DNA of 64,000 bases from a virus. Below are positions 1 to 64,000 of the stretch, piece after piece. The position numbers and the translations under genes are program-made. Location: positions 1 to 64,000 of the IMG/VR virus record IMGVR_UViG_3300028558_000791; one strand, 5' to 3'. Below the pieces are notes generated by a model. It was not told the DNA's origin. It saw only the letters and a list, made by a program, of their open reading frames with translations, and did no database searches. How positions within the stretch are numbered: the stretch's first letter is position 1; every line of letters begins with the position of its first letter.

Positions 1-882
1 ATGTCAACAGAAAAGAAATCGAAGGTTGGACTCTGGGCTTTGTTTGCTAAACTTGGCACCAAACTCTCCGGCGTTCTCGCTAAGCTTTTGAAGGGTCTCA
101 AACTAACTAAGGTTGGTTTGGCTGCCCTTTCTTTGGCTGGATACGCAGCAGTTTTCAATTGGAAATTCGGATTGCTTCTAATGGCAGCAATCGGTTTCCA
201 TGAGAGCGGGCACGTCTGGGCTATGAAGAAAATGGGAATCAAAACCAAAGGATTCTACTTCTTGCCCTTTATCGGAGGCGCTGCAATTGCCGAAGAGCAA
301 TACAAAACCTATGGGGAGAACGCTTACATTGCAATCATGGGTCCTGTCTGGGGCGCATTGATGGCGTGGTGTTCTGGTATTCTCTATTGGGTAACTGGTA
401 ATCCAATGTGGGCTGCGGCCGGTGCTTGGATGGCCACACTCAATCTGTTTAACCTCTTGCCCATTACTCCATTGGATGGTGGGCAGTTGATGCGAGCCAT
501 TGCATTCTCTGTTCACAAAAATCTTGGCGTGGTATTCTTAGCAATTTCTTTGCTAGGTGCCGGGATTATTATGTGGAAATTGCACATCGGATTGTTCGTA
601 CTAATTCTGGCAATTGGCGCCGCAGAACTATTCCTAGAAGTTCGTTACCGTCTTAGGATGGCTAGAGTGCGAGCAGGTACTCTTGACAAATGGAAACTAC
701 CTCAGAGTCATCTAGACTATGATCAACCGGATGGCCTGAAACGTTATCCTGATTCGATGAATAAAAAACAATTGGCGCTGACAGCCGTTGCATATGCTGG
801 AACAATCGCTGTGCTCATTGCACTGCTATTCCTGATGCAGGGAGTACCTGGATCTGATCTAGCGAAACAGTTCCTCGAATGA
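1..882 (+). CDS. M50-family (site-2-protease-like) membrane metallopeptidase
   Basis: A 293-residue polytopic membrane protein. The zinc motif HESGH is at residues 67-71 in a transmembrane segment, and NLLPITPLDGG at 151-161 supplies the second active-site region typical of M50 intramembrane zinc proteases, which cut transmembrane substrates. Further hydrophobic segments lie near residues 35-60, 105-130, 175-210 and 260-280. An ATG is at base 1 of the window, so an upstream in-frame extension cannot be excluded. The substrate is unknown. No PDZ domain is visible. The family call is secure; the role in the phage is not. Confidence 0.85.
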   Translation: MSTEKKSKVGLWALFAKLGTKLSGVLAKLLKGLKLTKVGLAALSLAGYAAVFNWKFGLLLMAAIGFHESGHVWAMKKMGIKTKGFYFLPFIGGAAIAEEQYKTYGENAYIAIMGPVWGALMAWCSGILYWVTGNPMWAAAGAWMATLNLFNLLPITPLDGGQLMRAIAFSVHKNLGVVFLAISLLGAGIIMWKLHIGLFVLILAIGAAELFLEVRYRLRMARVRAGTLDKWKLPQSHLDYDQPDGLKRYPDSMNKKQLALTAVAYAGTIAVLIALLFLMQGVPGSDLAKQFLE

Positions 883-1186
883 TCGATCATTAATCCTGAT
901 CAATAACAGGGTACGTACGATCAACTATTACATAACTCCCCCTATAGATCCCCCACGCGTTTGTCGAGATCGAGTTCAAAAAGATCCGGAATACGCGGCA
1001 CAGATGTGTCGGGACTCCAAAAGAGAATTACTAGATAATCAATATCTTACGAATTTTCTTGGGAGTCCTTATGGTAGGATGCGGGTACCAACCCGTGTAG
1101 TTCGATATAAATTACTGAACATTGACCGGAGCCTCCGCTCCGGTTATAGTTGTTCATGAACAGTAGAAATTGAATACGAGTAAGCA
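883..1186 (+). other. Intergenic spacer with inverted repeats and a tRNA-like remnant
   Basis: No convincing gene in these ~300 bases. A strong hairpin lies at 1125-1144. Around 1062-1110 there is a tRNA-like 5' half: a TTATGGTAGGA D-arm pattern, then CGGGT/ACCCG, then GTTCGAT. The anticodon and T stems do not close, so this is at most a decayed tRNA. GGACTCC near 1013 can pair with GGAGTCC near 1062. Confidence 0.4.
1125..1144 (+). terminator. Hairpin, possible terminator
   Basis: Perfect 8-bp stem ACCGGAGC/GCTCCGGT with a 4-nt loop, upstream of the next gene. No long T-run follows, so it could be a processing or pausing hairpin rather than an intrinsic terminator. Confidence 0.4.
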
Positions 1187-1381
1187 ATGAGTAACAAACT
1201 CTCAATGAAGCCGTGCCCTATTTGTCAAACCCAGATGTGGGTAATTGGTACGGATGCCAAAGGCAAGAAGATTACTTCTTGCGGTCACAAGTTTAAGTTC
1301 AAGAAAACCCGTTCCCAAAAAGAGATGGATCGGAAGTATGTCAGCACTCCCGATGGTGGTCTTGAATTAGTAAAGGAATAA
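1187..1381 (+). CDS. Small zinc-ribbon protein
   Basis: 64 residues with CPIC near the N-terminus and a second ligand region CGHKF, giving a probable CxxC...CxH zinc site, and a basic stretch KFKFKKTRSQK. Leads a tight run of small genes (4 bp to the next). Function unknown; the fold suggests nucleic-acid or protein binding. Confidence 0.6.
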   Translation: MSNKLSMKPCPICQTQMWVIGTDAKGKKITSCGHKFKFKKTRSQKEMDRKYVSTPDGGLELVKE

Positions 1382-1384
1382 GTT

Positions 1385-1840
1385 ATGGCCAATATTCAAG
1401 ATGATATTTCCAAACTTCAAAAGGAAGCTGCTACGGCTGTAGTAGAGGTAGAGCGTCTTGCCAAGATGGCAGCAGCTATTCCGGATCTTAAGAAGTACAC
1501 GGGTCGTTGGAACAAAGTAGCATATTACTCTGCCTCTCATAACGAGAAGGTTTCAGATTATGATATGCGTCATAACTGTGGCTGTTGTAATGATAGTCCA
1601 TTAGAAATCTGGCCGTATGTTGAGACTGAGTATGGCAAGATTTATTCAGACCCTCCCTGTTTTACAGTTGGTGAACGTCATTGGATTAGCGGAGATAAAC
1701 CTTATGATGGTTGGGAAAAGAAGTTGAAAGATGCTCATATCCCAGAGGCTATTATTGAAAAGATAGCTTATCATTTTCAGTCTGATAAGGAAGATAGAAT
1801 TGCTTCTGTTTTAGAGGAAGAAACAGATAATGGCGATTAA
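1385..1840 (+). CDS. Hypothetical protein with CGCC motif
   Basis: 151 residues. The N-terminal ~35 residues look helical or coiled-coil (KLQKEAATAVVEVERLAKM). The middle holds HNCGCCNDSPLEIWPYVETE, suggesting a metal or disulfide site. Starts 4 bp after the previous stop and overlaps the next gene by 11 bp, so probably co-translated. No family recognised. Confidence 0.6.
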   Translation: MANIQDDISKLQKEAATAVVEVERLAKMAAAIPDLKKYTGRWNKVAYYSASHNEKVSDYDMRHNCGCCNDSPLEIWPYVETEYGKIYSDPPCFTVGERHWISGDKPYDGWEKKLKDAHIPEAIIEKIAYHFQSDKEDRIASVLEEETDNGD

Positions 1841-2108
1841 TCAAAAGGTACTAGAAAAGATAGCTCAAGAACAATCAGACACAGAGTTTATGTGTCCGAA
1901 ATGTGGCAGTCGTCATTTTGAACGTAACATTCAGACGGGTATCTATCTCTGTCATGATGAGTATGAGAGGGGCTGTCACTGGTCCGGTTTGGGTGATGAG
2001 CACCAGGAAATTACTAGAGCTGGCATCGCTAAAGAATTACTCGAAGCCCGTCAGATAATAGCTACTCTCAATAGTGAAATTGCTGCCATGAAATATGGCT
2101 GGAAATAA
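1830..2108 (+). CDS. Small zinc-ribbon protein
   Basis: 92 residues. FMCPKCGSRHFERN followed by YLC and a later Cys gives a C4-type zinc ribbon, then a helical C-terminus (KELLEARQIIATLNSEIAA). Overlaps the preceding gene. Resembles the many small phage zinc-ribbon proteins of unknown role. Confidence 0.6.
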   Translation: MAINQKVLEKIAQEQSDTEFMCPKCGSRHFERNIQTGIYLCHDEYERGCHWSGLGDEHQEITRAGIAKELLEARQIIATLNSEIAAMKYGWK

Positions 2109-2119
2109 GAAGGAACATA

Positions 2120-3193
2120 ATGTCAATTACTTTCAATATTAACGAGAAGGCTCTGCGCTCTCTGGGCGAGAAACCAATGGATGCAATCTCCCTTCAGCAA
2201 GCGTTCAAGCAGCGTAGCAAAGGGGAAATCGAAGCCTGTGGAGCTAGTCACCAACAGTTGATTGGTGGGCTGGACTCTCATGCATTCGTGGGCTCCATCC
2301 ACCTGAGTTACTCTCGTCACTACCCATTGATCCTTTCTCCCGATACTGTATGGTTGACCATTGCTCAAGGCTTCGGTAACCATGTCAATGCTAATGCAGA
2401 GAAGCTGCGCAAGCGTTTCGTCCAGCACGAAGGCAAGAAAATGATCTTGATTGAGAAAGATTCCTTTGTCAAAGGTAGTCCTGATAATGATTGGCAAAGT
2501 ACCTTCGGTAAGTTCTCCGAGGAGATTGCGAAGGATATCGGAAAGAAGCGTGACCTCGTAGTCAATGACTTCTCTACCACGGGTATCGTTGAGCGGGCTG
2601 CTTCTGAACTGGTACTGATGGATAGTATGAAGTCTTACTATAAGTATGCGGTCCGAACGCTGTGTGGAATTCCCAACATTACTTTGACCGGAACGGTTGA
2701 GGATTGGAAAAATATTCGCACCCGAGCCGAGAATCTTGCAGAATTTGATTTGGATTGGTGGGTCAATTCATTGATCCCAACTCTAGATCATTTCGTTAGC
2801 GCGGCTGAAGGTAAGGCTAACCTCAAGTTCTGGGACGAGATGTATAAGAACAGTGGTGGCTCTGGTGGTCCGTACATCAGTGGTTGGGTCAACACTTTGA
2901 TGCCATACCTTGAGGATTACAAAGGTAATTTGATCAAGAACAAGTACGCTGAGAAGTGGGATGATAAGAAGGGTTGGGGTGGTGGTCCGACTATGGATAA
3001 GTATCCAAGCTCTTTATGCAAGGTTCCATTTAAGTGGGAGTATCTCGGTAATACTTTCGACATGGAGTTCTTGGGAGGTACCGTTGGAGTACATCAGAAC
3101 GAGAATCTATCCATTGAACCAACTATCGGTTGGGCAGTGCGCGATGCTGGCAAGATGACTCCTGGCCCCATTAACGAAAAAGAAGATTGGTAA
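2120..3193 (+). CDS. DUF4419 family protein
   Basis: 357 residues. The run LSPDTVWLTIAQGFGNHVN, followed by NAEKLRKRFVQHEGKK, is the signature of DUF4419 proteins. The C-terminal part contains SGWVNTLMPYL. The family occurs in fungi, bacteria and large viruses and has no established biochemical role. Start ATG at 2120 is preceded by GAAGGAAC, a good ribosome site. A hairpin follows the stop. Confidence 0.75.
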   Translation: MSITFNINEKALRSLGEKPMDAISLQQAFKQRSKGEIEACGASHQQLIGGLDSHAFVGSIHLSYSRHYPLILSPDTVWLTIAQGFGNHVNANAEKLRKRFVQHEGKKMILIEKDSFVKGSPDNDWQSTFGKFSEEIAKDIGKKRDLVVNDFSTTGIVERAASELVLMDSMKSYYKYAVRTLCGIPNITLTGTVEDWKNIRTRAENLAEFDLDWWVNSLIPTLDHFVSAAEGKANLKFWDEMYKNSGGSGGPYISGWVNTLMPYLEDYKGNLIKNKYAEKWDDKKGWGGGPTMDKYPSSLCKVPFKWEYLGNTFDMEFLGGTVGVHQNENLSIEPTIGWAVRDAGKMTPGPINEKEDW

Positions 3194-3205
3194 TGATATT
3201 GGGCG

Positions 3206-3231
3206 GGTGGGATGTAGGTGCGCATCCCACC
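3206..3231 (+). terminator. Terminator-like hairpin
   Basis: Perfect 8-bp stem GGTGGGAT/ATCCCACC with a 10-nt loop, 13 bp after the DUF4419 stop. It is followed directly by a -35-like TTGACA rather than a T-run. Confidence 0.5.
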
Positions 3232-3259
3232 TTGACACGCCAATTTTCGTGATTAAATT
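3232..3259 (+). promoter_or_regulatory. Sigma70-like promoter
   Basis: TTGACA at 3232-3237, 16-bp spacer, TAAATT at 3254-3259. It lies between a terminator-like hairpin and the GTG-start gene at 3282. The -35 is perfect; the -10 is weak. A similar TTCGTGATTA string recurs upstream of the 26275 gene. Confidence 0.5.
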
Positions 3260-3281
3260 GTAGGGGAATAAGGAGAACATC

Positions 3282-3755
3282 GTGAGTACACATTGTGGCA
3301 TTTGTTTTGGCCAAGGGCATACTGAAATTTCATGTGACAGCAAGCCACGAGTACGTGAAGATGACAGTAACCCAATGCATAAGATTGGGTATGGTCGAGG
3401 TGATGATAACACAGTACCTCAGTCACGAAAGACTCAGGCTTATTCTTTCATTAACCCACAAAGGGTTGTCAACGTAGGAGAAAAGAAGATGGACCCGACA
3501 GTCCCCATGCAGGCAGTAGAGAATCTTACCATCAAGGAGATCGTTCATCGTTTGATTGAGCGTAACCTTCAAGCATGGAAGGCTCTCCCTGAAAAGATTC
3601 GAGATGCTATGATGGAACGTCCGCAGGAGTTCCAGCTCATTCCTACCAAGAATCCCAAGGCAGATGACTTCGACTACAGTATCCTTTACAACGGAACTGT
3701 CTGGCGTTACCATCCTACTCAGTTGAGCTGGATCATTGCCGACATCGTACGATGA
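3282..3755 (+). CDS. Hypothetical protein with N-terminal zinc knuckle
   Basis: 157 residues from a GTG start set by AAGGAG 7 bp upstream. The N-terminus HCGICFGQGHTEISC fits a small Cys/His zinc knuckle. The remainder is mixed and ends in a Trp/Tyr-rich segment. Its stop overlaps the next ATG (ATGA). No family recognised. Confidence 0.6.
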   Translation: MSTHCGICFGQGHTEISCDSKPRVREDDSNPMHKIGYGRGDDNTVPQSRKTQAYSFINPQRVVNVGEKKMDPTVPMQAVENLTIKEIVHRLIERNLQAWKALPEKIRDAMMERPQEFQLIPTKNPKADDFDYSILYNGTVWRYHPTQLSWIIADIVR

Positions 3756-4039
3756 ATCCGTATCGAGTATCCGCAGTACCTACTCCCGAACCTAAAGGGA
3801 AACCTAGAAGCCGCGCAAAGACTCTATGGTGGAAGCTTCAGATTCGTGTGAGAGGTACCTGGAAACAACGCTATCATAGATGCGATCAGTGTTTGAAAGT
3901 TTTCAAAAGAGTGAGTGGCGACTACATAGATGCAGAGCCTATGTTCCATAGGATACAGCACTATGCTTTAGAACAACATGCGGCAGCAGCACGCCGTAGT
4001 CCAATCATTCCTCCCGACCCAGTGATGATTGAAGAATGA
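3752..4039 (+). CDS. Small basic hypothetical protein
   Basis: 95 residues, strongly basic N-terminal half (PKGKPRSRAKTLWWKLQIR) and a CDQC pair, which suggests nucleic-acid contact with a partial zinc site. ATGA overlaps at both ends place it in the operon. Function unknown. Confidence 0.55.
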   Translation: MNPYRVSAVPTPEPKGKPRSRAKTLWWKLQIRVRGTWKQRYHRCDQCLKVFKRVSGDYIDAEPMFHRIQHYALEQHAAAARRSPIIPPDPVMIEE

Positions 4040-4542
4040 AAATCATATTTCTTGACATAGATGGAGTGCTAAACTCAGAAGATTACGGGCGGTCAGAGTT
4101 CTATTTAATTTCTACTGCCGGCTTATCTGATGCTGAGATTATGTTGACATTCCATCATCATCACCTGGACCCTAAAGCTATTGTCATACTCAATGATTTG
4201 GTCAAACGTTCAGGCGCTGAAGTAGTTCTTTCTTCTACTTGGAGGGGAAGGTACTCTCCAGAAGAGATGACAGCGATGCTCAAGGATCGTGGTGGTGAGA
4301 TCACTATCACGGCAGCAACTCCCGTTCTGCATGGTAAGATTAACTCTTCTCGTATCCCTCGTGGTAAAGAGATTGCAGCTTATCTTAAGACATTACCCGA
4401 GCAACCAGAGTCATTTGTAATTCTGGATGACCATAACGATATGGCACACTTGCTGCCATTCTTAGTTCTAACTGATATGGAACACGGACTGACAGCGGAT
4501 GACGTAGATAAAGCTCTCAAAATTCTAAACCCGGAGAAGTAA
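4036..4542 (+). CDS. HAD-superfamily phosphatase of the Swiss-army-knife RNA-repair type
   Basis: 168 residues with all HAD motifs: FLDIDGVLNS at residues 4-13 (motif I, DxD), VVLSSTWRG (motif II), the RGKE region (motif III) and FVILDDHND (motif IV). LSSTWR is characteristic of the small HAD domains named for RNA-repair ('SAK') proteins, which act as nucleic-acid or nucleotide phosphatases. If so, it could remove 3'- or 5'-phosphates from RNA ends and would fit with the RNA ligase at 57963. The HAD call is firm; the RNA-repair role is inferred. Confidence 0.7.
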   Translation: MKIIFLDIDGVLNSEDYGRSEFYLISTAGLSDAEIMLTFHHHHLDPKAIVILNDLVKRSGAEVVLSSTWRGRYSPEEMTAMLKDRGGEITITAATPVLHGKINSSRIPRGKEIAAYLKTLPEQPESFVILDDHNDMAHLLPFLVLTDMEHGLTADDVDKALKILNPEK

Positions 4543-4543
4543 A

Positions 4544-5038
4544 ATGCATTGGTGTATGGATGAGACTCTGGCGGTTTTAGCGATGCTCCCATTCATCGGC
4601 TATTTCTTCCGCAAGTTACACGCATGGTATCATAAGAAGATGGGACATACCTGTCATGAGAAGCATTGTGATGACATTCATGTAGAGCATGAGGAGCATG
4701 AATTTTCCCCTTATCATATGGATGCTTCTTGTCGAGGTAAGATGCAACGAGTATCTGAAGCGGATATGGAATACCTTCGTGGCACTCCGGCCCCTCTACA
4801 TATTACGGTTCCAATTACTATTTGGGATCCTCTTTCCCAAGATGATGTGAGTGAGCGTTATGGGAATGACCTTGTTGTCTTCCTGTATAAAGAGCTGGCT
4901 GATATTGGTATCCTAGATATCTCTGAAGAGGAAGTTCATTGGTATGTGAATGATAAAGCTGAGCTTTGGGTTCAAGTTCGTAATAAGAACTTCTTCCATG
5001 ACAGCGAAACCTGTGAACATGGCTGGAGAATAGCGTGA
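4544..5038 (+). CDS. Hypothetical His-rich protein
   Basis: 164 residues. An N-terminal hydrophobic helix (LAVLAMLPFIGYFF) may anchor it. A His/Cys/Glu-rich section follows (CHEKHCDDIHVEHEEHE), suggesting metal binding. The C-terminal half looks like a compact alpha/beta domain. Starts 1 bp after the HAD gene. Confidence 0.6.
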   Translation: MHWCMDETLAVLAMLPFIGYFFRKLHAWYHKKMGHTCHEKHCDDIHVEHEEHEFSPYHMDASCRGKMQRVSEADMEYLRGTPAPLHITVPITIWDPLSQDDVSERYGNDLVVFLYKELADIGILDISEEEVHWYVNDKAELWVQVRNKNFFHDSETCEHGWRIA

Positions 5039-5199
5039 ATACTTATTCAAAGGCAGACCTAATGGTCGCGCTTGAAAGAATTGAAAAAGAATATCCTGCT
5101 GTATTCAGGCATTTCTTTCTAGCAGAATTGGAGAAGCGTAATGATTCCCGAACAAGTGATCCAGGATTGGGTCAAGAACAAGAGACGTATCAAGGATAG
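5035..5199 (+). CDS. Small hypothetical protein
   Basis: 54 codons from a GTG that overlaps the previous stop (GTGA). The product, beginning NTYSKADLMVALERIEKEYP, looks protein-like and helical. It overlaps the next gene by 59 bp. Supported by the GTGA junction used elsewhere here, but short. Confidence 0.4.
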   Translation: MNTYSKADLMVALERIEKEYPAVFRHFFLAELEKRNDSRTSDPGLGQEQETYQG

Positions 5200-5434
5200 A
5201 CTCAACCGTATCAAGAAGCGTCTCAAGAAGTTGCAGAAGCAAGAGAAACATTTTGAAATGCGTGTAAGGGCGATTCAGAAACATGAAAAAGAAAATCGTA
5301 AAGAAAATCGTAAAGAAGAAGCCTCAAAAGATTCGGCACGAAATCCAGACAGATTATCTGGGCAAAGTGTACGGGATGGAGTTTCTGAAGTTGGTTCCCA
5401 GGACAGTCAAGAAGGTCCGGGCAATCAAACGTAA
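5141..5434 (+). CDS. Coiled-coil basic protein
   Basis: 97 residues, dominated by a Lys/Arg/Glu coiled coil (residues 10-65). Ribosome site GGAG 8 bp before the ATG. The second half overlaps the phosphoribosyltransferase frame by about 150 bp, so either this gene has a low-complexity tail or the downstream gene starts later than 5283. Function unknown. Confidence 0.45.
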   Translation: MIPEQVIQDWVKNKRRIKDRLNRIKKRLKKLQKQEKHFEMRVRAIQKHEKENRKENRKEEASKDSARNPDRLSGQSVRDGVSEVGSQDSQEGPGNQT

Positions 5435-5768
5435 GTATCCCTTTGATGCCATTGCATTTACTGGATCAAGCGGAGCGGCTTTAGCCTATCCGCTTTCTTA
5501 TTTGCTTAAGCTACCTCTCATTCATGTTCGGAAGGGCAGCAGCCATTATGGTCAGGGAAAGATAGAAGGAACCATTTCTTCTAGGCGGTATCTTATCATA
5601 GATGACTTCATCGATACTGGTGCTTCGATACGGCGTATTGTCAAGGCAGTTGATTCTGAGCTTGATGGAGCGAAGCCGGTGGCTATCTGTCTTTATAGCT
5701 CTGACCGACAATCCTATTTCGAACACAAAGATACAAACATCCCCGTCTTCAACGTACCCAAGAAGTGA
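5283..5768 (+). CDS. Type I phosphoribosyltransferase
   Basis: 161 residues. The PRPP-binding motif YLIIDDFIDTGAS is near residue 105, with an upstream AFTGSSGAALAYPL loop and the flexible-loop region HVRKGSSHYGQGK, as in adenine- and orotate-type phosphoribosyltransferases. These join a base to PRPP. The substrate cannot be read from the sequence. The N-terminal Lys-rich 15 residues overlap another gene, and a later start such as the ATG near 5376 is possible. Part of the nucleotide/NAD-salvage theme of the window. Confidence 0.75.
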   Translation: MKKKIVKKIVKKKPQKIRHEIQTDYLGKVYGMEFLKLVPRTVKKVRAIKRKYPFDAIAFTGSSGAALAYPLSYLLKLPLIHVRKGSSHYGQGKIEGTISSRRYLIIDDFIDTGASIRRIVKAVDSELDGAKPVAICLYSSDRQSYFEHKDTNIPVFNVPKK

Positions 5769-5773
5769 ATTCA

Positions 5774-6130
5774 ATGAAGCCCTATATGCACGCTAAGAAC
5801 AGCGCCAAGAAGCACGGTGGTAAACCTGAAGATTATCAGAAGGTCCACGACTTCATTGACTCTACCAAGGCAGCTATGCCTGATATGAGGCATCGAGCTA
5901 TTCTACATTCGGCATTTGGTATCTTCATGGTTGAGCAGGTCTTCGGTACAAATATTACCAACTCAGAAGGTAAGAAGGTTTCTACTCGTGACTTGGCAGA
6001 AGACCATGTCATTGAGGACTTGGGATTCATTCCGACCATGGAGCACTGGCTGAAGAACATGACTATGCAAAATTGGATGTTTGGTGGTCGACGTAAAGAA
6101 GTGAAAGAACGTTTCATCAAGATTGATTGA
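5774..6130 (+). CDS. DUF6915-like protein
   Basis: About 118 residues. HAKNSAKKHGGKPEDYQKVH, then DSTKAAMPDMRHRAILH and SAFGIFMVEQVFG, match my memory of a phage/bacterial family (DUF6915) that often ends HVIEDLGFIPT. Role unknown. A GTG at 5765 overlapping the previous stop is an alternative start; ATG 5774 has AAGAAG at suitable distance. Confidence 0.6.
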   Translation: MKPYMHAKNSAKKHGGKPEDYQKVHDFIDSTKAAMPDMRHRAILHSAFGIFMVEQVFGTNITNSEGKKVSTRDLAEDHVIEDLGFIPTMEHWLKNMTMQNWMFGGRRKEVKERFIKID

Positions 6131-6133
6131 GCT

Positions 6134-6460
6134 ATGTCTACCAAAGGAATGTGGGAAATCCTAGTACCGACTGTACGTAGAGATGTACCAGGGAAGTATT
6201 ATACCACAAGGTATCACCGTGTTTGGGATGCAAAAGTTAGAGAGATTACTGGCGGACTAACGGTTATGGTTCCAGCTATTGGGCAATGGGTTAATCCTAC
6301 TACGAGAGAACTCTTTAAAGAAAGAATGATTCCAGTTAGGATTATGGCTACCAGAGTCGAGATAGAAGAAATTGTAGACTTTACTCTTAAGTATTATGAT
6401 CAGCTTGCCATCCTATGTTACAAGATTAGTGATGAAGTGATCTTAAAGTATCGGGAGTAA
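6134..6460 (+). CDS. Hypothetical protein
   Basis: 108 residues, beta-rich, with several Arg/Lys pairs and a segment VMVPAIGQWVNPTTRELFKER. Starts 4 bp after the preceding stop, in operon. No family or motif recognised. Confidence 0.55.
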   Translation: MSTKGMWEILVPTVRRDVPGKYYTTRYHRVWDAKVREITGGLTVMVPAIGQWVNPTTRELFKERMIPVRIMATRVEIEEIVDFTLKYYDQLAILCYKISDEVILKYRE

Positions 6461-6463
6461 GTT

Positions 6464-6949
6464 ATGTTTTTGCCGCTCGGCCCTGTTCTCTGGGTAAAAG
6501 AAATCATTCGCCTTTGGTTTTTAACTAAAGAGATTATCTCTAAAGAAGGTGTAGTTCATTTCAGACGCTATCGTTTGTTAAGCACGCCTTGGTTTAACAT
6601 CTATATTCACAATATTCTCAAGTCTGATGAGGATGCTCATCCGCATGATCATCCTTGGCACTTCTTATCTTTCATCCTATGGGGTGGATACACGGAAGAA
6701 TGGCGTCCAGCCTATGAGGATCGGATGTACCGAAATGGATTTAGCTTGTATATTTCTAAGAGATATCCAGCTACCATGGTCTACCACCACGCCAAAGACT
6801 TCCATAAGATTACTCTACTCAAGAAGAGTGCATGGACCTTGGTGTTTACTTTTGGTAAGCGCCGCCCATCTTGGGGATATCAAACGCCGCAAGGGTGGAT
6901 TGATTTCAAAGACTATCGAGATTTGAAGAACGAAGGAAAGTTACAATGA
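6464..6949 (+). CDS. Cupin-like phage protein
   Basis: 161 residues. AHPHDHPWHFLSFILWGGY at about residue 58 gives the clustered His ligands of a cupin metal site, and VYHHAKDFHKI later supplies further His. Similar short proteins occur in many phages with no known substrate. A hydrophobic N-terminal segment may associate with membrane. Overlaps the next start (ATGA). Confidence 0.55.
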   Translation: MFLPLGPVLWVKEIIRLWFLTKEIISKEGVVHFRRYRLLSTPWFNIYIHNILKSDEDAHPHDHPWHFLSFILWGGYTEEWRPAYEDRMYRNGFSLYISKRYPATMVYHHAKDFHKITLLKKSAWTLVFTFGKRRPSWGYQTPQGWIDFKDYRDLKNEGKLQ

Positions 6950-7410
6950 AGAAGAGTGAAGCGAAACCTGGTGTTAAAGTTCTAGCCTCGTACGCTGGCG
7001 CGTACGATGAGTATACCGATGAGATGATCATTCCCTATCGTTATGATGGAGATGGTGAGGACTATGGTTCTCTTGTGGGTGTAGTCCGTACCAAGGAAGC
7101 ATCTGCTGGAAAAGTTTGGGTCAAGTGGATTGAAGGGCAGTACCTAGATTCTCTTGATGAGGATGAATCGGAAATTGATCTCAAACTGCTTACCCTGGAA
7201 TCTGAACGTAGTTCTATCGAACAAGATTTCAAAAAGGTTAGCAAGGAAATCAAAGAGAAGATGAAAGAGGCTGGCAAGCTAGTCAAGGAAGCTAATGACT
7301 TAGCTGTAAAGGCAAGACTCGGGAACCTGGCCGCTCTATATGAAGCCTCGGGTCCATTGGTTGATGCTATGGATAATGCCGGTTGGCGCAGTTCTTCATG
7401 GGGATGTTAA
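6946..7410 (+). CDS. Hypothetical protein, paralogue of the 17687 gene
   Basis: 154 residues: an N-terminal beta-rich acidic domain, a coiled coil (residues 80-120), and a C-terminal tail with GPLVDAMDNAGWRSSSWGC. The protein at 17687-17995 has the same ending (GPLEAAMGDGGWSTSSSYC) after a similar EANxLAxKA helix, so the two are paralogues sharing a helical hairpin plus a Trp-Ser-Cys tail. Function unknown. Confidence 0.6.
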   Translation: MKKSEAKPGVKVLASYAGAYDEYTDEMIIPYRYDGDGEDYGSLVGVVRTKEASAGKVWVKWIEGQYLDSLDEDESEIDLKLLTLESERSSIEQDFKKVSKEIKEKMKEAGKLVKEANDLAVKARLGNLAALYEASGPLVDAMDNAGWRSSSWGC

Positions 7411-7411
7411 G

Positions 7412-7867
7412 ATGGCAAAGCTATTTGATGAGTTGAAGGCGCTCAAAGAAGCCTACGATACGAAGCTGGCCGAAGAAGGCGAAGATGCTATCAAGGAACT
7501 TTTCAAAGAGTTTTTTGATAAGTACCCAAGGGCTGAATCTATTGCCTGGCGCCAGTATACTCCTTACTTCAATGATGGAGACCCATGCTACTTCAGTGTT
7601 CATGAGATGACTCTTGAAATGAATGAAGATGAAGAGGAGTCTGACGAAGACGAAGACGAAGACGAAGATGAGGATGACTATGATGATGAGGGCTATGATA
7701 GCTATAGCCTCCGCCATTCCGATGACCCCGCACTAAAACAAATGGGCGAAGACTTCATGTATCTTGAAGATATCCCTGATGATGTTATGGAACATGTGTT
7801 CGGAGATCATGTCAAAGTTACTGCAACTCGTGAAGGTTTCGATGTCGCTGAATACAACCACGACTGA
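7412..7867 (+). CDS. Acidic hypothetical protein
   Basis: 151 residues from ATG 7412, just after the previous stop. A run of about 30 Asp/Glu residues in the middle suggests electrostatic mimicry of nucleic acid or binding to basic proteins. No family recognised. Confidence 0.6.
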   Translation: MAKLFDELKALKEAYDTKLAEEGEDAIKELFKEFFDKYPRAESIAWRQYTPYFNDGDPCYFSVHEMTLEMNEDEEESDEDEDEDEDEDDYDDEGYDSYSLRHSDDPALKQMGEDFMYLEDIPDDVMEHVFGDHVKVTATREGFDVAEYNHD

Positions 7868-7881
7868 GATAAGGAAGAACA

Positions 7882-9033
7882 ATGTTACAACTTCAAATTG
7901 CTGATGCAAACATCAGTAGCGGCAGCGTTGCAGTCTCATGGTGTCTTGACCACGAGCTTCTCAAGGTGCTTGCCGAAAAAGGACTGCACGATCCTCAAGT
8001 AGTAGTCGTAGTAGCTCCTGATAACAACTATCACACCTCGAAGGAATCCCGAAAGGTAGTTCCACTTAAAGACCTGATGACCTACATTGAGTGTAGGGCC
8101 GCGGGCAAGAGTAAGATTTATGGATTGATTTCTTTCCGTAAACCCAAGGAAGCTCGTGAACACTATCTCTCTAGAGAAGATGGCGCTTATCGAAATAACG
8201 TTTTAGACTATGATGGTGAGACCTATTCTTCCAACCTTCTTGGTCAGGAGGAGTACGAGGACCGGCAAAACAAAACCTATAAGTTTCTCAGTCAGCCTCT
8301 AGAAATTGATGTGCCCAAGGTGGTCTTTGCGCCTGATCCGCCCAAGTGGGAAAAGCCCTGGGTCAATCACTATTTCCGACAGAAGGTTGTAGACCAGTGC
8401 CATTACCGTAGGCGCCGTCTGTTTGCCTATTTAGTTCAGCCATTCATCGTACTCTTTTTCAGTATCGTCAAGACACTGATTCTAATCGCCGGATTGTTGA
8501 CCGGAGCTAGGGCTTGGTCTATGAAGTATCTACATCCGTTGACTTACGGATTGAAAGACACTTTTGAAATCTGGGAGAAGGGAAGTTTGTTCATTAAACA
8601 TCTTCCAGAAGATGAAGAAGAAAGTACGGACCTGAAATTTTTGACTCCGAGCTATGCTTGGCGTAGTTTCTGGGCGTTACTTTTCATGCCACTGTTCTCT
8701 TTTCCAATTATCTTCTTGATGATTTACCATCATCCAGTGATTGCAGGATTGATTGCTTTTGCCCCAGTCTTTATCATTGGAGTATTCTGCCTTATGGCCC
8801 ACCTCGTCTCACGAGGAAATGCCAGCAAGCTTCTTAAAGGAGCTTGGGAAGGTCTTCATAATTTGCTTACTAGTGATAAGCTGTGGTATATGGAGCAAGA
8901 AGATATTCAACTTATCACTTGCACTGGGGATAAAGGTCCCTTAACTTACAAAAATCTTCCTGCTAAACATAAGACGATTCGCTTAAGATTCCAGAACCTC
9001 AAGACCAAAGTTTGTAAGCCGTTTTCTGTTTGA
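7882..9033 (+). CDS. Membrane protein of unknown function
   Basis: 383 residues. A soluble N-terminal ~165 residues is followed by hydrophobic segments near 182-210 and 255-300 (probably 3-4 transmembrane helices) and a basic C-terminus. GAAGAAC precedes the ATG. Last protein gene before the structured spacer and tRNA-Leu. No family recognised. Confidence 0.6.
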   Translation: MLQLQIADANISSGSVAVSWCLDHELLKVLAEKGLHDPQVVVVVAPDNNYHTSKESRKVVPLKDLMTYIECRAAGKSKIYGLISFRKPKEAREHYLSREDGAYRNNVLDYDGETYSSNLLGQEEYEDRQNKTYKFLSQPLEIDVPKVVFAPDPPKWEKPWVNHYFRQKVVDQCHYRRRRLFAYLVQPFIVLFFSIVKTLILIAGLLTGARAWSMKYLHPLTYGLKDTFEIWEKGSLFIKHLPEDEEESTDLKFLTPSYAWRSFWALLFMPLFSFPIIFLMIYHHPVIAGLIAFAPVFIIGVFCLMAHLVSRGNASKLLKGAWEGLHNLLTSDKLWYMEQEDIQLITCTGDKGPLTYKNLPAKHKTIRLRFQNLKTKVCKPFSV

Positions 9034-9037
9034 GGGC

Positions 9038-9190
9038 GGCTCCCATTCACACGCCGTTAGCATGTGCATAATAGGTGATATAGTAATGAGGTACCTGCGT
9101 ACCAAAAATTTGGGATAGGCTGTTTACAAAACTAAGGTATTTCCCCTCCTTTCTGCCTTGGTTATATTTCGCTAAACAGCCTTACTCCCA
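9038..9190 (+). ncRNA. Structured spacer upstream of tRNA-Leu
   Basis: Starts with GGCTCCCATTCAC (9038-9050), a motif repeated at 17348 and 22734. Hairpins: GGTAC/GTACC at 9090-9103, and a long stem GGCTGTTTA (9118-9126) with TAAACAGCC (9173-9181) enclosing AACTAAGG/CCTTGGTT (9030-nt range 9130-9163, one G-T). The long stem ends 12 bp before the tRNA. May be a leader, terminator or independent small RNA; no family recognised. Confidence 0.45.
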
Positions 9191-9193
9191 TTT

Positions 9194-9275
9194 GCTGAGA
9201 TGGTGGAATGGCAGACACAGAAGTCTCAAAAACTTCCGGGAAACCGTGAGGGTTCAAGTCCCTCTCTCAGCACCA
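9194..9275 (+). tRNA. tRNA-Leu(CAA)
   Basis: Acceptor GCTGAGA/TCTCAGC, anticodon loop CTCAAAA (anticodon CAA), long variable arm, T-loop TTCAAGT, and an encoded CCA. A conventional class II tRNA reading UUG, placed just upstream of a lipoprotein gene and lysS. Confidence 0.95.
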
Positions 9276-9298
9276 ACATTTTTATTTGAAAGTCAAAA

Positions 9299-9628
9299 AT
9301 GAAATTCTTATTTTTAGCCAGCTTGTTGGCTCTGTGTTCTTGTGCGGTAGGCTCTACTGCTGACACTGCTGATGAGCCCACTGGAACATATTCGGCTACT
9401 CCCAAAGCTCCACAGAAAAATCCTCCTCCTTCTACTACTCCAGAGGAACCGCAAGCTGATCCACAGTGTACGGTTAATTCCTACTGGGTTGGTAATTGCT
9501 ATGTCGTTGACATTGAGTGCAAGGGTAAGGACCCGCGCGTTGAAGTGTCATGCGGTCCAGGTCGCCCATTATGGCCATGGGAAATCATTCCCGATCCTCC
9601 GTATTACGATAACAATATTAGAAAGTAA
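9299..9628 (+). CDS. Small lipoprotein, Pro-rich
   Basis: 109 residues. The signal peptide FLFLASLLALCSC carries a lipobox (Cys-13 or Cys-15). A Thr/Pro-rich linker follows, then a small domain with four Cys (CTVNSYWVGNCYVVDIECKG), probably disulfide-bonded in the periplasm or outer membrane. Function unknown. Confidence 0.7.
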   Translation: MKFLFLASLLALCSCAVGSTADTADEPTGTYSATPKAPQKNPPPSTTPEEPQADPQCTVNSYWVGNCYVVDIECKGKDPRVEVSCGPGRPLWPWEIIPDPPYYDNNIRK

Positions 9629-9631
9629 GTT

Positions 9632-11242
9632 ATGTCTTCTGAAGAAACACTAATTCAAGTTCGCAAGGATAAGCACTTCGAACTTAATGGTGGAACTTAT
9701 CCATTGGCCAGTGAACCCAATGTTCTGCCATTCATTACGCATACTAATCTTCTAAGCATTCATCAAGCACTTTCTCTGGATGTTGCTTCTGGTAAGCTTC
9801 CAGTCAGCCTTGATCCCATAGAGTTGGGCGAGATGCGCAAGTACATTACTCGTGGCCGCATCACTGCCTTCCGTAAGTCAGGCGCTATTACTTTCATTCG
9901 ACTGACCGACTTTACTGGAACTCTTCAGGTCATTGTTAGTAAGGCTGCGTTTGATAATTACGCTAGCCTTAAGCTGTTTGATTTGGGAGACATCGTTGAG
10001 ATTGCGGGTCGCGGCTGTCTTTCTAAGACTGGAGAGATGTCATTGCTGGCTTTCCGTGTCACTCTTTTGACGAAGGCCCACCGACCTCCGCCTGAAAAGT
10101 TCCTTGGTATTGCTGATCAAGAGCTTCAGTATCGCAAGAGGTATCTTGACCTGATGTCTTCAGAAGAAACTCGCGCTCGTTTTACGGTGCGTACCTATGC
10201 TATCCGAGCTATCCGTGATTTCATGGAGAAGAATAGTTTCTTGGAAGTTGAGACTCCTACGCTCGGAGCTATTGCTAGCGGGGCAAATGCCAAGCCATTT
10301 ATTACGCATCACAATGCACTTGATATGGATATGCGTTTGAGAATTGCGCCGGAGCTTTATCTCAAGAGGCTTTTGGTTGGTGGTATGGATAGGGTGTTCG
10401 AGATTGGTCGAAACTATCGTAATGAAGGTATCGACACTCGACATAACCCCGAGTTTACTATGATGGAGAGCTACCAAGCCTATGGTAACTTTGAAGAACT
10501 CATCTCATTCACTACCAATCTTTTACAGAGCGTATCCTTATATTTAAGGGTGAATCTTCCAGCGCGAGCAATCGAATACTACAAGACGTGGGAGCAAGAA
10601 GCTACCTACGAGTTTTTCAATTTCGTACAAGTTCCCATGCTGAGTGCTGTGTTGAAGGCGGCTCTAAAGGCCGGCATCAACATTGAAATGGACGATCAGA
10701 ATCATAGTGTAGTAGTTACACATGATTTGCAGAATGCTAATGAACGACTTCAACAGATTGATGTGAAGTCTTTATGGCACGCTTTAGATCAAGCCACTAG
10801 CAATGGTGAGAGGATTGCCTCTTTGTTCGAGTATGTGGCAGAACCTTTTCTCACGGAAGATTATCGTAATGCTGATGGAACAAAGTCTGTTCCAGTTTTC
10901 ATTACGGAGTATCCAAAGGAAATTTCTCCACTAGCTAGGGCCAATGATAGTGACCCAGTTATCTGCGATCGATTCGAACTCTTTGTGGATGGAAGAGAGT
11001 TGGCCAACGCTTTCCAGGAACTCAATGATCCTGATGAGCAAGCACTTCGATTCCAAGAGCAACTGGATGCCAACAATAAGGATCCAATGGACTATGATGC
11101 TGACTATGTAGAGGCGTTGGAGCATGGCATGCCGCCCGCCATTGGGTTTGGTATTGGCATTGATCGTTTGATAATGCTTCTAACCAACACTACATCTATC
11201 AAAGATGTGATTCTATTTCCGACTCTAAAGACAGAGAAGTAA
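9632..11242 (+). CDS. lysS: Class II lysyl-tRNA synthetase
   Basis: 536 residues covering the whole enzyme. The N-terminal OB-fold anticodon-binding domain is at ~65-150. Class II motif 1 region lies near 195, motif 2 (RNEGIDTRHNPEFT) near 263, and motif 3 (GFGIGIDRLIMLL) near 507. It charges tRNA-Lys with lysine. The phage also encodes both tRNA-Lys species (CTT at 47324, TTT at 47655). Length is normal for bacterial LysS (~500) with a modest insertion around 320-370. All catalytic landmarks appear intact. Lies 3 bp after the lipoprotein gene. Confidence 0.95.
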   Translation: MSSEETLIQVRKDKHFELNGGTYPLASEPNVLPFITHTNLLSIHQALSLDVASGKLPVSLDPIELGEMRKYITRGRITAFRKSGAITFIRLTDFTGTLQVIVSKAAFDNYASLKLFDLGDIVEIAGRGCLSKTGEMSLLAFRVTLLTKAHRPPPEKFLGIADQELQYRKRYLDLMSSEETRARFTVRTYAIRAIRDFMEKNSFLEVETPTLGAIASGANAKPFITHHNALDMDMRLRIAPELYLKRLLVGGMDRVFEIGRNYRNEGIDTRHNPEFTMMESYQAYGNFEELISFTTNLLQSVSLYLRVNLPARAIEYYKTWEQEATYEFFNFVQVPMLSAVLKAALKAGINIEMDDQNHSVVVTHDLQNANERLQQIDVKSLWHALDQATSNGERIASLFEYVAEPFLTEDYRNADGTKSVPVFITEYPKEISPLARANDSDPVICDRFELFVDGRELANAFQELNDPDEQALRFQEQLDANNKDPMDYDADYVEALEHGMPPAIGFGIGIDRLIMLLTNTTSIKDVILFPTLKTEK

Positions 11243-11243
11243 A

Positions 11244-11486
11244 ATGGATAAGAAAGAGCTACATCCCCTTGATGTTCGCAATTGGACTAAAGAGGAATCT
11301 ATGCAAAAACTTTTTAAAGCAGAGATGACTTATTTAGCATCAAGGGGCTGGCAGATGTTATGTGGTACTCGTGATAGTAGGTACTATGTATCGCCAGAGG
11401 ATGATTATAAAGCGGAGGAAACGAAGCTATATACTCACGACGAGGCCCTCCAAATCCAAAAAGAAAAAGATAGTAAAGATGTCTGA
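11244..11486 (+). CDS. Small hypothetical protein
   Basis: 80 residues, acidic/basic mixed, starting 1 bp after lysS and overlapping the aminotransferase start by 8 bp. Contains a WQMLCGTRDSRYYVSPEDDY segment suggesting a compact DUF4177-like fold, which I cannot confirm. Confidence 0.5.
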   Translation: MDKKELHPLDVRNWTKEESMQKLFKAEMTYLASRGWQMLCGTRDSRYYVSPEDDYKAEETKLYTHDEALQIQKEKDSKDV

Positions 11487-12516
11487 TATCCTCCTTGCCA
11501 AACCAAAGCTGCCGCCCGACTGGATTGATGTCTCCGTAGGGGAACCATATCTTGTCAGGGATAATCTAATCAAAATCTTTCAAGTAGAAGAGGAGCTTAA
11601 GATTGCTCACCTCAAAGTGGAAGACTTGGTTTATCCGTCTCCGACCGGATATCAGCCTTTGGTTAGGCATTTGGAGGAGAAGCATGGCTCTCCGGTTATT
11701 ATTACCAATGGAGCTAAGCAAGCATTAGGTGCAGTTTTCTATGCCTTAAAAAGATTAGGGTGGGATTATTGTCAGGAGAAGAGTCCGCATTGGGCATTGA
11801 TTCCTCCGCTTGCTAAGATGCATGGTGTCGATATGATCCATGCCAATGGGCCATGTTCAGAAGATAGGTCACCCTTCCTTCTTCTCTCTCCTAATAATCC
11901 AGATGGTCATTGTGAATCTCCTGAGGAATTGCTAAAGCTTTCCAAGGAATACAAGGAAGCTAACCTTCCTCTTATTCATGATGCGGCGTATTACACCCAC
12001 ATCTATCTGCCACCAATTCACACTCTCCCTAAAATTGGAGACGTACAGATTTACTCCATCAGTAAGATGTTCGGTTTCTCTGGTCTCAGGCTGGGATATG
12101 TGGTGTGCCACAATCTAGAATTCTATAAATTGATCCAGGAGTATATGGAGGCTATGACGGTAGGGGTTTCCATTGCCTCTCAGACCTGGCTTTATGACCT
12201 ACTGGACCGTCGTATGCGCAGCTTCCCTACTCTAATGGAGAAGTTTGAGAGCGTTAGCTCGATGGGTCTGGAGGCTAACAAGAAGCTCTGTCTTCAAATT
12301 GACCCAGAGATCCTAGAGGTACCTGCTAGCTTACCATCTAACCCTGGTATGTTTGGTTGGTTTAAGACTGGGCCGAAGTTCAGTCCGGAAAAATCAAAAA
12401 TTAATTTCATTGACGGGGCCTTGTTTGGAGCGCCGGGCATGATTAGAATGAACTTGGCTTTCAATCCGGAACAAATGCAAGAGATTGTAAAAAGGCTAAA
12501 CTCCCTCAAAGAATAA
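11479..12516 (+). CDS. PLP-dependent class I/II aminotransferase
   Basis: 345 residues. YPSPTGYQPLVRHLE is the N-terminal substrate region, LSPNNPDGH corresponds to the Asn-containing PLP pocket, LIHDAAYY holds the pyridine-nitrogen Asp, and SISKMFGFSGLRLGYVV holds the Schiff-base Lys followed by the phosphate-binding Arg. The natural substrate is unknown. ATG 11479 overlaps the previous gene's end. An aminotransferase next to lysS may be an auxiliary metabolic gene. Confidence 0.8.
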   Translation: MSDILLAKPKLPPDWIDVSVGEPYLVRDNLIKIFQVEEELKIAHLKVEDLVYPSPTGYQPLVRHLEEKHGSPVIITNGAKQALGAVFYALKRLGWDYCQEKSPHWALIPPLAKMHGVDMIHANGPCSEDRSPFLLLSPNNPDGHCESPEELLKLSKEYKEANLPLIHDAAYYTHIYLPPIHTLPKIGDVQIYSISKMFGFSGLRLGYVVCHNLEFYKLIQEYMEAMTVGVSIASQTWLYDLLDRRMRSFPTLMEKFESVSSMGLEANKKLCLQIDPEILEVPASLPSNPGMFGWFKTGPKFSPEKSKINFIDGALFGAPGMIRMNLAFNPEQMQEIVKRLNSLKE

Positions 12517-12524
12517 GAAGTACC

Positions 12525-12899
12525 ATGTATATCTACTACTGTTGGGTTACAGCACTATTACCGGACTACCAAAACGGTATCATAGCCGGCTTAGTCAAGC
12601 ACGGTTATATGGTTGGGCCAGCAGCTAAAGATGGAAAGGTAGCTTCTATTACGGCAGGCTGCCCTTCTGTATTGATTGCTCTATCTGTCTACAAAGCGGA
12701 TGAGTCTGTTACTGCAACTACTATCTATGACGATATGGTTGTTATTCTAACAGAGATGAATGCAAGATACTATTCTGTGATTGTATCTCTTTCTCATGAA
12801 GCTACATGGGTTGGATCTAATTTCTCTATACCGGCCAAGAAGAAGGCCGAGCCACCACCAGTACCATCTGCGCCTGGTAAAAAGAACGAAGTTAACTAA
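12525..12899 (+). CDS. Hypothetical protein
   Basis: 124 residues, mostly hydrophobic/beta in the first 100, with a Lys/Pro-rich tail (KKKAEPPPVPSAPGKKNE). Its stop overlaps the next ATG by one base. No family recognised. Confidence 0.55.
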   Translation: MYIYYCWVTALLPDYQNGIIAGLVKHGYMVGPAAKDGKVASITAGCPSVLIALSVYKADESVTATTIYDDMVVILTEMNARYYSVIVSLSHEATWVGSNFSIPAKKKAEPPPVPSAPGKKNEVN

Positions 12900-13501
12900 T
12901 GTTTAGTAAGAAAGTTGCTTGTGGGGAGTTTGTCAAACGACAGACTCCAGAGTCAGGCTATTCACATTTCGAAGGAACTTGGGAACAATTAGAAGAACTT
13001 GTTACTAAACAAATGGAAGTTGACCCAACTAGAATTCATCCAGGTTATAAAGACGGGGTTGTTCTAGTTGATTTGGTTTCTTATGGTTTTCGTTCTGCTA
13101 TCGTAAAGCTGAATGAAGAATCAAAAATGATTGCTAGCTACGCTCCACGAAGATTGGGCGAAGCGCCTTTCATTAGAGTTTCGGCTAAGTCTGAAAAACA
13201 AAAAGCCAAGTATGCATCAGTTGTGTTATATCGACATGACGTGTTAGCGGAGAACAACGAACGCGAAACAGATGCAGAGTGGGAAATCGTGGCTATCAAA
13301 GCACGAACGACAGAGGAAGAGGAGCCAATGGATCCATATACAATGGCTCGCAACTTCCTGCACCTGAAGGGTGGAACCAAGGGTGATTTCACGGCCGAGC
13401 AATTCGCCAAATCAATTGTGTATTGGAACAGCCACTGTATGACTACTGGTAAGCCAAAGTGGTATAAGAAGATGATGAATTTCTTTCGAGGTGATAAGTG
13501 A
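12899..13501 (+). CDS. Hypothetical protein, DUF3228-like
   Basis: 200 residues. The stretches HPGYKDGVVLVDL and the order of a C-terminal domain (MDPYTMARNFLHLKGGTKGD, then FAKSIVYWNSHC) recall bacterial DUF3228 proteins. The match is from memory and not verified. Overlaps the next GTG start (GTGA). Function unknown. Confidence 0.5.
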   Translation: MFSKKVACGEFVKRQTPESGYSHFEGTWEQLEELVTKQMEVDPTRIHPGYKDGVVLVDLVSYGFRSAIVKLNEESKMIASYAPRRLGEAPFIRVSAKSEKQKAKYASVVLYRHDVLAENNERETDAEWEIVAIKARTTEEEEPMDPYTMARNFLHLKGGTKGDFTAEQFAKSIVYWNSHCMTTGKPKWYKKMMNFFRGDK

Positions 13502-13803
13502 GTCCGTATCGTCAGGCCGATGAGGCTTCTCAAGAAGAGCTATATGAGCTAGAAAAACAAGAGCAGTTAGCTATGTTTGGTATGCGGCAGACTCCTGATG
13601 GAGAGTGGAAGCCAATCCTTGAGAGGGTAAAGGTTAATCAATGTAGGGACTGTCGGGGATATGGAACCCATGGCAACCCGCTTTGTGGAGCGGTGTATAA
13701 CTGCGAACGTTGTGAAGGATGGGGATACGATCCTGATCCGATAGTCCCGCCAGAACCTGAAAAAAGTTTTTGGCAGAAGATTGTAAAGTTTTTTAAGGAA
13801 TAA
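13498..13803 (+). CDS. DnaJ-type zinc-finger protein
   Basis: 101 residues from a GTG overlapping the previous stop. CRDCRGYGTHG and CERCEGWGYD are two CxxCxGxG repeats as in the DnaJ cysteine-rich region, giving one zinc site. It may bind unfolded protein or nucleic acid. No J-domain present. Confidence 0.6.
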   Translation: MSPYRQADEASQEELYELEKQEQLAMFGMRQTPDGEWKPILERVKVNQCRDCRGYGTHGNPLCGAVYNCERCEGWGYDPDPIVPPEPEKSFWQKIVKFFKE

Positions 13804-13807
13804 AATA

Positions 13808-15352
13808 ATGAGTAACATTGCGATTAAGACTGATGTACTGAAGGCCGTTATCAAGGATTTCGGTAAGACTGTACCATTTACTATTGGTACGGATAAGAAG
13901 ACGACAATCCCATTCTCTGATGAGAACAAGGATCTCTTGGAGTTTTTGCAGGAGAATATCTCTCTTACTCAAGCGCAGCAAAATGCGTTGAGCAAGTGGT
14001 TGTTTCCGCAGATGAGTGCCGACCAGAAGCTTGGGGATGTAACCTCTAGCTCCGTCAATGATTTCTTCCGTAAGATTGCTTTCATGAACTCTGAAGAGGA
14101 TCCGGTTGTCGAAATCAAGATTGCTAGCAAATGGTATCCGGTGCGGGCCACTGTCTCTAAGTTCAAGAGCATGAGTGGTCATATTATTCAGTTGACCTAC
14201 TACGCCCGGTTGGGCGCATTGCAGTACAGCAAGACTCTGTATATTGGTAACTGGGACTTCACCGACAACTACGACAAGCCTTGGAAGCGAACCTTCGATG
14301 AGGTTTTTGAGAAGCGTGGTCTTCGTGCAGCCTCTAAGGAGTCTGTTGAGAAAGCTAAGAAGCTGAACGCAGAGATCATGTCGTTTGCCGATAAGACTAA
14401 CCGGGCATATGATGCTTGGGGTACCGGCATTACTTACAGTGATTGGTGGGGTTTCGATGACATCAATGTTGGTTGGAAGGACTCTCCTTCTACTGTCATC
14501 ATTGAACCGCTGCTTGAGAATCGGCATGCAGGGCGGGAAATCGATCAGGGTACTGATTGGCACTTGCCATTCGTTCGTGCTTTCTCTATGAAGCACAAGA
14601 CATACATCTATGTGGATATCGAGTCTACCAAGGAGCACGAATACTTCCGAGAGGGTAAGGACAAGATTGTTCTCCCAAAGAAGATGTTCACTGCGTTGGA
14701 TTCTATCTTCAATGCTAAGCGTGAGAATATCTTCGGTGACTTGTTCCATGGTCGCCACGGTGGTATCGTTGTTCTCGCCAATGGACCTTCGGGTGTTGGT
14801 AAGACTCTGACTGCTGAAGTTTTTGCTGAGTACCAGGAGCGTCCTTTGTACTCCATGGAGATGAGCGAGATTGGAACCTCTGTCAAGGAAGTTGAAGCCA
14901 ATCTGCAACGCATCTTTGCTCGTGCAAAGAAGTGGAATGCTGTTCTTCTCTTTGACGAGGCGGACATTTTCTTGTCAGAGCGCGAAGCTTCTGACCTGGA
15001 ACGTTCGGCTATCGTTGGTATCTTCCTGCGCTTGCTGGATTACTATGAGGGAACCTTCTTCCTCACCACTAACCGTGGAGAGGGAATTGATAAGGCATTC
15101 AAGTCCCGCGTTACTCTGTACTTGAACTATCCTGAGCTTTCGGCGGAAACTCGTCGCAAGATTTGGAGAAGCATGTTGGAGTCTGCTGGTTTGAATGTCA
15201 TCGAGGATAACGTTACTTGGTCTGATGTTTCTGACCGCCCACTCAATGGTCGTCAGATTCGTAACCAGGTTCGTCTTCTTAAGCTGATGTATCCTGACAA
15301 CAACATCAAGACTTCTGATGTGCTCGCAAGCCTTGAATTTGCTGCCACCTGA
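13808..15352 (+). CDS. AAA+ ATPase
   Basis: 514 residues. An N-terminal ~300-residue domain of unknown fold precedes one AAA module: Walker A GPSGVGKT at ~326, Walker B LLFDEAD at ~380, sensor-1 FFLTTNR, and an arginine-finger region (FKSRVTLYL). The layout resembles ATAD3/FtsH-type remodelling ATPases with a substrate-specific N-domain. No protease or transmembrane segment is present. Probably hexameric and cytosolic; substrate unknown. Confidence 0.8.
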   Translation: MSNIAIKTDVLKAVIKDFGKTVPFTIGTDKKTTIPFSDENKDLLEFLQENISLTQAQQNALSKWLFPQMSADQKLGDVTSSSVNDFFRKIAFMNSEEDPVVEIKIASKWYPVRATVSKFKSMSGHIIQLTYYARLGALQYSKTLYIGNWDFTDNYDKPWKRTFDEVFEKRGLRAASKESVEKAKKLNAEIMSFADKTNRAYDAWGTGITYSDWWGFDDINVGWKDSPSTVIIEPLLENRHAGREIDQGTDWHLPFVRAFSMKHKTYIYVDIESTKEHEYFREGKDKIVLPKKMFTALDSIFNAKRENIFGDLFHGRHGGIVVLANGPSGVGKTLTAEVFAEYQERPLYSMEMSEIGTSVKEVEANLQRIFARAKKWNAVLLFDEADIFLSEREASDLERSAIVGIFLRLLDYYEGTFFLTTNRGEGIDKAFKSRVTLYLNYPELSAETRRKIWRSMLESAGLNVIEDNVTWSDVSDRPLNGRQIRNQVRLLKLMYPDNNIKTSDVLASLEFAAT

Positions 15353-15412
15353 GTGGAGATAGTCTTTTTGCTTATCTTTTAGAAAGCGGTCCTATTGTGG
15401 CATACAGGGACC

Positions 15413-15874
15413 ATGACTAAAAATAAAAATAAAAAGATAAGCAAAAAGATTAAACCACGTTTTTCGAAAAAACTACCTGTAATAGCAGCTCCTGTTGTGG
15501 TTTTACCGCCAACTGATTCTGCTGTTGCTACCATTCCTGAATCAGAATTTAAAAAGATATCAGGCTTCCCTACTGTAAATGTTCCTACACAGAATATAAA
15601 TAGTACAACTACAGCCGAGCAGGATTTGCATTCTGCTGGTCAAAGAAAGATTAACTATATCTGGGAGTATACTCAGGCAGCTATTGCTTTAATAACTGTA
15701 TTGGCTAACATTATCTACATTTTCGCTATGTTATTCATACCGAATATTTCTACTGGAGCAGCAACTGCCGCAACACTTTTAGCTAATGCTTTCTTCCTTG
15801 TAATTGGTTTCTATTTCGGTAGAACTAACCACGCTCGTATGGGGGAGAATCCTAAAGACACTCTAACATCCTAA
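15413..15874 (+). CDS. Membrane protein with two C-terminal helices
   Basis: About 153 residues. Very basic N-terminus (TKNKNKKISKKIKPR), a Pro/Val-rich linker, then two transmembrane helices (AAIALITVLANIIYIFAMLF; LLANAFFLVIGFYFG). ATG 15413 follows AGGGACC. Function unknown. Confidence 0.55.
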   Translation: MTKNKNKKISKKIKPRFSKKLPVIAAPVVVLPPTDSAVATIPESEFKKISGFPTVNVPTQNINSTTTAEQDLHSAGQRKINYIWEYTQAAIALITVLANIIYIFAMLFIPNISTGAATAATLLANAFFLVIGFYFGRTNHARMGENPKDTLTS

Positions 15875-15885
15875 TAAGGTTTGAA

Positions 15886-16704
15886 ATGATCATCGACTGT
15901 CACACTCATATAGGACGCAACGAACACATCAAAGCCACAGTCAAAGAGCTTCTCCAGTCCATGGACGCGGCTAAGATTGATAAAGCGATGGTGTTTGCCG
16001 GTGACCTAAATGATTGTCCCAATAACTATCTATTGTCTGAGGTGAAACCTCATCGTGACAGACTGTTAGCTGTGGCAGCCGCTCATCCTAATAAGTGGAA
16101 GAAGATGTCTGAAATCCAGCAAGATGCTGGTCGTCTTGCTGATCTCTATCAAGCCGCTGACATTGTGGCCGTCAAATTCTATACAGGATATGACCACTAT
16201 TATCCGGGTGATGCTGCTGTTGCAGAGTATCTAATGGATCTAGAAGATGTTGGTTGTCCAGCCATCTTCCATATGGGAGATTGTCTTTGTTCAATCAATC
16301 ACGCCAAACTTAAGTATGCTCAACCATTGGGCATTGATGAGGTGGCCGTAGATTATCCTGACATGAATTTCATCATTGCTCATATGGCATATCCTTGGCA
16401 GCGTGATGCGGCCGAGGTCTGCTATAAGAACAAGAATGTCTTCGCCGATATTTCTGGGTTCGTTTATAAGAACTTTGAGACGGAAGATAAGATCAAATTC
16501 AAAAAAGTATTGGATGAGTTTTTGGATATCTCCAGTAGCGATAAACTTTTGTTTGGAACTGACTGGCCCATCTCAAATCAAAACTCCTACATTGAAGCTC
16601 TGGATTGGGTTGCCACTAACACGACTAACAAGAAGGTTAGTGAGACGTTCACTCCACAGTACATGACCCAGAACACTATCAAAGCATTCAAACTCAATGT
16701 CTAA
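15886..16704 (+). CDS. Amidohydrolase-2-type metal hydrolase
   Basis: 272 residues. IIDCHTHIGR at the N-terminus (HxH metal ligands), IFHMGD mid-protein, FIIAHMAYPW (third His) and LLFGTDWP near the C-terminus (metal Asp) are the ordered ligands of the amidohydrolase TIM barrel (Amidohydro_2 family). The family includes decarboxylases and lactonases; the substrate is unknown. Overlaps the SpoU gene by 8 bp. Confidence 0.8.
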   Translation: MIIDCHTHIGRNEHIKATVKELLQSMDAAKIDKAMVFAGDLNDCPNNYLLSEVKPHRDRLLAVAAAHPNKWKKMSEIQQDAGRLADLYQAADIVAVKFYTGYDHYYPGDAAVAEYLMDLEDVGCPAIFHMGDCLCSINHAKLKYAQPLGIDEVAVDYPDMNFIIAHMAYPWQRDAAEVCYKNKNVFADISGFVYKNFETEDKIKFKKVLDEFLDISSSDKLLFGTDWPISNQNSYIEALDWVATNTTNKKVSETFTPQYMTQNTIKAFKLNV

Positions 16705-17311
16705 GCCGAAGGTAAGAACGCGCGGTGATATGGCAGCAATGTCTACTGGCCATCGAGAGGCCATGCAAGACCCTGAAGCTAACTACCGTGCCTGGCAACG
16801 TAATGTAACTGATCCTCTAAAGGAGAAGTCCGAAGAGGAGATCCGTCAGATCCTACAGGAAACTGCTAACCCTTTCGCTGTTTGTTTTGAGCATTGGCTC
16901 GGAGATTTCAATATGTCCACTGGTGTTAGAAATGCTAATGGATTCAATGCCAAGGAAATCTATTACATCGGTGACAAGAAGTGGGACCGGCGTGGTGCAG
17001 TTGGAGTCCATAACTATACGGAAGTACAGTGGATTCCGACTGTTGCGGACTTCGCCTTGCTGAGAGAGAAGTATACATTCGTGGGAATTGACAATGTTCC
17101 CGGCTCAGTTCCAATGGCGAATTACGAATGGCCTGAGAATACTATGATGATTTTCGGGGAAGAAGGTCCTGGTTTAACCACAGCGATGCAGGCTTGGTGC
17201 AAAGATATTGTTCATATTGAAATGTTTGGAAGTGTTAGATCATTTAATTGTGGGTCAGCTTCTGCCATTGCAATGTACGATTTCACCTCGAAATATAAGG
17301 CTCGGCAATAA
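16697..17311 (+). CDS. SpoU/TrmH-type RNA 2'-O-methyltransferase
   Basis: 204 residues. The C-terminal knot carries MMIFGEEGPGLT and SVRSFNCGSASAIAMYD, the motifs 2 and 3 of the SPOUT superfamily (AdoMet binding in a trefoil knot, with motif-1 Asn/Arg upstream). It methylates a ribose in tRNA or rRNA. In a genome with some 40 tRNA-like genes, a tRNA target is plausible. The N-terminal 60 residues are a phage-specific extension. Confidence 0.8.
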   Translation: MSKPKVRTRGDMAAMSTGHREAMQDPEANYRAWQRNVTDPLKEKSEEEIRQILQETANPFAVCFEHWLGDFNMSTGVRNANGFNAKEIYYIGDKKWDRRGAVGVHNYTEVQWIPTVADFALLREKYTFVGIDNVPGSVPMANYEWPENTMMIFGEEGPGLTTAMQAWCKDIVHIEMFGSVRSFNCGSASAIAMYDFTSKYKARQ

Positions 17312-17337
17312 TCATGCCAAGAATTTTTAAGAATACT

Positions 17338-17655
17338 GCCGCTTGACGGCTCCCATTCACATGCTCATACTGTGGTATGTAAGGGAGACGTGCAGGATAG
17401 CGTCCTGCTATTGAGATGGAAACTCAAGAATACTGGAGTCGCTACCAGAAAGCCATCCCTGCTTGGGGGTTTCGTAAGAAACAAAAGCCCGCTGTTTAGG
17501 ACAGCGATGTTTAAGTAAAACCATTACGAAAGTTGAAGAGTAAGAATCTACAATATAAGTAGTGTCCACATAGCAAAAACAAAAACGGACTACCCAGATA
17601 ACAACACAGATGTACAGACTTCGGTCTCATCGCAGAAACGGGTTAAGCCGTATCC
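17338..17655 (+). ncRNA. Candidate large structured RNA
   Basis: A 375-bp gene-free stretch with at least eight local hairpins: GCCG/CGGC 17338-17350, CTCCC...GGGAG enclosing CATAC/GTATG, GCAGGA/TCCTGC ~17391-17408, TTGAG/CTCAA, CTGG/CCAG, GTTTC-GTAA-GAAAC (GNRA loop), CGCTGT/ACAGCG ~17490, and AGAC-TTCG-GTCT (UUCG loop). TTTCGTAA near 17471 can also pair with TTACGAAA near 17524, a possible pseudoknot. A promoter-like TTGACG-17-CATACT overlaps the start. No Rfam family recognised. Confidence 0.55.
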
Positions 17656-17686
17656 TTTTATTCGGAATTCAAAATTGAGAAAGAAC

Positions 17687-17995
17687 ATGTCAGAATTAGA
17701 TCAAGACTTCAATAGTCTCGTGGAGCAGATCAATGCCAAGATCAAAGAGTCTGCCGCGGCATTGCAAGAAGCAAATGCTCTTGCTACTAAGGCCGGCCTC
17801 CCCACTTTGTTTTATTCTCAGTTCACTAGAGAGAACATGCAGTATGACAATCGTTATGCTGAGCCACCTCTCTCTAAAGAAGAACTCAATGAGAAGTGCC
17901 GGGAGATTGAAGACAAGCTTAATCTGATTGATGTTGGTCCACTTGAAGCCGCGATGGGTGATGGTGGTTGGTCAACCTCTTCCTCTTACTGCTGA
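17687..17995 (+). CDS. Hypothetical protein, paralogue of the 6946 gene
   Basis: 102 residues: helical N-terminus (VEQINAKIKESAAALQEANAL) and a tail ending GGWSTSSSYC like the 6946-7410 product. ATG 17687 follows GAGAAAGAAC; an upstream TTG at 17675 is unlikely. Function unknown. Confidence 0.6.
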   Translation: MSELDQDFNSLVEQINAKIKESAAALQEANALATKAGLPTLFYSQFTRENMQYDNRYAEPPLSKEELNEKCREIEDKLNLIDVGPLEAAMGDGGWSTSSSYC

Positions 17996-18002
17996 GGCTC
18001 AT

Positions 18003-18431
18003 ATGAAACAAGCTGGAGTAATGCTCATCATCAAGGATGGTCTCATCCTATCTGTATCTCGCCGATATGATAAGACTATCTTCGGTCTGCCTGGTGGTAA
18101 GTTCAATTCTGAACCGCCCGACAATGATAAGGACACAAAAGATACCGCCATCCGTGAGACCCAAGAAGAGACATCGGTAACCGTTCATGAGGCTACTTTC
18201 ATCTACGAACGAGTGGAACTTGGTGGGGGTCCTAATCCTGTCGATTATTATTCTCGATGTTACTATGCAGATTCTTGGGAAGGTATTCCCCAGAACTCGG
18301 AAGAAGGGGAAGTAAAGTGGCTAACGGCCGAAGAACTTACTTCTACTAAAGCAGCGTTCGGAGTTTACAATCGTAAGACTCTTGAAGTATTCAAAACAAT
18401 GTATCCTGATGTTTACATCAAAGGTGAATGA
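18003..18431 (+). CDS. Nudix hydrolase
   Basis: 142 residues. The Nudix box runs from GLPGGKFN at ~35 to AIRETQEETSV at ~60 with the catalytic REXXEE core. The spacing in the first part (GGKFNSEPPDNDKD) is longer than the canonical GX5E, so activity needs checking. It would hydrolyse a nucleoside diphosphate linked to X. Start ATG 18003 lies 8 bp after the previous stop; the next gene overlaps (ATGA). Confidence 0.7.
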   Translation: MKQAGVMLIIKDGLILSVSRRYDKTIFGLPGGKFNSEPPDNDKDTKDTAIRETQEETSVTVHEATFIYERVELGGGPNPVDYYSRCYYADSWEGIPQNSEEGEVKWLTAEELTSTKAAFGVYNRKTLEVFKTMYPDVYIKGE

Positions 18432-18745
18432 AAATGAAGACCGATAACCGTCGTGTGTATCCTGATGCATCTCGTCAACCCCGTCACTTGGATGCACTTC
18501 GTAAGGAAGGCGTCAGGGAACGCCAGGAAGCTTATGATAAGCTGACCTTGGATGAGAAGCTTGCAAAGCTTCCGCCTGAGCCTCATGCTGCAAAGCAGCG
18601 TGCTCGTTTGCTGGCCCTGAAGAACAAGAAGGCTCAACCGAAGCAGGAAGAACCCGCTTTGGTTCCAGGTGAACTGCAAGTCGTTATTGCAGACACTTCT
18701 CCGAAAACCAAGACACAAAAGAAGTACATGAAAGGTGCTAAGTGA
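18428..18745 (+). CDS. Basic hypothetical protein
   Basis: 105 residues, Lys/Arg-rich, with a central helical region (RQEAYDKLTLDEKLAKLPPE). Overlaps the Nudix stop (ATGA). No family recognised. Confidence 0.55.
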   Translation: MKMKTDNRRVYPDASRQPRHLDALRKEGVRERQEAYDKLTLDEKLAKLPPEPHAAKQRARLLALKNKKAQPKQEEPALVPGELQVVIADTSPKTKTQKKYMKGAK

Positions 18746-18746
18746 A

Positions 18747-19472
18747 ATGAAACTGTTTAATCTTGCTATGGTCGTGATGTTGTCTGTTTCCAGTGTTGCC
18801 GTCGTTGGCTGTGATGTCAACAAGCACATGGAAGACGTTGGCTTCAAGCAGGGAGAGAATCCTGTGGAGAAGGGCACTATCAAGTATGATGGCCTGGTTG
18901 ACAGGGACGAAGCTTGCAATCGAGCATGGGCCGACTATGAAGCCAATCTGACTCGTCGTGGCCAGATGATTCCCCAGGTTGTGGCAGTTGTTCGTGCACA
19001 GTCTGCCAATGAGTCTTCGACTCTCGTTGCAATTCAACAGGCCCAGGCCAATGCAACTCGACCTGAGATCAAGCTCGATACGTCCAAGGGCGACATGGAA
19101 GACCCCGATAAGGTCAAGGCTTTCCAACAGGCTCAGGGTACTCTTGGTACTCAGTTGAGTCGCCTGATGGTTCAGGCTCCTGCTCAGTTCCCGACCCTTG
19201 GTGCAAACCAGGCGTTCCATGATTTGCAGGTACAAATCGAGGGTACTGAGAATCGATTGCTTCGTGCTCGTGAGCAGTACAACAAGACTGTCGAAGCGTT
19301 CAATACTGACCTTCGCCATGTCAGTGGTAAGATTATCAACCCTGTAACGGGTCATGAGTTCAAGCCTCGTGTCTATTTCCAGGCGGATGAGGCTGATAAG
19401 GCTGCTCCGAAGCTGGACTTCGGAACCCCTGCTGCTGCTCCGGCAGTGACGGTTGCCCCTACCCACAAGTGA
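18747..19472 (+). CDS. lemA: LemA-family lipoprotein
   Basis: 241 residues. A signal peptide ends in a lipobox (VAVVGC, Cys-22). The body is a long helical domain with the LemA pattern: an N-terminal YDGLVDRDEA, repeated Gln/Ala-rich helices, and QIEGTENRLLRAREQYNKTV near residue 165, followed by VEAFNTDLRH. LemA proteins are helical-bundle envelope proteins of unclear role and often lie beside TPM-domain proteins, as here (20117-21382). The C-terminal ~35 residues are Pro/Ala-rich. Confidence 0.8.
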   Translation: MKLFNLAMVVMLSVSSVAVVGCDVNKHMEDVGFKQGENPVEKGTIKYDGLVDRDEACNRAWADYEANLTRRGQMIPQVVAVVRAQSANESSTLVAIQQAQANATRPEIKLDTSKGDMEDPDKVKAFQQAQGTLGTQLSRLMVQAPAQFPTLGANQAFHDLQVQIEGTENRLLRAREQYNKTVEAFNTDLRHVSGKIINPVTGHEFKPRVYFQADEADKAAPKLDFGTPAAAPAVTVAPTHK

Positions 19473-19482
19473 TTGAGGTAGA

Positions 19483-19737
19483 ATGAGTATACCAAAAAAG
19501 AAGTTACTTAAGAAACAGGTTCGTAAAATCGAAGATGAATTCGGTGTCGATTCCACTGTTGAAGATATCGTTGATGGTATCCTCAGCATTTTTGGAGATG
19601 ATGACGAAGACGATTCTGAAGATGATGGTAACCTCATTTCTGAGAGTGACGATTCAGATGATGACACCGATGACTCAGACGATGATGATTTCGGTGGCGG
19701 TGATTTCGGAGGAGGCGGCGCCTCCAGTGATTGGTAA
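19483..19737 (+). CDS. Acidic small protein with FGGGDFGGGGASSDW tail
   Basis: 84 residues: basic start, long Asp/Glu/Ser-rich middle, and the Gly-rich tail FGGGDFGGGGASSDW. The next three genes end the same way, so the tail is a shared module. Function unknown; a sorting or interaction tag is an inference. Confidence 0.6.
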   Translation: MSIPKKKLLKKQVRKIEDEFGVDSTVEDIVDGILSIFGDDDEDDSEDDGNLISESDDSDDDTDDSDDDDFGGGDFGGGGASSDW

Positions 19738-19741
19738 ATAA

Positions 19742-19849
19742 ATGCTAACCATAATTGTCATTATCATAGTGCTTCTAATTCTATTGGCACTAGGCTCCAA
19801 ATTTGGTGGTGGTGATTTCGGGGGCGGCGGTTCGTCTTCCGATTGGTAA
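19742..19849 (+). CDS. 35-residue membrane peptide with the shared Gly-rich tail
   Basis: 35 residues: one transmembrane helix (LTIIVIIIVLLILLALGS) then FGGGDFGGGGSSSDW. Starts 4 bp after the previous stop and carries the same terminal module as its neighbours, which is the main evidence that this short frame is real. Confidence 0.6.
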   Translation: MLTIIVIIIVLLILLALGSKFGGGDFGGGGSSSDW

Positions 19850-19872
19850 GCTCAATCTAACAAAAGGACATT

Positions 19873-20109
19873 ATGTTTACTGTTTTGTTTATTATTGTAG
19901 CGGTACTTTTTGTACTCGCCTTAGTGTGGCTAGCTGTCAAGTTTTTTGGCAGCGGTAGTAGTTCTAGTTGGAGCAGTGGTAGCAGTAGCTACTCTAGCTG
20001 GGGCAGTTCCGATTCTAGTTCTTCCAGCAGCTCGTCTAGTTCCTCTTCGGACAGCGGCTCCTTCGGTGGTGGAGATTCCGGTGGTGGTGGCGCTTCAGGT
20101 GATTGGTGA
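19873..20109 (+). CDS. Membrane-anchored Ser-rich protein with Gly-rich tail
   Basis: 78 residues: an N-terminal transmembrane helix (LFIIVAVLFVLALVWLAV), a Ser-rich linker of about 40 residues, and the tail FGGGDSGGGGASGDW. Ribosome site AAAGGAC upstream. Third of four adjacent genes with this ending. Confidence 0.6.
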   Translation: MFTVLFIIVAVLFVLALVWLAVKFFGSGSSSSWSSGSSSYSSWGSSDSSSSSSSSSSSSDSGSFGGGDSGGGGASGDW

Positions 20110-20116
20110 TCATATC

Positions 20117-21382
20117 ATGAAAAAGTATCTCTCTATGTTGGTTGCCCTTGCGGTAACCCTGTTCGCTGTCAATAGTTTCGCTTGGGATCCTCCGGCATCT
20201 CCTGCTCCTAAGAGCTGGATTTCGGATAACTCTGGCGTTCTCTCGCCTGCTGCGCATGCCCGCTTGGATGCTAAGCTGAAGATGATTAACCAAAGCTCTG
20301 CTAATGAAGTTGCAGCGCTTGTTCTTCCGACCCTTGATGGGGCTGATATTGCCGATGTTGGCGATTTGACGGCCAAGTCATGGGGTGTTGGTAAGAAGGG
20401 ATTGGACAATGGTGTTCTCGTGGTTCTCGCCATGAAGGAACATAAGAGTCGAATCTCTACGGGTAAGGGTGTTGAGGGAGACCTCCCCGACCTGAAGACC
20501 AAGGATATTTTAGATGCTGCTCGCCCTTATCTTCGTAAGGGTGATGTAGAAGGTGCGCTTGGATTCATTTTCGATAGCGCTTCCAGTTCGATTGCAAACC
20601 ACAAAGCTGAAGCTCAAGCAGCCAAAGAAGCTGCTGCTAAGGCCGGGACTCAGAACCCTGTAACTACGACCACTACAACCACGACTACTGGTAGTACCAA
20701 GTCTGGTTGCTCTGCTTCTGGTGCAGGAGTTAGTGATGGTGGTGGCTTGATGTTACTGTTTGTTGGTGGTGCAGTTCTCTTAGTGTGGTATCTGGCTCGT
20801 CAACAGATGAAGCGCCGTGCGGCTGAAGAAGCTGAACGACTTGCCGCCGCTCAAAGAGCAGATGCTCGTAGGCGTCAAGTTGAGGAACGAGAAGCAGCCC
20901 GTAGGCGTGATGCAGAAAAGGCCCGACAGTTACACTTGAGCAAGCCGACTCCGGTTGTTCCAGTTCCTGAAGTTCCTCGTCCTGCTCCGCGCTCTGTTGC
21001 ACCCCCTCCTGTGGTTCACTACCCAGTGAATGCACCTGTTACTCATCACAAGCCTGTGACTCATCCAGTTGCTACTGTTGCAGTTGCTGCAACTGCTGTA
21101 ACGGCTGCCGCTGTTCTTGCTGAGCAAGAAGCTCGCCAGCATCGTGCTGAGGCCGATCGTCTTCGTCGTGAACGTGAAGAAGAGCGTAATCGTAGGCAGC
21201 GTGAACAGGATGAAGAAGACCGTAGGCGCCGACAGCGTGAACGAGATGAGGAAGATAGCCGTTCTTCCAGTAGTTCTTCTAGCTCCTTTGATTGGGGTGG
21301 AAGCTCTAGTGGTGGAGGTTCTGACTCTGGTGGCTTCGGTGGTGGTGATTCAGGCGGTGGTGGTTCTTCCGGCGACTGGTGA
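20117..21382 (+). CDS. TPM-domain (YgcG-like) secreted/membrane protein
   Basis: 421 residues. Signal peptide (KKYLSMLVALAVTLFAVNSFA), then a TPM domain (~25-165) with WISDNSGVLSPAAHARLDAKL and GLDNGVLVVLAMKEHKSRI, then a transmembrane segment near 215-232. A long Arg/Glu/Ala coiled region with Pro-rich linkers follows, and the same FGGGDSGGGGSSGDW ending as its small neighbours. TPM proteins occur with LemA in bacterial envelopes. ATG 20117 is chosen because it directly starts the signal peptide; an in-frame start upstream would be within the previous gene. Confidence 0.8.
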   Translation: MKKYLSMLVALAVTLFAVNSFAWDPPASPAPKSWISDNSGVLSPAAHARLDAKLKMINQSSANEVAALVLPTLDGADIADVGDLTAKSWGVGKKGLDNGVLVVLAMKEHKSRISTGKGVEGDLPDLKTKDILDAARPYLRKGDVEGALGFIFDSASSSIANHKAEAQAAKEAAAKAGTQNPVTTTTTTTTTGSTKSGCSASGAGVSDGGGLMLLFVGGAVLLVWYLARQQMKRRAAEEAERLAAAQRADARRRQVEEREAARRRDAEKARQLHLSKPTPVVPVPEVPRPAPRSVAPPPVVHYPVNAPVTHHKPVTHPVATVAVAATAVTAAAVLAEQEARQHRAEADRLRREREEERNRRQREQDEEDRRRRQRERDEEDSRSSSSSSSSFDWGGSSSGGGSDSGGFGGGDSGGGGSSGDW

Positions 21383-21422
21383 AGCCGGGTAAGTGCAAAG
21401 CCATTAAATCGCGCGTGCCCCA

Positions 21423-21464
21423 GCAACCCCTAATCTTGACTGGTTAGGGGTTGCCTAATGTTTT
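21423..21464 (+). terminator. Intrinsic terminator
   Basis: Perfect 11-bp stem GCAACCCCTAA/TTAGGGGTTGC with a 10-nt loop, followed by a T-run. The T-run overlaps the start of the next gene, so some readthrough or internal initiation must serve it. Confidence 0.8.
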
Positions 21465-21826
21465 TAGGTTTATACCCACTAGATAATTTTGGCCCCAAGT
21501 CCCACAATAAGGTAGGAGACTTCTTTCAATACAGATACATTGTAGAAGACTCCGAGTTTACTGAGGAATGGATAGGGCTTTGTAAGCAACGTCTCAACTA
21601 TTCTGATGTTAGATGCGGTGCCGTTATCTCATGCTATGAAGCAAAGAAGGATAACGTCCCCTACCAGCTAGCTCTGTATCATAGATACATGATGGATACC
21701 CATAAATGGTATAAGCTGGAGGATGAGATTAGGTATAACATCGAGCATACTCCTATGTATGGTGAGTATGCGCCGCAAGTTCTTCATTATATGAAGCGTA
21801 TCAATAACCTCAAAGCATTTTGGTAA
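21458..21826 (+). CDS. Hypothetical protein
   Basis: 122 residues, rich in Tyr/His (YHRYMMDTHKWYKLEDEIRYN). ATG lies inside the terminator T-run. No family recognised. Confidence 0.5.
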   Translation: MFLGLYPLDNFGPKSHNKVGDFFQYRYIVEDSEFTEEWIGLCKQRLNYSDVRCGAVISCYEAKKDNVPYQLALYHRYMMDTHKWYKLEDEIRYNIEHTPMYGEYAPQVLHYMKRINNLKAFW

Positions 21827-21831
21827 TACAA

Positions 21832-22344
21832 ATGTCTCACGAACCCGCTAGAGATTCTCATTGTTCATACTGTGGAACCAGATTCACGGAGCAAAAGGAA
21901 TGGCCCCGCAAATGTTTCCGTTGCTACAATGATTCCTATAAGAATCCACTGCCTGTAGTGGTTACTCTCTTGAATGTTTGGGAGAATGGTAAGCTCGGTA
22001 CCCTCATTCAGCAGCGTAATCATGACCCCAAGAAGGGTGAGTGGGCATTTACTGGTGGTTACATTGACCAGGATGAGACCTGGCAAGAGGCTATCGTCCG
22101 TGAAGTACGAGAAGAACTTGGACTTGAAACATCTGTAGGTGATTATCTACTGTCTGATGTTGTATCTAATACAGATAAGTCTAACCTATTAGTATTCTCT
22201 ATTTGTCTTAAAGCATTTGATATGAAGGAAATACATTTCATTCCTAATGCCGAGGTAACTGCAATCCAAATTATTCATGAACCAATCGAGTTGGCGTTCC
22301 CAACCCATACAGAAATGTTGGCTTTGAGATTCGAGAAGAAGTAA
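21832..22344 (+). CDS. NudC-like Nudix hydrolase with zinc ribbon
   Basis: 170 residues. N-terminal CSYCGTRFTEQKEWPRKCFRC is a four-Cys zinc ribbon, followed by a Nudix domain with box GGYIDQDETWQEAIVREV then REELGL. This domain order is that of NADH pyrophosphatase NudC, which also removes NAD caps from RNA. Substrate specificity is inferred. ATG 21832 is 5 bp after the previous stop. Confidence 0.75.
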   Translation: MSHEPARDSHCSYCGTRFTEQKEWPRKCFRCYNDSYKNPLPVVVTLLNVWENGKLGTLIQQRNHDPKKGEWAFTGGYIDQDETWQEAIVREVREELGLETSVGDYLLSDVVSNTDKSNLLVFSICLKAFDMKEIHFIPNAEVTAIQIIHEPIELAFPTHTEMLALRFEKK

Positions 22345-22670
22345 TGGCTAGTACACCTGATTCAGAAAAGACCGAACGAATAGGATGGCTTTGTGTCACT
22401 ATGATGATACTCGGCCTGTTCCTTATGATTACTAAGAGTAATGCCTGTGGCTCTGTTTTTGGCTCTTGTAATGCTCCTGCTAAGACTGAGGCTTGCAAGG
22501 ATGAGTTCTTTGAGATTGGTGATAATAGTCGATACGGCAATAACCATTCTTGTACTCCAGGCGCACGCGCTGAAGTAGTCTCCTCTCCTCCCGCACCTAA
22601 GCCTGGTATCATATGCCACTGTATAAATAAGGATCAGGACGGCCAGGCTACTCAGGACGCCGGCAAGTAA
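22344..22670 (+). CDS. Small membrane-anchored Cys-rich protein
   Basis: 108 residues: one transmembrane helix (LCVTMMILGLFLMITKS) then an exported domain with six Cys and a Pro-rich linker. The start overlaps the Nudix stop. Function unknown. Confidence 0.55.
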   Translation: MASTPDSEKTERIGWLCVTMMILGLFLMITKSNACGSVFGSCNAPAKTEACKDEFFEIGDNSRYGNNHSCTPGARAEVVSSPPAPKPGIICHCINKDQDGQATQDAGK

Positions 22671-22696
22671 GTAATTTAATAGATTAGTTTACGGGC

Positions 22697-22745
22697 TTGA
22701 CAATTGATTTTATAGGGTTAAGTTTATAGGGAAGGCTCCCATTCA
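22697..22745 (+). promoter_or_regulatory. Promoter-like region with GGCTCCCATTCA motif
   Basis: A consensus -35 TTGACA at 22697-22702 stands upstream of TATAGG/TTTATA strings, but no -10 is at ideal spacing. It is followed by GGCTCCCATTCA (22734-22745) and a hairpin GTGC-TCCG-GCAC. The motif also occurs at 9038 and 17348, each time in a spacer between genes. Confidence 0.4.
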
Positions 22746-22780
22746 GTGCTCCGGCACTCGTAGAGTAAGGACGAAATAAA

Positions 22781-23896
22781 ATGTCGTGGTCTGATAAACT
22801 AAAAGAAGCTGGCGTTAGTATCCATGTTATTGCGACTGGTGGTGGTGCTGGTTTACAGCAACTACTTTGGCAAGTACCTGGTAGCTCTGCTTATTTATCA
22901 GGCGCTAGTTTTCCTTACTCCCCTGAAGAACAGAGAGAGTTGCTTGGTTTCATGCCTGAGCATTTTTCTTCTGAGGAGGCAGCTATCGACCTAGCATCTG
23001 AAGCTTATATGAAGGCTTACAAGTTTGGTGGTAAGAAGCCAGTTGGACTTGGGATTGCAGCTTCAGTTGCTTCTGAGAAAATTCATCGTGGAGATCATCG
23101 AGTTTTTGCATGTATCATTACTGAAGAGCAAGTCCGTACTTGCCAGTATACCCTAGAGAAAGGTGCGGGTTCTGAGGTTAGATTGTTGGATGGTGAGACC
23201 TGTGATGACATTGGCTTCCTGCTTCTTACTGAAGCCCTGGCTTTAGATGAGGTTGAATACACTCATCCAGACCATCCGTATCAAACAAAGCGTGCAGAGG
23301 ATAAGGCCAAGGCTCGTTTCTTTGAGCGACCTTTCTTTGCAGCCAACGGCCAGCGTTTGAGTACCATGCCAAACAACAAGCATGTGGCCTTGATGCCTGG
23401 TGCTTACAATCCTCCTCATGAGGGACATTTTGGTACCGCTCAACATGTGATGGATGAGTATGGTCGCACCGTAGTGTATGAGGTAACGGCCGAACCTCCT
23501 CATAAAGAAGCGCTTCCAGTGCAGCTTTTACTACAACGAGCCAAGCTATTGCACGGCCGTGATAGACTCTTTACTCGTAAGGAGCCTTTTTACATCGATA
23601 AGGCCCGAGCATTCCCAGGTATTCCTTTAGTTCTTGGGGCAGATGCAATGGTTCGCATGTTGGATCCAAAGTGGGGAATAGAATTAACTCCTCTATTCAA
23701 GGAGTTCAAGAAGCTTGACACCAAATTATTGGTGGCAGGGCGTACTATTGGTGACAAGTTTGTTACCTTAGATGATATCTCAAAGAATTTACGCCTACAA
23801 GATCCTCATGCGTGGGGACAAACTGTAGGGGTGATGCTTCCAATCAGTGGTAGGATTGATATTTCTTCTACCGAACTGAGGGGTAAGTTGGTATAA
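22781..23896 (+). CDS. Fusion: CinA/PncC-like NMN deamidase + NadD-like adenylyltransferase
   Basis: 371 residues in two domains. Residues ~10-165 follow the CinA C-terminal (PncC) pattern: VIATGGGAGLQQLLWQVPG, SSAYLSGASFPYS, then KPVGLGIAA. Residues ~200-371 form a nucleotidyltransferase with GAYNPPHEGHF (HxGH) and a terminal ISSTELRGKL (ISSTxxR), as in NadD. PncC converts NMN to NaMN and NadD adenylates it, so one polypeptide would carry two consecutive NAD-salvage steps. The fusion is read directly from the sequence; the activities are inferred from motifs. Confidence 0.75.
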   Translation: MSWSDKLKEAGVSIHVIATGGGAGLQQLLWQVPGSSAYLSGASFPYSPEEQRELLGFMPEHFSSEEAAIDLASEAYMKAYKFGGKKPVGLGIAASVASEKIHRGDHRVFACIITEEQVRTCQYTLEKGAGSEVRLLDGETCDDIGFLLLTEALALDEVEYTHPDHPYQTKRAEDKAKARFFERPFFAANGQRLSTMPNNKHVALMPGAYNPPHEGHFGTAQHVMDEYGRTVVYEVTAEPPHKEALPVQLLLQRAKLLHGRDRLFTRKEPFYIDKARAFPGIPLVLGADAMVRMLDPKWGIELTPLFKEFKKLDTKLLVAGRTIGDKFVTLDDISKNLRLQDPHAWGQTVGVMLPISGRIDISSTELRGKLV

Positions 23897-23902
23897 AGAT
23901 AT

Positions 23903-24016
23903 GGAGCGGTGGCGGAATGGCGTACGCGGGTGGGAAAGGATCGTGCATGGTCCTGATCACCTATTCCAAACTAATGCAACTAGTAGGAATTGCACGTTCA
24001 ACTCGTGCCCGCTCCA
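23903..24016 (+). tRNA. tRNA with 23-nt anticodon loop (hairpin insertion), class II
   Basis: Acceptor GGAGCGG/CCGCTCC, D stem GCG/CGC, anticodon stem GGTGG/TCACC, a long variable arm closed by ATTCC/GGAAT, and T arm GCACG-TTCAACT-CGTGC. The anticodon loop is 23 nt instead of 7 because a 16-nt hairpin (GGATC-GTGCAT-GGTCC) is inserted; without it 7 nt remain. The anticodon cannot be assigned. The 3' end is followed by CAA rather than CCA. Confidence 0.7.
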
Positions 24017-24031
24017 CAATAGGTGACTGAT

Positions 24032-24415
24032 ATGTATAGTGTAACTCGCCGTTCACACGAGCGCTACGGCTCCGTTATCCACATCGAGAGATCGGAGAAT
24101 GGGAGGCTAATGACACCCTTCCAAGCGGTTCAATCTGCAATGAAAGAACGAAGACTTTGGATAGAATCTGGAGTAAAGAAAGTTCGAATCTTAGTAGATG
24201 ACAAGGTAATGTCAACCAAACAGGCAGAACACTGGGCTCATGAAGAGTATATCTCATTACCTAAGTGTGAAGGATGCGCCAAGATTCTTGATGGAGATAT
24301 TCATACTCATCAATTATCGGGTACTAAGTTCTTCTGTTCAAAGGTTTGTGCTGACCGGGACTATATTGAAGAAGTAGAGAGGCTGAAAGATGAAGAAGAA
24401 ATCGACTACCTCTGA
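24032..24415 (+). CDS. Hypothetical protein with C-terminal zinc site
   Basis: About 127 residues, N-terminal alpha/beta domain, then CEGCAKIL and FFCSKVCADRDY, a treble-clef-like four-Cys zinc site. A GTG at 24023 is an alternative start. Its end overlaps the next ATG. Function unknown. Confidence 0.55.
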   Translation: MYSVTRRSHERYGSVIHIERSENGRLMTPFQAVQSAMKERRLWIESGVKKVRILVDDKVMSTKQAEHWAHEEYISLPKCEGCAKILDGDIHTHQLSGTKFFCSKVCADRDYIEEVERLKDEEEIDYL

Positions 24416-24704
24416 CCATCCGACTATTGGTATGGGGGCTACAATCCATATTGGATCAGACTCTCATCCAGCAACAGTTATTCAAGTTACCAATAATGGT
24501 AAGAGGGTTGTTGTTCAAGAAGATAATGCGACTAGGACAGATAGTAATGGTATGTCTGAGTCTCAAAGTTACACATACGAACCTGATCCAAATGGTGCTA
24601 CCTATATAGCCACTTTACGTAAGGATGGAAGGTACCGAATTACTGGCGGTAAGATGCCAATTTCTATTGGATTCCGCCGTAAATATTACGATTACTCGTT
24701 CTAA
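24390..24704 (+). CDS. Hypothetical beta-rich protein
   Basis: 104 residues, probably an SH3-like or OB-like beta barrel (HPATVIQVTNNGKRVVVQED), resembling other small phage proteins. Start overlaps the previous gene by 26 bp. Function unknown. Confidence 0.5.
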   Translation: MKKKSTTSDHPTIGMGATIHIGSDSHPATVIQVTNNGKRVVVQEDNATRTDSNGMSESQSYTYEPDPNGATYIATLRKDGRYRITGGKMPISIGFRRKYYDYSF

Positions 24705-24725
24705 ACAAATAGCTGGGGATATATA

Positions 24726-24974
24726 ATGTTTGTGTATAAAGACTGCCTCGCTTTCAAGATACTTGATGAGGAAGTAAACATCATCTCGGATGAGACGGCG
24801 TATGGCAGAAACACAGTAGTGGAGATTGATAAAGTCTATCATTATATGGGTGATGAATTTCCTGGTGTTGCCGCAGCAATTTTTGCTTGGCAAGAAGTTA
24901 AAGGTCGCGACCTAACGAACGAGGAACTGCACCAGATAATGGAAGACAATAAGTTACTCTCCAAAGCTATCTAA
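24726..24974 (+). CDS. Small hypothetical protein
   Basis: 82 residues, mixed alpha/beta, preceded by GGGGATATATA. No motif recognised. Confidence 0.5.
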   Translation: MFVYKDCLAFKILDEEVNIISDETAYGRNTVVEIDKVYHYMGDEFPGVAAAIFAWQEVKGRDLTNEELHQIMEDNKLLSKAI

Positions 24975-24991
24975 ACGTTTAGGAGAACAGA

Positions 24992-25222
24992 ATGCCAGTC
25001 AAGAAAGCCGCAGCCAAAAAGGTTGCTAAGAAGCCAGTAAAGAAAGTAGTTAAGAAGCCAGCTAAAAAGACAGTCAAGAAGGCCGTCAAAAAGCCAGTAA
25101 AGAAGACTGTCCGTAAGCCCAAGACATCTCGTGACCCTGATGTTGTGGTAACTCCTGTTGTAGATTCCTCAGGTGTTGTCACTATGAATCCAGTCCCAGA
25201 TGACCTTCTTAATAAAGGCTAA
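24992..25222 (+). CDS. Histone H1-like Lys/Pro-rich protein
   Basis: 76 residues. Residues 2-45 are repeated KKPVKK/KKAAKK units, like the C-terminal tail of histone H1 or bacterial AlgP-type proteins, and should bind DNA or RNA non-specifically. The last 25 residues are neutral. AGGAG precedes the ATG; an intrinsic terminator follows. Confidence 0.7.
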   Translation: MPVKKAAAKKVAKKPVKKVVKKPAKKTVKKAVKKPVKKTVRKPKTSRDPDVVVTPVVDSSGVVTMNPVPDDLLNKG

Positions 25223-25246
25223 TTCATTACACATCTATTAGAACGA

Positions 25247-25278
25247 ATGCCCAAGCTAATCCCTTGGGCATTTCTATT
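25247..25278 (+). terminator. Intrinsic terminator
   Basis: Perfect 9-bp stem ATGCCCAAG/CTTGGGCAT with a 7-nt loop, followed by TTCTATTT, 25 bp after the H1-like gene. Confidence 0.8.
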
Positions 25279-25289
25279 TGTAGGATTCA

Positions 25290-25913
25290 ATGCTAGTATT
25301 ATCCTTGTGCAGGCAGTTGTGCCCCGATAAGATTCCATACTCCACTGACATTCGCCTTGGTGACGGAGCAGATGGTGAAGTATTCTCTATCACAGATGTG
25401 CCTGACAAGGTACTTAAGCTGGGTATCTTCTATGAGCGTCATGATAAAGGGTTCGAGAAGCACTATAAACAGATTCAAAAAGTCCTAGACTATTTGATTG
25501 TTTCTCGGCCAGCCGGGTACGCACGCGTGTATGAGCATGGATATCTAGGTACCTATACTAGGAAGGCCGAACACTGGCGTAGTGGTGAACAGAAGTTCAT
25601 CATCTATTATTACACGATGGAAAAGTTGAACAAAATTTCGGAGGATGAGAAGAAAGTATTTCATACAATTCTTTCACACGAAGATCGTGGAATTGAAAAG
25701 AATTTTTCTCCAGATAAAATTCGAGAAATGTTACGGGGTATGAGCCGGGGGCTTGACTTTGATGCGGAAAAGGTTATCTTATTCTGCAACAATATCAGGA
25801 CCGCGCCCGTCTCGCACCTGGACATACACGTTCGTAATATCATGAAGAATGATGCGGGCGATTTCAAACTGATCGATTTAGATCGCATAGAACTGGAGAG
25901 AACCGATGGGTAA
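25290..25913 (+). CDS. Protein-kinase-like fold protein
   Basis: 207 residues. The N-terminus has a Gly-rich loop pattern (LGDGADGEVFSI) and VLKLG in the position of the ATP-binding Lys. The C-terminus has HLDIHVRNIM (HxDxxxxN catalytic loop) and FKLIDLDR (metal Asp). This is the core of a small protein- or aminoglycoside-kinase fold. It may phosphorylate a host protein or small molecule. Overlaps the next gene by 8 bp. Confidence 0.65.
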   Translation: MLVLSLCRQLCPDKIPYSTDIRLGDGADGEVFSITDVPDKVLKLGIFYERHDKGFEKHYKQIQKVLDYLIVSRPAGYARVYEHGYLGTYTRKAEHWRSGEQKFIIYYYTMEKLNKISEDEKKVFHTILSHEDRGIEKNFSPDKIREMLRGMSRGLDFDAEKVILFCNNIRTAPVSHLDIHVRNIMKNDAGDFKLIDLDRIELERTDG

Positions 25914-26190
25914 AAAAGTAGACCTAGATACCATCAAAAGGTTGATGGCTGAACTAGAATCAACGCTGGCAACAGCAGAAAACATTACTACCGATGTCAA
26001 GGCTGACAAGGTTGAGTTCGTTGTTGAAATGAACAAGGCCACTGGACTAGCGGCCGGTATCATGATGGAAGCAGGACTGTTGATGGGAGATATTCAGTAC
26101 CTGATTTCAGGAGGTGGAGCACCCGCTGGCAAGTCAGACTTCTTAGAGAAGCTTATGGCAGGTTTGAAGGGGCCGGGCAACACGAATTAA
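25906..26190 (+). CDS. Hypothetical helical protein
   Basis: 94 residues, almost all helical, with a Gly-rich loop (ISGGGAPAGKSDF). Overlaps the kinase-like gene. No family recognised. Confidence 0.5.
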   Translation: MGKKVDLDTIKRLMAELESTLATAENITTDVKADKVEFVVEMNKATGLAAGIMMEAGLLMGDIQYLISGGGAPAGKSDFLEKLMAGLKGPGNTN

Positions 26191-26274
26191 AAACAATTCG
26201 AGGCCCTTGCCACGTCAAAGATTCGTGATTATTTTTGTAGAATTCCCTCTTAGAGGAAAATTAGGAGATTGAAA

Positions 26275-26571
26275 ATGTCTAATACTAACGTTCGTAATGC
26301 AGTGAGCCAAATCGCTCAACAGATCGAGAACCTTGCTCGTCAGGTTCAGGACAAGCTTGCTCAGGGTGGGGACCTCATTCCTGTCGCCAATGAGCTGGTT
26401 CGTAACAGCAGCACCTTCACTTTTGCTTTGGGTGAATTGTTTGCTTTGGAAGAGGGCGTCAAGACCAAGAGGGTCAAGACCACTGTGGTTAGCAACCCAA
26501 GCGGTACTGCCCAGGCCCGCCCCAACTATCATAACGTCCGAGACTCCTTGGGACGTTTCCGTAGGGTCTAA
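26275..26571 (+). CDS. Hypothetical helical protein with basic C-terminus
   Basis: 98 residues from ATG 26275 (TTAGGAGATT upstream). Helical first 65 residues, then a Lys/Arg-rich tail ending SLGRFRRV. The upstream TTCGTGATTA-TTTTGTAG block resembles the promoter region at 3249. Function unknown. Confidence 0.55.
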   Translation: MSNTNVRNAVSQIAQQIENLARQVQDKLAQGGDLIPVANELVRNSSTFTFALGELFALEEGVKTKRVKTTVVSNPSGTAQARPNYHNVRDSLGRFRRV

Positions 26572-26820
26572 ATGAACCTCTACGATAAGATAGCTACTGC
26601 GTTGGCTGTGATTCCTGTCATCATCATGGTGACGTTAGCTAACGTTCTTATCGCTTCAGTCATGGCCGGCATGACTTTCATACAGCTTGTGGCTGTAGCC
26701 GGCTGGTCCAAGAACGTTTCTTTGGGGGTGGCTATCCTAGTAGCCATAGTTGTTCACGCATACATCGTGTTTCAACCAAAGATTAGGAAGTACATAGACA
26801 CGAGGAGTGGAAATATATGA
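26572..26820 (+). CDS. Small two-helix membrane protein
   Basis: 82 residues with two or three hydrophobic segments (LAVIPVIIMVTLANVLIAS; VSLGVAILVAIVVHAYIVF) and a basic C-terminus. Starts directly at the previous stop and overlaps the next gene (ATGA). Function unknown. Confidence 0.6.
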   Translation: MNLYDKIATALAVIPVIIMVTLANVLIASVMAGMTFIQLVAVAGWSKNVSLGVAILVAIVVHAYIVFQPKIRKYIDTRSGNI

Positions 26821-27269
26821 GTATTCCAGTACACATTCAAGCTTACTTAGATAGTAAAGTCACCATGTTTCAGATCGTTGATGAAGTTCTCAATGACTGG
26901 ACCGGAGATGGTTGCCTTCAGTTCCCCACTTTGATGGGAACGGTAACCGCCAAGATTGGTTGGTCAGGCGAAGAAGGCGAGAAACTTGCCCGAGCTAATG
27001 AACCAATCATTCGAGACTACGTGCGTAACCATCCGGATTGGTATGTTACTCGTGGCGCTCATGGTGGGATTATGAGGGCATCCGAAAAGCAGAAGAAGGA
27101 AGATGCTAAGGCCGCGAAGGATAAGGCTAAGGCGGAACTAGCCGCTGCCATTGAAGCAACCATTGCCCGTAAGAAGGCAGAGGCTGCTGCCGCATTGGCA
27201 CAGCAACCAGTTGTATCAACTCCTACTGTTGATGGCGACGAAGACAATACCAATATTGCATCCGAGTAA
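26817..27269 (+). CDS. Hypothetical protein with HTH-like domain and Ala/Lys tail
   Basis: 150 residues. Residues 1-85 form a compact domain ending WYVTRGAHGGIM; a similar YVTRGKNGGII ends the domain of the 58880 gene, so they share a module. Residues 90-125 are an Ala/Lys/Glu helix. Possibly a DNA- or RNA-binding winged helix; not proven. Confidence 0.55.
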   Translation: MSIPVHIQAYLDSKVTMFQIVDEVLNDWTGDGCLQFPTLMGTVTAKIGWSGEEGEKLARANEPIIRDYVRNHPDWYVTRGAHGGIMRASEKQKKEDAKAAKDKAKAELAAAIEATIARKKAEAAAALAQQPVVSTPTVDGDEDNTNIASE

Positions 27270-27286
27270 ATCGGAACAGATGCATA

Positions 27287-27320
27287 AAAGGCAGATAGGA
27301 TGAAACTTATCTGCCTTTCT
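27287..27320 (+). terminator. Intrinsic terminator
   Basis: Perfect 11-bp stem AAAGGCAGATA/TATCTGCCTTT with a 10-nt loop and a TTTCT tail, 18 bp after the preceding stop. Confidence 0.85.
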
Positions 27321-27334
27321 AATTAGGGGTCCCA

Positions 27335-27949
27335 ATGAATTTTGACTTCACAGATTTCAAGAACTTTTTTACAGTAAAACATATTACTGTCGTATTGTTT
27401 GTGGCAGCGTGCCTGTTCCTCATCTGTTCTCCGCATTCAGATAATAGTTCCGTCGTAGCACAAACTTGTAGTGATGCCTCATGTCCCTACCCAAAGGTAG
27501 ATGGAGGTGCTACATTATCAGTTACCGTACTAACATCAGTCTCCGATGAGAACTGGTCAATAAATTTGGTTGGCGAAGGCTGGGAGAGAATGGAAGGTTC
27601 TCGGTCAGAATTCAAAATGGTTCAACGAAATGCCGACCAACAGTGCATGGTTCTTCTTATTAAAGAACCAACCGGCCATATGTCGTTTGGTCAGTATATA
27701 CTTGAATCTATTAAAGGCTTCAGTGAGGGTGGCGCCCAAGTCACTGCTATCAAACAGGTTTCATTAAATGAACAGAAGTTTGTTTTGATGGAAAGCCACG
27801 TTGAAGGTAGCGATGTATTGATGGCTTGGAATGGAATCAAAGATGGCTTTGGTTATAGTCTCAGTTGCTTCTACCATCCCGATGTTGATGCAGGTAGCAC
27901 CCAACACGATCTCTGTGTAGAGATTGCTGAATCGCTACAGATAAAGTAA
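27335..27949 (+). CDS. Membrane-anchored exported protein
   Basis: 204 residues. A transmembrane segment at ~17-32 (VVLFVAACLFLIC) anchors a periplasmic domain with four further Cys. No family recognised. Follows the terminator closely. Confidence 0.55.
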   Translation: MNFDFTDFKNFFTVKHITVVLFVAACLFLICSPHSDNSSVVAQTCSDASCPYPKVDGGATLSVTVLTSVSDENWSINLVGEGWERMEGSRSEFKMVQRNADQQCMVLLIKEPTGHMSFGQYILESIKGFSEGGAQVTAIKQVSLNEQKFVLMESHVEGSDVLMAWNGIKDGFGYSLSCFYHPDVDAGSTQHDLCVEIAESLQIK

Positions 27950-27951
27950 AG

Positions 27952-28239
27952 ATGATCATTGCAATAGATTATGATAACACCTACACTATGGATCCTAATC
28001 TCTGGAATAATTTCGTTACAACTGCCCTGGAAATAGGGCACACTGTTGTTTGTGTTACAGCCAGACCTGAGGTTATGGGGCAAGTTGTTCTAGATTCAAT
28101 TGGTAAATTAGTGCCAGTTGTATTTGCAGGCGGTGAATGGAAACGTGAGATAGCCTTGAAAAATGGCTATAAGGTTGACGTTTGGATTGATGATATGCCA
28201 GAATACATCGGACCACAGAATATCGTAGGTCATCGGTAA
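27952..28239 (+). CDS. Small HAD-superfamily hydrolase
   Basis: 95 residues. IIAIDYDNTYT is HAD motif I, VVCVTARPE motif II, and VDVWIDDMPEYIG motif IV. It lacks a cap, as in small phage HAD phosphatases (nucleotidase- or polynucleotide-phosphatase-like). Overlaps the 5'-nuclease gene by one base, suggesting a DNA/RNA end-processing role. Confidence 0.7.
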   Translation: MIIAIDYDNTYTMDPNLWNNFVTTALEIGHTVVCVTARPEVMGQVVLDSIGKLVPVVFAGGEWKREIALKNGYKVDVWIDDMPEYIGPQNIVGHR

Positions 28240-29132
28240 TGGATAAAGTATTGCTTATTGACGCTCATAATGCTATGTGGCGTGCTAGCATTGCCTTCTC
28301 TCCAAAGAAGGCGGCTGCTCCAGTATCAGATGACGGTTGGGATATGCGTGGCGAACCTACCCCTCCTCAACCAGAAAAGAAAGAGATAGACGAAAGCTTC
28401 GTTCTCATCTTTAATTTCTTTCGCAACCTGCGCCCTATCATCGAGCAGTTTGCCCCCGACAAATGCTTTTTTGTATTAGAAGGTCATCCACAGTTTAGAT
28501 ATGATTTGTTTTCTGATTACAAAGCAAATCGTATTATTAAGCAGGCTGCTAGCAAAGACAAGCTAGATTCTTTTCTTAAAAACAAAGATGAGATTGTTAG
28601 GTTGATGCAGCACTTTCCTATCACAGTAGCCCGAGCTTCTAACTACGAAGCCGACGACCTTATTGGTACGCTCTGTGAGAACATGCGCGATGAAGACTTG
28701 ACTGTTCTGAGTAACGACTCAGATTACATTCAACTTCTACAGCGTGGGTATCCTCACTGTCAGGTCTACAATCCTATCAAAAAGGTTTTTATGGAAGCCC
28801 CGGCCTATCCATATGTAGCCTGGAAGTCTTTGAACGGGGATAAATCTGACAATATTCCATCTATCCTTAAGCCTAAGAAGGCGTTGGATACTGTAAATAG
28901 TCCAGAGCTTTTCAAAAAGTTTATGGAGATAGAAGAGAACCGCGCCAACTTTAGCGTCAACCGACAGCTAATTGAATTTCGTTCGGTTCCAGTGGAAGAA
29001 ATTCTTCTACACGAAGGTATCCGTAACTTCGATATAGTCAAACAAGAGTTTGCTAGAATGGATTTCCAATCCATAATTAACGATAAATCCTGGGCCAAAT
29101 ATACAAAAACGTTTGACTGTCTGAGGTATTGA
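28239..29132 (+). CDS. 5'-3' exonuclease / flap endonuclease
   Basis: 297 residues. LLIDAHNAMWR (first metal Asp), FVLEGHPQFRYDLFSDYKANR (arch helix region, written here in part), NYEADDLIGTL and LSNDSDYIQLL (acidic clusters), and the helix-hairpin region SLNGDKSDNIPSI are the ordered motifs of the T4 RNase H/Taq-type 5'-nuclease family. It would remove RNA primers and flaps during phage replication. Complete and unfused to a polymerase. Confidence 0.88.
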   Translation: MDKVLLIDAHNAMWRASIAFSPKKAAAPVSDDGWDMRGEPTPPQPEKKEIDESFVLIFNFFRNLRPIIEQFAPDKCFFVLEGHPQFRYDLFSDYKANRIIKQAASKDKLDSFLKNKDEIVRLMQHFPITVARASNYEADDLIGTLCENMRDEDLTVLSNDSDYIQLLQRGYPHCQVYNPIKKVFMEAPAYPYVAWKSLNGDKSDNIPSILKPKKALDTVNSPELFKKFMEIEENRANFSVNRQLIEFRSVPVEEILLHEGIRNFDIVKQEFARMDFQSIINDKSWAKYTKTFDCLRY

Positions 29133-29134
29133 AC

Positions 29135-29929
29135 ATGGACCACAAAGCACTAAAGTCCGACCTGACTTACGCACTCAAGAAGCTTTCTAAGGAAGGCAAG
29201 ATCATTACCTGCGAAGCTCTCGCGGATAACATGAGTCTTGTGGACGGTCAGTTTGTATTGAGCGGAGACAATGTAGACGTGCTTGAGGCCCTAGTCTTTG
29301 TCAAGGGATATGCGTGCCCCAAGATTGAACAAGGTTATTCAATTCCTCTATCAGACCTCATCTCTGAAAATGGACAGATTGCCAAGACAGACCTCTATGA
29401 TTTTATGGATGGTCTAGAGAACGTAGCTGGCAATGACAAGACTGAGTTCTACAAGGTTGGAGTTTACATTCGTGAGAAGTTTACTCCAGCCGGTGTACGC
29501 ACTGAGCTGTTGCCAAAGACAAAATACCAGTATTCTACTGCCGTAGAAACTGTTCGTAGGTTCATTGTCCATAACAGACCAATGCCAGGCTGTCGTAAAA
29601 CCGGTGCACCCTCTATCGTAGAGGTAGATTGTGAACTGTTTACTCCAGTTCTTGCTAGAGAAGGTGAGTTCGCTGCCCGCATTCTCAAGCCAGAATTCTT
29701 GTGGGAGCCTACTCGTATCCTCCAGGATGGAGTCTTGAAGGATGTAACCCTGCCTCCCGTATACGTTAGTCATGCCGTATTCGAAACTATCGAACAAGCA
29801 AGGGAAACTGCGAAGCAACAGGTTCGTGGTGGCTTTGATTTCGAAGTTCGTAAGGGTAAGATTCCTTCCTATACTGAGGAGGAGTTGAAGGCCAAATGTG
29901 ATCTAATTCAAGAAGTTATGATGTCATGA
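29135..29929 (+). CDS. Hypothetical protein
   Basis: 264 residues, alpha/beta, no recognisable motif. ATG 29135 just after the nuclease stop; ends overlapping the next ATG. Conserved-looking middle (VETVRRFIVHNRPMPGCRK). Unknown function. Confidence 0.55.
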   Translation: MDHKALKSDLTYALKKLSKEGKIITCEALADNMSLVDGQFVLSGDNVDVLEALVFVKGYACPKIEQGYSIPLSDLISENGQIAKTDLYDFMDGLENVAGNDKTEFYKVGVYIREKFTPAGVRTELLPKTKYQYSTAVETVRRFIVHNRPMPGCRKTGAPSIVEVDCELFTPVLAREGEFAARILKPEFLWEPTRILQDGVLKDVTLPPVYVSHAVFETIEQARETAKQQVRGGFDFEVRKGKIPSYTEEELKAKCDLIQEVMMS

Positions 29930-30537
29930 AAATCTTCATTATAGGTTTACCAAAGAGTGGTCGAACGACCGTATCCAAAGCCTTAGTGGAAGCTCACGGC
30001 TTTGAATACATTGACGCAACGTCATGGGTTCGATCTACCTATCGTGACCGTAAAGAGGGCGAACACCCTCACCAATATGAAGATGAATACCAGGCATACT
30101 TAACTAAAAGAATGATGGTTAATCCATGGTTTATTAGCGATCATGTTAGAGAGATGATGAAGGTTGTTGGTAAAGAGTATACAAACTTTGTCATCGATGG
30201 CATCATTAGTCCTAAAGACTTTTCTGTCTTATTCGATTATCGAGAAGACGTCGCTGTCTTTTTGAATAGAACGGATAATGAACACGAGTACAGAGACCAC
30301 GAAAACATTGGCGTCTCGGTTATCCGAGACTATTGTTTCTGGATGTCTGCTGCCGGCGTTCTATCTAAAGATAGATGGCTGGAATACAACTTCAAAATTC
30401 CTGGAGAGGATTCTGATTTTGTCAAGGCCATGGGTGCACAGAACAGTGTATTCATTACGAAGTCAATCAATAAAGTGATTGCTCATTTGATTGAACGTCT
30501 TAAAGGAAGCCCTCAAGATGGGAATCAAATTTATTGA
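29926..30537 (+). CDS. P-loop nucleotide kinase-like protein
   Basis: 203 residues. Walker A is GLPKSGRTT at 7-15, followed by an adenylate-kinase-like layout with FVIDGIISPKDF (Walker B region). It may phosphorylate a nucleotide or nucleic-acid end. Overlaps both neighbours. Confidence 0.6.
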   Translation: MKIFIIGLPKSGRTTVSKALVEAHGFEYIDATSWVRSTYRDRKEGEHPHQYEDEYQAYLTKRMMVNPWFISDHVREMMKVVGKEYTNFVIDGIISPKDFSVLFDYREDVAVFLNRTDNEHEYRDHENIGVSVIRDYCFWMSAAGVLSKDRWLEYNFKIPGEDSDFVKAMGAQNSVFITKSINKVIAHLIERLKGSPQDGNQIY

Positions 30538-31474
30538 TTTGTTTGCTGGTATTGGGGGATTCAGAGTAGCTCTGGAAAATGCCGGGGCTACCTGCGTCTT
30601 CTCGTCTGAAATAGATAAATATGCCCTACAGGTTTATAAGGCAAATTTCAATGAAGATGCTAGTGGCGATATCACAAAAATCAAAGCGGAAGATATCCCG
30701 GCGCATGATGTTTTATGTGCTGGGTTTCCCTGTCAAGCCTTCTCTGAGTTTGGACAGAGAAAAGGGTTTAGTGATCCAAGAGGTACCCTTTTCTTTGAGA
30801 TACTTAGAGTAGCCAAACACCATAAACCTAAAGTAGTTTTACTAGAAAATGTATTGGGACTCACTTATCATAATGGTGGGGATACGTTTGAAACTATTAA
30901 GAATAGTCTAGGTGCTATGGGGTACCAAGTCCATTGGCAGCTCTTAGATGCATCTATGTTTGATCTTCCTCAAAGAAGAAAGAGAGTTTTCATAGTTGGC
31001 ATCAGAAAAGATATTAAGAAGCCCTTCAAGTTCCCAGAGGGACAATTAACAAGTAAAGGTATGAAGGACATCATAGAGTCTAATGTAGACGCTAATCACT
31101 TCATAGCTGAAGAGCGCTGGGAACATGTACTAAAGCAAAAGGCTGCTGGCAAATGTAAGCTGAGTCACTTTGTAATTGCACCAGACGAACTAGCTCACAC
31201 TCTACTTACCTCTAAATATGAGCACAACCTAGTAGTGGATCATAGTGTGCCGACTGGTACGTTTCATAATGTGAAAGCAAAAACGGCGAAAGCGGCTCGT
31301 ATCAACAAGCAACATGTCCGCCGTTTGACTCCCAAGGAATATTGTAGATTACAAGGGTTCCCAGATACATTCCAGATGCCGGTCTCTAACAAGCAATGCT
31401 ATAGATTGTTTGGTAACGCCGTAGCTGTTCCAGTAGTCGCTGCAATTTTCGAAGAGATTAAGAAAGTGTTATGA
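30518..31474 (+). CDS. C5 cytosine DNA methyltransferase
   Basis: 318 residues. Motif I FIDLFAGIGGFR at 4-15, catalytic PC in GFPCQAFSEFGQRKGF at ~68, ENV motif VI near 109, QRRKR motif VIII near 153, and the C-terminal RLTPKEYCRLQGFP plus GNAVAVPV (motifs IX/X). All catalytic motifs are intact; the short target-recognition region sits at ~175-255. Such orphan enzymes usually protect phage DNA from restriction. ATG 30518 is preceded by AAAGGAAG; it overlaps the upstream gene by 20 bp. Confidence 0.92.
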   Translation: MGIKFIDLFAGIGGFRVALENAGATCVFSSEIDKYALQVYKANFNEDASGDITKIKAEDIPAHDVLCAGFPCQAFSEFGQRKGFSDPRGTLFFEILRVAKHHKPKVVLLENVLGLTYHNGGDTFETIKNSLGAMGYQVHWQLLDASMFDLPQRRKRVFIVGIRKDIKKPFKFPEGQLTSKGMKDIIESNVDANHFIAEERWEHVLKQKAAGKCKLSHFVIAPDELAHTLLTSKYEHNLVVDHSVPTGTFHNVKAKTAKAARINKQHVRRLTPKEYCRLQGFPDTFQMPVSNKQCYRLFGNAVAVPVVAAIFEEIKKVL

Positions 31475-31645
31475 TTGAAGTAGCTTCTGAAGCTCTTCTT
31501 GAAACAATTGATCAAAGATATCTTGAGCCATTTTGTCAGCTTGAGCTTGGTCAATTTCTCCTGGCTGGTTGCCCACTTCTTGAGCCATCTTACGAATCTT
31601 TGCTTCTTCCATAATTTGGGAGAGAGTATCCATTCTTTTAGTCAT
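31469..31645 (-). CDS. Small helical protein, second gene of the minus-strand operon
   Basis: 58 residues on the minus strand, starting MTKRMDTLSQIMEEAKIRK and Gln/Glu-rich throughout. Its ATG overlaps the stop of the large 31642-34134 gene (ATGA), so it is translationally coupled. Its stop overlaps the end of the DNA methylase gene tail-to-tail. Function unknown. Confidence 0.65.
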   Translation of the reverse strand: MTKRMDTLSQIMEEAKIRKMAQEVGNQPGEIDQAQADKMAQDIFDQLFQEELQKLLQS

Positions 31646-34134
31646 TGTAATGGTCCTTGTGTTTTAACATATTCTAGATACTGAATAATAGTAGCAAGAA
31701 TTGATTTGGTTGGTTCCAGGTTTATATTTTTGAAATGCTGTGAAATTAAATCAGATAATCTAGTTGCTAGATCAATTGTACTGCTAATAAAAAATTGGTC
31801 ATTTGGCGTCAACCGATAATCATTATTAGTTGGTCCTTGCCATTTAGCAATGGTTTTTAGTGCGCCTCTTAGTTTTCTAAAATGTGGCATTAATCTAGCA
31901 AACTTAATTAAAGGCGATCTTTCATCTCTTCGTAAATGATCTGCGCTAATTTCTCTAATTTTTTGTATGGCTTCATATTTCGCTTGATTGTTTTTCTTCA
32001 CTATAGCGCTAGCTAAAGCATCAACAAATGGTTTAAATTGCGGATCGCCGCCATCTACTGGTCTAGAAACTCTTTGTTTGAGACGAGTAAAGTCTGAATT
32101 AAATCTTGTTTGAAGCTCATTAATAAGACCTAAAAATGTAGCTAGTTCAAAATCTGGCTGCATCGGATATTCTAAGTTTTTTATAGAAACACGACCGCCG
32201 CCTTTTGTTGGAGCATATTCTGGAACATCTTCTCGCATTTGCTCTCTGCCTTTTTGTTTTGTGAGCATTCTATCAGTTTCACGTTTTGACTGCTGAGGAG
32301 ACTTTTTATTTAACATATCTTCTAAAGATTGGGCAGTTGTTTCAAGGGATGGTTGTTCCTCTTGTAAAATGTTATCATAGATATATTTGACAAGAGAAGG
32401 ATAAAACTTCACTGATGTCATATAGTGTGAGCGTCCATACCTACCACCTTTTTCAGGGAAGTATTTAGTGTAGATATCATACATTCTATTAATTTGAGCA
32501 GCAGCAGTTCGTAACATATCTCTTTCACTTTCGCTCAAGTTCCAAACACCACTAGCATTTTGTTTGGATTTGATATTGTAGAGAAATTCTTCAATAGTCT
32601 TGAAGTGTGGAGCCAATCTAATAGACCAGAGGTAACCTCTTAGTGAAGCATCGCTTACTAAGGTTTCTTTGATGGCAGCTTTCAAAGCATTGATTGCTGT
32701 AAACTTAGCGGCCTGGTCTTTTCTTTTGATAGCCATAGATACGGCCTCAACATATGGCTGCATTTTATCATCACCTTTTTCTTTACCAGAACGGGCGACA
32801 TACTTCTTAGCGTCAGAGGTAATAGTATTGTTTAGTTCTCTAAAACGTTTTAGTAGGGTTGGATAAGATGCGGTATCAAAGTCTACTTGAGGTTTCTTGA
32901 TTCTACCGCCACCTCTCATTGGTGCTGCCGTAGGAGCCTCTCTACCCTCTTCCTCTCTTGTCTTTTGTACAGTACGAATTCTATCATACTGCGCCTTAGT
33001 GATTCTGTCAGTAAACTGCGCTGCCCCATTGATGGCTTCTTCCATCTTTTTAAACTGCTCGTCAGATAGATTAGGGTCAGCGGTTAGCGCATTGATTAGT
33101 CTAGTTCTTTCCTGGGCTTCTTTGCCGTAACCATACTTGCCAGACGTACGTAGCTCTTGAAGCTTGATCTTCTCTTGTAGAATGCGTCTCTCCTGCCCAC
33201 TCATTGGTGCCGTGAGTTTTCCTTGGAGTACGCCTAACTCATTCTCTTTATAGAATTTACTGAGACTACGTTTCAATAGGCGTCTCTCACGTTCACCAGC
33301 ACTAAGTTTTAAACGAATATCAGCTAACTGAGCCTCTTCTTTGGGGTGGGCGATTTCAGTTTCAATATCGATTTGGTTTTGAATTTTTAGTGCATCAATA
33401 GTTAGTTTACTAAGAACACCTAAAACTTTAATCAATGCTTCTAGATTAGCTCTGACCTTTGGATTTTGACGAGCTTGCTGGCTAGCTGGTGTTAATAAGC
33501 TAGAAGAACCATTCAAGTCTTCATTATACTTATCAGCTTCATTAGCATATAATGCGGCCCAATCTTTGAGAGAACGAGCTTTACCTACACTATAACCTCT
33601 TCCAGTTCCACTCTGAGCGGCTTCTTGGTTTACACCGCCAGTCATATCGAACTGTCCACCGCCATAACCTAGCAAGCTAGCCTCATAGGCAGAGACATCT
33701 TCTTCTTCTTCTTCAGGTTCTTCATAGGAGAATGGGCTATCTTCAGTACGTGCAGCAGAGCCGGCCATCTGGAGTTCACGCATGTCTCCAGGAGAATCAG
33801 GACGAGCAGCCCTAGCCTTAATAGAGCTGGCAATTTGATTCAAAAGGTCTTCGACTGATTCAGTCTCCTCTTCATCAGGATCCATATCTTCAACCATTCC
33901 CTGAATGGCTTTGTAGATGGTATTGAATCCACCATTCATCTCAAGCGCTTTGTTGTACATAGCAGCTAGGACACGCAAGTTATAAGACACCTCAGGGTTG
34001 AGGGTCTGTTGAGCGGCTTTCGATAATTCGGCAACTAGTTTAGTATCGTCAGCTCCCAAAGAAACTAAACTGTAATGTTCGGCAACTTTGAAAAATTCAT
34101 CTATTCTTCTGATTAGACTGGGTAAAAGCGGCAT
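31642..34134 (-). CDS. Large protein with internally duplicated domain
   Basis: 830 residues, with no recognised family. Residues ~406-565 and ~646-800 are repeats of one domain: both begin GGGR, then a PxLLxRFRELN / LATFLGLINELQ helix. Both share DKMQPYVEAVSMAIKRKDQA versus DPQFKPFVDALASAIVKKNN, RLAPHFKTIE versus RLMPHFRKLR, and end with an LxxxIDLATR-like helix. The N-terminal half is helical with an acidic linker (~105-160). Size and helical repeats suit a structural or virion-packaged protein, but that is inference. It is on the opposite strand to almost everything else here. Confidence 0.65.
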   Translation of the reverse strand: MPLLPSLIRRIDEFFKVAEHYSLVSLGADDTKLVAELSKAAQQTLNPEVSYNLRVLAAMYNKALEMNGGFNTIYKAIQGMVEDMDPDEEETESVEDLLNQIASSIKARAARPDSPGDMRELQMAGSAARTEDSPFSYEEPEEEEEDVSAYEASLLGYGGGQFDMTGGVNQEAAQSGTGRGYSVGKARSLKDWAALYANEADKYNEDLNGSSSLLTPASQQARQNPKVRANLEALIKVLGVLSKLTIDALKIQNQIDIETEIAHPKEEAQLADIRLKLSAGERERRLLKRSLSKFYKENELGVLQGKLTAPMSGQERRILQEKIKLQELRTSGKYGYGKEAQERTRLINALTADPNLSDEQFKKMEEAINGAAQFTDRITKAQYDRIRTVQKTREEEGREAPTAAPMRGGGRIKKPQVDFDTASYPTLLKRFRELNNTITSDAKKYVARSGKEKGDDKMQPYVEAVSMAIKRKDQAAKFTAINALKAAIKETLVSDASLRGYLWSIRLAPHFKTIEEFLYNIKSKQNASGVWNLSESERDMLRTAAAQINRMYDIYTKYFPEKGGRYGRSHYMTSVKFYPSLVKYIYDNILQEEQPSLETTAQSLEDMLNKKSPQQSKRETDRMLTKQKGREQMREDVPEYAPTKGGGRVSIKNLEYPMQPDFELATFLGLINELQTRFNSDFTRLKQRVSRPVDGGDPQFKPFVDALASAIVKKNNQAKYEAIQKIREISADHLRRDERSPLIKFARLMPHFRKLRGALKTIAKWQGPTNNDYRLTPNDQFFISSTIDLATRLSDLISQHFKNINLEPTKSILATIIQYLEYVKTQGPLQ

Positions 34135-34205
34135 GTGACCTTCTAAAACTTTTGGATTTGCTAGACTGTTATATATACAGCATTATGACCAAAAGGGGAT
34201 AACTA
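34135..34205 (+). promoter_or_regulatory. Divergent promoter region
   Basis: 71-bp gap between divergent genes, containing TGTTATATATACA, a near-palindromic AT-rich -10-like sequence able to serve both directions. AAGGGGATAACT gives the ribosome site for the + gene. Confidence 0.45.
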
Positions 34206-35393
34206 ATGAAAGTAGTGTATACTGGCGAGGATATGCCTGAAACGTTTACAAAATCCATCTTTTTAGCTGGACCTACGCCACGCAATAAAGATGAGCAGGA
34301 ATCCTGGCGTCCCGATGCCTTGCAGATTCTAGAAGATAAAGGATTTGATGGAGTTGTTTTCGTCCCTGAAGGACGTGATGGCCAGTTTAAACTAGATTAT
34401 GATGACCAGGTTGGCTGGGAAGAGAAGTATCTCAACGTGGCTGATTGTATCGTCTTCTGGGTTCCTCGTGACCTAGAACCAGATAGCAAAGGTTATCCTA
34501 AGATGGCAGCCTTTACTACTAATGTAGAGTTTGGAACCTGGCAGTCGAGCGGTAAGATTGTATTTGGTGCTCCGCCTGACGCGACTAAGAATGGGTATTT
34601 AAAACATTACGCCGAGAAGTATAGCGTCCCGGTAGCTGAGTCGCTGGTGGAAACGCTAGACGATGCCATGGGAATGGTAGAAGATGGTGCCGAGCGTAGT
34701 GGCGGGGAGCGATATGTTCCACTGTTCATCTGGAAACAGGATTCATTTCAGTCTTGGTATAAATCTCAGACTGATGCCGGTAATCGTTTAGAAGAAGCGC
34801 GTTTGCTTTATAGCTTTCGTCCCCGCTATAAGAGTTTTGTTTTCCTTTGGATTCTACATACTAAAATCTATGTTGAATCAGAAGATAGGGTAAAAGATAA
34901 TGAATTTGTTCTGGCCCGTCCTGATATTTCTTCTGTCTGCCTATACCACAAAGTGTCTGCTGGCTTCCCTGCGTCGTGGAAAGACATCGAAGTAGTTTTG
35001 GTTAGGGAATTTAGGGCTCCAGCCTCTACTAAAAATGGATTCATTCTGGAACTTCCAGGAGGAAGCTCAACTAAGGAAGCTAATCCAGAAGAGGTTGCTG
35101 CCGAAGAGGTGCATGAGGAGATGGGATTTTATATAGAACCATCTCGTTTGAAACTGCATGGCACTCGTCAGCTAGCTGCTACACTTTCCTCACACAAGTC
35201 TCATCTTTTTTCAGCGGAAATTACCGAAGAAGAAGCTGATTGGTTTAAGTCTCAGGAAGATATTGCTCACGGTAAAGAAGAAGATAGCGAAAGAACATTT
35301 ATTGAAGTTCACCCCATCTCTCAGTTAGTAAATGAAGAGTCAATTGACTGGACTACATTAGGACAAATTCTATCTGTAATTTCTAAAGTTTAA
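34206..35393 (+). CDS. Fusion: nucleoside 2-deoxyribosyltransferase-like + Nudix hydrolase
   Basis: 395 residues. N-terminal ~150: IFLAGPTPR, GVVFVPEGRDG, ADCIVFWVPRDL and NVEFGTW match the nucleoside 2-deoxyribosyltransferase-like fold. C-terminal ~200-395: a Nudix domain with GGSS at ~285, AAEEVHEEMGF at the box end, and flanking ELPGG as in ADP-ribose pyrophosphatases. The combination suggests cleavage or exchange at a nucleoside glycosidic bond and hydrolysis of a diphosphate such as ADP-ribose. Linked here to the NAD/ADP-ribose theme. Confidence 0.75.
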   Translation: MKVVYTGEDMPETFTKSIFLAGPTPRNKDEQESWRPDALQILEDKGFDGVVFVPEGRDGQFKLDYDDQVGWEEKYLNVADCIVFWVPRDLEPDSKGYPKMAAFTTNVEFGTWQSSGKIVFGAPPDATKNGYLKHYAEKYSVPVAESLVETLDDAMGMVEDGAERSGGERYVPLFIWKQDSFQSWYKSQTDAGNRLEEARLLYSFRPRYKSFVFLWILHTKIYVESEDRVKDNEFVLARPDISSVCLYHKVSAGFPASWKDIEVVLVREFRAPASTKNGFILELPGGSSTKEANPEEVAAEEVHEEMGFYIEPSRLKLHGTRQLAATLSSHKSHLFSAEITEEEADWFKSQEDIAHGKEEDSERTFIEVHPISQLVNEESIDWTTLGQILSVISKV

Positions 35394-35421
35394 GAACCGG
35401 GTAATTTTGTCATATGATATT

Positions 35422-35583
35422 ATGTTCGATGACAAACTATACAAGTTTCTTTTTAAATGCGATGACTGTGCAATGATTGTCTCTATCGAGTTAGAGGAAG
35501 AAGACGAGCTAGAGAAGGTCAATGAGAATAAGTTCGTTCTCGAATGTCCTTGCGGTGGCCAGAGTCACGTACTGCGAGACTAA
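35422..35583 (+). CDS. 53-residue zinc-ribbon protein
   Basis: 53 residues with CDDC and CPCGG pairs (C4 zinc ribbon) and an acidic middle. Too short for most gene callers but codon-like throughout. No clear ribosome site. Lies between the Nudix fusion and the Ro60 promoter. Confidence 0.5.
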   Translation: MFDDKLYKFLFKCDDCAMIVSIELEEEDELEKVNENKFVLECPCGGQSHVLRD

Positions 35584-35622
35584 TTTCATATACATACCTA
35601 TCAATACTGATATATAAAACGT

Positions 35623-35645
35623 ATCGAAAGAGGGTTTCGATTTTC
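35623..35645 (+). terminator. Terminator-like hairpin
   Basis: Perfect 7-bp stem ATCGAAA/TTTCGAT with a 5-nt loop and following T-rich bases. Confidence 0.65.
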
Positions 35646-35683
35646 GGGCTACGTCCGTTTATTTTAGAAAATTATCTACGTCC

Positions 35684-35712
35684 TTGACGGCGAATGTGCA
35701 GAGTTTTACTAT
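35684..35712 (+). promoter_or_regulatory. Sigma70-type promoter for the Ro60 gene
   Basis: TTGACG at 35684-35689, exactly 17-bp spacer, TACTAT at 35707-35712, about 75 bp upstream of the Ro60 ATG and just after a terminator-like hairpin. Confidence 0.65.
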
Positions 35713-35787
35713 GCGCAACTCGACGACATCGGCATGTTTCGTTTCAATTTGTTGGGACTATTTCCCAAATATGGAAGGTGTATTATT

Positions 35788-37419
35788 ATGTCAAACAAGA
35801 ACTTATTCTCAAACAAGAACAAGCTAACGGTATCTGTTTCTAAGAAGGTAACTCTGCCAACCAACACGGTTAATGAGGCAGGTGGAACTGCATATAAGCT
35901 GTCCGACAAGGCTGCTTTGGCGCAGTACGCCATGACTGGTACGTTCAACGGTACATACTATGCATCCGATGCAGATCAACTTAAGAAGGTCCTTGAGTTG
36001 GCAAACAAGGTAGATCCAAAGTTCGTCGCTAAGCTGGCAGTGTACGCACGCCAGAGAGGCTTGATGAAGGATATGCCTGCCGTTCTTGCAGCCGTCATTG
36101 CTGGAAGAGACGCTGACCTATTGGCTACGATTTTCGATAGAGTAATCGACAATCCAAAGATGCTTCGTAACTTCGTTCAGATCATCCGATCTGGCGCAAC
36201 TGGCCGTAAGTCCTTGGGAACTCGCCCAAAGAAGTTGGTACAGAAGTATCTTGAGAACTTGACCGACGAGCAGTTGTTCAAGGCTGATGTTGGTAACGAT
36301 CCGTCGTTGCAGGACATCATCAAGTTGGTTCACCCAAAGCCAACTAACAAGCAGCGTTCTGCGTTGTACGGTTACTTGCTCGACAAGGAGTACAACAAGA
36401 GAGACCTCGTGTCTTTGGCACAACAGTTCGAAGCATTCAAGAAGGATATGAAGGGAGAGATCCCAGATGTTCCGTTCCAGATGTTGACGGCTCTGCCATT
36501 GACTGATACGCACTGGAAGCAGATTGCTGAGAATGCAACCTGGAACCAGATCCGTATGAACCTCAATACGTTTGCTCGTCACAACGTATTGGCTGACAAG
36601 AAGCTGGTCGATGTTTTGGCAGCAAAGCTATCGGACCCAGAGCAGGTCAAGCGTTCCAAGACGTTCCCATATCAGTTGTTCACCACTTACTTGAACGTGG
36701 ACGCCACGATTCCAAGCAAGCTGACGAACGCATTGCAAGATGCGGCTGATTCTTCTTTGGATAACATTCCTGAGTTCCCAGGAAAGGTCTTCGTAATGGT
36801 TGACACTTCTGGTTCTATGGGCTCTGCCGTCACCGGTAAGAGAGTAAATCCAAAGACTGGTAAGGAGGAATCCTTTACGACTAAGGCTCGATGCGTAGAC
36901 GTGGCAGCACTTTTCGCAGCAGCAATCTTGCGCAAGAATCCAGACACTGAGATTGTGCCATTCGACACCTCAGTACATGTTGGTCACCGATTCAATCCAC
37001 GTGATTCGATCATGACCAATGCAAAGACTCTAGCTTCATTCGGTGGTGGTGGTACCAACTGCTCCGCTGCTTTGGAGTATGTCAACAAAAAGGCTGGCAA
37101 GGGCGACCTTGTCATCTACGTGTCTGACAATGAGTCATGGGTTGATACGAAGGCATCTAACTCAGGTGTGTTCGGATACTACCGCCGTAATGGCACTGCC
37201 ACTATGGAAGAGTGGAATAAGTTCGCAGCCCGTAACAAGGGTGCAAAGCTTGTCTGTATCGACATTCAACCAAACTCCTCCACCCAAGCACACGACAGGG
37301 ATGACATCCTGAACGTGGGAGGATTCAGTGACCAGGTGTTCGATGTAATCGCAAGATTCGCCGAGCTTGGAAACAACAAGGATCTCTGGATCAAGACGAT
37401 CGAAGACGTCAAACTCTAA
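35788..37419 (+). CDS. rsr: Ro60/TROVE-domain RNA-binding protein
   Basis: 543 residues. An N-terminal HEAT-repeat-like TROVE ring (~30-325), with YALTGTF-like opening text (QYAMTGTFNGTYY) and FVAKLAVYARQRG, is followed by a vWA domain with MIDAS motif DTSGSMGS at ~340 and GGGGTNCSAAL. This order and length (~540) are those of Ro60/Rsr, which binds Y RNAs and defective RNAs and helps RNA quality control. ATG 35788 is chosen over an upstream frame because GAAGGTG lies 9 bp before it. A tRNA-like RNA follows 10 bp after the stop, like the tRNA-mimicking Y RNAs found beside bacterial rsr genes. Confidence 0.9.
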   Translation: MSNKNLFSNKNKLTVSVSKKVTLPTNTVNEAGGTAYKLSDKAALAQYAMTGTFNGTYYASDADQLKKVLELANKVDPKFVAKLAVYARQRGLMKDMPAVLAAVIAGRDADLLATIFDRVIDNPKMLRNFVQIIRSGATGRKSLGTRPKKLVQKYLENLTDEQLFKADVGNDPSLQDIIKLVHPKPTNKQRSALYGYLLDKEYNKRDLVSLAQQFEAFKKDMKGEIPDVPFQMLTALPLTDTHWKQIAENATWNQIRMNLNTFARHNVLADKKLVDVLAAKLSDPEQVKRSKTFPYQLFTTYLNVDATIPSKLTNALQDAADSSLDNIPEFPGKVFVMVDTSGSMGSAVTGKRVNPKTGKEESFTTKARCVDVAALFAAAILRKNPDTEIVPFDTSVHVGHRFNPRDSIMTNAKTLASFGGGGTNCSAALEYVNKKAGKGDLVIYVSDNESWVDTKASNSGVFGYYRRNGTATMEEWNKFAARNKGAKLVCIDIQPNSSTQAHDRDDILNVGGFSDQVFDVIARFAELGNNKDLWIKTIEDVKL

Positions 37420-37428
37420 TCGTCAGAG

Positions 37429-37492
37429 CCTCTAACCGAAGGGTGCCCGAGTGAAGACCGGGTTGCTGATGCAAGTTCAGCATGGAGGCCCA
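37429..37492 (+). ncRNA. tRNA-like RNA next to Ro60 (Y-RNA-like candidate)
   Basis: About 64 nt ending in CCA. Acceptor-like CCTCTA/(A)TGGAGG, a minimal D arm (ACC-GAA-GGG), an anticodon-like arm CCCG(A)/(C)CGGG with loop GTGAAGA (would read Phe, GAA), and a T arm GCTGA-TGCAAGT-TCAGC. D arm and variable loop are shorter than in working tRNAs. CCGAAGG resembles part of the Ro-binding region of Y RNAs. Its 3' acceptor strand contains GGAGG, the only ribosome site for cdd at 37495, so folding would hide that site. Confidence 0.6.
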
Positions 37493-37494
37493 TC

Positions 37495-37911
37495 ATGAAT
37501 AAGTTAGAAGATTTAGTGGCGGCAGCAAGACTAGCCGCCCAACATTCGTACAGTCCATACAGCAACTTCAAAGTTGCATCCGCCGTAGAAATGGAAGATG
37601 GAAGCATCTTTAGCGGCTCTAATGTAGAGAATGCGTCTTACGGTCTCACTATCTGTGCAGAGCGCAACGCAATCTTTCAAGCTGTGTCTAAGGGACATCG
37701 CCTAATAAAACGTATCATTGTCTACGCTCCTTCACCAACTGTTCGTACTGGCCCTTGTGGAGCCTGTAGGCAGGTAATTAAAGAATTTGCCGATGAATAT
37801 ACACTAATCATTGGCGCCTGTAACTCAGACGATATATTAACTTTTACAATGGAAGATTTGTTACCAAAGAGTTTTGGTCCCGATAATCTTCTAAAGAAAA
37901 GAAACCAATGA
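37495..37911 (+). CDS. cdd: Cytidine deaminase
   Basis: 138 residues. CAERNAIF and PCGACRQV provide the zinc ligands and catalytic Glu of tetrameric cytidine deaminase, with the N-terminal SPYSNFKVASA substrate loop and NVENASYG. It converts (deoxy)cytidine to (deoxy)uridine in pyrimidine salvage. Start 2 bp after the tRNA-like RNA; overlaps the next gene by 4 bp. Confidence 0.92.
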   Translation: MNKLEDLVAAARLAAQHSYSPYSNFKVASAVEMEDGSIFSGSNVENASYGLTICAERNAIFQAVSKGHRLIKRIIVYAPSPTVRTGPCGACRQVIKEFADEYTLIIGACNSDDILTFTMEDLLPKSFGPDNLLKKRNQ

Positions 37912-38753
37912 TTAAGCGAAATGGCGTAGAGGTAATGAACGCCCGCACTAAAAACGTCTCTATTGCCAAAGAAACAATCGCTATAATCAACAACCAAAAA
38001 TACACCAATCTCAATGGAGATACAGTAGATATCTCAGTAGAAATGGATGCGGCCATAGACGGCACTCATTACTATGAGGCTGACGTTTTAGTCGGCATGC
38101 CCGCCGATCAGGCTCCCATTCACGCTACGATTGAGGTAGTAAATGAGACTACTGCTCAAGCTGCTGTTCGATTGCAAGCTAAAGGAAAAACTAATCTAGT
38201 TGCCCTTAACTTCGCTTCAGCGCGTAATCAAGGTGGAGGCTTTCTTTCTGGAGCTTTGGCTCAAGAAGAAGACTTGTGTAGGGCTTCTGGCCTATATGGT
38301 TGCCTGAAACGCAAACCATTGTTCTACAATGCAAACATCCTGTGTGACGATGCATTCTATACAAATGGAGTTCTCTACTCACCTAACGTTCCGTTCTTTA
38401 GGGATGATCATAATCTGTTTTTAGAGAAGCCTTTTCCGCTTTCTATCGTCTCAGCACCAGCTCCTAACCTTTCTAGCACCAAGTCGAACATCGACCCTAA
38501 AGTATTAACCTCTCTTATTAGAGAGCGTACTGTTAGGATTCTACAGGTGGCTCATGCCAATGGGCATAAGAACATCATTTTAGGTGCCTGGGGCTGTGGA
38601 GCCTTCGGAAATGATCCTGAAATGGTATCAAAAGCATTTATGTTGGCCCTAACTAAAGTTCCATATTTCGAGCATGTAACCTTTGCGGTATATGATACCA
38701 GAGAGCCGTACGTTTTATATGAAACGTTCAAAGAAGTCTGTAACGCTGTATAG
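37908..38753 (+). CDS. TIGR02452/PARG-like ADP-ribose-processing protein
   Basis: 281 residues. RNQGGGFLSGALAQEE with CRASGLYG is the PARG-type signature (GGG-X6-8-QEE), preceded by the N-terminal helix region of microbial PARG-like (TIGR02452) proteins and followed by ILGAWGCGAFGNDPEMV, a macrodomain-fold loop. The family hydrolyses ADP-ribose from proteins or nucleic acids. In the same operon as cdd and the next ADP-ribose-related fusion. Ends inside the next gene. Confidence 0.85.
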   Translation: MIKRNGVEVMNARTKNVSIAKETIAIINNQKYTNLNGDTVDISVEMDAAIDGTHYYEADVLVGMPADQAPIHATIEVVNETTAQAAVRLQAKGKTNLVALNFASARNQGGGFLSGALAQEEDLCRASGLYGCLKRKPLFYNANILCDDAFYTNGVLYSPNVPFFRDDHNLFLEKPFPLSIVSAPAPNLSSTKSNIDPKVLTSLIRERTVRILQVAHANGHKNIILGAWGCGAFGNDPEMVSKAFMLALTKVPYFEHVTFAVYDTREPYVLYETFKEVCNAV

Positions 38754-39315
38754 ACCAACCGGCCCAAAAGAGTTAGATTTGATTAAAAAGTCTAACTATA
38801 AGAAGTTCCCGCCCCGCTTGCCTGAACAACCAATTTTCTATCCAGTTCTTACAAAAGAGTATGCGGTAAAGATTGCACGAGATTGGAATGTAAAAGCTTC
38901 CGGAATAGGTTTTGTACTAGAATTCAAGGTCCGAAAGGATTTTCTAGACAAATATCCAGTGCAAGTAGCTGGCGGCAATTCTCATCAGGAGTATTGGATT
39001 CCAGCGGAAGAATTAGAAGACTTCAATCAAGCTCTAGTGGGCGAGATAAAGGTCACTGAGACGTACCAAGAGTGGTACATTTACATCCTAAAGTGTTCTG
39101 ATGGTACTTTGTACACAGGTATCACGAACAATCTGGGTAAACGAATCAAACAACATAACGAGGGTAAAGGCGCAAAGTACACGAAGGGTCGTGGTCCCGT
39201 TGCCCTTGTTAAGTTTTTCACCCGATTAACTAAGGGTGAAGCCCTGAAACTTGAATATCAGATCAAACAACTCTCTAAAGAAGAGAAACTGAATTACAAT
39301 GAGCAGAAGAGGTAA
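38719..39315 (+). CDS. Fusion: 'ADP-ribosylation/crystallin J1'-type domain + GIY-YIG nuclease
   Basis: 198 residues. Residues ~10-115 (LYRPTGPKELDLI, FPPRLPEQPIFYPVL, IARDWNV, HQEYWIPAEELEDFN) match a small bacterial family annotated as ADP-ribosylation/crystallin J1. Residues ~120-198 (WYIYILKCSDGTLYTGITN, then KRIKQHNEGKGAKYT) are a UPF0213-type GIY-YIG domain. The fusion is unusual. ATG 38719 lies within the end of the preceding gene. Confidence 0.75.
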   Translation: MKRSKKSVTLYRPTGPKELDLIKKSNYKKFPPRLPEQPIFYPVLTKEYAVKIARDWNVKASGIGFVLEFKVRKDFLDKYPVQVAGGNSHQEYWIPAEELEDFNQALVGEIKVTETYQEWYIYILKCSDGTLYTGITNNLGKRIKQHNEGKGAKYTKGRGPVALVKFFTRLTKGEALKLEYQIKQLSKEEKLNYNEQKR

Positions 39316-39871
39316 AAAAAGTTTTAGTCCTCAATTTGAAAGAGACTACACTTTTTATCTGTCTAATAAAGATAACTTCACATTTGCTGGTTCAGATCTA
39401 AAATTACAATATCGTATTCAGTTTCCAGGAGAACCGGAACCAATTGGTAAGGATGAAGGGGGAAAGGACATTAATGTTCCATTCTCTATTCCTTACTCAG
39501 CAACTGGTAAAACTGCCAAGGTATGTTTCTATTCGCTAGATAGCGAAGGTAAATGTAAACCTTGTGCAGAACCGCAACTTCTAGTAGAAATTCTCACTTG
39601 TAAGGCCGCAATCAATCTACAGATTAAGATTTGGTCACAGAGTCGAGCCGAGTATACTTTATCCAAGATTGAGTTACAAGAATATCTTGATCACTATCAA
39701 GCTCCTGAATGGGTTTTCAAAGCGATTGAGAATCAAAAACTTAAGATTTTGAAGGAATGGAGCGCCGAAAAGCTTTATAAATCCGACTATTACAAGCGGG
39801 CTTATGAGCTTCATATGGGCGAATTTTTAGAAGAGATGCGTGGTTCCGGTGTTATATTAGATCCGAAATGA
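39299..39871 (+). CDS. Hypothetical protein
   Basis: 190 residues, basic N-terminus, beta-rich middle and helical C-terminal half with many Lys/Tyr. Starts inside the previous gene's end. A CKPC pair only; no family recognised. Confidence 0.55.
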   Translation: MSRRGKKSFSPQFERDYTFYLSNKDNFTFAGSDLKLQYRIQFPGEPEPIGKDEGGKDINVPFSIPYSATGKTAKVCFYSLDSEGKCKPCAEPQLLVEILTCKAAINLQIKIWSQSRAEYTLSKIELQEYLDHYQAPEWVFKAIENQKLKILKEWSAEKLYKSDYYKRAYELHMGEFLEEMRGSGVILDPK

Positions 39872-39893
39872 TCAAACACTGATTAGGAACATA

Positions 39894-40595
39894 ATGACCA
39901 AGGAAAACTTTACATCTATCAACGTAATCATCGACGCATCTGGCTCGATGTCTCACCTCACCCATGACACCATCGGGAACTTTAATACCTTCTTGCAAGA
40001 GCAAAAGGCATTCCCCGGTGAAGCTGTCTTCACTCTTTGTACTTTCAATACTGATTATCACTTGGTCCATGACTTCGTGAAGATTGCTGGTGTCCCTAGC
40101 TTGGATGCTAAGACCTATGTTCCACAAGGTGGAACCGCTTTGTTAGATGCTATGGGATCAACTATTGATTCTGTTGGTAAGAAGTTGGCCGCATTACCAG
40201 AAGAGGAACGTCCTTCTAAGGTTATTTTCCTCATCATCACTGATGGTCATGAAAACTCCAGTCGTCGTTTTGATGCGGCTCAAGTTAAGTCTATGGTCGA
40301 ACATCAGAAGGATACTTATAGTTGGGAGTTCGTATTCATGGGCGCTAACATTGATGCTATCTCTGCCGGCACCAACCTTGGTATCTCTATGCAGAACACT
40401 CTCAACTACGTTCCAAGTGCCGCTGGTACCGAGAATTTGTACAAGAGTATCAGTTCTAACGTAAGCAGCTATCGTGGCTCCAACTCTTCTAGAGTTGACT
40501 TTTTCAATCAGACTCAACAGGGCGTTGGCTCAGTTACTCCTCCAGTCGTAGTTACAACTACCACTACGGTAACTCCTCCAAAGACCTCAAAGTAA
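39894..40595 (+). CDS. von Willebrand factor A domain protein
   Basis: 233 residues. NVIIDASGSMSHL (DxSxS), GGTALLDAM (Thr) and FLIITDGHENSS (Asp) form a complete MIDAS metal site. A Thr-rich tail ends the protein. A second vWA protein in the window besides Ro60. Partner unknown; phage vWA proteins often work with AAA ATPases, and one is at 13808, but not adjacent. Confidence 0.8.
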   Translation: MTKENFTSINVIIDASGSMSHLTHDTIGNFNTFLQEQKAFPGEAVFTLCTFNTDYHLVHDFVKIAGVPSLDAKTYVPQGGTALLDAMGSTIDSVGKKLAALPEEERPSKVIFLIITDGHENSSRRFDAAQVKSMVEHQKDTYSWEFVFMGANIDAISAGTNLGISMQNTLNYVPSAAGTENLYKSISSNVSSYRGSNSSRVDFFNQTQQGVGSVTPPVVVTTTTTVTPPKTSK

Positions 40596-40599
40596 TATC

Positions 40600-40806
40600 A
40601 TGTGTGCCGTTTCAGTTATCTATGACATGTTTGGTGGACAACCAGACGATTGGTATACGCTGGAACGTATTGATCTTTTCAAACGTATGGTGGCTGATGC
40701 TCGACTCTTCGATGAGGAGTCGGGCCAGCCCGATTGCGAAGACCCTGAAAAAACTAAAGTTACTGAACGCATTGAAAAAATCGAAGAAGAACTAGAGCAG
40801 AAGTAA
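40600..40806 (+). CDS. Small acidic hypothetical protein
   Basis: 68 residues, acidic, helical C-terminus. Between the vWA gene (4 bp) and coaD (1 bp). Function unknown. Confidence 0.5.
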   Translation: MCAVSVIYDMFGGQPDDWYTLERIDLFKRMVADARLFDEESGQPDCEDPEKTKVTERIEKIEEELEQK

Positions 40807-40807
40807 A

Positions 40808-41416
40808 ATGACTAAAGCATTATATGTTGGTAGTTTCGACCCTATCACCAACGGTCATATTGATATTATGAAGCGTAGCTTACAGTTCTGTAAGCAACTG
40901 GTGATTGGGATAGGTATCAATCCTAACAAGACTACTATGTTTGATGAGCGGGAGAGGAACTCCATGATTTTTCAAACGATAGTGAAGGAGTTTGACTTCC
41001 TTCATTCAACCAATACTTCGGTTGCTTCTTTTCAGGGACTTACAGTAGAGTATGCTAAAGAAATTGGTGCAACGATTCTAATTCGCGGAATTAGATCCGT
41101 TTCTGATTTCGAATATGAAATTAATTTGGCCAACATCAACAAGGTTCTGGCCCCATCAATTGAAACAATTTTCCTGCCCACCAGTCCTGATCTGGCGGTT
41201 GTCTCCTCTTCAATGGTAAAAGAAATTGCAAAGTTGAACGGAGATATTTCAAGATTCGTACCCAGCTATATTGCCGAGAGGATTCATTCAAAATTCGGTT
41301 TCTTCAAGCATGGCAAGACAGAGATTGGCACTGATACTATCAATAGATTACGAGAAGCTACAGTAGCTATTGAGAAAGAATTGGGAATCAAACCAAAAGA
41401 TGAGGGCGAAAAATAA
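40808..41416 (+). CDS. coaD: Phosphopantetheine adenylyltransferase
   Basis: 202 residues. GSFDPITNGHIDI holds the nucleotide-binding (T/H)xGH motif, then LIRGIRSVSDFEYE, the strongly conserved CoaD segment, and VSSSMVKEIA (ISSTxxR equivalent, here SSS). It makes dephospho-CoA from phosphopantetheine and ATP. About 40 residues longer than bacterial CoaD at the C-terminus. Unusual in a phage. A CoaB-like gene lies at 59555. Confidence 0.92.
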   Translation: MTKALYVGSFDPITNGHIDIMKRSLQFCKQLVIGIGINPNKTTMFDERERNSMIFQTIVKEFDFLHSTNTSVASFQGLTVEYAKEIGATILIRGIRSVSDFEYEINLANINKVLAPSIETIFLPTSPDLAVVSSSMVKEIAKLNGDISRFVPSYIAERIHSKFGFFKHGKTEIGTDTINRLREATVAIEKELGIKPKDEGEK

Positions 41417-41447
41417 AAATTAGCGACGGGTTGACGAGCTAATTTTT
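41415..41447 (+). terminator. Intrinsic terminator after coaD
   Basis: 10-bp stem AAAAATTAGC/GCTAATTTTT with a 13-nt loop; overlaps the coaD stop. The loop contains TTGACG, which at 16 bp from TACAAT (41453-41458) could also be the -35 of a promoter for the tRNA array. Confidence 0.8.
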
Positions 41448-41539
41448 AAGACTACAATGTTCGTTACTTCGGAGGCGCAAACCAAAGAATAATCAAAAAA
41501 GAATAGTGTGATAAAAATCTAGGCATAGCGTGATATAAT
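41431..41539 (+). promoter_or_regulatory. Promoter region of the tRNA array
   Basis: Two candidates: TTGACG-16-TACAAT (41431-41458), and an extended -10 TGATATAAT (TATAAT at 41534-41539) 22 bp before the first tRNA. Confidence 0.55.
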
Positions 41540-41561
41540 ACATACGATTCACCATTTTCAT

Positions 41562-41644
41562 GGGGGAGTAGCTCAGCGAAAGAGCGCAAGGATACCGTAA
41601 GGAAAACCTTGAGGTCCCTGGTTCAATTCCAGGCTCCCCCACCA
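41562..41644 (+). tRNA. tRNA with 15-nt anticodon loop
   Basis: Perfect acceptor GGGGGAG/CTCCCCC, D stem GCTC/GAGC (D-loop AGCGAAA, no GG), anticodon stem CAAGG/CCTTG, T arm CCTGG-TTCAATT-CCAGG, encoded CCA. The anticodon loop is 15 nt, ATACCGTAAGGAAAA, with an 8-nt mini-hairpin CC-GTAA-GG. Removing it leaves 7 nt. Anticodon not assignable. Confidence 0.75.
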
Positions 41645-41708
41645 TTTCAGTAGTTGTCTGAAAGTTTACCAAAGCATTAGCCTGGTATTACAATCAAAAC
41701 AACATTAT

Positions 41709-41784
41709 GGGACTGTAGCTCAGTGTTAGAGCGTCGGATTAAAAACCCGAAGGTCGCAGGTTCAACTCCTCGCCAGTCCCACCA
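41709..41784 (+). tRNA. tRNA-like, apparent anticodon AAA
   Basis: Acceptor GGGACTG/CAGTCCC, D stem GCTC/GAGC, anticodon arm TCGGA-TTAAAAA-CCCGA (A31-C39 mismatch), T arm with an extra C (GCAGG-TTCAACT-CCTCGC), CCA encoded. Anticodon AAA (A34) is rare in bacteria; with the T-stem bulge it may be decayed or non-decoding. Confidence 0.65.
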
Positions 41785-41790
41785 TCTAAT

Positions 41791-41877
41791 CCCTCGTAAT
41801 TGGATCCGTGGGAGGATCTCCGGTCTGTAAAACCGGCGCCAATGTGCTAGGTAGTTCGATTCTACTGCGGGGGACCA
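41791..41877 (+). tRNA. tRNA-Tyr(GTA)
   Basis: Anticodon stem CCGGT/ACCGG with loop CTGTAAA (GTA), class II variable arm as in bacterial tRNA-Tyr, T-loop TTCGATT, acceptor CCCTCGT/GCGGGGG with G-T pairs, CCA encoded. Confidence 0.85.
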
Positions 41878-41887
41878 AACTGTAAGA

Positions 41888-41901
41888 GGAGCTTCGGCTC
41901 C
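41888..41901 (+). terminator. UUCG hairpin
   Basis: GGAGC-TTCG-GCTCC, 10 bp after tRNA-Tyr; a processing or pausing hairpin. Confidence 0.5.
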
Positions 41902-41967
41902 AGTATTTATGCGGTACAAACCAACTAAGTATTTACAGTCTGTTCAATGACAACTTAATATTTGTTT

Positions 41968-42044
41968 CGGGGACTGGCTCAACCTGGTAGAGCGTCTGTT
42001 TTGGGTACAGAAGGTTGCGAGTTCAAATCTCGCGTCCCCGACCA
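41968..42044 (+). tRNA. tRNA-Pro(TGG)
   Basis: Acceptor CGGGGAC/GTCCCCG, loop TTTGGGT (TGG), T arm GCGAG-TTCAAAT-CTCGC, CCA. Conventional. Confidence 0.95.
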
Positions 42045-42084
42045 TATCCTTCTTTTTGGGTTAAACCGAAGAGAGGGGCCATAA

Positions 42085-42159
42085 GCCTCTGTAGCTCAAG
42101 AAACAGAGCGTCGTCCGTTGAGGACGATGATGTAGGTGTAAAGCCTACTGGAGGCTCCA
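42085..42159 (+). tRNA. Non-canonical tRNA (apparent TTG), altered D- and T-loops
   Basis: Acceptor GCCTCTG/TGGAGGC, D stem GCTC/GAGC with loop AAGAAACA (no G18G19), anticodon stem TCGTC/GACGA with loop CGTTGAG (G at position 33), T stem GTAGG/CCTAC with loop TGTAAAG instead of TTCRANY, CCA. All stems pair, so this is a maintained fold, but the elbow contact G18/G19-Psi55/C56 cannot form. Confidence 0.7.
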
Positions 42160-42168
42160 TGTTACTAT

Positions 42169-42245
42169 GCCACTACTAGCTCAATTGGTTAGAGCACTGG
42201 ATTGTGGATCCGGGGGTTTCGGTTCGATTCCGAAGTTTGGTACCA
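42169..42245 (+). tRNA. tRNA-His(GTG), weak acceptor stem
   Basis: Anticodon stem CTGGA/TCCGG with loop TTGTGGA (GTG), D stem intact, T arm TTCGG-TTCGATT-CCGAA, CCA. The acceptor strands GCCACTAC/GTTTGGT pair poorly, so it may be decayed. Confidence 0.7.
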
Positions 42246-47323: not shown

Positions 47324-47398
47324 GGGGCTATGATGTTAATGGTAGCATAGTTGACTCTTAATCAATCCGTCTGAGTTCGATCCTCAGTGGCCCTACCA
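47324..47398 (+). tRNA. tRNA-Lys(CTT)
   Basis: Acceptor GGGGCTA/TGGCCCT, D stem ATG/CAT, loop CTCTTAA (CTT), T arm CTGAG-TTCGATC-CTCAG, CCA. Matches the phage lysS. Confidence 0.93.
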
Positions 47399-47399
47399 A

Positions 47400-47654
47400 A
47401 TGAAAAGATGCAGTGTTTGCAAAAGAAGCGACGTAGAATTCGGCAAGAATAAGAATAAAAAAGATGGCCTACAAGTTCAATGTAAGATTTGTCAGGCACA
47501 AACTTCTGCAAAACATTATCTTTGTAATAAAGAAAAACAGTTAGAAAGAATTTACGAACGCCGTAATCAGTTAAGGCAATCAATCTTTGATTATTTCAAA
47601 GAGCATCCTTGTGTTGATTGTGGCGAGACTGATCCAATAGTTTTAGAGTATAAT
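47400..47654 (+). pseudogene. HNH-type endonuclease fragment truncated by tRNA-Lys
   Basis: 85 codons before the tRNA: CSVCKRSDVEFG, CKICQAQTS and HPCVDCGETDPIVLEY. The last is the start of the HNH core normally followed by FDHxxG, but here the reading frame runs into tRNA-Lys(TTT) and stops within it at 47693. The nuclease domain is therefore missing. Probably broken by rearrangement at the tRNA. Confidence 0.75.
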
Positions 47655-47731
47655 GGGTCCATAGTGTTAGCGGAGAGCACCACGGTCTTTTAAACCGTCT
47701 AGGCTGGGTTCGAATCCCAGTGGACCTACCA
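47655..47731 (+). tRNA. tRNA-Lys(TTT)
   Basis: Acceptor GGGTCCA/TGGACCT, D stem GTG/CAC, anticodon arm ACGGT-CTTTTAA-ACCGT, T arm CTGGG-TTCGAAT-CCCAG, CCA. Conventional; overlaps the end of the broken HNH frame. Confidence 0.95.
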
Positions 47732-47734
47732 CAT

Positions 47735-47899
47735 ATGAGCAAGCTTATTGAGGGTGAGGACTTCTACTACGATGAAAGTGGTAAGATGGTTCTCACCCAA
47801 GCTTTTTTATTGAGGCGTGGTTACTGCTGTAACTACAGGTGCAAACATTGTCCGTATAAGAAGGTCCCCGATGGAAAAGATAAAGACCACGATAATTAA
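47735..47899 (+). CDS. DUF5522-like small protein
   Basis: 54 residues: DFYYDESGKMVLTQAFLL, then RRGYCCNYRCKHCPY, matching the CC..CRHCPY ending of the DUF5522 family of short Cys-rich bacterial proteins. Starts 3 bp after tRNA-Lys; the next gene overlaps its end in another frame. Confidence 0.65.
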   Translation: MSKLIEGEDFYYDESGKMVLTQAFLLRRGYCCNYRCKHCPYKKVPDGKDKDHDN

Positions 47900-48428
47900 C
47901 CTGTACGGCGGGCCTGGTGCTGGTAAATCTACCTCAGCCGCTTATTTGTATTATCTATTGAAGTGTCAACAAGAAAATGTTGAACTTGTTCGTGAGTATG
48001 TCAAGAACTGGGCCTGGGAAGGTCGAGCGTTCAATGTCTACGATGAACTTTACTTCTTAGGTAAACAGGTTCGACATGAGAGTATGTTGTTCGGCAAAGT
48101 GAAATATATCGTGACTGATGCTCCCGTCTATATGACAGCTTATTATGCCGGCATCTATTGCAGTCAAGGTCTTGCGCAAGGCGTTGAGAAAGCTGCTACG
48201 GCGTTCTATCAGCAAGCCAAGGACGATGGCCACAATCACCTCCACGTCTATTTAAAGCGTCACAGGCCCTATCAGGCTGAGGGGCGTTACCAGTCCGAGA
48301 CTGAAGCGTTGTCCGTTGACTCTGGTGTCTTGGAAATGTTATCTAGACTAGATGTTCCAGTTCTTCATGCCTCACCTGAAGAGGAAGACATGAAGCGAGT
48401 GCTGGAGTTGATTCAGAAAGACGCATAA
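47871..48428 (+). CDS. P-loop kinase-like protein
   Basis: 185 residues. INLYGGPGAGKST is a Walker A; YIVTDAPVYMTAYYAG is the Walker B/acceptor region; KRHRPYQAEGRYQSE is a lid with Arg residues. Related to phage nucleoside or polynucleotide kinase-like ATPases. Substrate unknown; a 5'-end RNA kinase is one possibility given the context. ATG 47871 is preferred because it precedes the P-loop at the usual distance. Confidence 0.65.
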   Translation: MEKIKTTIINLYGGPGAGKSTSAAYLYYLLKCQQENVELVREYVKNWAWEGRAFNVYDELYFLGKQVRHESMLFGKVKYIVTDAPVYMTAYYAGIYCSQGLAQGVEKAATAFYQQAKDDGHNHLHVYLKRHRPYQAEGRYQSETEALSVDSGVLEMLSRLDVPVLHASPEEEDMKRVLELIQKDA

Positions 48429-48429
48429 C

Positions 48430-48843
48430 ATGATTGAAACATTCAAAGACCTTGTGGGTGATGACGCAAAGACGCCCGAAGATATCGATGCAAAACTCAA
48501 AGAGAAGCTTGGTATCGGACTAGATGCAATGGCTGGTGCCCTATGTGACTCTCTCAAGAATAAAGCGGAAGAGGTTGCCGAAGATTGTTTTAGTATTGCT
48601 CCCTACGGAGACTATTCTAAAATGATTGAAGACAAAGCAGAGATGGTTAAGTTCCTCCGAGAGGAGGCGTCTAAGCCAGAACATTGGAAGCTAGACTTCT
48701 TGGAAGTCAAGAAGAAGGAAGATAAACTAATCGAGTTCATCTTCGTAAATTCATCCGTTGATGATGGAGACATTCTCAAAGGATTCGTCTTCGTTGGATT
48801 CAGCGGCATTATCCGTCATGCCTTCGCCCAAATTCACACATGA
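48430..48843 (+). CDS. Hypothetical protein
   Basis: 137 residues, helical first half, beta-rich second half (LIEFIFVNSSVDDGDIL). Starts 1 bp after the kinase-like gene; ends overlapping a lipoprotein start. Unknown. Confidence 0.55.
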   Translation: MIETFKDLVGDDAKTPEDIDAKLKEKLGIGLDAMAGALCDSLKNKAEEVAEDCFSIAPYGDYSKMIEDKAEMVKFLREEASKPEHWKLDFLEVKKKEDKLIEFIFVNSSVDDGDILKGFVFVGFSGIIRHAFAQIHT

Positions 48844-49070
48844 AAATAATTCTATTATGTTTATGCCTCGTTGGTTGTAACGAGGAATCTAGAGAGGGTT
48901 TTAGGAAAGAAGTTTTCCCAACTGTTCATGAAGAGGCCCAGCGCATTACCTATGTGAAGGATACGAGAACAAATCTATGCTTCGTAAGGAATTCAGTACT
49001 TACGGATGTCAATAGTGTTGTTTTCACCAATGTTCCTTGTACGCCAGAGGTAGAGAAATTGATTAGATGA
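48840..49070 (+). CDS. Small lipoprotein
   Basis: 76 residues, signal peptide MKIILLCLCLVGC with lipobox Cys-13, then a short charged domain. ATGA overlap with the preceding gene. Function unknown; phage spanin-like or superinfection lipoproteins have this size, but nothing specific is seen. Confidence 0.65.
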   Translation: MKIILLCLCLVGCNEESREGFRKEVFPTVHEEAQRITYVKDTRTNLCFVRNSVLTDVNSVVFTNVPCTPEVEKLIR

Positions 49071-49082
49071 ATTGGAGAATGT

Positions 49083-49172
49083 ATGATTTTATTGGGTGTT
49101 TCCGCACTAGTCCTTACAGGATTTGCATTCTCTTTGACCTTTGAGTTTGTTTACAAGCTAGTCATTAAATGA
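49083..49172 (+). CDS. 29-residue membrane peptide
   Basis: MILLGVSALVLTGFAFSLTF then EFVYKLVIK: a single transmembrane helix with GGAG 6 bp upstream of the ATG. Short but well placed. Confidence 0.45.
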   Translation: MILLGVSALVLTGFAFSLTFEFVYKLVIK

Positions 49173-49212
49173 CATCTAAGGGTAAGTTTCAATTTTAACC
49201 TGGAGACATATT

Positions 49213-49314
49213 ATGCTTTCTACTTTGACTTTCGTTATGGTAGCATGCTTGTTTGCAGACTTCTGCTACGAAAAAGGTGGCATGTTGGTTGCACTCGTAA
49301 AGAGCAAGCTCTAA
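49213..49314 (+). CDS. 33-residue membrane peptide
   Basis: LSTLTFVMVACLFADFCYEK then a basic tail; one hydrophobic segment. TGGAGAC upstream of the ATG. Function unknown. Confidence 0.45.
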   Translation: MLSTLTFVMVACLFADFCYEKGGMLVALVKSKL

Positions 49315-49324
49315 TTAACTCAAT

Positions 49325-49355
49325 AGAAAGCGCTCTTGATTGGGCACTTTCTATC
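49325..49355 (+). terminator. Terminator-like hairpin
   Basis: AGAAAG/CTTTCT with inner GCTC/GGGC, followed by ATCT; ends the protein-gene block before the Ala tRNA. Confidence 0.5.
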
Positions 49356-49377
49356 TAAACTAAAAAAAATATCAGGG

Positions 49378-49407
49378 TTGACACCTGGCAATAAAGCGTT
49401 ATATTAT
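49378..49407 (+). promoter_or_regulatory. Sigma70-type promoter for tRNA-Ala
   Basis: TTGACA at 49378-49383, 18-bp spacer, TATTAT at ~49402-49407, 13 bp upstream of the tRNA. Confidence 0.65.
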
Positions 49408-49419
49408 GTGACAGGTTAT

Positions 49420-49495
49420 GGGGCATTAGCTCATCTGGGAGAGCGTCTGCTTTGCACGCAGAAGGCGATCGGTTCAAGTCCGATATGCTCCACCA
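49420..49495 (+). tRNA. tRNA-Ala(TGC)
   Basis: Acceptor GGGGCAT/ATGCTCC, loop TTTGCAC (TGC), T arm ATCGG-TTCAAGT-CCGAT, CCA. Conventional. Confidence 0.95.
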
Positions 49496-49605
49496 TAACT
49501 GACTGGTCAAGTACGAAACAGAATTCAATTCGCGAATGTTTCAATAGTTACTTGAACCAGCCTCAGTAAAATTTTGAGTCTCACCCAAGAGATTCTACAA
49601 GTCCT

Positions 49606-49713
49606 GGACATGACTTGGATTCGGAAACTGTCCGGTAATGGGAACATGGTGTAATATAAACACGAGGCCGTAACTGGCTTAGTTCCAGGTGAAACTCCTG
49701 GTGTCATCCACCA
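49606..49713 (+). tRNA. tRNA-like with altered T-loop and class II arm
   Basis: GGA(CA)TGAC/GTCATCC acceptor with a 2-nt bulge, anticodon-like arm GTGT-AATATAA-ACAC, variable arm GCC-GTAACT-GGC, T arm CCAGG-TGAAACT-CCTGG, A-CCA. D region enlarged. The rest of 49496-49844 holds hairpins GCTGG/CCAGC, CACTA/TAGTG and TCCTAA/TTAGGA but no gene. Confidence 0.5.
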
Positions 49714-49844
49714 TCGAGCTGGCATATCCAGCAGAACTGAAGTCTGCGGAAGCTTCAGCGAAGATTAACAAAAAGCGCAACCAAACACTATACATCAGCG
49801 TAGTGTAATCCTAAAAGAGTAATATGCAATTAGGAAGCTGATAT

Positions 49845-49920
49845 GGGGCCTTAGCTCAATTGGGAGAGCGTCACGCTGGCAGTGTGAAGGTCGCGGGTTC
49901 GACCCCCGCAGGCTCCACCA
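49845..49920 (+). tRNA. tRNA-Ala(GGC)
   Basis: Acceptor GGGGCCT/AGGCTCC, loop CTGGCAG (GGC), T arm GCGGG-TTCGACC-CCCGC, CCA. Confidence 0.95.
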
Positions 49921-50000
49921 TCAAGTTTGTTTGAACATCTCCGTCTAACGGAGTGAACGTTGTCAGCGGCTGGTATGATAGCTCCAGCAACAAATTTGAT
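49920..50000 (+). ncRNA. Three-way-junction RNA candidate
   Basis: ATCAAGTTTGTT pairs with AACAAATTTGAT over 12 bp (one G-T), enclosing two hairpins, CTCCGT-CTA-ACGGAG and GCTGG...CCAGC. Lies directly after tRNA-Ala. Long perfect closing stem makes it more convincing than most spacer folds. Confidence 0.55.
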
Positions 50001-50072
50001 TGGTAGTTGCATTGTAACAGATGCTCTGGGTCCTTGGGAAAATGACCCGGTGAAAATAAACTGTCCCTAGTT

Positions 50073-50149
50073 GGGTCTTTTGATGTAAAGGCTGGCCTCT
50101 AGACTTTAGTGCTAGAGGACATCGGGTTCGACTCCCGAATGATCCGCCA
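50073..50149 (+). tRNA. tRNA-like, apparent anticodon TTA
   Basis: T arm TCGGG-TTCGACT-CCCGA, ATGATCC, G, CCA; 5' strand GGGTCTT pairs 6 of 7. Anticodon stem CTCTAG/CTAGAG around ACTTTAGTG; centred, the loop is CTTTAGT with TTA at 34-36, which would read UAA stop. The D arm is poor. Probably not a working suppressor. Confidence 0.55.
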
Positions 50150-50347
50150 ATGCTTTAGTGGCACTACGTTTGTGGATTTTGTAATGGAATCCCGCAGAAA
50201 CTTGGTGTATTACGTTACCAAGTAGCAAACCATCGCAAGGTGTAAGGCTAGGTCATTACGGCGTGTTTTATGCTTCGCAATTCGAAATAATCTCTGCTGG
50301 CTGTCTTCCGCGGCTGCAAACAAAGAATACTGGCACGGACAGAGAAC

Positions 50348-50908
50348 ATGGTGAAATTCCATGGCGAAGCACCATTAGTTGTTATAGGTAGCTCAATGAA
50401 TCACGATCCGATTACAGTTAAGCTAACCGCCATTGAAAAAAGAGTTGCCATTCTAGTTGGAGATACTAGAACATCAGTATCTAAAGATGATGATGATCGT
50501 CCTGATGCTCATGGTTTAGAGGCTACCAGAGAAGAGGGTCAGAAGATCGATAGACAGGGAGCTACTGCGGAATCAGCTTTCGCCAAGCATCTCAATGTAT
50601 ATTGGTGTGGCTCTGTCAATACTTTCAAGAGCGAGAAGGATGTAGGATCTGTTTTTGAAGTAAGATCCATCGATTCTTTCAAAAAGTCCTTGATTGTTAG
50701 GGCTGATGATGCAGATGATGCGTATTTCGTTTGTGTTGCAGTTCTTGATGATGCCTGTTATATTATGGGCTACCTTCTTGGTAAAGACGCTAAGAAGGGC
50801 AAGTGGTTACGAGATGTCAATGGCCGAGAGCCATCCTTCTTTGTCCCCGTAGATTTTTTGAGAGATCCGCGAGAACTGAAAGATTTGTACTTAAAGATAA
50901 AGAAATAA
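50348..50908 (+). CDS. Hypothetical phage protein, possible nuclease fold
   Basis: 186 residues. GATAESAFAKHLN, then DVGSVFEVRSID and the final segment (YFVCVAVLDDACYIMGYLLG) follow the pattern E...AFAK...D.G..EVR.. seen in phage proteins suspected of a PD-(D/E)XK-like fold. Similar in outline to the 46665 product. Tentative. Confidence 0.55.
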   Translation: MVKFHGEAPLVVIGSSMNHDPITVKLTAIEKRVAILVGDTRTSVSKDDDDRPDAHGLEATREEGQKIDRQGATAESAFAKHLNVYWCGSVNTFKSEKDVGSVFEVRSIDSFKKSLIVRADDADDAYFVCVAVLDDACYIMGYLLGKDAKKGKWLRDVNGREPSFFVPVDFLRDPRELKDLYLKIKK

Positions 50909-51051
50909 TCAAATAAACTACGCAAATGCTTGTATAGGGTTACAAACCCTATCCTCTATGGAGAACGGAGGGCTCATCATGAGCGGTAAAAGTAGAAAAG
51001 GTAACAGAGAATCCTAAGAAAGATACGCTGTCACAGCGTCTATCAGACCAT

Positions 51052-51405
51052 ATGGCCAAGGTATTTAGAACCTGGGCCTTCGTAGCCACTCAAATAGCTT
51101 TTGTAGCCTCTTGGTTTGGCGCACACCACTTCTTCCCACTGCAAGTATCTTTTGATGTCTTGCAGATTTTGCTTCTTACAGAAGGGTGTTGTATCGGTTC
51201 GGTTTTTCTAATGCATCAACACAATGAGCATTCTCTAGATCGTCGCATTGCTCTCAACGATTACATCGTTGATTGTCAGATTCGAAAAGATGTAAAAGAG
51301 TTACTCAAGGACGCAGAAAAGAAAAACAATTTCTGGTGTAATGGATGCGGGGAACCACGATATAAATGTTGCTGCAATGAGCGCTCCCAAGCTCATCAAA
51401 GCTAA
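51052..51405 (+). CDS. DUF1003/low-affinity iron permease-like membrane protein
   Basis: 117 residues: two transmembrane helices (AFVATQIAFVASWFGAHHFF; FDVLQILLLTEGCCIGSVFL) then HQHNEHSLDRRIALNDY, the QN.QS..DR...DY pattern of DUF1003-type proteins, and a C-terminal Cys cluster (CNGCGEPRYKCCC). No clear ribosome site. A hairpin ACGCTG/CAGCGT precedes it. Confidence 0.55.
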   Translation: MAKVFRTWAFVATQIAFVASWFGAHHFFPLQVSFDVLQILLLTEGCCIGSVFLMHQHNEHSLDRRIALNDYIVDCQIRKDVKELLKDAEKKNNFWCNGCGEPRYKCCCNERSQAHQS

Positions 51406-51442
51406 GGGTTTCTATGTATATTGATATATACTTGTTACCTAT

Positions 51443-51516
51443 TCAGGAATCGTCTAATGGTAGGACGCGGGCCTTTGACTCCCGATATGCTGGTTCGAAT
51501 CCAGACTCCTGAGCCA
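51443..51516 (+). tRNA. tRNA-Gln(TTG)
   Basis: Acceptor TCAGGAA/CTCCTGA (6 of 7), D stem GTC/GAC, anticodon loop CTTTGAC (TTG), T-loop TTCGAAT, CCA. Confidence 0.9.
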
Positions 51517-51523
51517 GAACCAT

Positions 51524-51597
51524 TCAGGGTTCGTCTAATGGTAGGACAGCAGACTCTGACTCTGCTTATCGAGGTTCGAATCCTTGCCCCTGAGCCA
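51524..51597 (+). tRNA. tRNA-Gln(CTG)
   Basis: Acceptor TCAGGGT/CCCCTGA, anticodon arm GCAGA-CTCTGAC-TCTGC (CTG), T-loop TTCGAAT, CCA. Similar to its two neighbours, so a local duplication. Confidence 0.9.
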
Positions 51598-51603
51598 GTT
51601 TAT

Positions 51604-51677
51604 TCGGGATTCGTCCAATGGCAGGACAACGGTCTCTGAAGCCGCTAATAGGAGTTCGAATCTCTTATCCCGAACCA
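51604..51677 (+). tRNA. tRNA-Gln(CTG), third Gln-type copy
   Basis: Acceptor TCGGGAT/ATCCCGA, D stem GTCC/GGAC, loop CTCTGAA (CTG), T arm AGGAG-TTCGAAT-CTCTT, CCA. Confidence 0.88.
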
Positions 51678-51698
51678 GTAACAATAGTTACATAATAT

Positions 51699-51776
51699 AG
51701 CAGTATAGAGCAGTCCGGTAGCTCGTCAGGTTCATACCCTGAAGGTCACGTGGTTCAAATCCCGTTACTGCAACCA
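51699..51776 (+). tRNA. Initiator-type tRNA-Met(CAT)
   Basis: A1-A72 mismatch at the acceptor end and A11-U24 in the D stem (GAGC/GCTC) are initiator features; anticodon arm TCAGG-TTCATAC-CCTGA, CCA. Only part of the GGG/CCC initiator anticodon-stem signature is present. Confidence 0.8.
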
Positions 51777-51778
51777 TA

Positions 51779-51855
51779 TGCGGAAGAGTGAAACGGCTTC
51801 CACGCAGGTCTCATAAGCCAGCAACACCAGGTTCGACTCCTGTGTTCCGCACCCA
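51779..51855 (+). tRNA. tRNA-Met/Ile2(CAT)
   Basis: Acceptor TGCGGAA/TTCCGCA, D stem GTG/CAC, loop CTCATAA (CAT), T stem with one bulged C, C73-CCA. Elongator Met or lysidine-type Ile cannot be separated by eye. Confidence 0.8.
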
Positions 51856-51877
51856 CTCAAACAGATATTAAGTTGTC

Positions 51878-52288
51878 TTGGATCCTTTAGCAAAACTTAT
51901 ACTCAACGCCCTTAAGTGTCCCATCTGTCAGTCTAGATTAGACTTACTCGATTGGAAAGACCACATACCAGGACCCAAGTATAATTTCACTTGCTCTTCT
52001 AATTGGGAGCACTATCGTATCTTCTTTGTACATTGGGAACCAGTGTGCAGAGTTGAATACGAAACAGTAATTGTTTACGAAGGTAAACACCAATATCGAA
52101 TAACTCAGTATGGTATGCCTGACCGTACTGAGATTTTTATTCATGATGTCGATGCCGAAAATCGAATCATTGATAACCGTAGTAAAACCAATAATAAGTT
52201 TTCCTATGAGAAAAAGCTTTTTGATTTCGCAAATACTACTCGCGAAAAAGTTGTGAATAGAGTTAGAACCATTCTGGTTTTCTCGTAA
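51878..52288 (+). CDS. Hypothetical protein with N-terminal CPIC zinc site
   Basis: 136 residues from a TTG start (no ATG nearby). CPICQSRLDLL, and a later Cys pair, suggest a partial zinc site; the rest is beta-rich. No family recognised. Follows the end of the tRNA array by 22 bp. Confidence 0.5.
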   Translation: MDPLAKLILNALKCPICQSRLDLLDWKDHIPGPKYNFTCSSNWEHYRIFFVHWEPVCRVEYETVIVYEGKHQYRITQYGMPDRTEIFIHDVDAENRIIDNRSKTNNKFSYEKKLFDFANTTREKVVNRVRTILVFS

Positions 52289-52309
52289 TTTGTCTCCTCG
52301 GAGAATGCT

Positions 52310-53233
52310 ATGTCCACTAAGAATCTCGCCCGTACCGTCATTGAAGGCGGTCGTCATAAGGGCAACAAATGGGATCGTCACTACTCAAACGCAGAAGAAC
52401 GCGCCCATCTCAGAAACTATATGCAGGAAGTTCGTCAAGACCCTGACAACTATGATGCTTACGATATTGAACCTCGTCAGCACGTTTACAAAGGTTTCGA
52501 TGATAAACTTGGCCCTATCTATCGTTGGTTAGACCGTCAGGTTGGTCGTCCTTGGGATGAAGTTCGTTCCGACGTTACCAAAACTTTTGACACTCGTACC
52601 ACGGCTGGCCGTCACATTGTCTACGATCATATGCTACAATCTGTTGAGGTAACTCCAGATGTCAGGCGCCGATATTATTCCAATCCAGATGATCCAACAA
52701 CCTCTTATTCTAAGCATGATTTCTATGTAGATGATGATGGGTTCTTACAGAAAAAGCGTTACCTTGGCCGCCGCTATGCTCGCGAAAAGGTACCACCATT
52801 TGATATTAACCAGATTTCCAATTGGCTCAACGGCAAAATCGTTGGCAAGGTTGGCAACAAATTCTTCTGGTTTGTCCCCGCCACCAAGAGCAAGAAGGGT
52901 GGTTACAGCCACATCTGGGCTACTGAATGGCACCGTGGCAGCTACTATGCTCCAACTGGTCCTCAGTTCTTATACCTCTCTTATGAGCCTGTGCACAAGA
53001 CAGACTCGGCTGGTCGGGCCATTATTGGTGAAGATGGTAAGATGATTGTCATTGGCCGCACTGCTAAGTGGGTTCGTGCCAGTACCCCAACTCTTCGTCA
53101 GGATCGCAAGCTTAATCCAAAAGAATTGGATTACTGGAACTCTTTGCCAGAGTATTATCAGACTAAAATCCTTCAGCTTTCGCCGGGTTATCCAAAGCCT
53201 CCGAAGAGAGATTCTTGGGGATATTACTACTAA
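52310..53233 (+). CDS. Conserved hypothetical protein (ARTVIEGGR family)
   Basis: 307 residues. LARTVIEGGRHKGNKWDRH, GPIYRWLDRQVGRPWDEV and TRTTAGRHIVYDH recall a conserved hypothetical family that I associate with Myxococcota and large phages. No function known. Strongly basic, probably nucleic-acid or ribosome-associated. Confidence 0.6.
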   Translation: MSTKNLARTVIEGGRHKGNKWDRHYSNAEERAHLRNYMQEVRQDPDNYDAYDIEPRQHVYKGFDDKLGPIYRWLDRQVGRPWDEVRSDVTKTFDTRTTAGRHIVYDHMLQSVEVTPDVRRRYYSNPDDPTTSYSKHDFYVDDDGFLQKKRYLGRRYAREKVPPFDINQISNWLNGKIVGKVGNKFFWFVPATKSKKGGYSHIWATEWHRGSYYAPTGPQFLYLSYEPVHKTDSAGRAIIGEDGKMIVIGRTAKWVRASTPTLRQDRKLNPKELDYWNSLPEYYQTKILQLSPGYPKPPKRDSWGYYY

Positions 53234-53248
53234 TTTCACATCTTCTTT

Positions 53249-53770
53249 ATGAAGGTGCATGGTCCTTACAAGAGAAAAGATGGTCGTCAAATTGTTATCG
53301 TCATAGAAGATGACGGAACAAAACGTACTATTTCATATCCAAAATGGCTTCTAGAATTGCAATTAGGCCGCAGGCTTGACCCAAATCTAGAAACCGTTGA
53401 CCATATTGATTCTAATTTCGATAATAATAATTTCGAGAATCTAAGAATCATGCCGCGTAATGAACACTCTCGTGAAGATACTAGGCGTGTCAAGCATGTG
53501 AAGTTTGATTGTGCCTGGTGTAAAAAGGAATTCGAACGTAGCCCACGTCTCATTAGAGATAAAGCACGTAAGAATAAGGCAGGCCCATTCTGTTCTAGAC
53601 AGTGTGCCGGCAAGTACAGTCGAAAGTTACAACTTAAATTGATTGACAAATTCGACACCCAGCCGGTCATTGATTCGGAATATTATAAGAAGAAATACGT
53701 GAAAGCGTTTTCTTCGATCATTGACAGCGACTCTCTAATTGATTATCTTTGTGACGTTTGGGAAGAATAA
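53249..53770 (+). CDS. HNH homing-type endonuclease
   Basis: 173 residues. VDHIDSNFDNNNFENLRIM is the HNH core (H..N..N), then CAWCKKEF...FCSRQCAGKYS zinc finger. Likely a free-standing homing nuclease. Confidence 0.85.
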   Translation: MKVHGPYKRKDGRQIVIVIEDDGTKRTISYPKWLLELQLGRRLDPNLETVDHIDSNFDNNNFENLRIMPRNEHSREDTRRVKHVKFDCAWCKKEFERSPRLIRDKARKNKAGPFCSRQCAGKYSRKLQLKLIDKFDTQPVIDSEYYKKKYVKAFSSIIDSDSLIDYLCDVWEE

Positions 53771-53780
53771 AGATCTTCAT

Positions 53781-53809
53781 TTGACATTTGATAAGTGCCG
53801 ACATATGTT
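53781..53809 (+). promoter_or_regulatory. Sigma70-type promoter for the OmpA-like gene
   Basis: TTGACA (53781-53786), 17-bp spacer, TATGTT (53804-53809), 44 bp before the ATG at 53853. Confidence 0.75.
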
Positions 53810-53852
53810 GTGCGATGGTTGTTATGACCTACAACAAAAGGAAGCAAAATCA

Positions 53853-54890
53853 ATGAAGAAATTTTTGAAAGTATTTAGTGCTGCTCTATTGGGGGCAGGA
53901 TTATTTGCATTACCTTCTTTGGCGCATGCCCAAGAAGTTACTCTTAGAGTAGAGCCTGGTGTAGCTATTCCGCTCACTAACCCGCAAGCTCAGCGATTCG
54001 ATGTTGGTGGCGCAGTTGCCGTCAAGCCAGAGATTGGTATTGGACCCTATTTTAGTGTGGGTCCCCAGTTAACCTATATGGTTTTACCCTCTTCCGTTTC
54101 CGGCGTTGATGCCGGAACTGCATTAAGCCTTGGTGCTTTTGCACGTGTAAAGAGACCACATGATTACGCACATAACCCTGGCACTGGTTTCGATGCAGTC
54201 TCTCCTTGGATTGACGGCGATGCAGGATATGTTCGCACAGATTCTCTAGATCGTTTTAACTGGTCTGTTGCTGTTGGAGCTTCTGTTCCAACCAGTGATA
54301 GTCGATGGTTATGGGTTGGTCCATTCGCACGCTTCAATGATATTCATGAGGCATACGATAAGGCTGGCACTAATACCAATAATGCCAAGACTTTGATTCT
54401 TGGACTGAGCTTTGAACTTGGCGCGGCTGCAAAGCGTGTTGAAGAGCCAAAGCCAGTTGCTCCGCCGCCTCCTGCACCTCCACCAATTGTAGAACAACCA
54501 AAGAAGGTTGAACCACTTCCTCCACCACCTCCGGTTGAGATTGTCAAGTTCAAGCCTCGTATTCAGTTCGCTTGGGACTCTGCAATTCTAGATTCAACAC
54601 AGACCACTGCATTAGCCGGTGTTGTCAAGTCTCTCTTAGCCGACAAGACTTATAATGTCAAAATTGAAGGCCATGCGTCTTCTGAAGGGCAAGTAGAGCA
54701 TAACAACAAGTTAGCTCAAAAGAGAGCTGATGCAGTTCGTAACTTCCTTATTGCCAATGGTGTCGATGGGAAGCGTTTGACCGCAACGGGATTCGGGTCT
54801 AAGGTTCCAGTTGCCGATAACAAGACTGAAGCTGGACGTATTCAAAATCGTCGAGTTGAGTTTGATGTTTCATTCGTAGTGGTAAAGTAA
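53853..54890 (+). CDS. OmpA-family outer-membrane protein
   Basis: 345 residues. Signal peptide (KKFLKVFSAALLGAGLFA, cleaved after AHA), an eight-strand barrel-like domain (~28-200), a Pro-rich linker, and an OmpA/MotB peptidoglycan-binding domain: IEGHASSEGQVEHN, then LAQKRADAVRNFLIANGV and NRRVEFDV. It would join the outer membrane to peptidoglycan in a Gram-negative cell. Unusual cargo for a phage; it may alter the host surface. Confidence 0.85.
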   Translation: MKKFLKVFSAALLGAGLFALPSLAHAQEVTLRVEPGVAIPLTNPQAQRFDVGGAVAVKPEIGIGPYFSVGPQLTYMVLPSSVSGVDAGTALSLGAFARVKRPHDYAHNPGTGFDAVSPWIDGDAGYVRTDSLDRFNWSVAVGASVPTSDSRWLWVGPFARFNDIHEAYDKAGTNTNNAKTLILGLSFELGAAAKRVEEPKPVAPPPPAPPPIVEQPKKVEPLPPPPPVEIVKFKPRIQFAWDSAILDSTQTTALAGVVKSLLADKTYNVKIEGHASSEGQVEHNNKLAQKRADAVRNFLIANGVDGKRLTATGFGSKVPVADNKTEAGRIQNRRVEFDVSFVVVK

Positions 54891-54903
54891 AGAGGTTAAA
54901 GCA

Positions 54904-55710
54904 ATGAAGAAATTTTTTCTTGTATTATCGCTTCTTGCAGTAGGTATCTTCGCCGGCTGTGGTTCTCAATTAGTTGAGTTCCCAGAAGACGGGGCGGCCA
55001 CCGCAGATAGCGGCGTTCCAGTAGACGACGGCTCTACTGATAACGATGTAAATGTAACACCACCTGATAGTGGTGTATGCGTGGATCAAAATTGTCCTTT
55101 GGGACAAGCATGTCAAAATGGCGTTTGTACTCCTGTCGATCCTTGCTCCGGCGTTACCTGCCCTGATGGTGACGTTTGCAAAGATGGAACCTGTACTCCA
55201 GTTGACCCATGCGTTGGTGTAACTTGCCCTGATGGCAGCGTATGTAAAGACGGCATTTGCACTCCAGTTGATCCTTGTGCTGGCGTAACTTGCCCTAAAG
55301 GTGTTCAGTGTGTGAATGGCACTTGCCCAACTCCACCTGATGCTGGCTTGCCTGATTCCGGTCCACCAAAGGATCCATGTGATGGTGTCTGCTGTCCCAA
55401 GAATGATGTCTGCAAAGACGGAGCTTGTGTACCAGTTGATCCTTGTGCAGGCGTGAAGTGCTGTGTTGGTAAGGTCTGTAAGGAAGGTGCTTGTGTCCCA
55501 GTTGACCCATGTGCTGGAGTACAGTGCCCAGAAAGCAGGGTCTGTAAGAATGGCTCATGTGTATGTGATGGTGATAATGATGATGACAACCACGGTTGCA
55601 AGAGCGGTCAAGACCGTGTCTGTAGCTGGAGTCATGGACAGAAACATCACCACTGTGTTGATCATGACAAGACCTCTTGTCATCAGAAGCATGGTGATAA
55701 AAAAGAGTAA
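54904..55710 (+). CDS. Cysteine-repeat lipoprotein
   Basis: 268 residues. Lipobox Cys-19 (AVGIFAGC), an Asp-rich linker, then seven or so repeats of the type DPCAGVTCPDGSVCKDGTC, each with four to six Cys, ending in a His/Asp-rich tail. Such repeat lipoproteins are common on Myxococcota-type cell surfaces. Probably surface exposed and disulfide-bonded. Follows the OmpA gene by 13 bp, same operon. Confidence 0.8.
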   Translation: MKKFFLVLSLLAVGIFAGCGSQLVEFPEDGAATADSGVPVDDGSTDNDVNVTPPDSGVCVDQNCPLGQACQNGVCTPVDPCSGVTCPDGDVCKDGTCTPVDPCVGVTCPDGSVCKDGICTPVDPCAGVTCPKGVQCVNGTCPTPPDAGLPDSGPPKDPCDGVCCPKNDVCKDGACVPVDPCAGVKCCVGKVCKEGACVPVDPCAGVQCPESRVCKNGSCVCDGDNDDDNHGCKSGQDRVCSWSHGQKHHHCVDHDKTSCHQKHGDKKE

Positions 55711-55733
55711 TTAACCTCACTCTAACTTCAGAT

Positions 55734-55770
55734 AGCCTATACTGTAACAGGTATAGGCTTTCCTATTTTT
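55734..55770 (+). terminator. Intrinsic terminator
   Basis: 9-bp stem AGCCTATAC/GTATAGGCT with 8-nt loop, then TTCCTATTTTT. Confidence 0.85.
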
Positions 55771-55785
55771 ACAAATGATCACGCC

Positions 55786-55814
55786 TTGACACGGGATAAT
55801 TCCGTGAATATCTT
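55786..55814 (+). promoter_or_regulatory. Sigma70-type promoter for the SIMPL/rnpB operon
   Basis: TTGACA (55786-55791), 17-bp spacer, TATCTT (55809-55814), 29 bp before the ATG at 55844. Confidence 0.75.
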
Positions 55815-55843
55815 GGGGCGTGTAACCAAGGAAAACAATTACG

Positions 55844-56566
55844 ATGCAAGCTACTACCGTTGCCGCTCAAGGCACTGCTGAGACGAAGTTCAATCAAGTG
55901 ACGTTTAGCGTTCATTTGACTGAAGAAGCGCAGACCGTTCCTAATGCCAAGAACAAATTGGGATTGGCAATACTTGGGCTCAATGAAGCTCTTGATGAAG
56001 TGAAGAAGGAATTAGGATTGGAGTTTGTAAAGAACTCAGTCCGTACATCATCCAGTACCCAAGAGAACTGGGAGTACGTTGGTAAGAACAATACTCGCGA
56101 ACTCAAAGGATATACGATGAGTTATTCTCTGGCGTTCAGTATTAGTGATTTGGATAAGGTTTCTAAGGTCTATGATGCTTTAACTTCTATTCCAAAGGTC
56201 AGGGTGTTACCGCCAGCATTTAGTCTCAAGAATCATGACCGTCTCAACAAGCGTGCTCTCAAAGCTGCTCAGAAGAAAGTCGAAGAACGTTTCGCTATGG
56301 AGTGTGAGATTTTGGGTCTTGTCCCAGCAGATTTCGAAATTGCCAGTTGGGAAACTAGTTACAGCGATTCTCAACGCTCTGATCGAGTTGCTAAGATGTC
56401 AATGCGTTCTGTCGCTCCTATGGCAGGAGCACAGAATTATTCGTCTACTGACATCAATATTATTGAATCAGCAGCAGCACCACATGAACCTGCAATTGGA
56501 TTCACCGTTGGCTTAGCCAGCGTTACCGTCAATCTTGAAATAGGATATGTTCGTAAGGCGCGTTGA
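55844..56566 (+). CDS. SIMPL-domain (DUF541) protein, copy 1
   Basis: 240 residues. Opening VAAQGTAETKFNQVTFSVHL and GYTMSYSLAFSISDLDKVSKV follow the SIMPL/DUF541 pattern (TxxGxGxxxxxxDxAxxxxxV; Y.....VxVxDLxKV). A paralogue lies at 57277. No signal peptide is evident, so both may be cytosolic. The two flank the RNase P RNA gene. Confidence 0.7.
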   Translation: MQATTVAAQGTAETKFNQVTFSVHLTEEAQTVPNAKNKLGLAILGLNEALDEVKKELGLEFVKNSVRTSSSTQENWEYVGKNNTRELKGYTMSYSLAFSISDLDKVSKVYDALTSIPKVRVLPPAFSLKNHDRLNKRALKAAQKKVEERFAMECEILGLVPADFEIASWETSYSDSQRSDRVAKMSMRSVAPMAGAQNYSSTDINIIESAAAPHEPAIGFTVGLASVTVNLEIGYVRKAR

Positions 56567-56898
56567 ACATGAGCTTAGCTTGGTCAAAGGATATGGAATT
56601 GGATCCTGGTACGTTTGGAGGTTCTCCGGCATGCCATGTTTTAGTAGATATGATGAATCACAATGTTATTCCTATTATAGAGAAGCATCGTGTTTTATCA
56701 TTCATCAATGATGCTATCTATCAATTCAAGTGGTTATCCACTGTGAAGGAGTATGGCGTCAAGGAGAGGTCTATGGTTCTGATGAGGGACGATATTCTAT
56801 CTAGGGTGGATCATATGCCATATCCTGCCAAGTTTAATTCACATCTGAAGAACGTGATAACTCACCACTTCAGACGATACTTGAAAGAAGAGACCTAG
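56563..56898 (+). CDS. Hypothetical protein, end overlaps rnpB
   Basis: 111 residues, helical, starts overlapping the SIMPL stop. Its last codons coincide with the 5' strand of RNase P RNA helix P1. No family recognised. Confidence 0.5.
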   Translation: MNMSLAWSKDMELDPGTFGGSPACHVLVDMMNHNVIPIIEKHRVLSFINDAIYQFKWLSTVKEYGVKERSMVLMRDDILSRVDHMPYPAKFNSHLKNVITHHFRRYLKEET

Positions 56899-57253
56899 AC
56901 AATCGCTCCCGTAAGGAGAGGAAAGTCGGAGCTACGTAGGGCAATTTGCTGGCTAACGGCCAGGCGCAGTGATGCGACAGATAGTGCAACAGAAAAGAAA
57001 CCGCCATGAATCCGCCAGGCCCGAAAGGGAGCAACGGTAGATGGTAAGGGTGAAATGGTGGGGTAAGAGCCCACCGCACCTATAGTGATATAGGTGGCAA
57101 GGTAAACCTCAGATGTAGCAAGCTAAATAGAGAGTGACTTGTCCGGTCAATACTCTCGGGTTAGTGCTGGAGCCATTAGGTAACTAACGGCCAAGATTAA
57201 TGATTGTCTCGATTTATAGACAGGACTCCGCTTATAGGGTGTCTTCTTTCAGG
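56882..57253 (+). ncRNA. rnpB: RNase P RNA, bacterial type A
   Basis: The conserved blocks occur in order: GAGGAAAGTCGGAGC (CR-I, 56917), AGTGCAACAGAAAAGAAACC (CR-II, ~56980), AAGGGTGAAATGG with GGGTAAGAGCCCACCGC (~57046-57077), GGTAAACCTC, TCGGGTTAGTGCTGGAGCC, and ACAGGACTCCGCTTATAG (CR-V, ~57220). Helix P1 closes the molecule: GAAAGAAGA near 56883 with TCTTCTTTC near 57244. This is the catalytic RNA that makes tRNA 5' ends. No protein subunit gene is seen, so it would use the host's. Confidence 0.92.
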
Positions 57254-57276
57254 TTCTATTTTTACAAGGATACACA

Positions 57277-57966
57277 ATGACAAACAAAGTTACTACCGTG
57301 TCGGCTCGTGGATGTGTCGTGACAGATTACGATACTGCCACTTTTACCCTTTCCTTCAACGAATTCGCCCCTAAAGCGAAGGAAGCAAAGTTGAAGTTAA
57401 AGAAGGGTGCGTCTAAAATTACTGCCGCCCTTGATGAACTCAAGAAGAGGGGCTTGGAGTTTTTGACCAACAACTACCGCTCTAACATTTCGGTTGCTCC
57501 GAATTATGTTTATGACCGTACCAATGGTGTAAACCGAATGGAAGGCCAAAAGGCTACCTATTCCGTTACTTTCCAGACTCCCACATTGGAGATGGTCAAT
57601 GAAGCATATGATGTGCTTTCTGAGTTGGAAGTAAATGAATACACGGTTAACTCCCCAACCTACTCTGTTAGGGCTGAGGCGCAATTCAAACAACAGGCAT
57701 TGGAAGATGCTTGGAAGGTAGCGCAAGTATTGTTTGCTCACCAGTGCAAAACGCTTGGGTTTGAAGCAGACAAGTTCTCTGTGGATAGCTGGCAGGTAAA
57801 CTACAGCGGTCGTGACCATGGTGGTTTCTCTAAGGGAGCTAACTATACTAACGGTCTCGCTGGTGGTAGCGCAGGCGGTAGTGAAGATGACGCCATCGAG
57901 TTGAATGCTGGTCGTGCAGCTATCGATGTCATCCTTACTGTAGATTACGTTCGTACCGGATCATGA
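57277..57966 (+). CDS. SIMPL-domain (DUF541) protein, copy 2
   Basis: 229 residues, similar to the 55844 product: VSARGCVVTDYDTATFTLSF, EGQKATYSVTFQTPTLEMVN, and a C-terminal AAIDVILTVDYVR. A Gly-rich loop replaces the divergent middle. Probably arose by duplication. Overlaps the RNA ligase start (ATGA). Confidence 0.68.
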   Translation: MTNKVTTVSARGCVVTDYDTATFTLSFNEFAPKAKEAKLKLKKGASKITAALDELKKRGLEFLTNNYRSNISVAPNYVYDRTNGVNRMEGQKATYSVTFQTPTLEMVNEAYDVLSELEVNEYTVNSPTYSVRAEAQFKQQALEDAWKVAQVLFAHQCKTLGFEADKFSVDSWQVNYSGRDHGGFSKGANYTNGLAGGSAGGSEDDAIELNAGRAAIDVILTVDYVRTGS

Positions 57967-58607
57967 AAATCAAACTTGCCTACCCCAAGATTCCCGATAC
58001 ACTAGACTGTCCACTCAAGCAGTGTATTGCATTTGAGAAGTATGATGGAACCAATATCCATTGGACTTTCATGCCGGGTGAGGGGTGGCAAGACTACGGT
58101 GCTCGACGTGACAGATATGCCATCAATACAACTGGTGTTAGAGCCTTTGAGGAAGCGCATCCAGAGTTGAAGGGTGTCCATACTCTATGGGATCAAAAGG
58201 ATCTTCTAAATGATTTCCTTAATGAGAATCCTAAATACAATACTGCTAAAGAAATTATTGTATTCACTGAGTATCTTGGACCCCATTCTTTTGCAGGTCA
58301 ACATGACCCGAAAGATGTTATCAAGCAATTAATTATATTTGATGTCCAAGTTGATGGGAGCTTAATTCCTCCTGAACAATTTGTAGAAGACTTCAAACAA
58401 TTCAATATTGCGAGAGTTGTCTTCCAAGGAAAGTTTTCTGGCCAACTCTTCGTAGATGTTCGAAAAGGCAAGTACGATGTCAAAGAAGGGGTAGTAGTTA
58501 AGGGCATTTACAACAATCAAATCTATATGGCTAAGATTAAGACTGAAGCCTATATGGAACGATTGAAGAACGAATTCAAAGATAATTGGAAAGAATATTG
58601 GGAATGA
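57963..58607 (+). CDS. RNA ligase of the nucleotidyltransferase superfamily
   Basis: 214 residues. Motif I is FEKYDGTNIHW with the probable adenylated Lys at 26, then RRDRYA (motif Ia), VFTEYLGPHSF (motif III/IIIa region), KEGVVVKGIY (motif IV) and MAKIKTEAY (motif V). The size and absence of DNA-ligase domains fit the RNA_ligase family. It seals 3'-OH/5'-P RNA ends and could reseal cleaved tRNAs or join permuted tRNA halves. Located 0.7 kb after rnpB in the same run of genes. Confidence 0.82.
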   Translation: MKIKLAYPKIPDTLDCPLKQCIAFEKYDGTNIHWTFMPGEGWQDYGARRDRYAINTTGVRAFEEAHPELKGVHTLWDQKDLLNDFLNENPKYNTAKEIIVFTEYLGPHSFAGQHDPKDVIKQLIIFDVQVDGSLIPPEQFVEDFKQFNIARVVFQGKFSGQLFVDVRKGKYDVKEGVVVKGIYNNQIYMAKIKTEAYMERLKNEFKDNWKEYWE

Positions 58608-58768
58608 TGCGGCATTTCTTCGTGGAGAACGAAGATCAACCGTGTCAGGCTTCTTGGTTTGCCGTAAGCTATGAAACCACCTTTTTTACGGTTTCTGGTG
58701 GTGGATGCAACGCTTCAGGGCTTGGCCCTGGGGTCGGTGACCAGGGAGTTTCCACACCAATCCTATAA
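58604..58768 (+). CDS. Small hypothetical protein
   Basis: 54 residues overlapping the ligase stop (ATGA); HFFVENEDQPCQASWFAVSY looks protein-like, then a Gly-rich tail. Weak support. Confidence 0.4.
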   Translation: MMRHFFVENEDQPCQASWFAVSYETTFFTVSGGGCNASGLGPGVGDQGVSTPIL

Positions 58769-58807
58769 TTTGAATTAGACGATCTTATTATTTTTCTTTT
58801 GATCTCG

Positions 58808-58835
58808 TTGACAGTGTTGAAAGCGTGCATATAGT
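58808..58835 (+). promoter_or_regulatory. Sigma70-type promoter
   Basis: TTGACA (58808-58813), 16-bp spacer, TATAGT (58830-58835). A small hairpin CGAGG-CACGT-CCTCG follows in the leader before the ATG at 58880. Confidence 0.75.
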
Positions 58836-58879
58836 TATGAATATACACGAGGCACGTCCTCGAATTTTGGAGAATTACA

Positions 58880-59203
58880 ATGAGTTCAAAAGATGTTGAG
58901 CGTATGACCGCTTTTTCACAACAGTGCTATGAAGCCGCTGAGCATGCTCTTGAAGCGATGCAAGATGGCGAACGCATTCAAATCAAACAGTTAGCCCAAG
59001 TAGTTGGTCTAGCAGTTGCCAAGGACCCAAAAGAAGTTCTAGGTTTTGTCAATCACTACGCACATGATAACAGTCTTGCTTACGTCACCCGAGGTAAGAA
59101 TGGCGGCATTATCAAGGGCCTAAAACCAGCAAAAGTTGTCAAGGCCAGCAAGCGCCAGAAAAAGGCTGATGCTGACGTTGCCACATCTACTGACGCAACC
59201 TAA
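58880..59203 (+). CDS. Hypothetical protein with shared YVTRGxxGGI domain
   Basis: 107 residues; domain ending AYVTRGKNGGIIKG resembles the 26817 product, followed by a Lys/Ala-rich tail. Possibly nucleic-acid binding. GGAG precedes the ATG. Confidence 0.6.
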   Translation: MSSKDVERMTAFSQQCYEAAEHALEAMQDGERIQIKQLAQVVGLAVAKDPKEVLGFVNHYAHDNSLAYVTRGKNGGIIKGLKPAKVVKASKRQKKADADVATSTDAT

Positions 59204-59212
59204 GAGGGTTAT

Positions 59213-59545
59213 GTGTCAAAAGATAGAGATACCCTTGCTCAGCTTCTAAAGAACTGGGCTCAAGACCATGACCACAATTTCATAATTGCATCACCTGAAC
59301 CTGGTGATGATGGCCTTACTCAGACCGGATCTTTCCTCTCATACGTTCTTCGGCAAGAAGGAGCTAGTGTTGATCTAGTTGGATTACTAGACCGCATAGA
59401 ACTCTACGTTGATAGAATCAGAGGTAAGGTCGGCCTGGATGGTATGTTCTGTCGTAAGTGTAAGTCCTTCTACAAGTATGCTGAAGGCAACCAGCCCGAC
59501 GGCTCTTTATTGTGTTATTCGTGTCGAAGTAGTCCATATACCTAA
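59213..59545 (+). CDS. Hypothetical protein with C4 zinc site
   Basis: 110 residues from a GTG start (AAGAGGGTTAT upstream). C-terminal CRKCKSFYKYAEGNQPDG...CYSC gives a zinc ribbon. Function unknown. Confidence 0.6.
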   Translation: MSKDRDTLAQLLKNWAQDHDHNFIIASPEPGDDGLTQTGSFLSYVLRQEGASVDLVGLLDRIELYVDRIRGKVGLDGMFCRKCKSFYKYAEGNQPDGSLLCYSCRSSPYT

Positions 59546-59554
59546 GAGGATGTC

Positions 59555-60910
59555 ATGAAGAACTTTGTAGTCATTGGTGGCGGTACAGTCTCCCATGTTC
59601 GTAATCATTTGGCCCTATGTGCCCCAGCTTACGGAACTACTGCAAAGAAAATGTTTACCATGCTCTACCATAAGCTAGGAGTGAGTGGTGCTGAAGCTAG
59701 CCTCCGAGAGTATGGTTACTGGCCTTCTAGACAAGAATTTGACGTCCAACTCTATCTAACTAAGATGGCTGGACATGATGAGTATGCTCAGCCTTCCAAT
59801 CTAGAAACCAATGAAGACGTTTCCAAACTGGTTGACGAGCTAATTGCAGACCCTAATACTAAAGCCATCATCTTCAACCCAGCTTTGGTAGATTTTGAGG
59901 GTGGAATCGAAAAAGAGCCTCATCTAGAAGATAAAACTAAAGACTATTTTGAATTTAGCACAGTTACCTCTAGTGGTAAATATGAGCCTCGTCTAAAAAC
60001 TTCTGAAGGCGAACAAACGATGTTGTTGTGGCCTGCGGAGAAATTAGTAAAGAAAATTCGCAAAGAACGCAAGGATATTTTCTTGGTCGCTTTCAAGACA
60101 ACTTGTGGGGCAACCGAGGATGAGCAGTTTTTAACTGGCCTGCACTTACTCAAATCTAACTCCTGTAACCTAGTCCTAGCTAACGATACTAAGACTCGCG
60201 TCAACATGATCATCACACCCGAGCAAGCTCGTCACTGTGTCACTACTGACCGTGACATTGCTCTGGACATGTTGATGGAGATGACCATCTCTCGTTCCAA
60301 GGGTACCTTCACTAGGTCTAAAGTAGTCACTGGTAGGGGTGTTCCATGGGGTCATGAGCTGGTTCCAAGCTCTCTTAGAGCGGTAGTTGACCACTGTGTC
60401 AAGGCAGGGGCCTATAAGCCCTTCCAAGGTTCAACAGTTGGTCACTTTGCCGTCAAGGTAGATGACAACAAGTTCCTCACCTCTATGCGTAAGACCAACT
60501 ACAACCAGCTAGAGGAGCTGGCATTGGTCCATGCCAATGGTGATAATGAGGTTTGGAGTCAGGGAGGTAAGCCTTCGGTGGGTGGTCAGTCACAACGTAT
60601 CGTCTTCCGCGAGCATCCAGGCATGGACTGTATCGTTCACTTTCACTGCCCTCCCAAGCCTGGAGCAAAGCTTTCTGTTAGAGACCAGGCGCCCTATGAA
60701 TGTGGTAGCCATGAGTGCGGCAAGAACACCAGTGCAGGTCTTAGAGAGGAAGAAACGGGTATCAAGTGTGTCTATTTGGACAACCATGGCCCCAATATTG
60801 TCTTCAATCGTAATGTCGACCCTGAGAGGGTTATCAAGTTTATCGAAGAGAACTTCGACCTCACCAAGTCTACTGACGGGGTGGATAGGACAAAAGTAGC
60901 GGTGGTATAA
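59555..60910 (+). CDS. Fusion: CoaB-like domain + class II aldolase/adducin-like domain
   Basis: 451 residues. Residues 1-~240: VVIGGGTVSHVRNHLALCAP, FNPALVDFEG and VAFKTTCG follow the phosphopantothenoylcysteine ligase (CoaB/DFP C-terminal) order. Residues ~260-451: class II aldolase-like, with HANGDNEVWSQGG, IVHFHCP (metal His pair) and YLDNHGPNI. With coaD at 40808 this suggests involvement in CoA precursor metabolism, but the combined reaction is unknown. Domain calls are from motif patterns only. Confidence 0.6.
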   Translation: MKNFVVIGGGTVSHVRNHLALCAPAYGTTAKKMFTMLYHKLGVSGAEASLREYGYWPSRQEFDVQLYLTKMAGHDEYAQPSNLETNEDVSKLVDELIADPNTKAIIFNPALVDFEGGIEKEPHLEDKTKDYFEFSTVTSSGKYEPRLKTSEGEQTMLLWPAEKLVKKIRKERKDIFLVAFKTTCGATEDEQFLTGLHLLKSNSCNLVLANDTKTRVNMIITPEQARHCVTTDRDIALDMLMEMTISRSKGTFTRSKVVTGRGVPWGHELVPSSLRAVVDHCVKAGAYKPFQGSTVGHFAVKVDDNKFLTSMRKTNYNQLEELALVHANGDNEVWSQGGKPSVGGQSQRIVFREHPGMDCIVHFHCPPKPGAKLSVRDQAPYECGSHECGKNTSAGLREEETGIKCVYLDNHGPNIVFNRNVDPERVIKFIEENFDLTKSTDGVDRTKVAVV

Positions 60911-61233
60911 TGTTCATTCACTATGATAAACAGATTCTCAACTCTGACACTATTAGATGGATTGAGTGCTATAATTTGGTCAATGGAGGCTATATCCGCC
61001 TCTATCTTCAGGATGGTTCATCTGAATTGGTAGAGGGGCCAGCCGCATTCGATATAGTGATGCGGCTGTGTCCTGATGCACTAGAGGGTGAGCGGGCCAA
61101 GTATAAGCGCCATGCATGGGCGATTCATAATTTAATTGGTCACCCCTTGATGCAGGTTTTTTCGTGGTTAGGTTTAACAAAGTTAGGGCTGAAAATTCAT
61201 GACATTACTGTCCCCAATCCTATCACTAAGTAG
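60910..61233 (+). CDS. Hypothetical protein
   Basis: 107 residues, one-base overlap with the preceding gene. Contains RHAWAIHNLIGHPLMQVFSW, a motif (HNLIGHPLM) that recurs in small phage proteins of unknown function. Confidence 0.6.
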   Translation: MFIHYDKQILNSDTIRWIECYNLVNGGYIRLYLQDGSSELVEGPAAFDIVMRLCPDALEGERAKYKRHAWAIHNLIGHPLMQVFSWLGLTKLGLKIHDITVPNPITK

Positions 61234-61243
61234 GTAAGCAAGC

Positions 61244-61783
61244 ATGGGAACTAAACTGGAAATCGAGCGAAAGTACTTGGTCAAGCTTCCAACATCTTGG
61301 GCGGCTCTCGCAGAACTTTTTGATGGCATAGTAGATGTCAAGCGCATTTCACAGACGTATCTGGTGGCAGAAAAGGGTGAACAGTCATCCAGGGTTAGAA
61401 AAACCATAGAAGGGCTGAGCGGTGACACTGAAACTGTATACCATCATAACCAGAAGAAGCCAACGGGCGATACTGGAGTCCATGAAGAAACCGAGTCAGA
61501 GATTAATGAAAAAGAGTATAACAAGGCCCTCAAGGGAGCAAGACCTGATAAGTGCGCTGTTGAAAAGACCCGCTTCGTCTTCGAGTGGCACGATCAAATT
61601 TTTGAGCTTGACCTGTTCAAAGGGCACCTCAAGGGGCTGGCTATATTGGAGATTGAGTTAGAAGACAAAGACGATACTGTAGAGTTACCGCCCTTTCTCA
61701 AAATTGTCAAAGAGGTAACTAAGGACAAGAAGTTTACTAATTTCAGTCTAGCTGATAAAAAATTAAAAGAGAAATGTGAGTAA
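61244..61783 (+). CDS. CYTH-domain triphosphate-tunnel protein
   Basis: 179 residues. EIERKYLV (the ExExK motif) opens the protein, followed by alternating charged strands (SRVRKTIEG, EETESEINE, VEKTRFVFEW, FELDLFKG, LEIELED). This is the CYTH/TTM fold, covering tripolyphosphatases, thiamine triphosphatases, adenylate cyclases and RNA 5'-triphosphatases. Which activity applies cannot be read; an RNA-end role would match nearby RNA genes. Confidence 0.8.
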   Translation: MGTKLEIERKYLVKLPTSWAALAELFDGIVDVKRISQTYLVAEKGEQSSRVRKTIEGLSGDTETVYHHNQKKPTGDTGVHEETESEINEKEYNKALKGARPDKCAVEKTRFVFEWHDQIFELDLFKGHLKGLAILEIELEDKDDTVELPPFLKIVKEVTKDKKFTNFSLADKKLKEKCE

Positions 61784-61787
61784 GACT

Positions 61788-62015
61788 ATGGCAAGTTTGA
61801 AAGACCTATCATCCAAAATCACTGCTGCTTTGGATAAAATCCTCCCAGAAGAGGTTCGTTGCGCCTTCGTTATGATTGATATCAAGGAGAAGGAAGTCTC
61901 GACAGTTTCCAATATGAGCGACGAAAGTACCATCGCTTTGCTGGAAGAGGCTATCAAAGGGCTGCAAGATCCTGAAGTTGTTGTAAGTGATGTGGATGAA
62001 TTGAAAATCAACTGA
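61788..62015 (+). CDS. Hypothetical protein
   Basis: 75 residues from ATG 61788 (GTG 61776 possible). Mixed alpha/beta with KEVSTVSNMSDESTIALLEE. Unknown. Confidence 0.5.
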   Translation: MASLKDLSSKITAALDKILPEEVRCAFVMIDIKEKEVSTVSNMSDESTIALLEEAIKGLQDPEVVVSDVDELKIN

Positions 62016-62222
62016 ATGCATCCTGAGATTAGGAAATTCTGGGAAGATGCTGGCCATGTTGTACATGGCCCTTCCATTATAGATACATATGAGATATACA
62101 TTGGTCCTGGTCCAGCTAGACTAATTGAAACAATTGCTCACGGCAACAAGTACCGATTTAATAAACAATGGTATTCGGAAGAGGAAGCGCTAAGGATTAT
62201 CAAGCTAAAAGCTTTTCTTTAA
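62016..62222 (+). CDS. Small hypothetical protein
   Basis: 68 residues, starting directly at the previous stop. IETIAHGNKYRFNKQWYSEEEAL near the end. Unknown. Confidence 0.5.
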   Translation: MHPEIRKFWEDAGHVVHGPSIIDTYEIYIGPGPARLIETIAHGNKYRFNKQWYSEEEALRIIKLKAFL

Positions 62223-62259
62223 CCTATCAATAGGTGGATATATAAGATACGCTATTTAA

Positions 62260-62335
62260 GTCGTCGTACCCAAATGGTTAAGGGACGGAGCTGCAACCTC
62301 CGTATGTGTCCGTTCGAATCGGACCGACGACTCCA
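62260..62335 (+). tRNA. tRNA-Cys(GCA)
   Basis: Acceptor GTCGTCG/CGACGAC, D stem CCC/GGG, anticodon arm CGGAG-CTGCAAC-CTCCG, T arm GTCCG-TTCGAAT-CGGAC, T73-CCA. Confidence 0.95.
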
Positions 62336-62344
62336 TACCACTAA

Positions 62345-62434
62345 GGAGATTTGCGTGAGTGGTTGAAACGGTCACCCTGGAAAGGTGAAGGGGTCGCAAG
62401 GCTCCCATGGGTTCGAATCCCATAGTCTCCTCCA
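62345..62434 (+). tRNA. tRNA-Ser(GGA), conventional
   Basis: Acceptor GGAGATT/AGTCTCC, anticodon arm TCACC-CTGGAAA-GGTGA, class II variable arm, T arm ATGGG-TTCGAAT-CCCAT, CCA. Same anticodon as the permuted tRNA at 45920. Confidence 0.95.
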
Positions 62435-62440
62435 AAACAA

Positions 62441-62638
62441 ATGTGCTATCTATGTTTACAAGACAATCCATTTAATATCCAGGATTTATCTAAAGAAAAG
62501 ATAGATATTAAGAGGAATAGAGCTAAGTTAGTTAAAGAGCTATTAGAGTTTTATTATAAAGAAGTTGTTTGTGATGATGGTAAGTTGGAGATAATAAAAC
62601 TAAAAGAAGAGCAGTATAAATTATCCCGAGAGATGTAA
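62441..62638 (+). CDS. Small hypothetical protein between tRNAs
   Basis: 65 residues, MCYLCLQDNPF start with a CxxC, then Lys/Glu/Ile-rich helix. AT-rich compared with neighbours. No ribosome site. Moderate support. Confidence 0.45.
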   Translation: MCYLCLQDNPFNIQDLSKEKIDIKRNRAKLVKELLEFYYKEVVCDDGKLEIIKLKEEQYKLSREM

Positions 62639-62643
62639 TATAT

Positions 62644-62733
62644 GGAAACTTGGCCGAGTGGTTTAAGGCGCTAGTCTTGAAAACTAGAGATCTCGAAAGG
62701 GGTCCGGGGGTTCGAATCCCTCAGTTTCCGCCA
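62644..62733 (+). tRNA. tRNA-Ser(TGA)
   Basis: Acceptor GGAAACT/AGTTTCC, anticodon arm CTAGT-CTTGAAA-ACTAG, class II variable arm, T-loop TTCGAAT, G-CCA. Confidence 0.95.
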
Positions 62734-62755
62734 GATTCATTATTGAAAGATTAGA

Positions 62756-64000: not shown

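Follow-up and report, generated by a model that had tools for sequence, protein, structure and literature searches.

Comparative evidence for a pseudoknotted RNA of about 285 nt behind a SPOUT methyltransferase gene in uncultured jumbo phages

In the genome of an uncultured jumbo phage, a SPOUT-family 2'-O-methyltransferase gene (TrmH/RlmB-like; SpoU/SPOUT; 16697-17311, + strand) is separated from the next open reading frame, whose ATG stands at 17687, by a gap at 17312-17686. As an initial annotation had said of this stretch behind an RNA methylase gene, it is free of genes: it holds no + strand ORF of at least 60 amino acids. We wish to know whether the gap instead encodes a structured RNA and, if it does, what such an RNA might be for. 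Positions refer throughout to the window, by which we mean the whole stretch of DNA that was analysed, that is, the 64 kb at positions 1-64000 of a 480,838-bp record.

The folding energy of 17312-17674 has a z-score of -1.98, with 6 of 100 shuffled sequences folding as well, and that of the RNA core a z-score of -1.12 (28 of 200 shuffles). Judged on its folding energy alone, the window copy does not stand out: it lies near the shuffled range. The initial annotation had named hairpins no better than those of shuffled sequence as evidence against an RNA; the energies do fall near that range, but the homologues carry the structure, and a shuffle test alone would not settle the matter.

Five homologues were found in other jumbo-phage contigs, which we denote L002, L003, L010, L018 and G038, and nucleotide identity among the resulting six members ranges from 48.6 to 86%. 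L002 and L003 were reached via a methylase search of viral contigs, and their intergenic DNA aligns with the gap (81% over 318 nt and 74% over 108 nt, respectively). A covariance model built from the window copy and these two, R1, matched copies in L018 (166 bits) and L010 (106 bits), the latter divergent. A second model, R2, rebuilt from five members, led to the sixth copy, in G038, a 361-kb record reached through terminase (137 bits). Thus the copies of L010, L018 and G038 were each detected by a model built without the copy in question, and no positive record has more than one significant copy. A covariance-model search of the remaining records of the terminase scan gave no copy of the RNA; in the largest records scoring covered the best 40-41 first-look candidates, so that absence there does not amount to proof. 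The copies from the window, L010 and L018 had no blastn match among 50,697 phage records, a motif scan of genome contigs returned two matches, both unrelated, and motif scans of viral contigs returned no further family member. The RNA was found in one lineage of uncultured jumbo phages, with the proviso that the collections searched may omit near relatives.

Covariation in homologues, which the initial annotation had proposed as a check, is found in abundance. Since the nested helices guided the alignment, part of this support leans towards the structure, and the following figures should be read in that light: in the six-member alignment, with a structure of 73 pairs, 95.6% of cells are paired, as against 37-48% when the structure is slid, and 42 pairs show two-sided change, as against a shuffle mean of 16.2 (0/500 shuffles). 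The five-member alignment, with a structure of 61 pairs, gives 94.6% of cells paired, as against 36-49% with partners slid, and 29 pairs with two-sided change (shuffle mean 10.7). Diverged homologues thus exhibit the compensatory change that is expected of a structured non-coding RNA. Among the paired cells of the six members, G-U occurs 25 times and A-C once, and so the + strand is the RNA.

The predicted RNA, which draws on covariance models R1-R3, on covariation and on the excess of G-U over A-C, occupies 17378-17662 on the + strand, about 285 nt; the promoter described below serves to place its 5' end, and the U-rich tail, together with the last pairing that is conserved, its 3' end. In the interval first proposed, 17338-17655, the first 40 nt are promoter and spacer, and the tail extends about 7 nt beyond its end, so that bounds of about 17378-17662 are better.

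All helices lie on the + strand. The 5' part consists of six hairpins: P1 (17392-17408, GCAGGA/UCCUGC, loop 17398-17402), P2 (17411-17427, UUGAG/CUCAA, with all cells paired and two-sided change in three of its five pairs), P3 (17433-17448, CUGG/CCAG, loop bases 17440-17444), P4 (17457-17467, CCC/GGG), P5 (17469-17482, GUUUC-GUAA-GAAAC) and P6 (17490-17506, CGCUG/CAGCG). P5 is the variable one: it is absent in L002, has different letters in the remaining members, and shows two-sided change in all five of its pairs. The P7-P8-P9 domain follows at 17508-17581, with P8 formed by 17522-17527 and 17559-17564 and with a conserved internal loop, GAAAGU / AUAUAAG. The 3' domain, P10-P13 (17585-17651), is built from P10 (17585-17588/17648-17651), P11 (17592-17595/17640-17643) and P12-P13 (17609-17631), the last including the hairpin GACUUCGGUC at 17617-17626; it carries a conserved AGAUAACAACACAG / CGCWGAAAC loop. 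A U-rich tail (17653-17662) closes the RNA. A long helix between P2 and the 3' tail, suggested by RNAalifold, was replaced by the local P2 together with a pseudoknot of the tail, since L010 cannot form the long helix. The compact hairpins listed in the initial annotation are accordingly present, at 17392-17506 and 17617-17626, and longer helices come in addition.

Three long-range contacts also hold: a kissing interaction between the loops of P1 and P3; PK1, between the P4 loop (GCUU, 17461-17464) and AAGC in J5/6 (17485-17488); and PK2, between the P6 loop (AGGA, 17498-17501) and the first four bases of the 3' tail (UCCU, 17653-17656). None of these contacts entered the covariance models or the building of the alignment. 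A complementarity scan or inspection by eye brought them out, and they were counted afterwards; the counts are therefore those of contacts picked after looking. The kiss occurs as UAGC/GCUA, GGUA/UACC, UGAU/AUCA and UAAU/AUUA, and 4 of 720 permutations reach the pairing achieved with the own partner, the ties coming from near-identical rows. PK2 occurs as AGGA/UCCU, AAGA/UCUU and GGGA/UCCC; here 8 of 720 permutations do so when Watson-Crick pairs are counted, and 132 of 720 when G-U is allowed. PK1 occurs as GCUU/AAGC, GCUU/AAGU and ACUU/AAGU, one of its pairs being GC, GU or AU, and hardly varies, which makes its permutation test (360/720) uninformative. The pseudoknot that had originally been suggested, an 8-bp pairing of TTTCGTAA with TTACGAAA, is a different matter: the pairing exists (17470-17477 with 17524-17531), but it is at chance level, at least one such 8-mer pair arising in 36% of trials with the mononucleotide-shuffled region, and it is not conserved, since it depends on P5. 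The broader proposal of a large multi-hairpin RNA with pseudoknots is well supported by the comparative evidence. Comparison of sequences establishes a structured RNA at the gap, and it bears out the predicted fold, the strand, the tertiary contacts (PK1 being the weakest) and the constancy of the methylase gene upstream.

Just 5' of the RNA lies a sigma70-like promoter (17343-17371, + strand; TTGACG, a spacer of 17 nt, CATACT). Promoter-like hexamers stand at the same offset in four of the six members, namely in the window, L002 (TTGACC/TATATT), L018 (TTGATT/TATAAT) and L010 (TTGACA/TATTTT); L003 has no clear -35 at this position and is counted as unclear, and G038 was not scored. Since about 17% of chance trials on a 106-nt stretch of the window reach a score of at least 9/12, the weight of the promoter comes from its shared position and not from its score. 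At the other end, every copy finishes in a U-rich tail, with 6-10 T in 13 nt, and no strong intrinsic terminator is seen at the 3' end of the RNA. In five of six members, some 10-25 nt separate the end of the conserved structure from the start codon that follows, and in G038 the gap to the next gene is about 50 nt. The RNA of L003 and that of L010 are followed by a start codon after about 10 nt, which leaves no room for another promoter, and hence read-through must occur there.

Is this RNA one of the known large RNAs? Rfam 15, which includes GOLLD, ROOL, HEARO, OLE, 6S, SRP and the group I intron, gives no match at gathering score, in agreement with the earlier impression that no family could be recognised. 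Up to E=10, moreover, neither the window copy nor that of L010 has any match, and no sign is seen of the relation to GOLLD, ROOL, HEARO or OLE that the initial annotation had raised; the copies of L018 and G038 gave isolated matches below the gathering score (E 2.6-9.2), which are taken as chance. The open-licence papers searched for structured RNAs in huge or jumbo phages yielded no account of it. We regard the RNA as a new family among the large orphan RNAs of phages, a kind that is already known. GOLLD (RF01998), ROOL (RF03087) and OLE (RF01071) are likewise large and heavily structured, with intricate tertiary contacts, but they have no sequence or covariance match to this RNA and their architecture is different; GOLLD and ROOL are also longer than ~285 nt. 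The stable RNAs C and D of phage T4 are phage-encoded small RNAs to which no function has been assigned; they sit in a tRNA cluster and are much shorter than this RNA. Ornate large RNAs such as GOLLD, ROOL and OLE are carried by phages in some cases (PMC12286853), and their function is largely unknown.

The lineage encodes other stable RNAs as well. A full class A RNase P RNA is present in the window at 56887-57250 (RF00010, 272 bits), and RNase P RNA occurs in four of nine other records searched. ARAGORN reports no tmRNA in the 64-kb window, and a tmRNA gene lies elsewhere in the same record (G000:C1:170047-170403; RF00023, 142 bits) and in several relatives. Both are stable RNAs of the same phage records, but they occupy separate loci, and the RNA has no local similarity to either beyond noise. 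tmRNA in huge phages has already been reported (PMC7162821), and the terms "RNase P" and "rnpB" are absent from the main text of that survey. Sibling phages likewise encode a tmRNA and an RNase P RNA, so that stable RNAs can be counted among the lineage's equipment. The RNase P RNA of the window is flanked by two SIMPL (DUF541) genes (55844-56566 and 57277-57966), the second followed by a gene with an RNA-ligase domain (57963-58607). ARAGORN also finds 29 tRNA genes; the tRNA at 50073-50149, with anticodon tta, which reads TAA, is a possible ochre suppressor.

The genes around the RNA differ in their constancy. Upstream, on the same strand, the methylase gene is present in all six members, with zero to two ORFs between it and the RNA; ORFs intervene in L002, L003, L018 and L010, and in G038 the methylase stop codon lies within P1, at the start of the RNA. 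No search has turned up the RNA without the methylase, a co-occurrence that is biased, as most members were found via the methylase search. Among 18 records searched with a methylase profile, the methylase was found only in G000, G002, G003, G004 and G038, and G002 and G003 bear the methylase without the RNA, which is not found beside it even with filters off. Downstream, the six phages have five kinds of gene directly behind the RNA. In the window (17687-17995, + strand) and in L002 it is a small ORF, that of the window with no function assigned, followed by a Nudix gene; it is a MutT-like Nudix gene in L018, another type of Nudix gene in L003, and a DUF7227 gene in G038. In L010, a GIY-YIG ORF fused to the C-terminal part of a Nudix gene (5963-6532) follows an intact RNA, and a LAGLIDADG-like ORF (4231-5610) lies beside a duplicated methylase 3' end, both between methylase and RNA; the two ORFs are probably homing endonuclease insertions. 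Beyond the Nudix gene, the window has a LemA-family gene (18735-19472) and a TPM-domain gene (19946-21382), an order that, from the ORFs read, seems kept in L007, L008, L010 and L018.

We favour, with a probability of roughly 0.55, a separate RNA with its own transcription that would act in trans. In favour of this reading are the change of downstream gene between members, the U-rich tail, and the fact that L010 keeps the RNA intact next to a broken Nudix gene. At least co-transcription is favoured, on the other hand, by how closely the next start codon follows in five of six members and by the lack of room for another promoter in L003 and L010. A cis-acting leader of the downstream gene or operon, riboswitch-like or protein-bound, is therefore the alternative to be taken most seriously, although we think it the less probable of the two; PK2, joining UCCU to the P6 loop beside the ribosome-binding site, would then be the switch. 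Like large riboswitches and leader RNAs, this RNA has its own promoter just 5' of it and a multi-domain, pseudoknotted, aptamer-like fold of fitting size just before an ORF (five of six), and a Nudix gene or its remnant stands directly or one gene downstream in five of six, that of L003 being of a different type. Unlike them, it precedes genes that are not of one class, it has no Rfam riboswitch match, and no conserved expression platform is seen: by eye, neither an anti-Shine-Dalgarno nor a terminator alternative is conserved. Switching of that kind through the 3' tail is possible in L003 and was rejected for want of conservation. The idea of a Nudix riboswitch arose from the first five members and was weakened by G038, with its different gene and wider gap. 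A CsrA sponge, suggested by GGA in loops, was dropped on inspection, as the loop GGA is lost in L003 and L010.

The remaining explanations carry much less weight. It is improbable that the RNA is an extremely diverged form of a known bacterial RNA (6S, SRP, tmRNA, RNase P or another) missed by the Rfam models: the lineage does encode housekeeping RNAs, but its tmRNA and RNase P RNA sit elsewhere in the same record, and the searches and comparisons above found nothing beyond chance or noise. Less probable still is that it is a fragment processed from the 3' UTR of the methylase mRNA. The constant upstream methylase and the overlap of P1 with its stop codon in G038 would fit, but four members, the window copy included, have a promoter-like site between methylase and RNA, and L002, L003, L018 and L010 have other ORFs there. 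We give almost no credence to a DNA-level element (an origin, packaging or recombination site) or to chance hairpins, with which the near-shuffled folding energy of the single sequence would agree, since covariation contradicts both: the two-sided changes, the slid controls and the G-U excess are all at odds with them.

Under the favoured reading of a trans-acting RNA, an RNA of ~285 nt would be transcribed from its own sigma70-like promoter. Its six 5' hairpins would be tied together by the P1-P3 kiss and the local P4 pseudoknot, the P6 loop would capture the 3' end of the RNA, and the two long 3' domains would present their conserved internal loops. Such an RNA would be stable, and most likely the RNA component of a ribonucleoprotein in which these loops would be the binding sites. 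The adjacent SPOUT 2'-O-methyltransferase might modify the RNA or work with it, which is a guess from gene order; the link may also be one of inherited gene order. A bolder version, in which the phage carries a housekeeping-like, pseudoknotted RNA-protein scaffold beside its tmRNA and RNase P RNA, as the dedicated substrate or partner of the methyltransferase upstream, is speculative, and we put it below the leader in likelihood.

The predicted fold is detailed enough to be taken into probing, cryo-EM and a test of methylation by the enzyme of the neighbouring gene. The present analysis adds a well-supported family, whose kissing-loop and pseudoknot contacts are resolved by covariation, to the small number of large orphan RNAs in phages. 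That it occurs in a lineage with an RNase P RNA and a tmRNA of its own is relevant to the question of how far phages supply their own RNA machinery.
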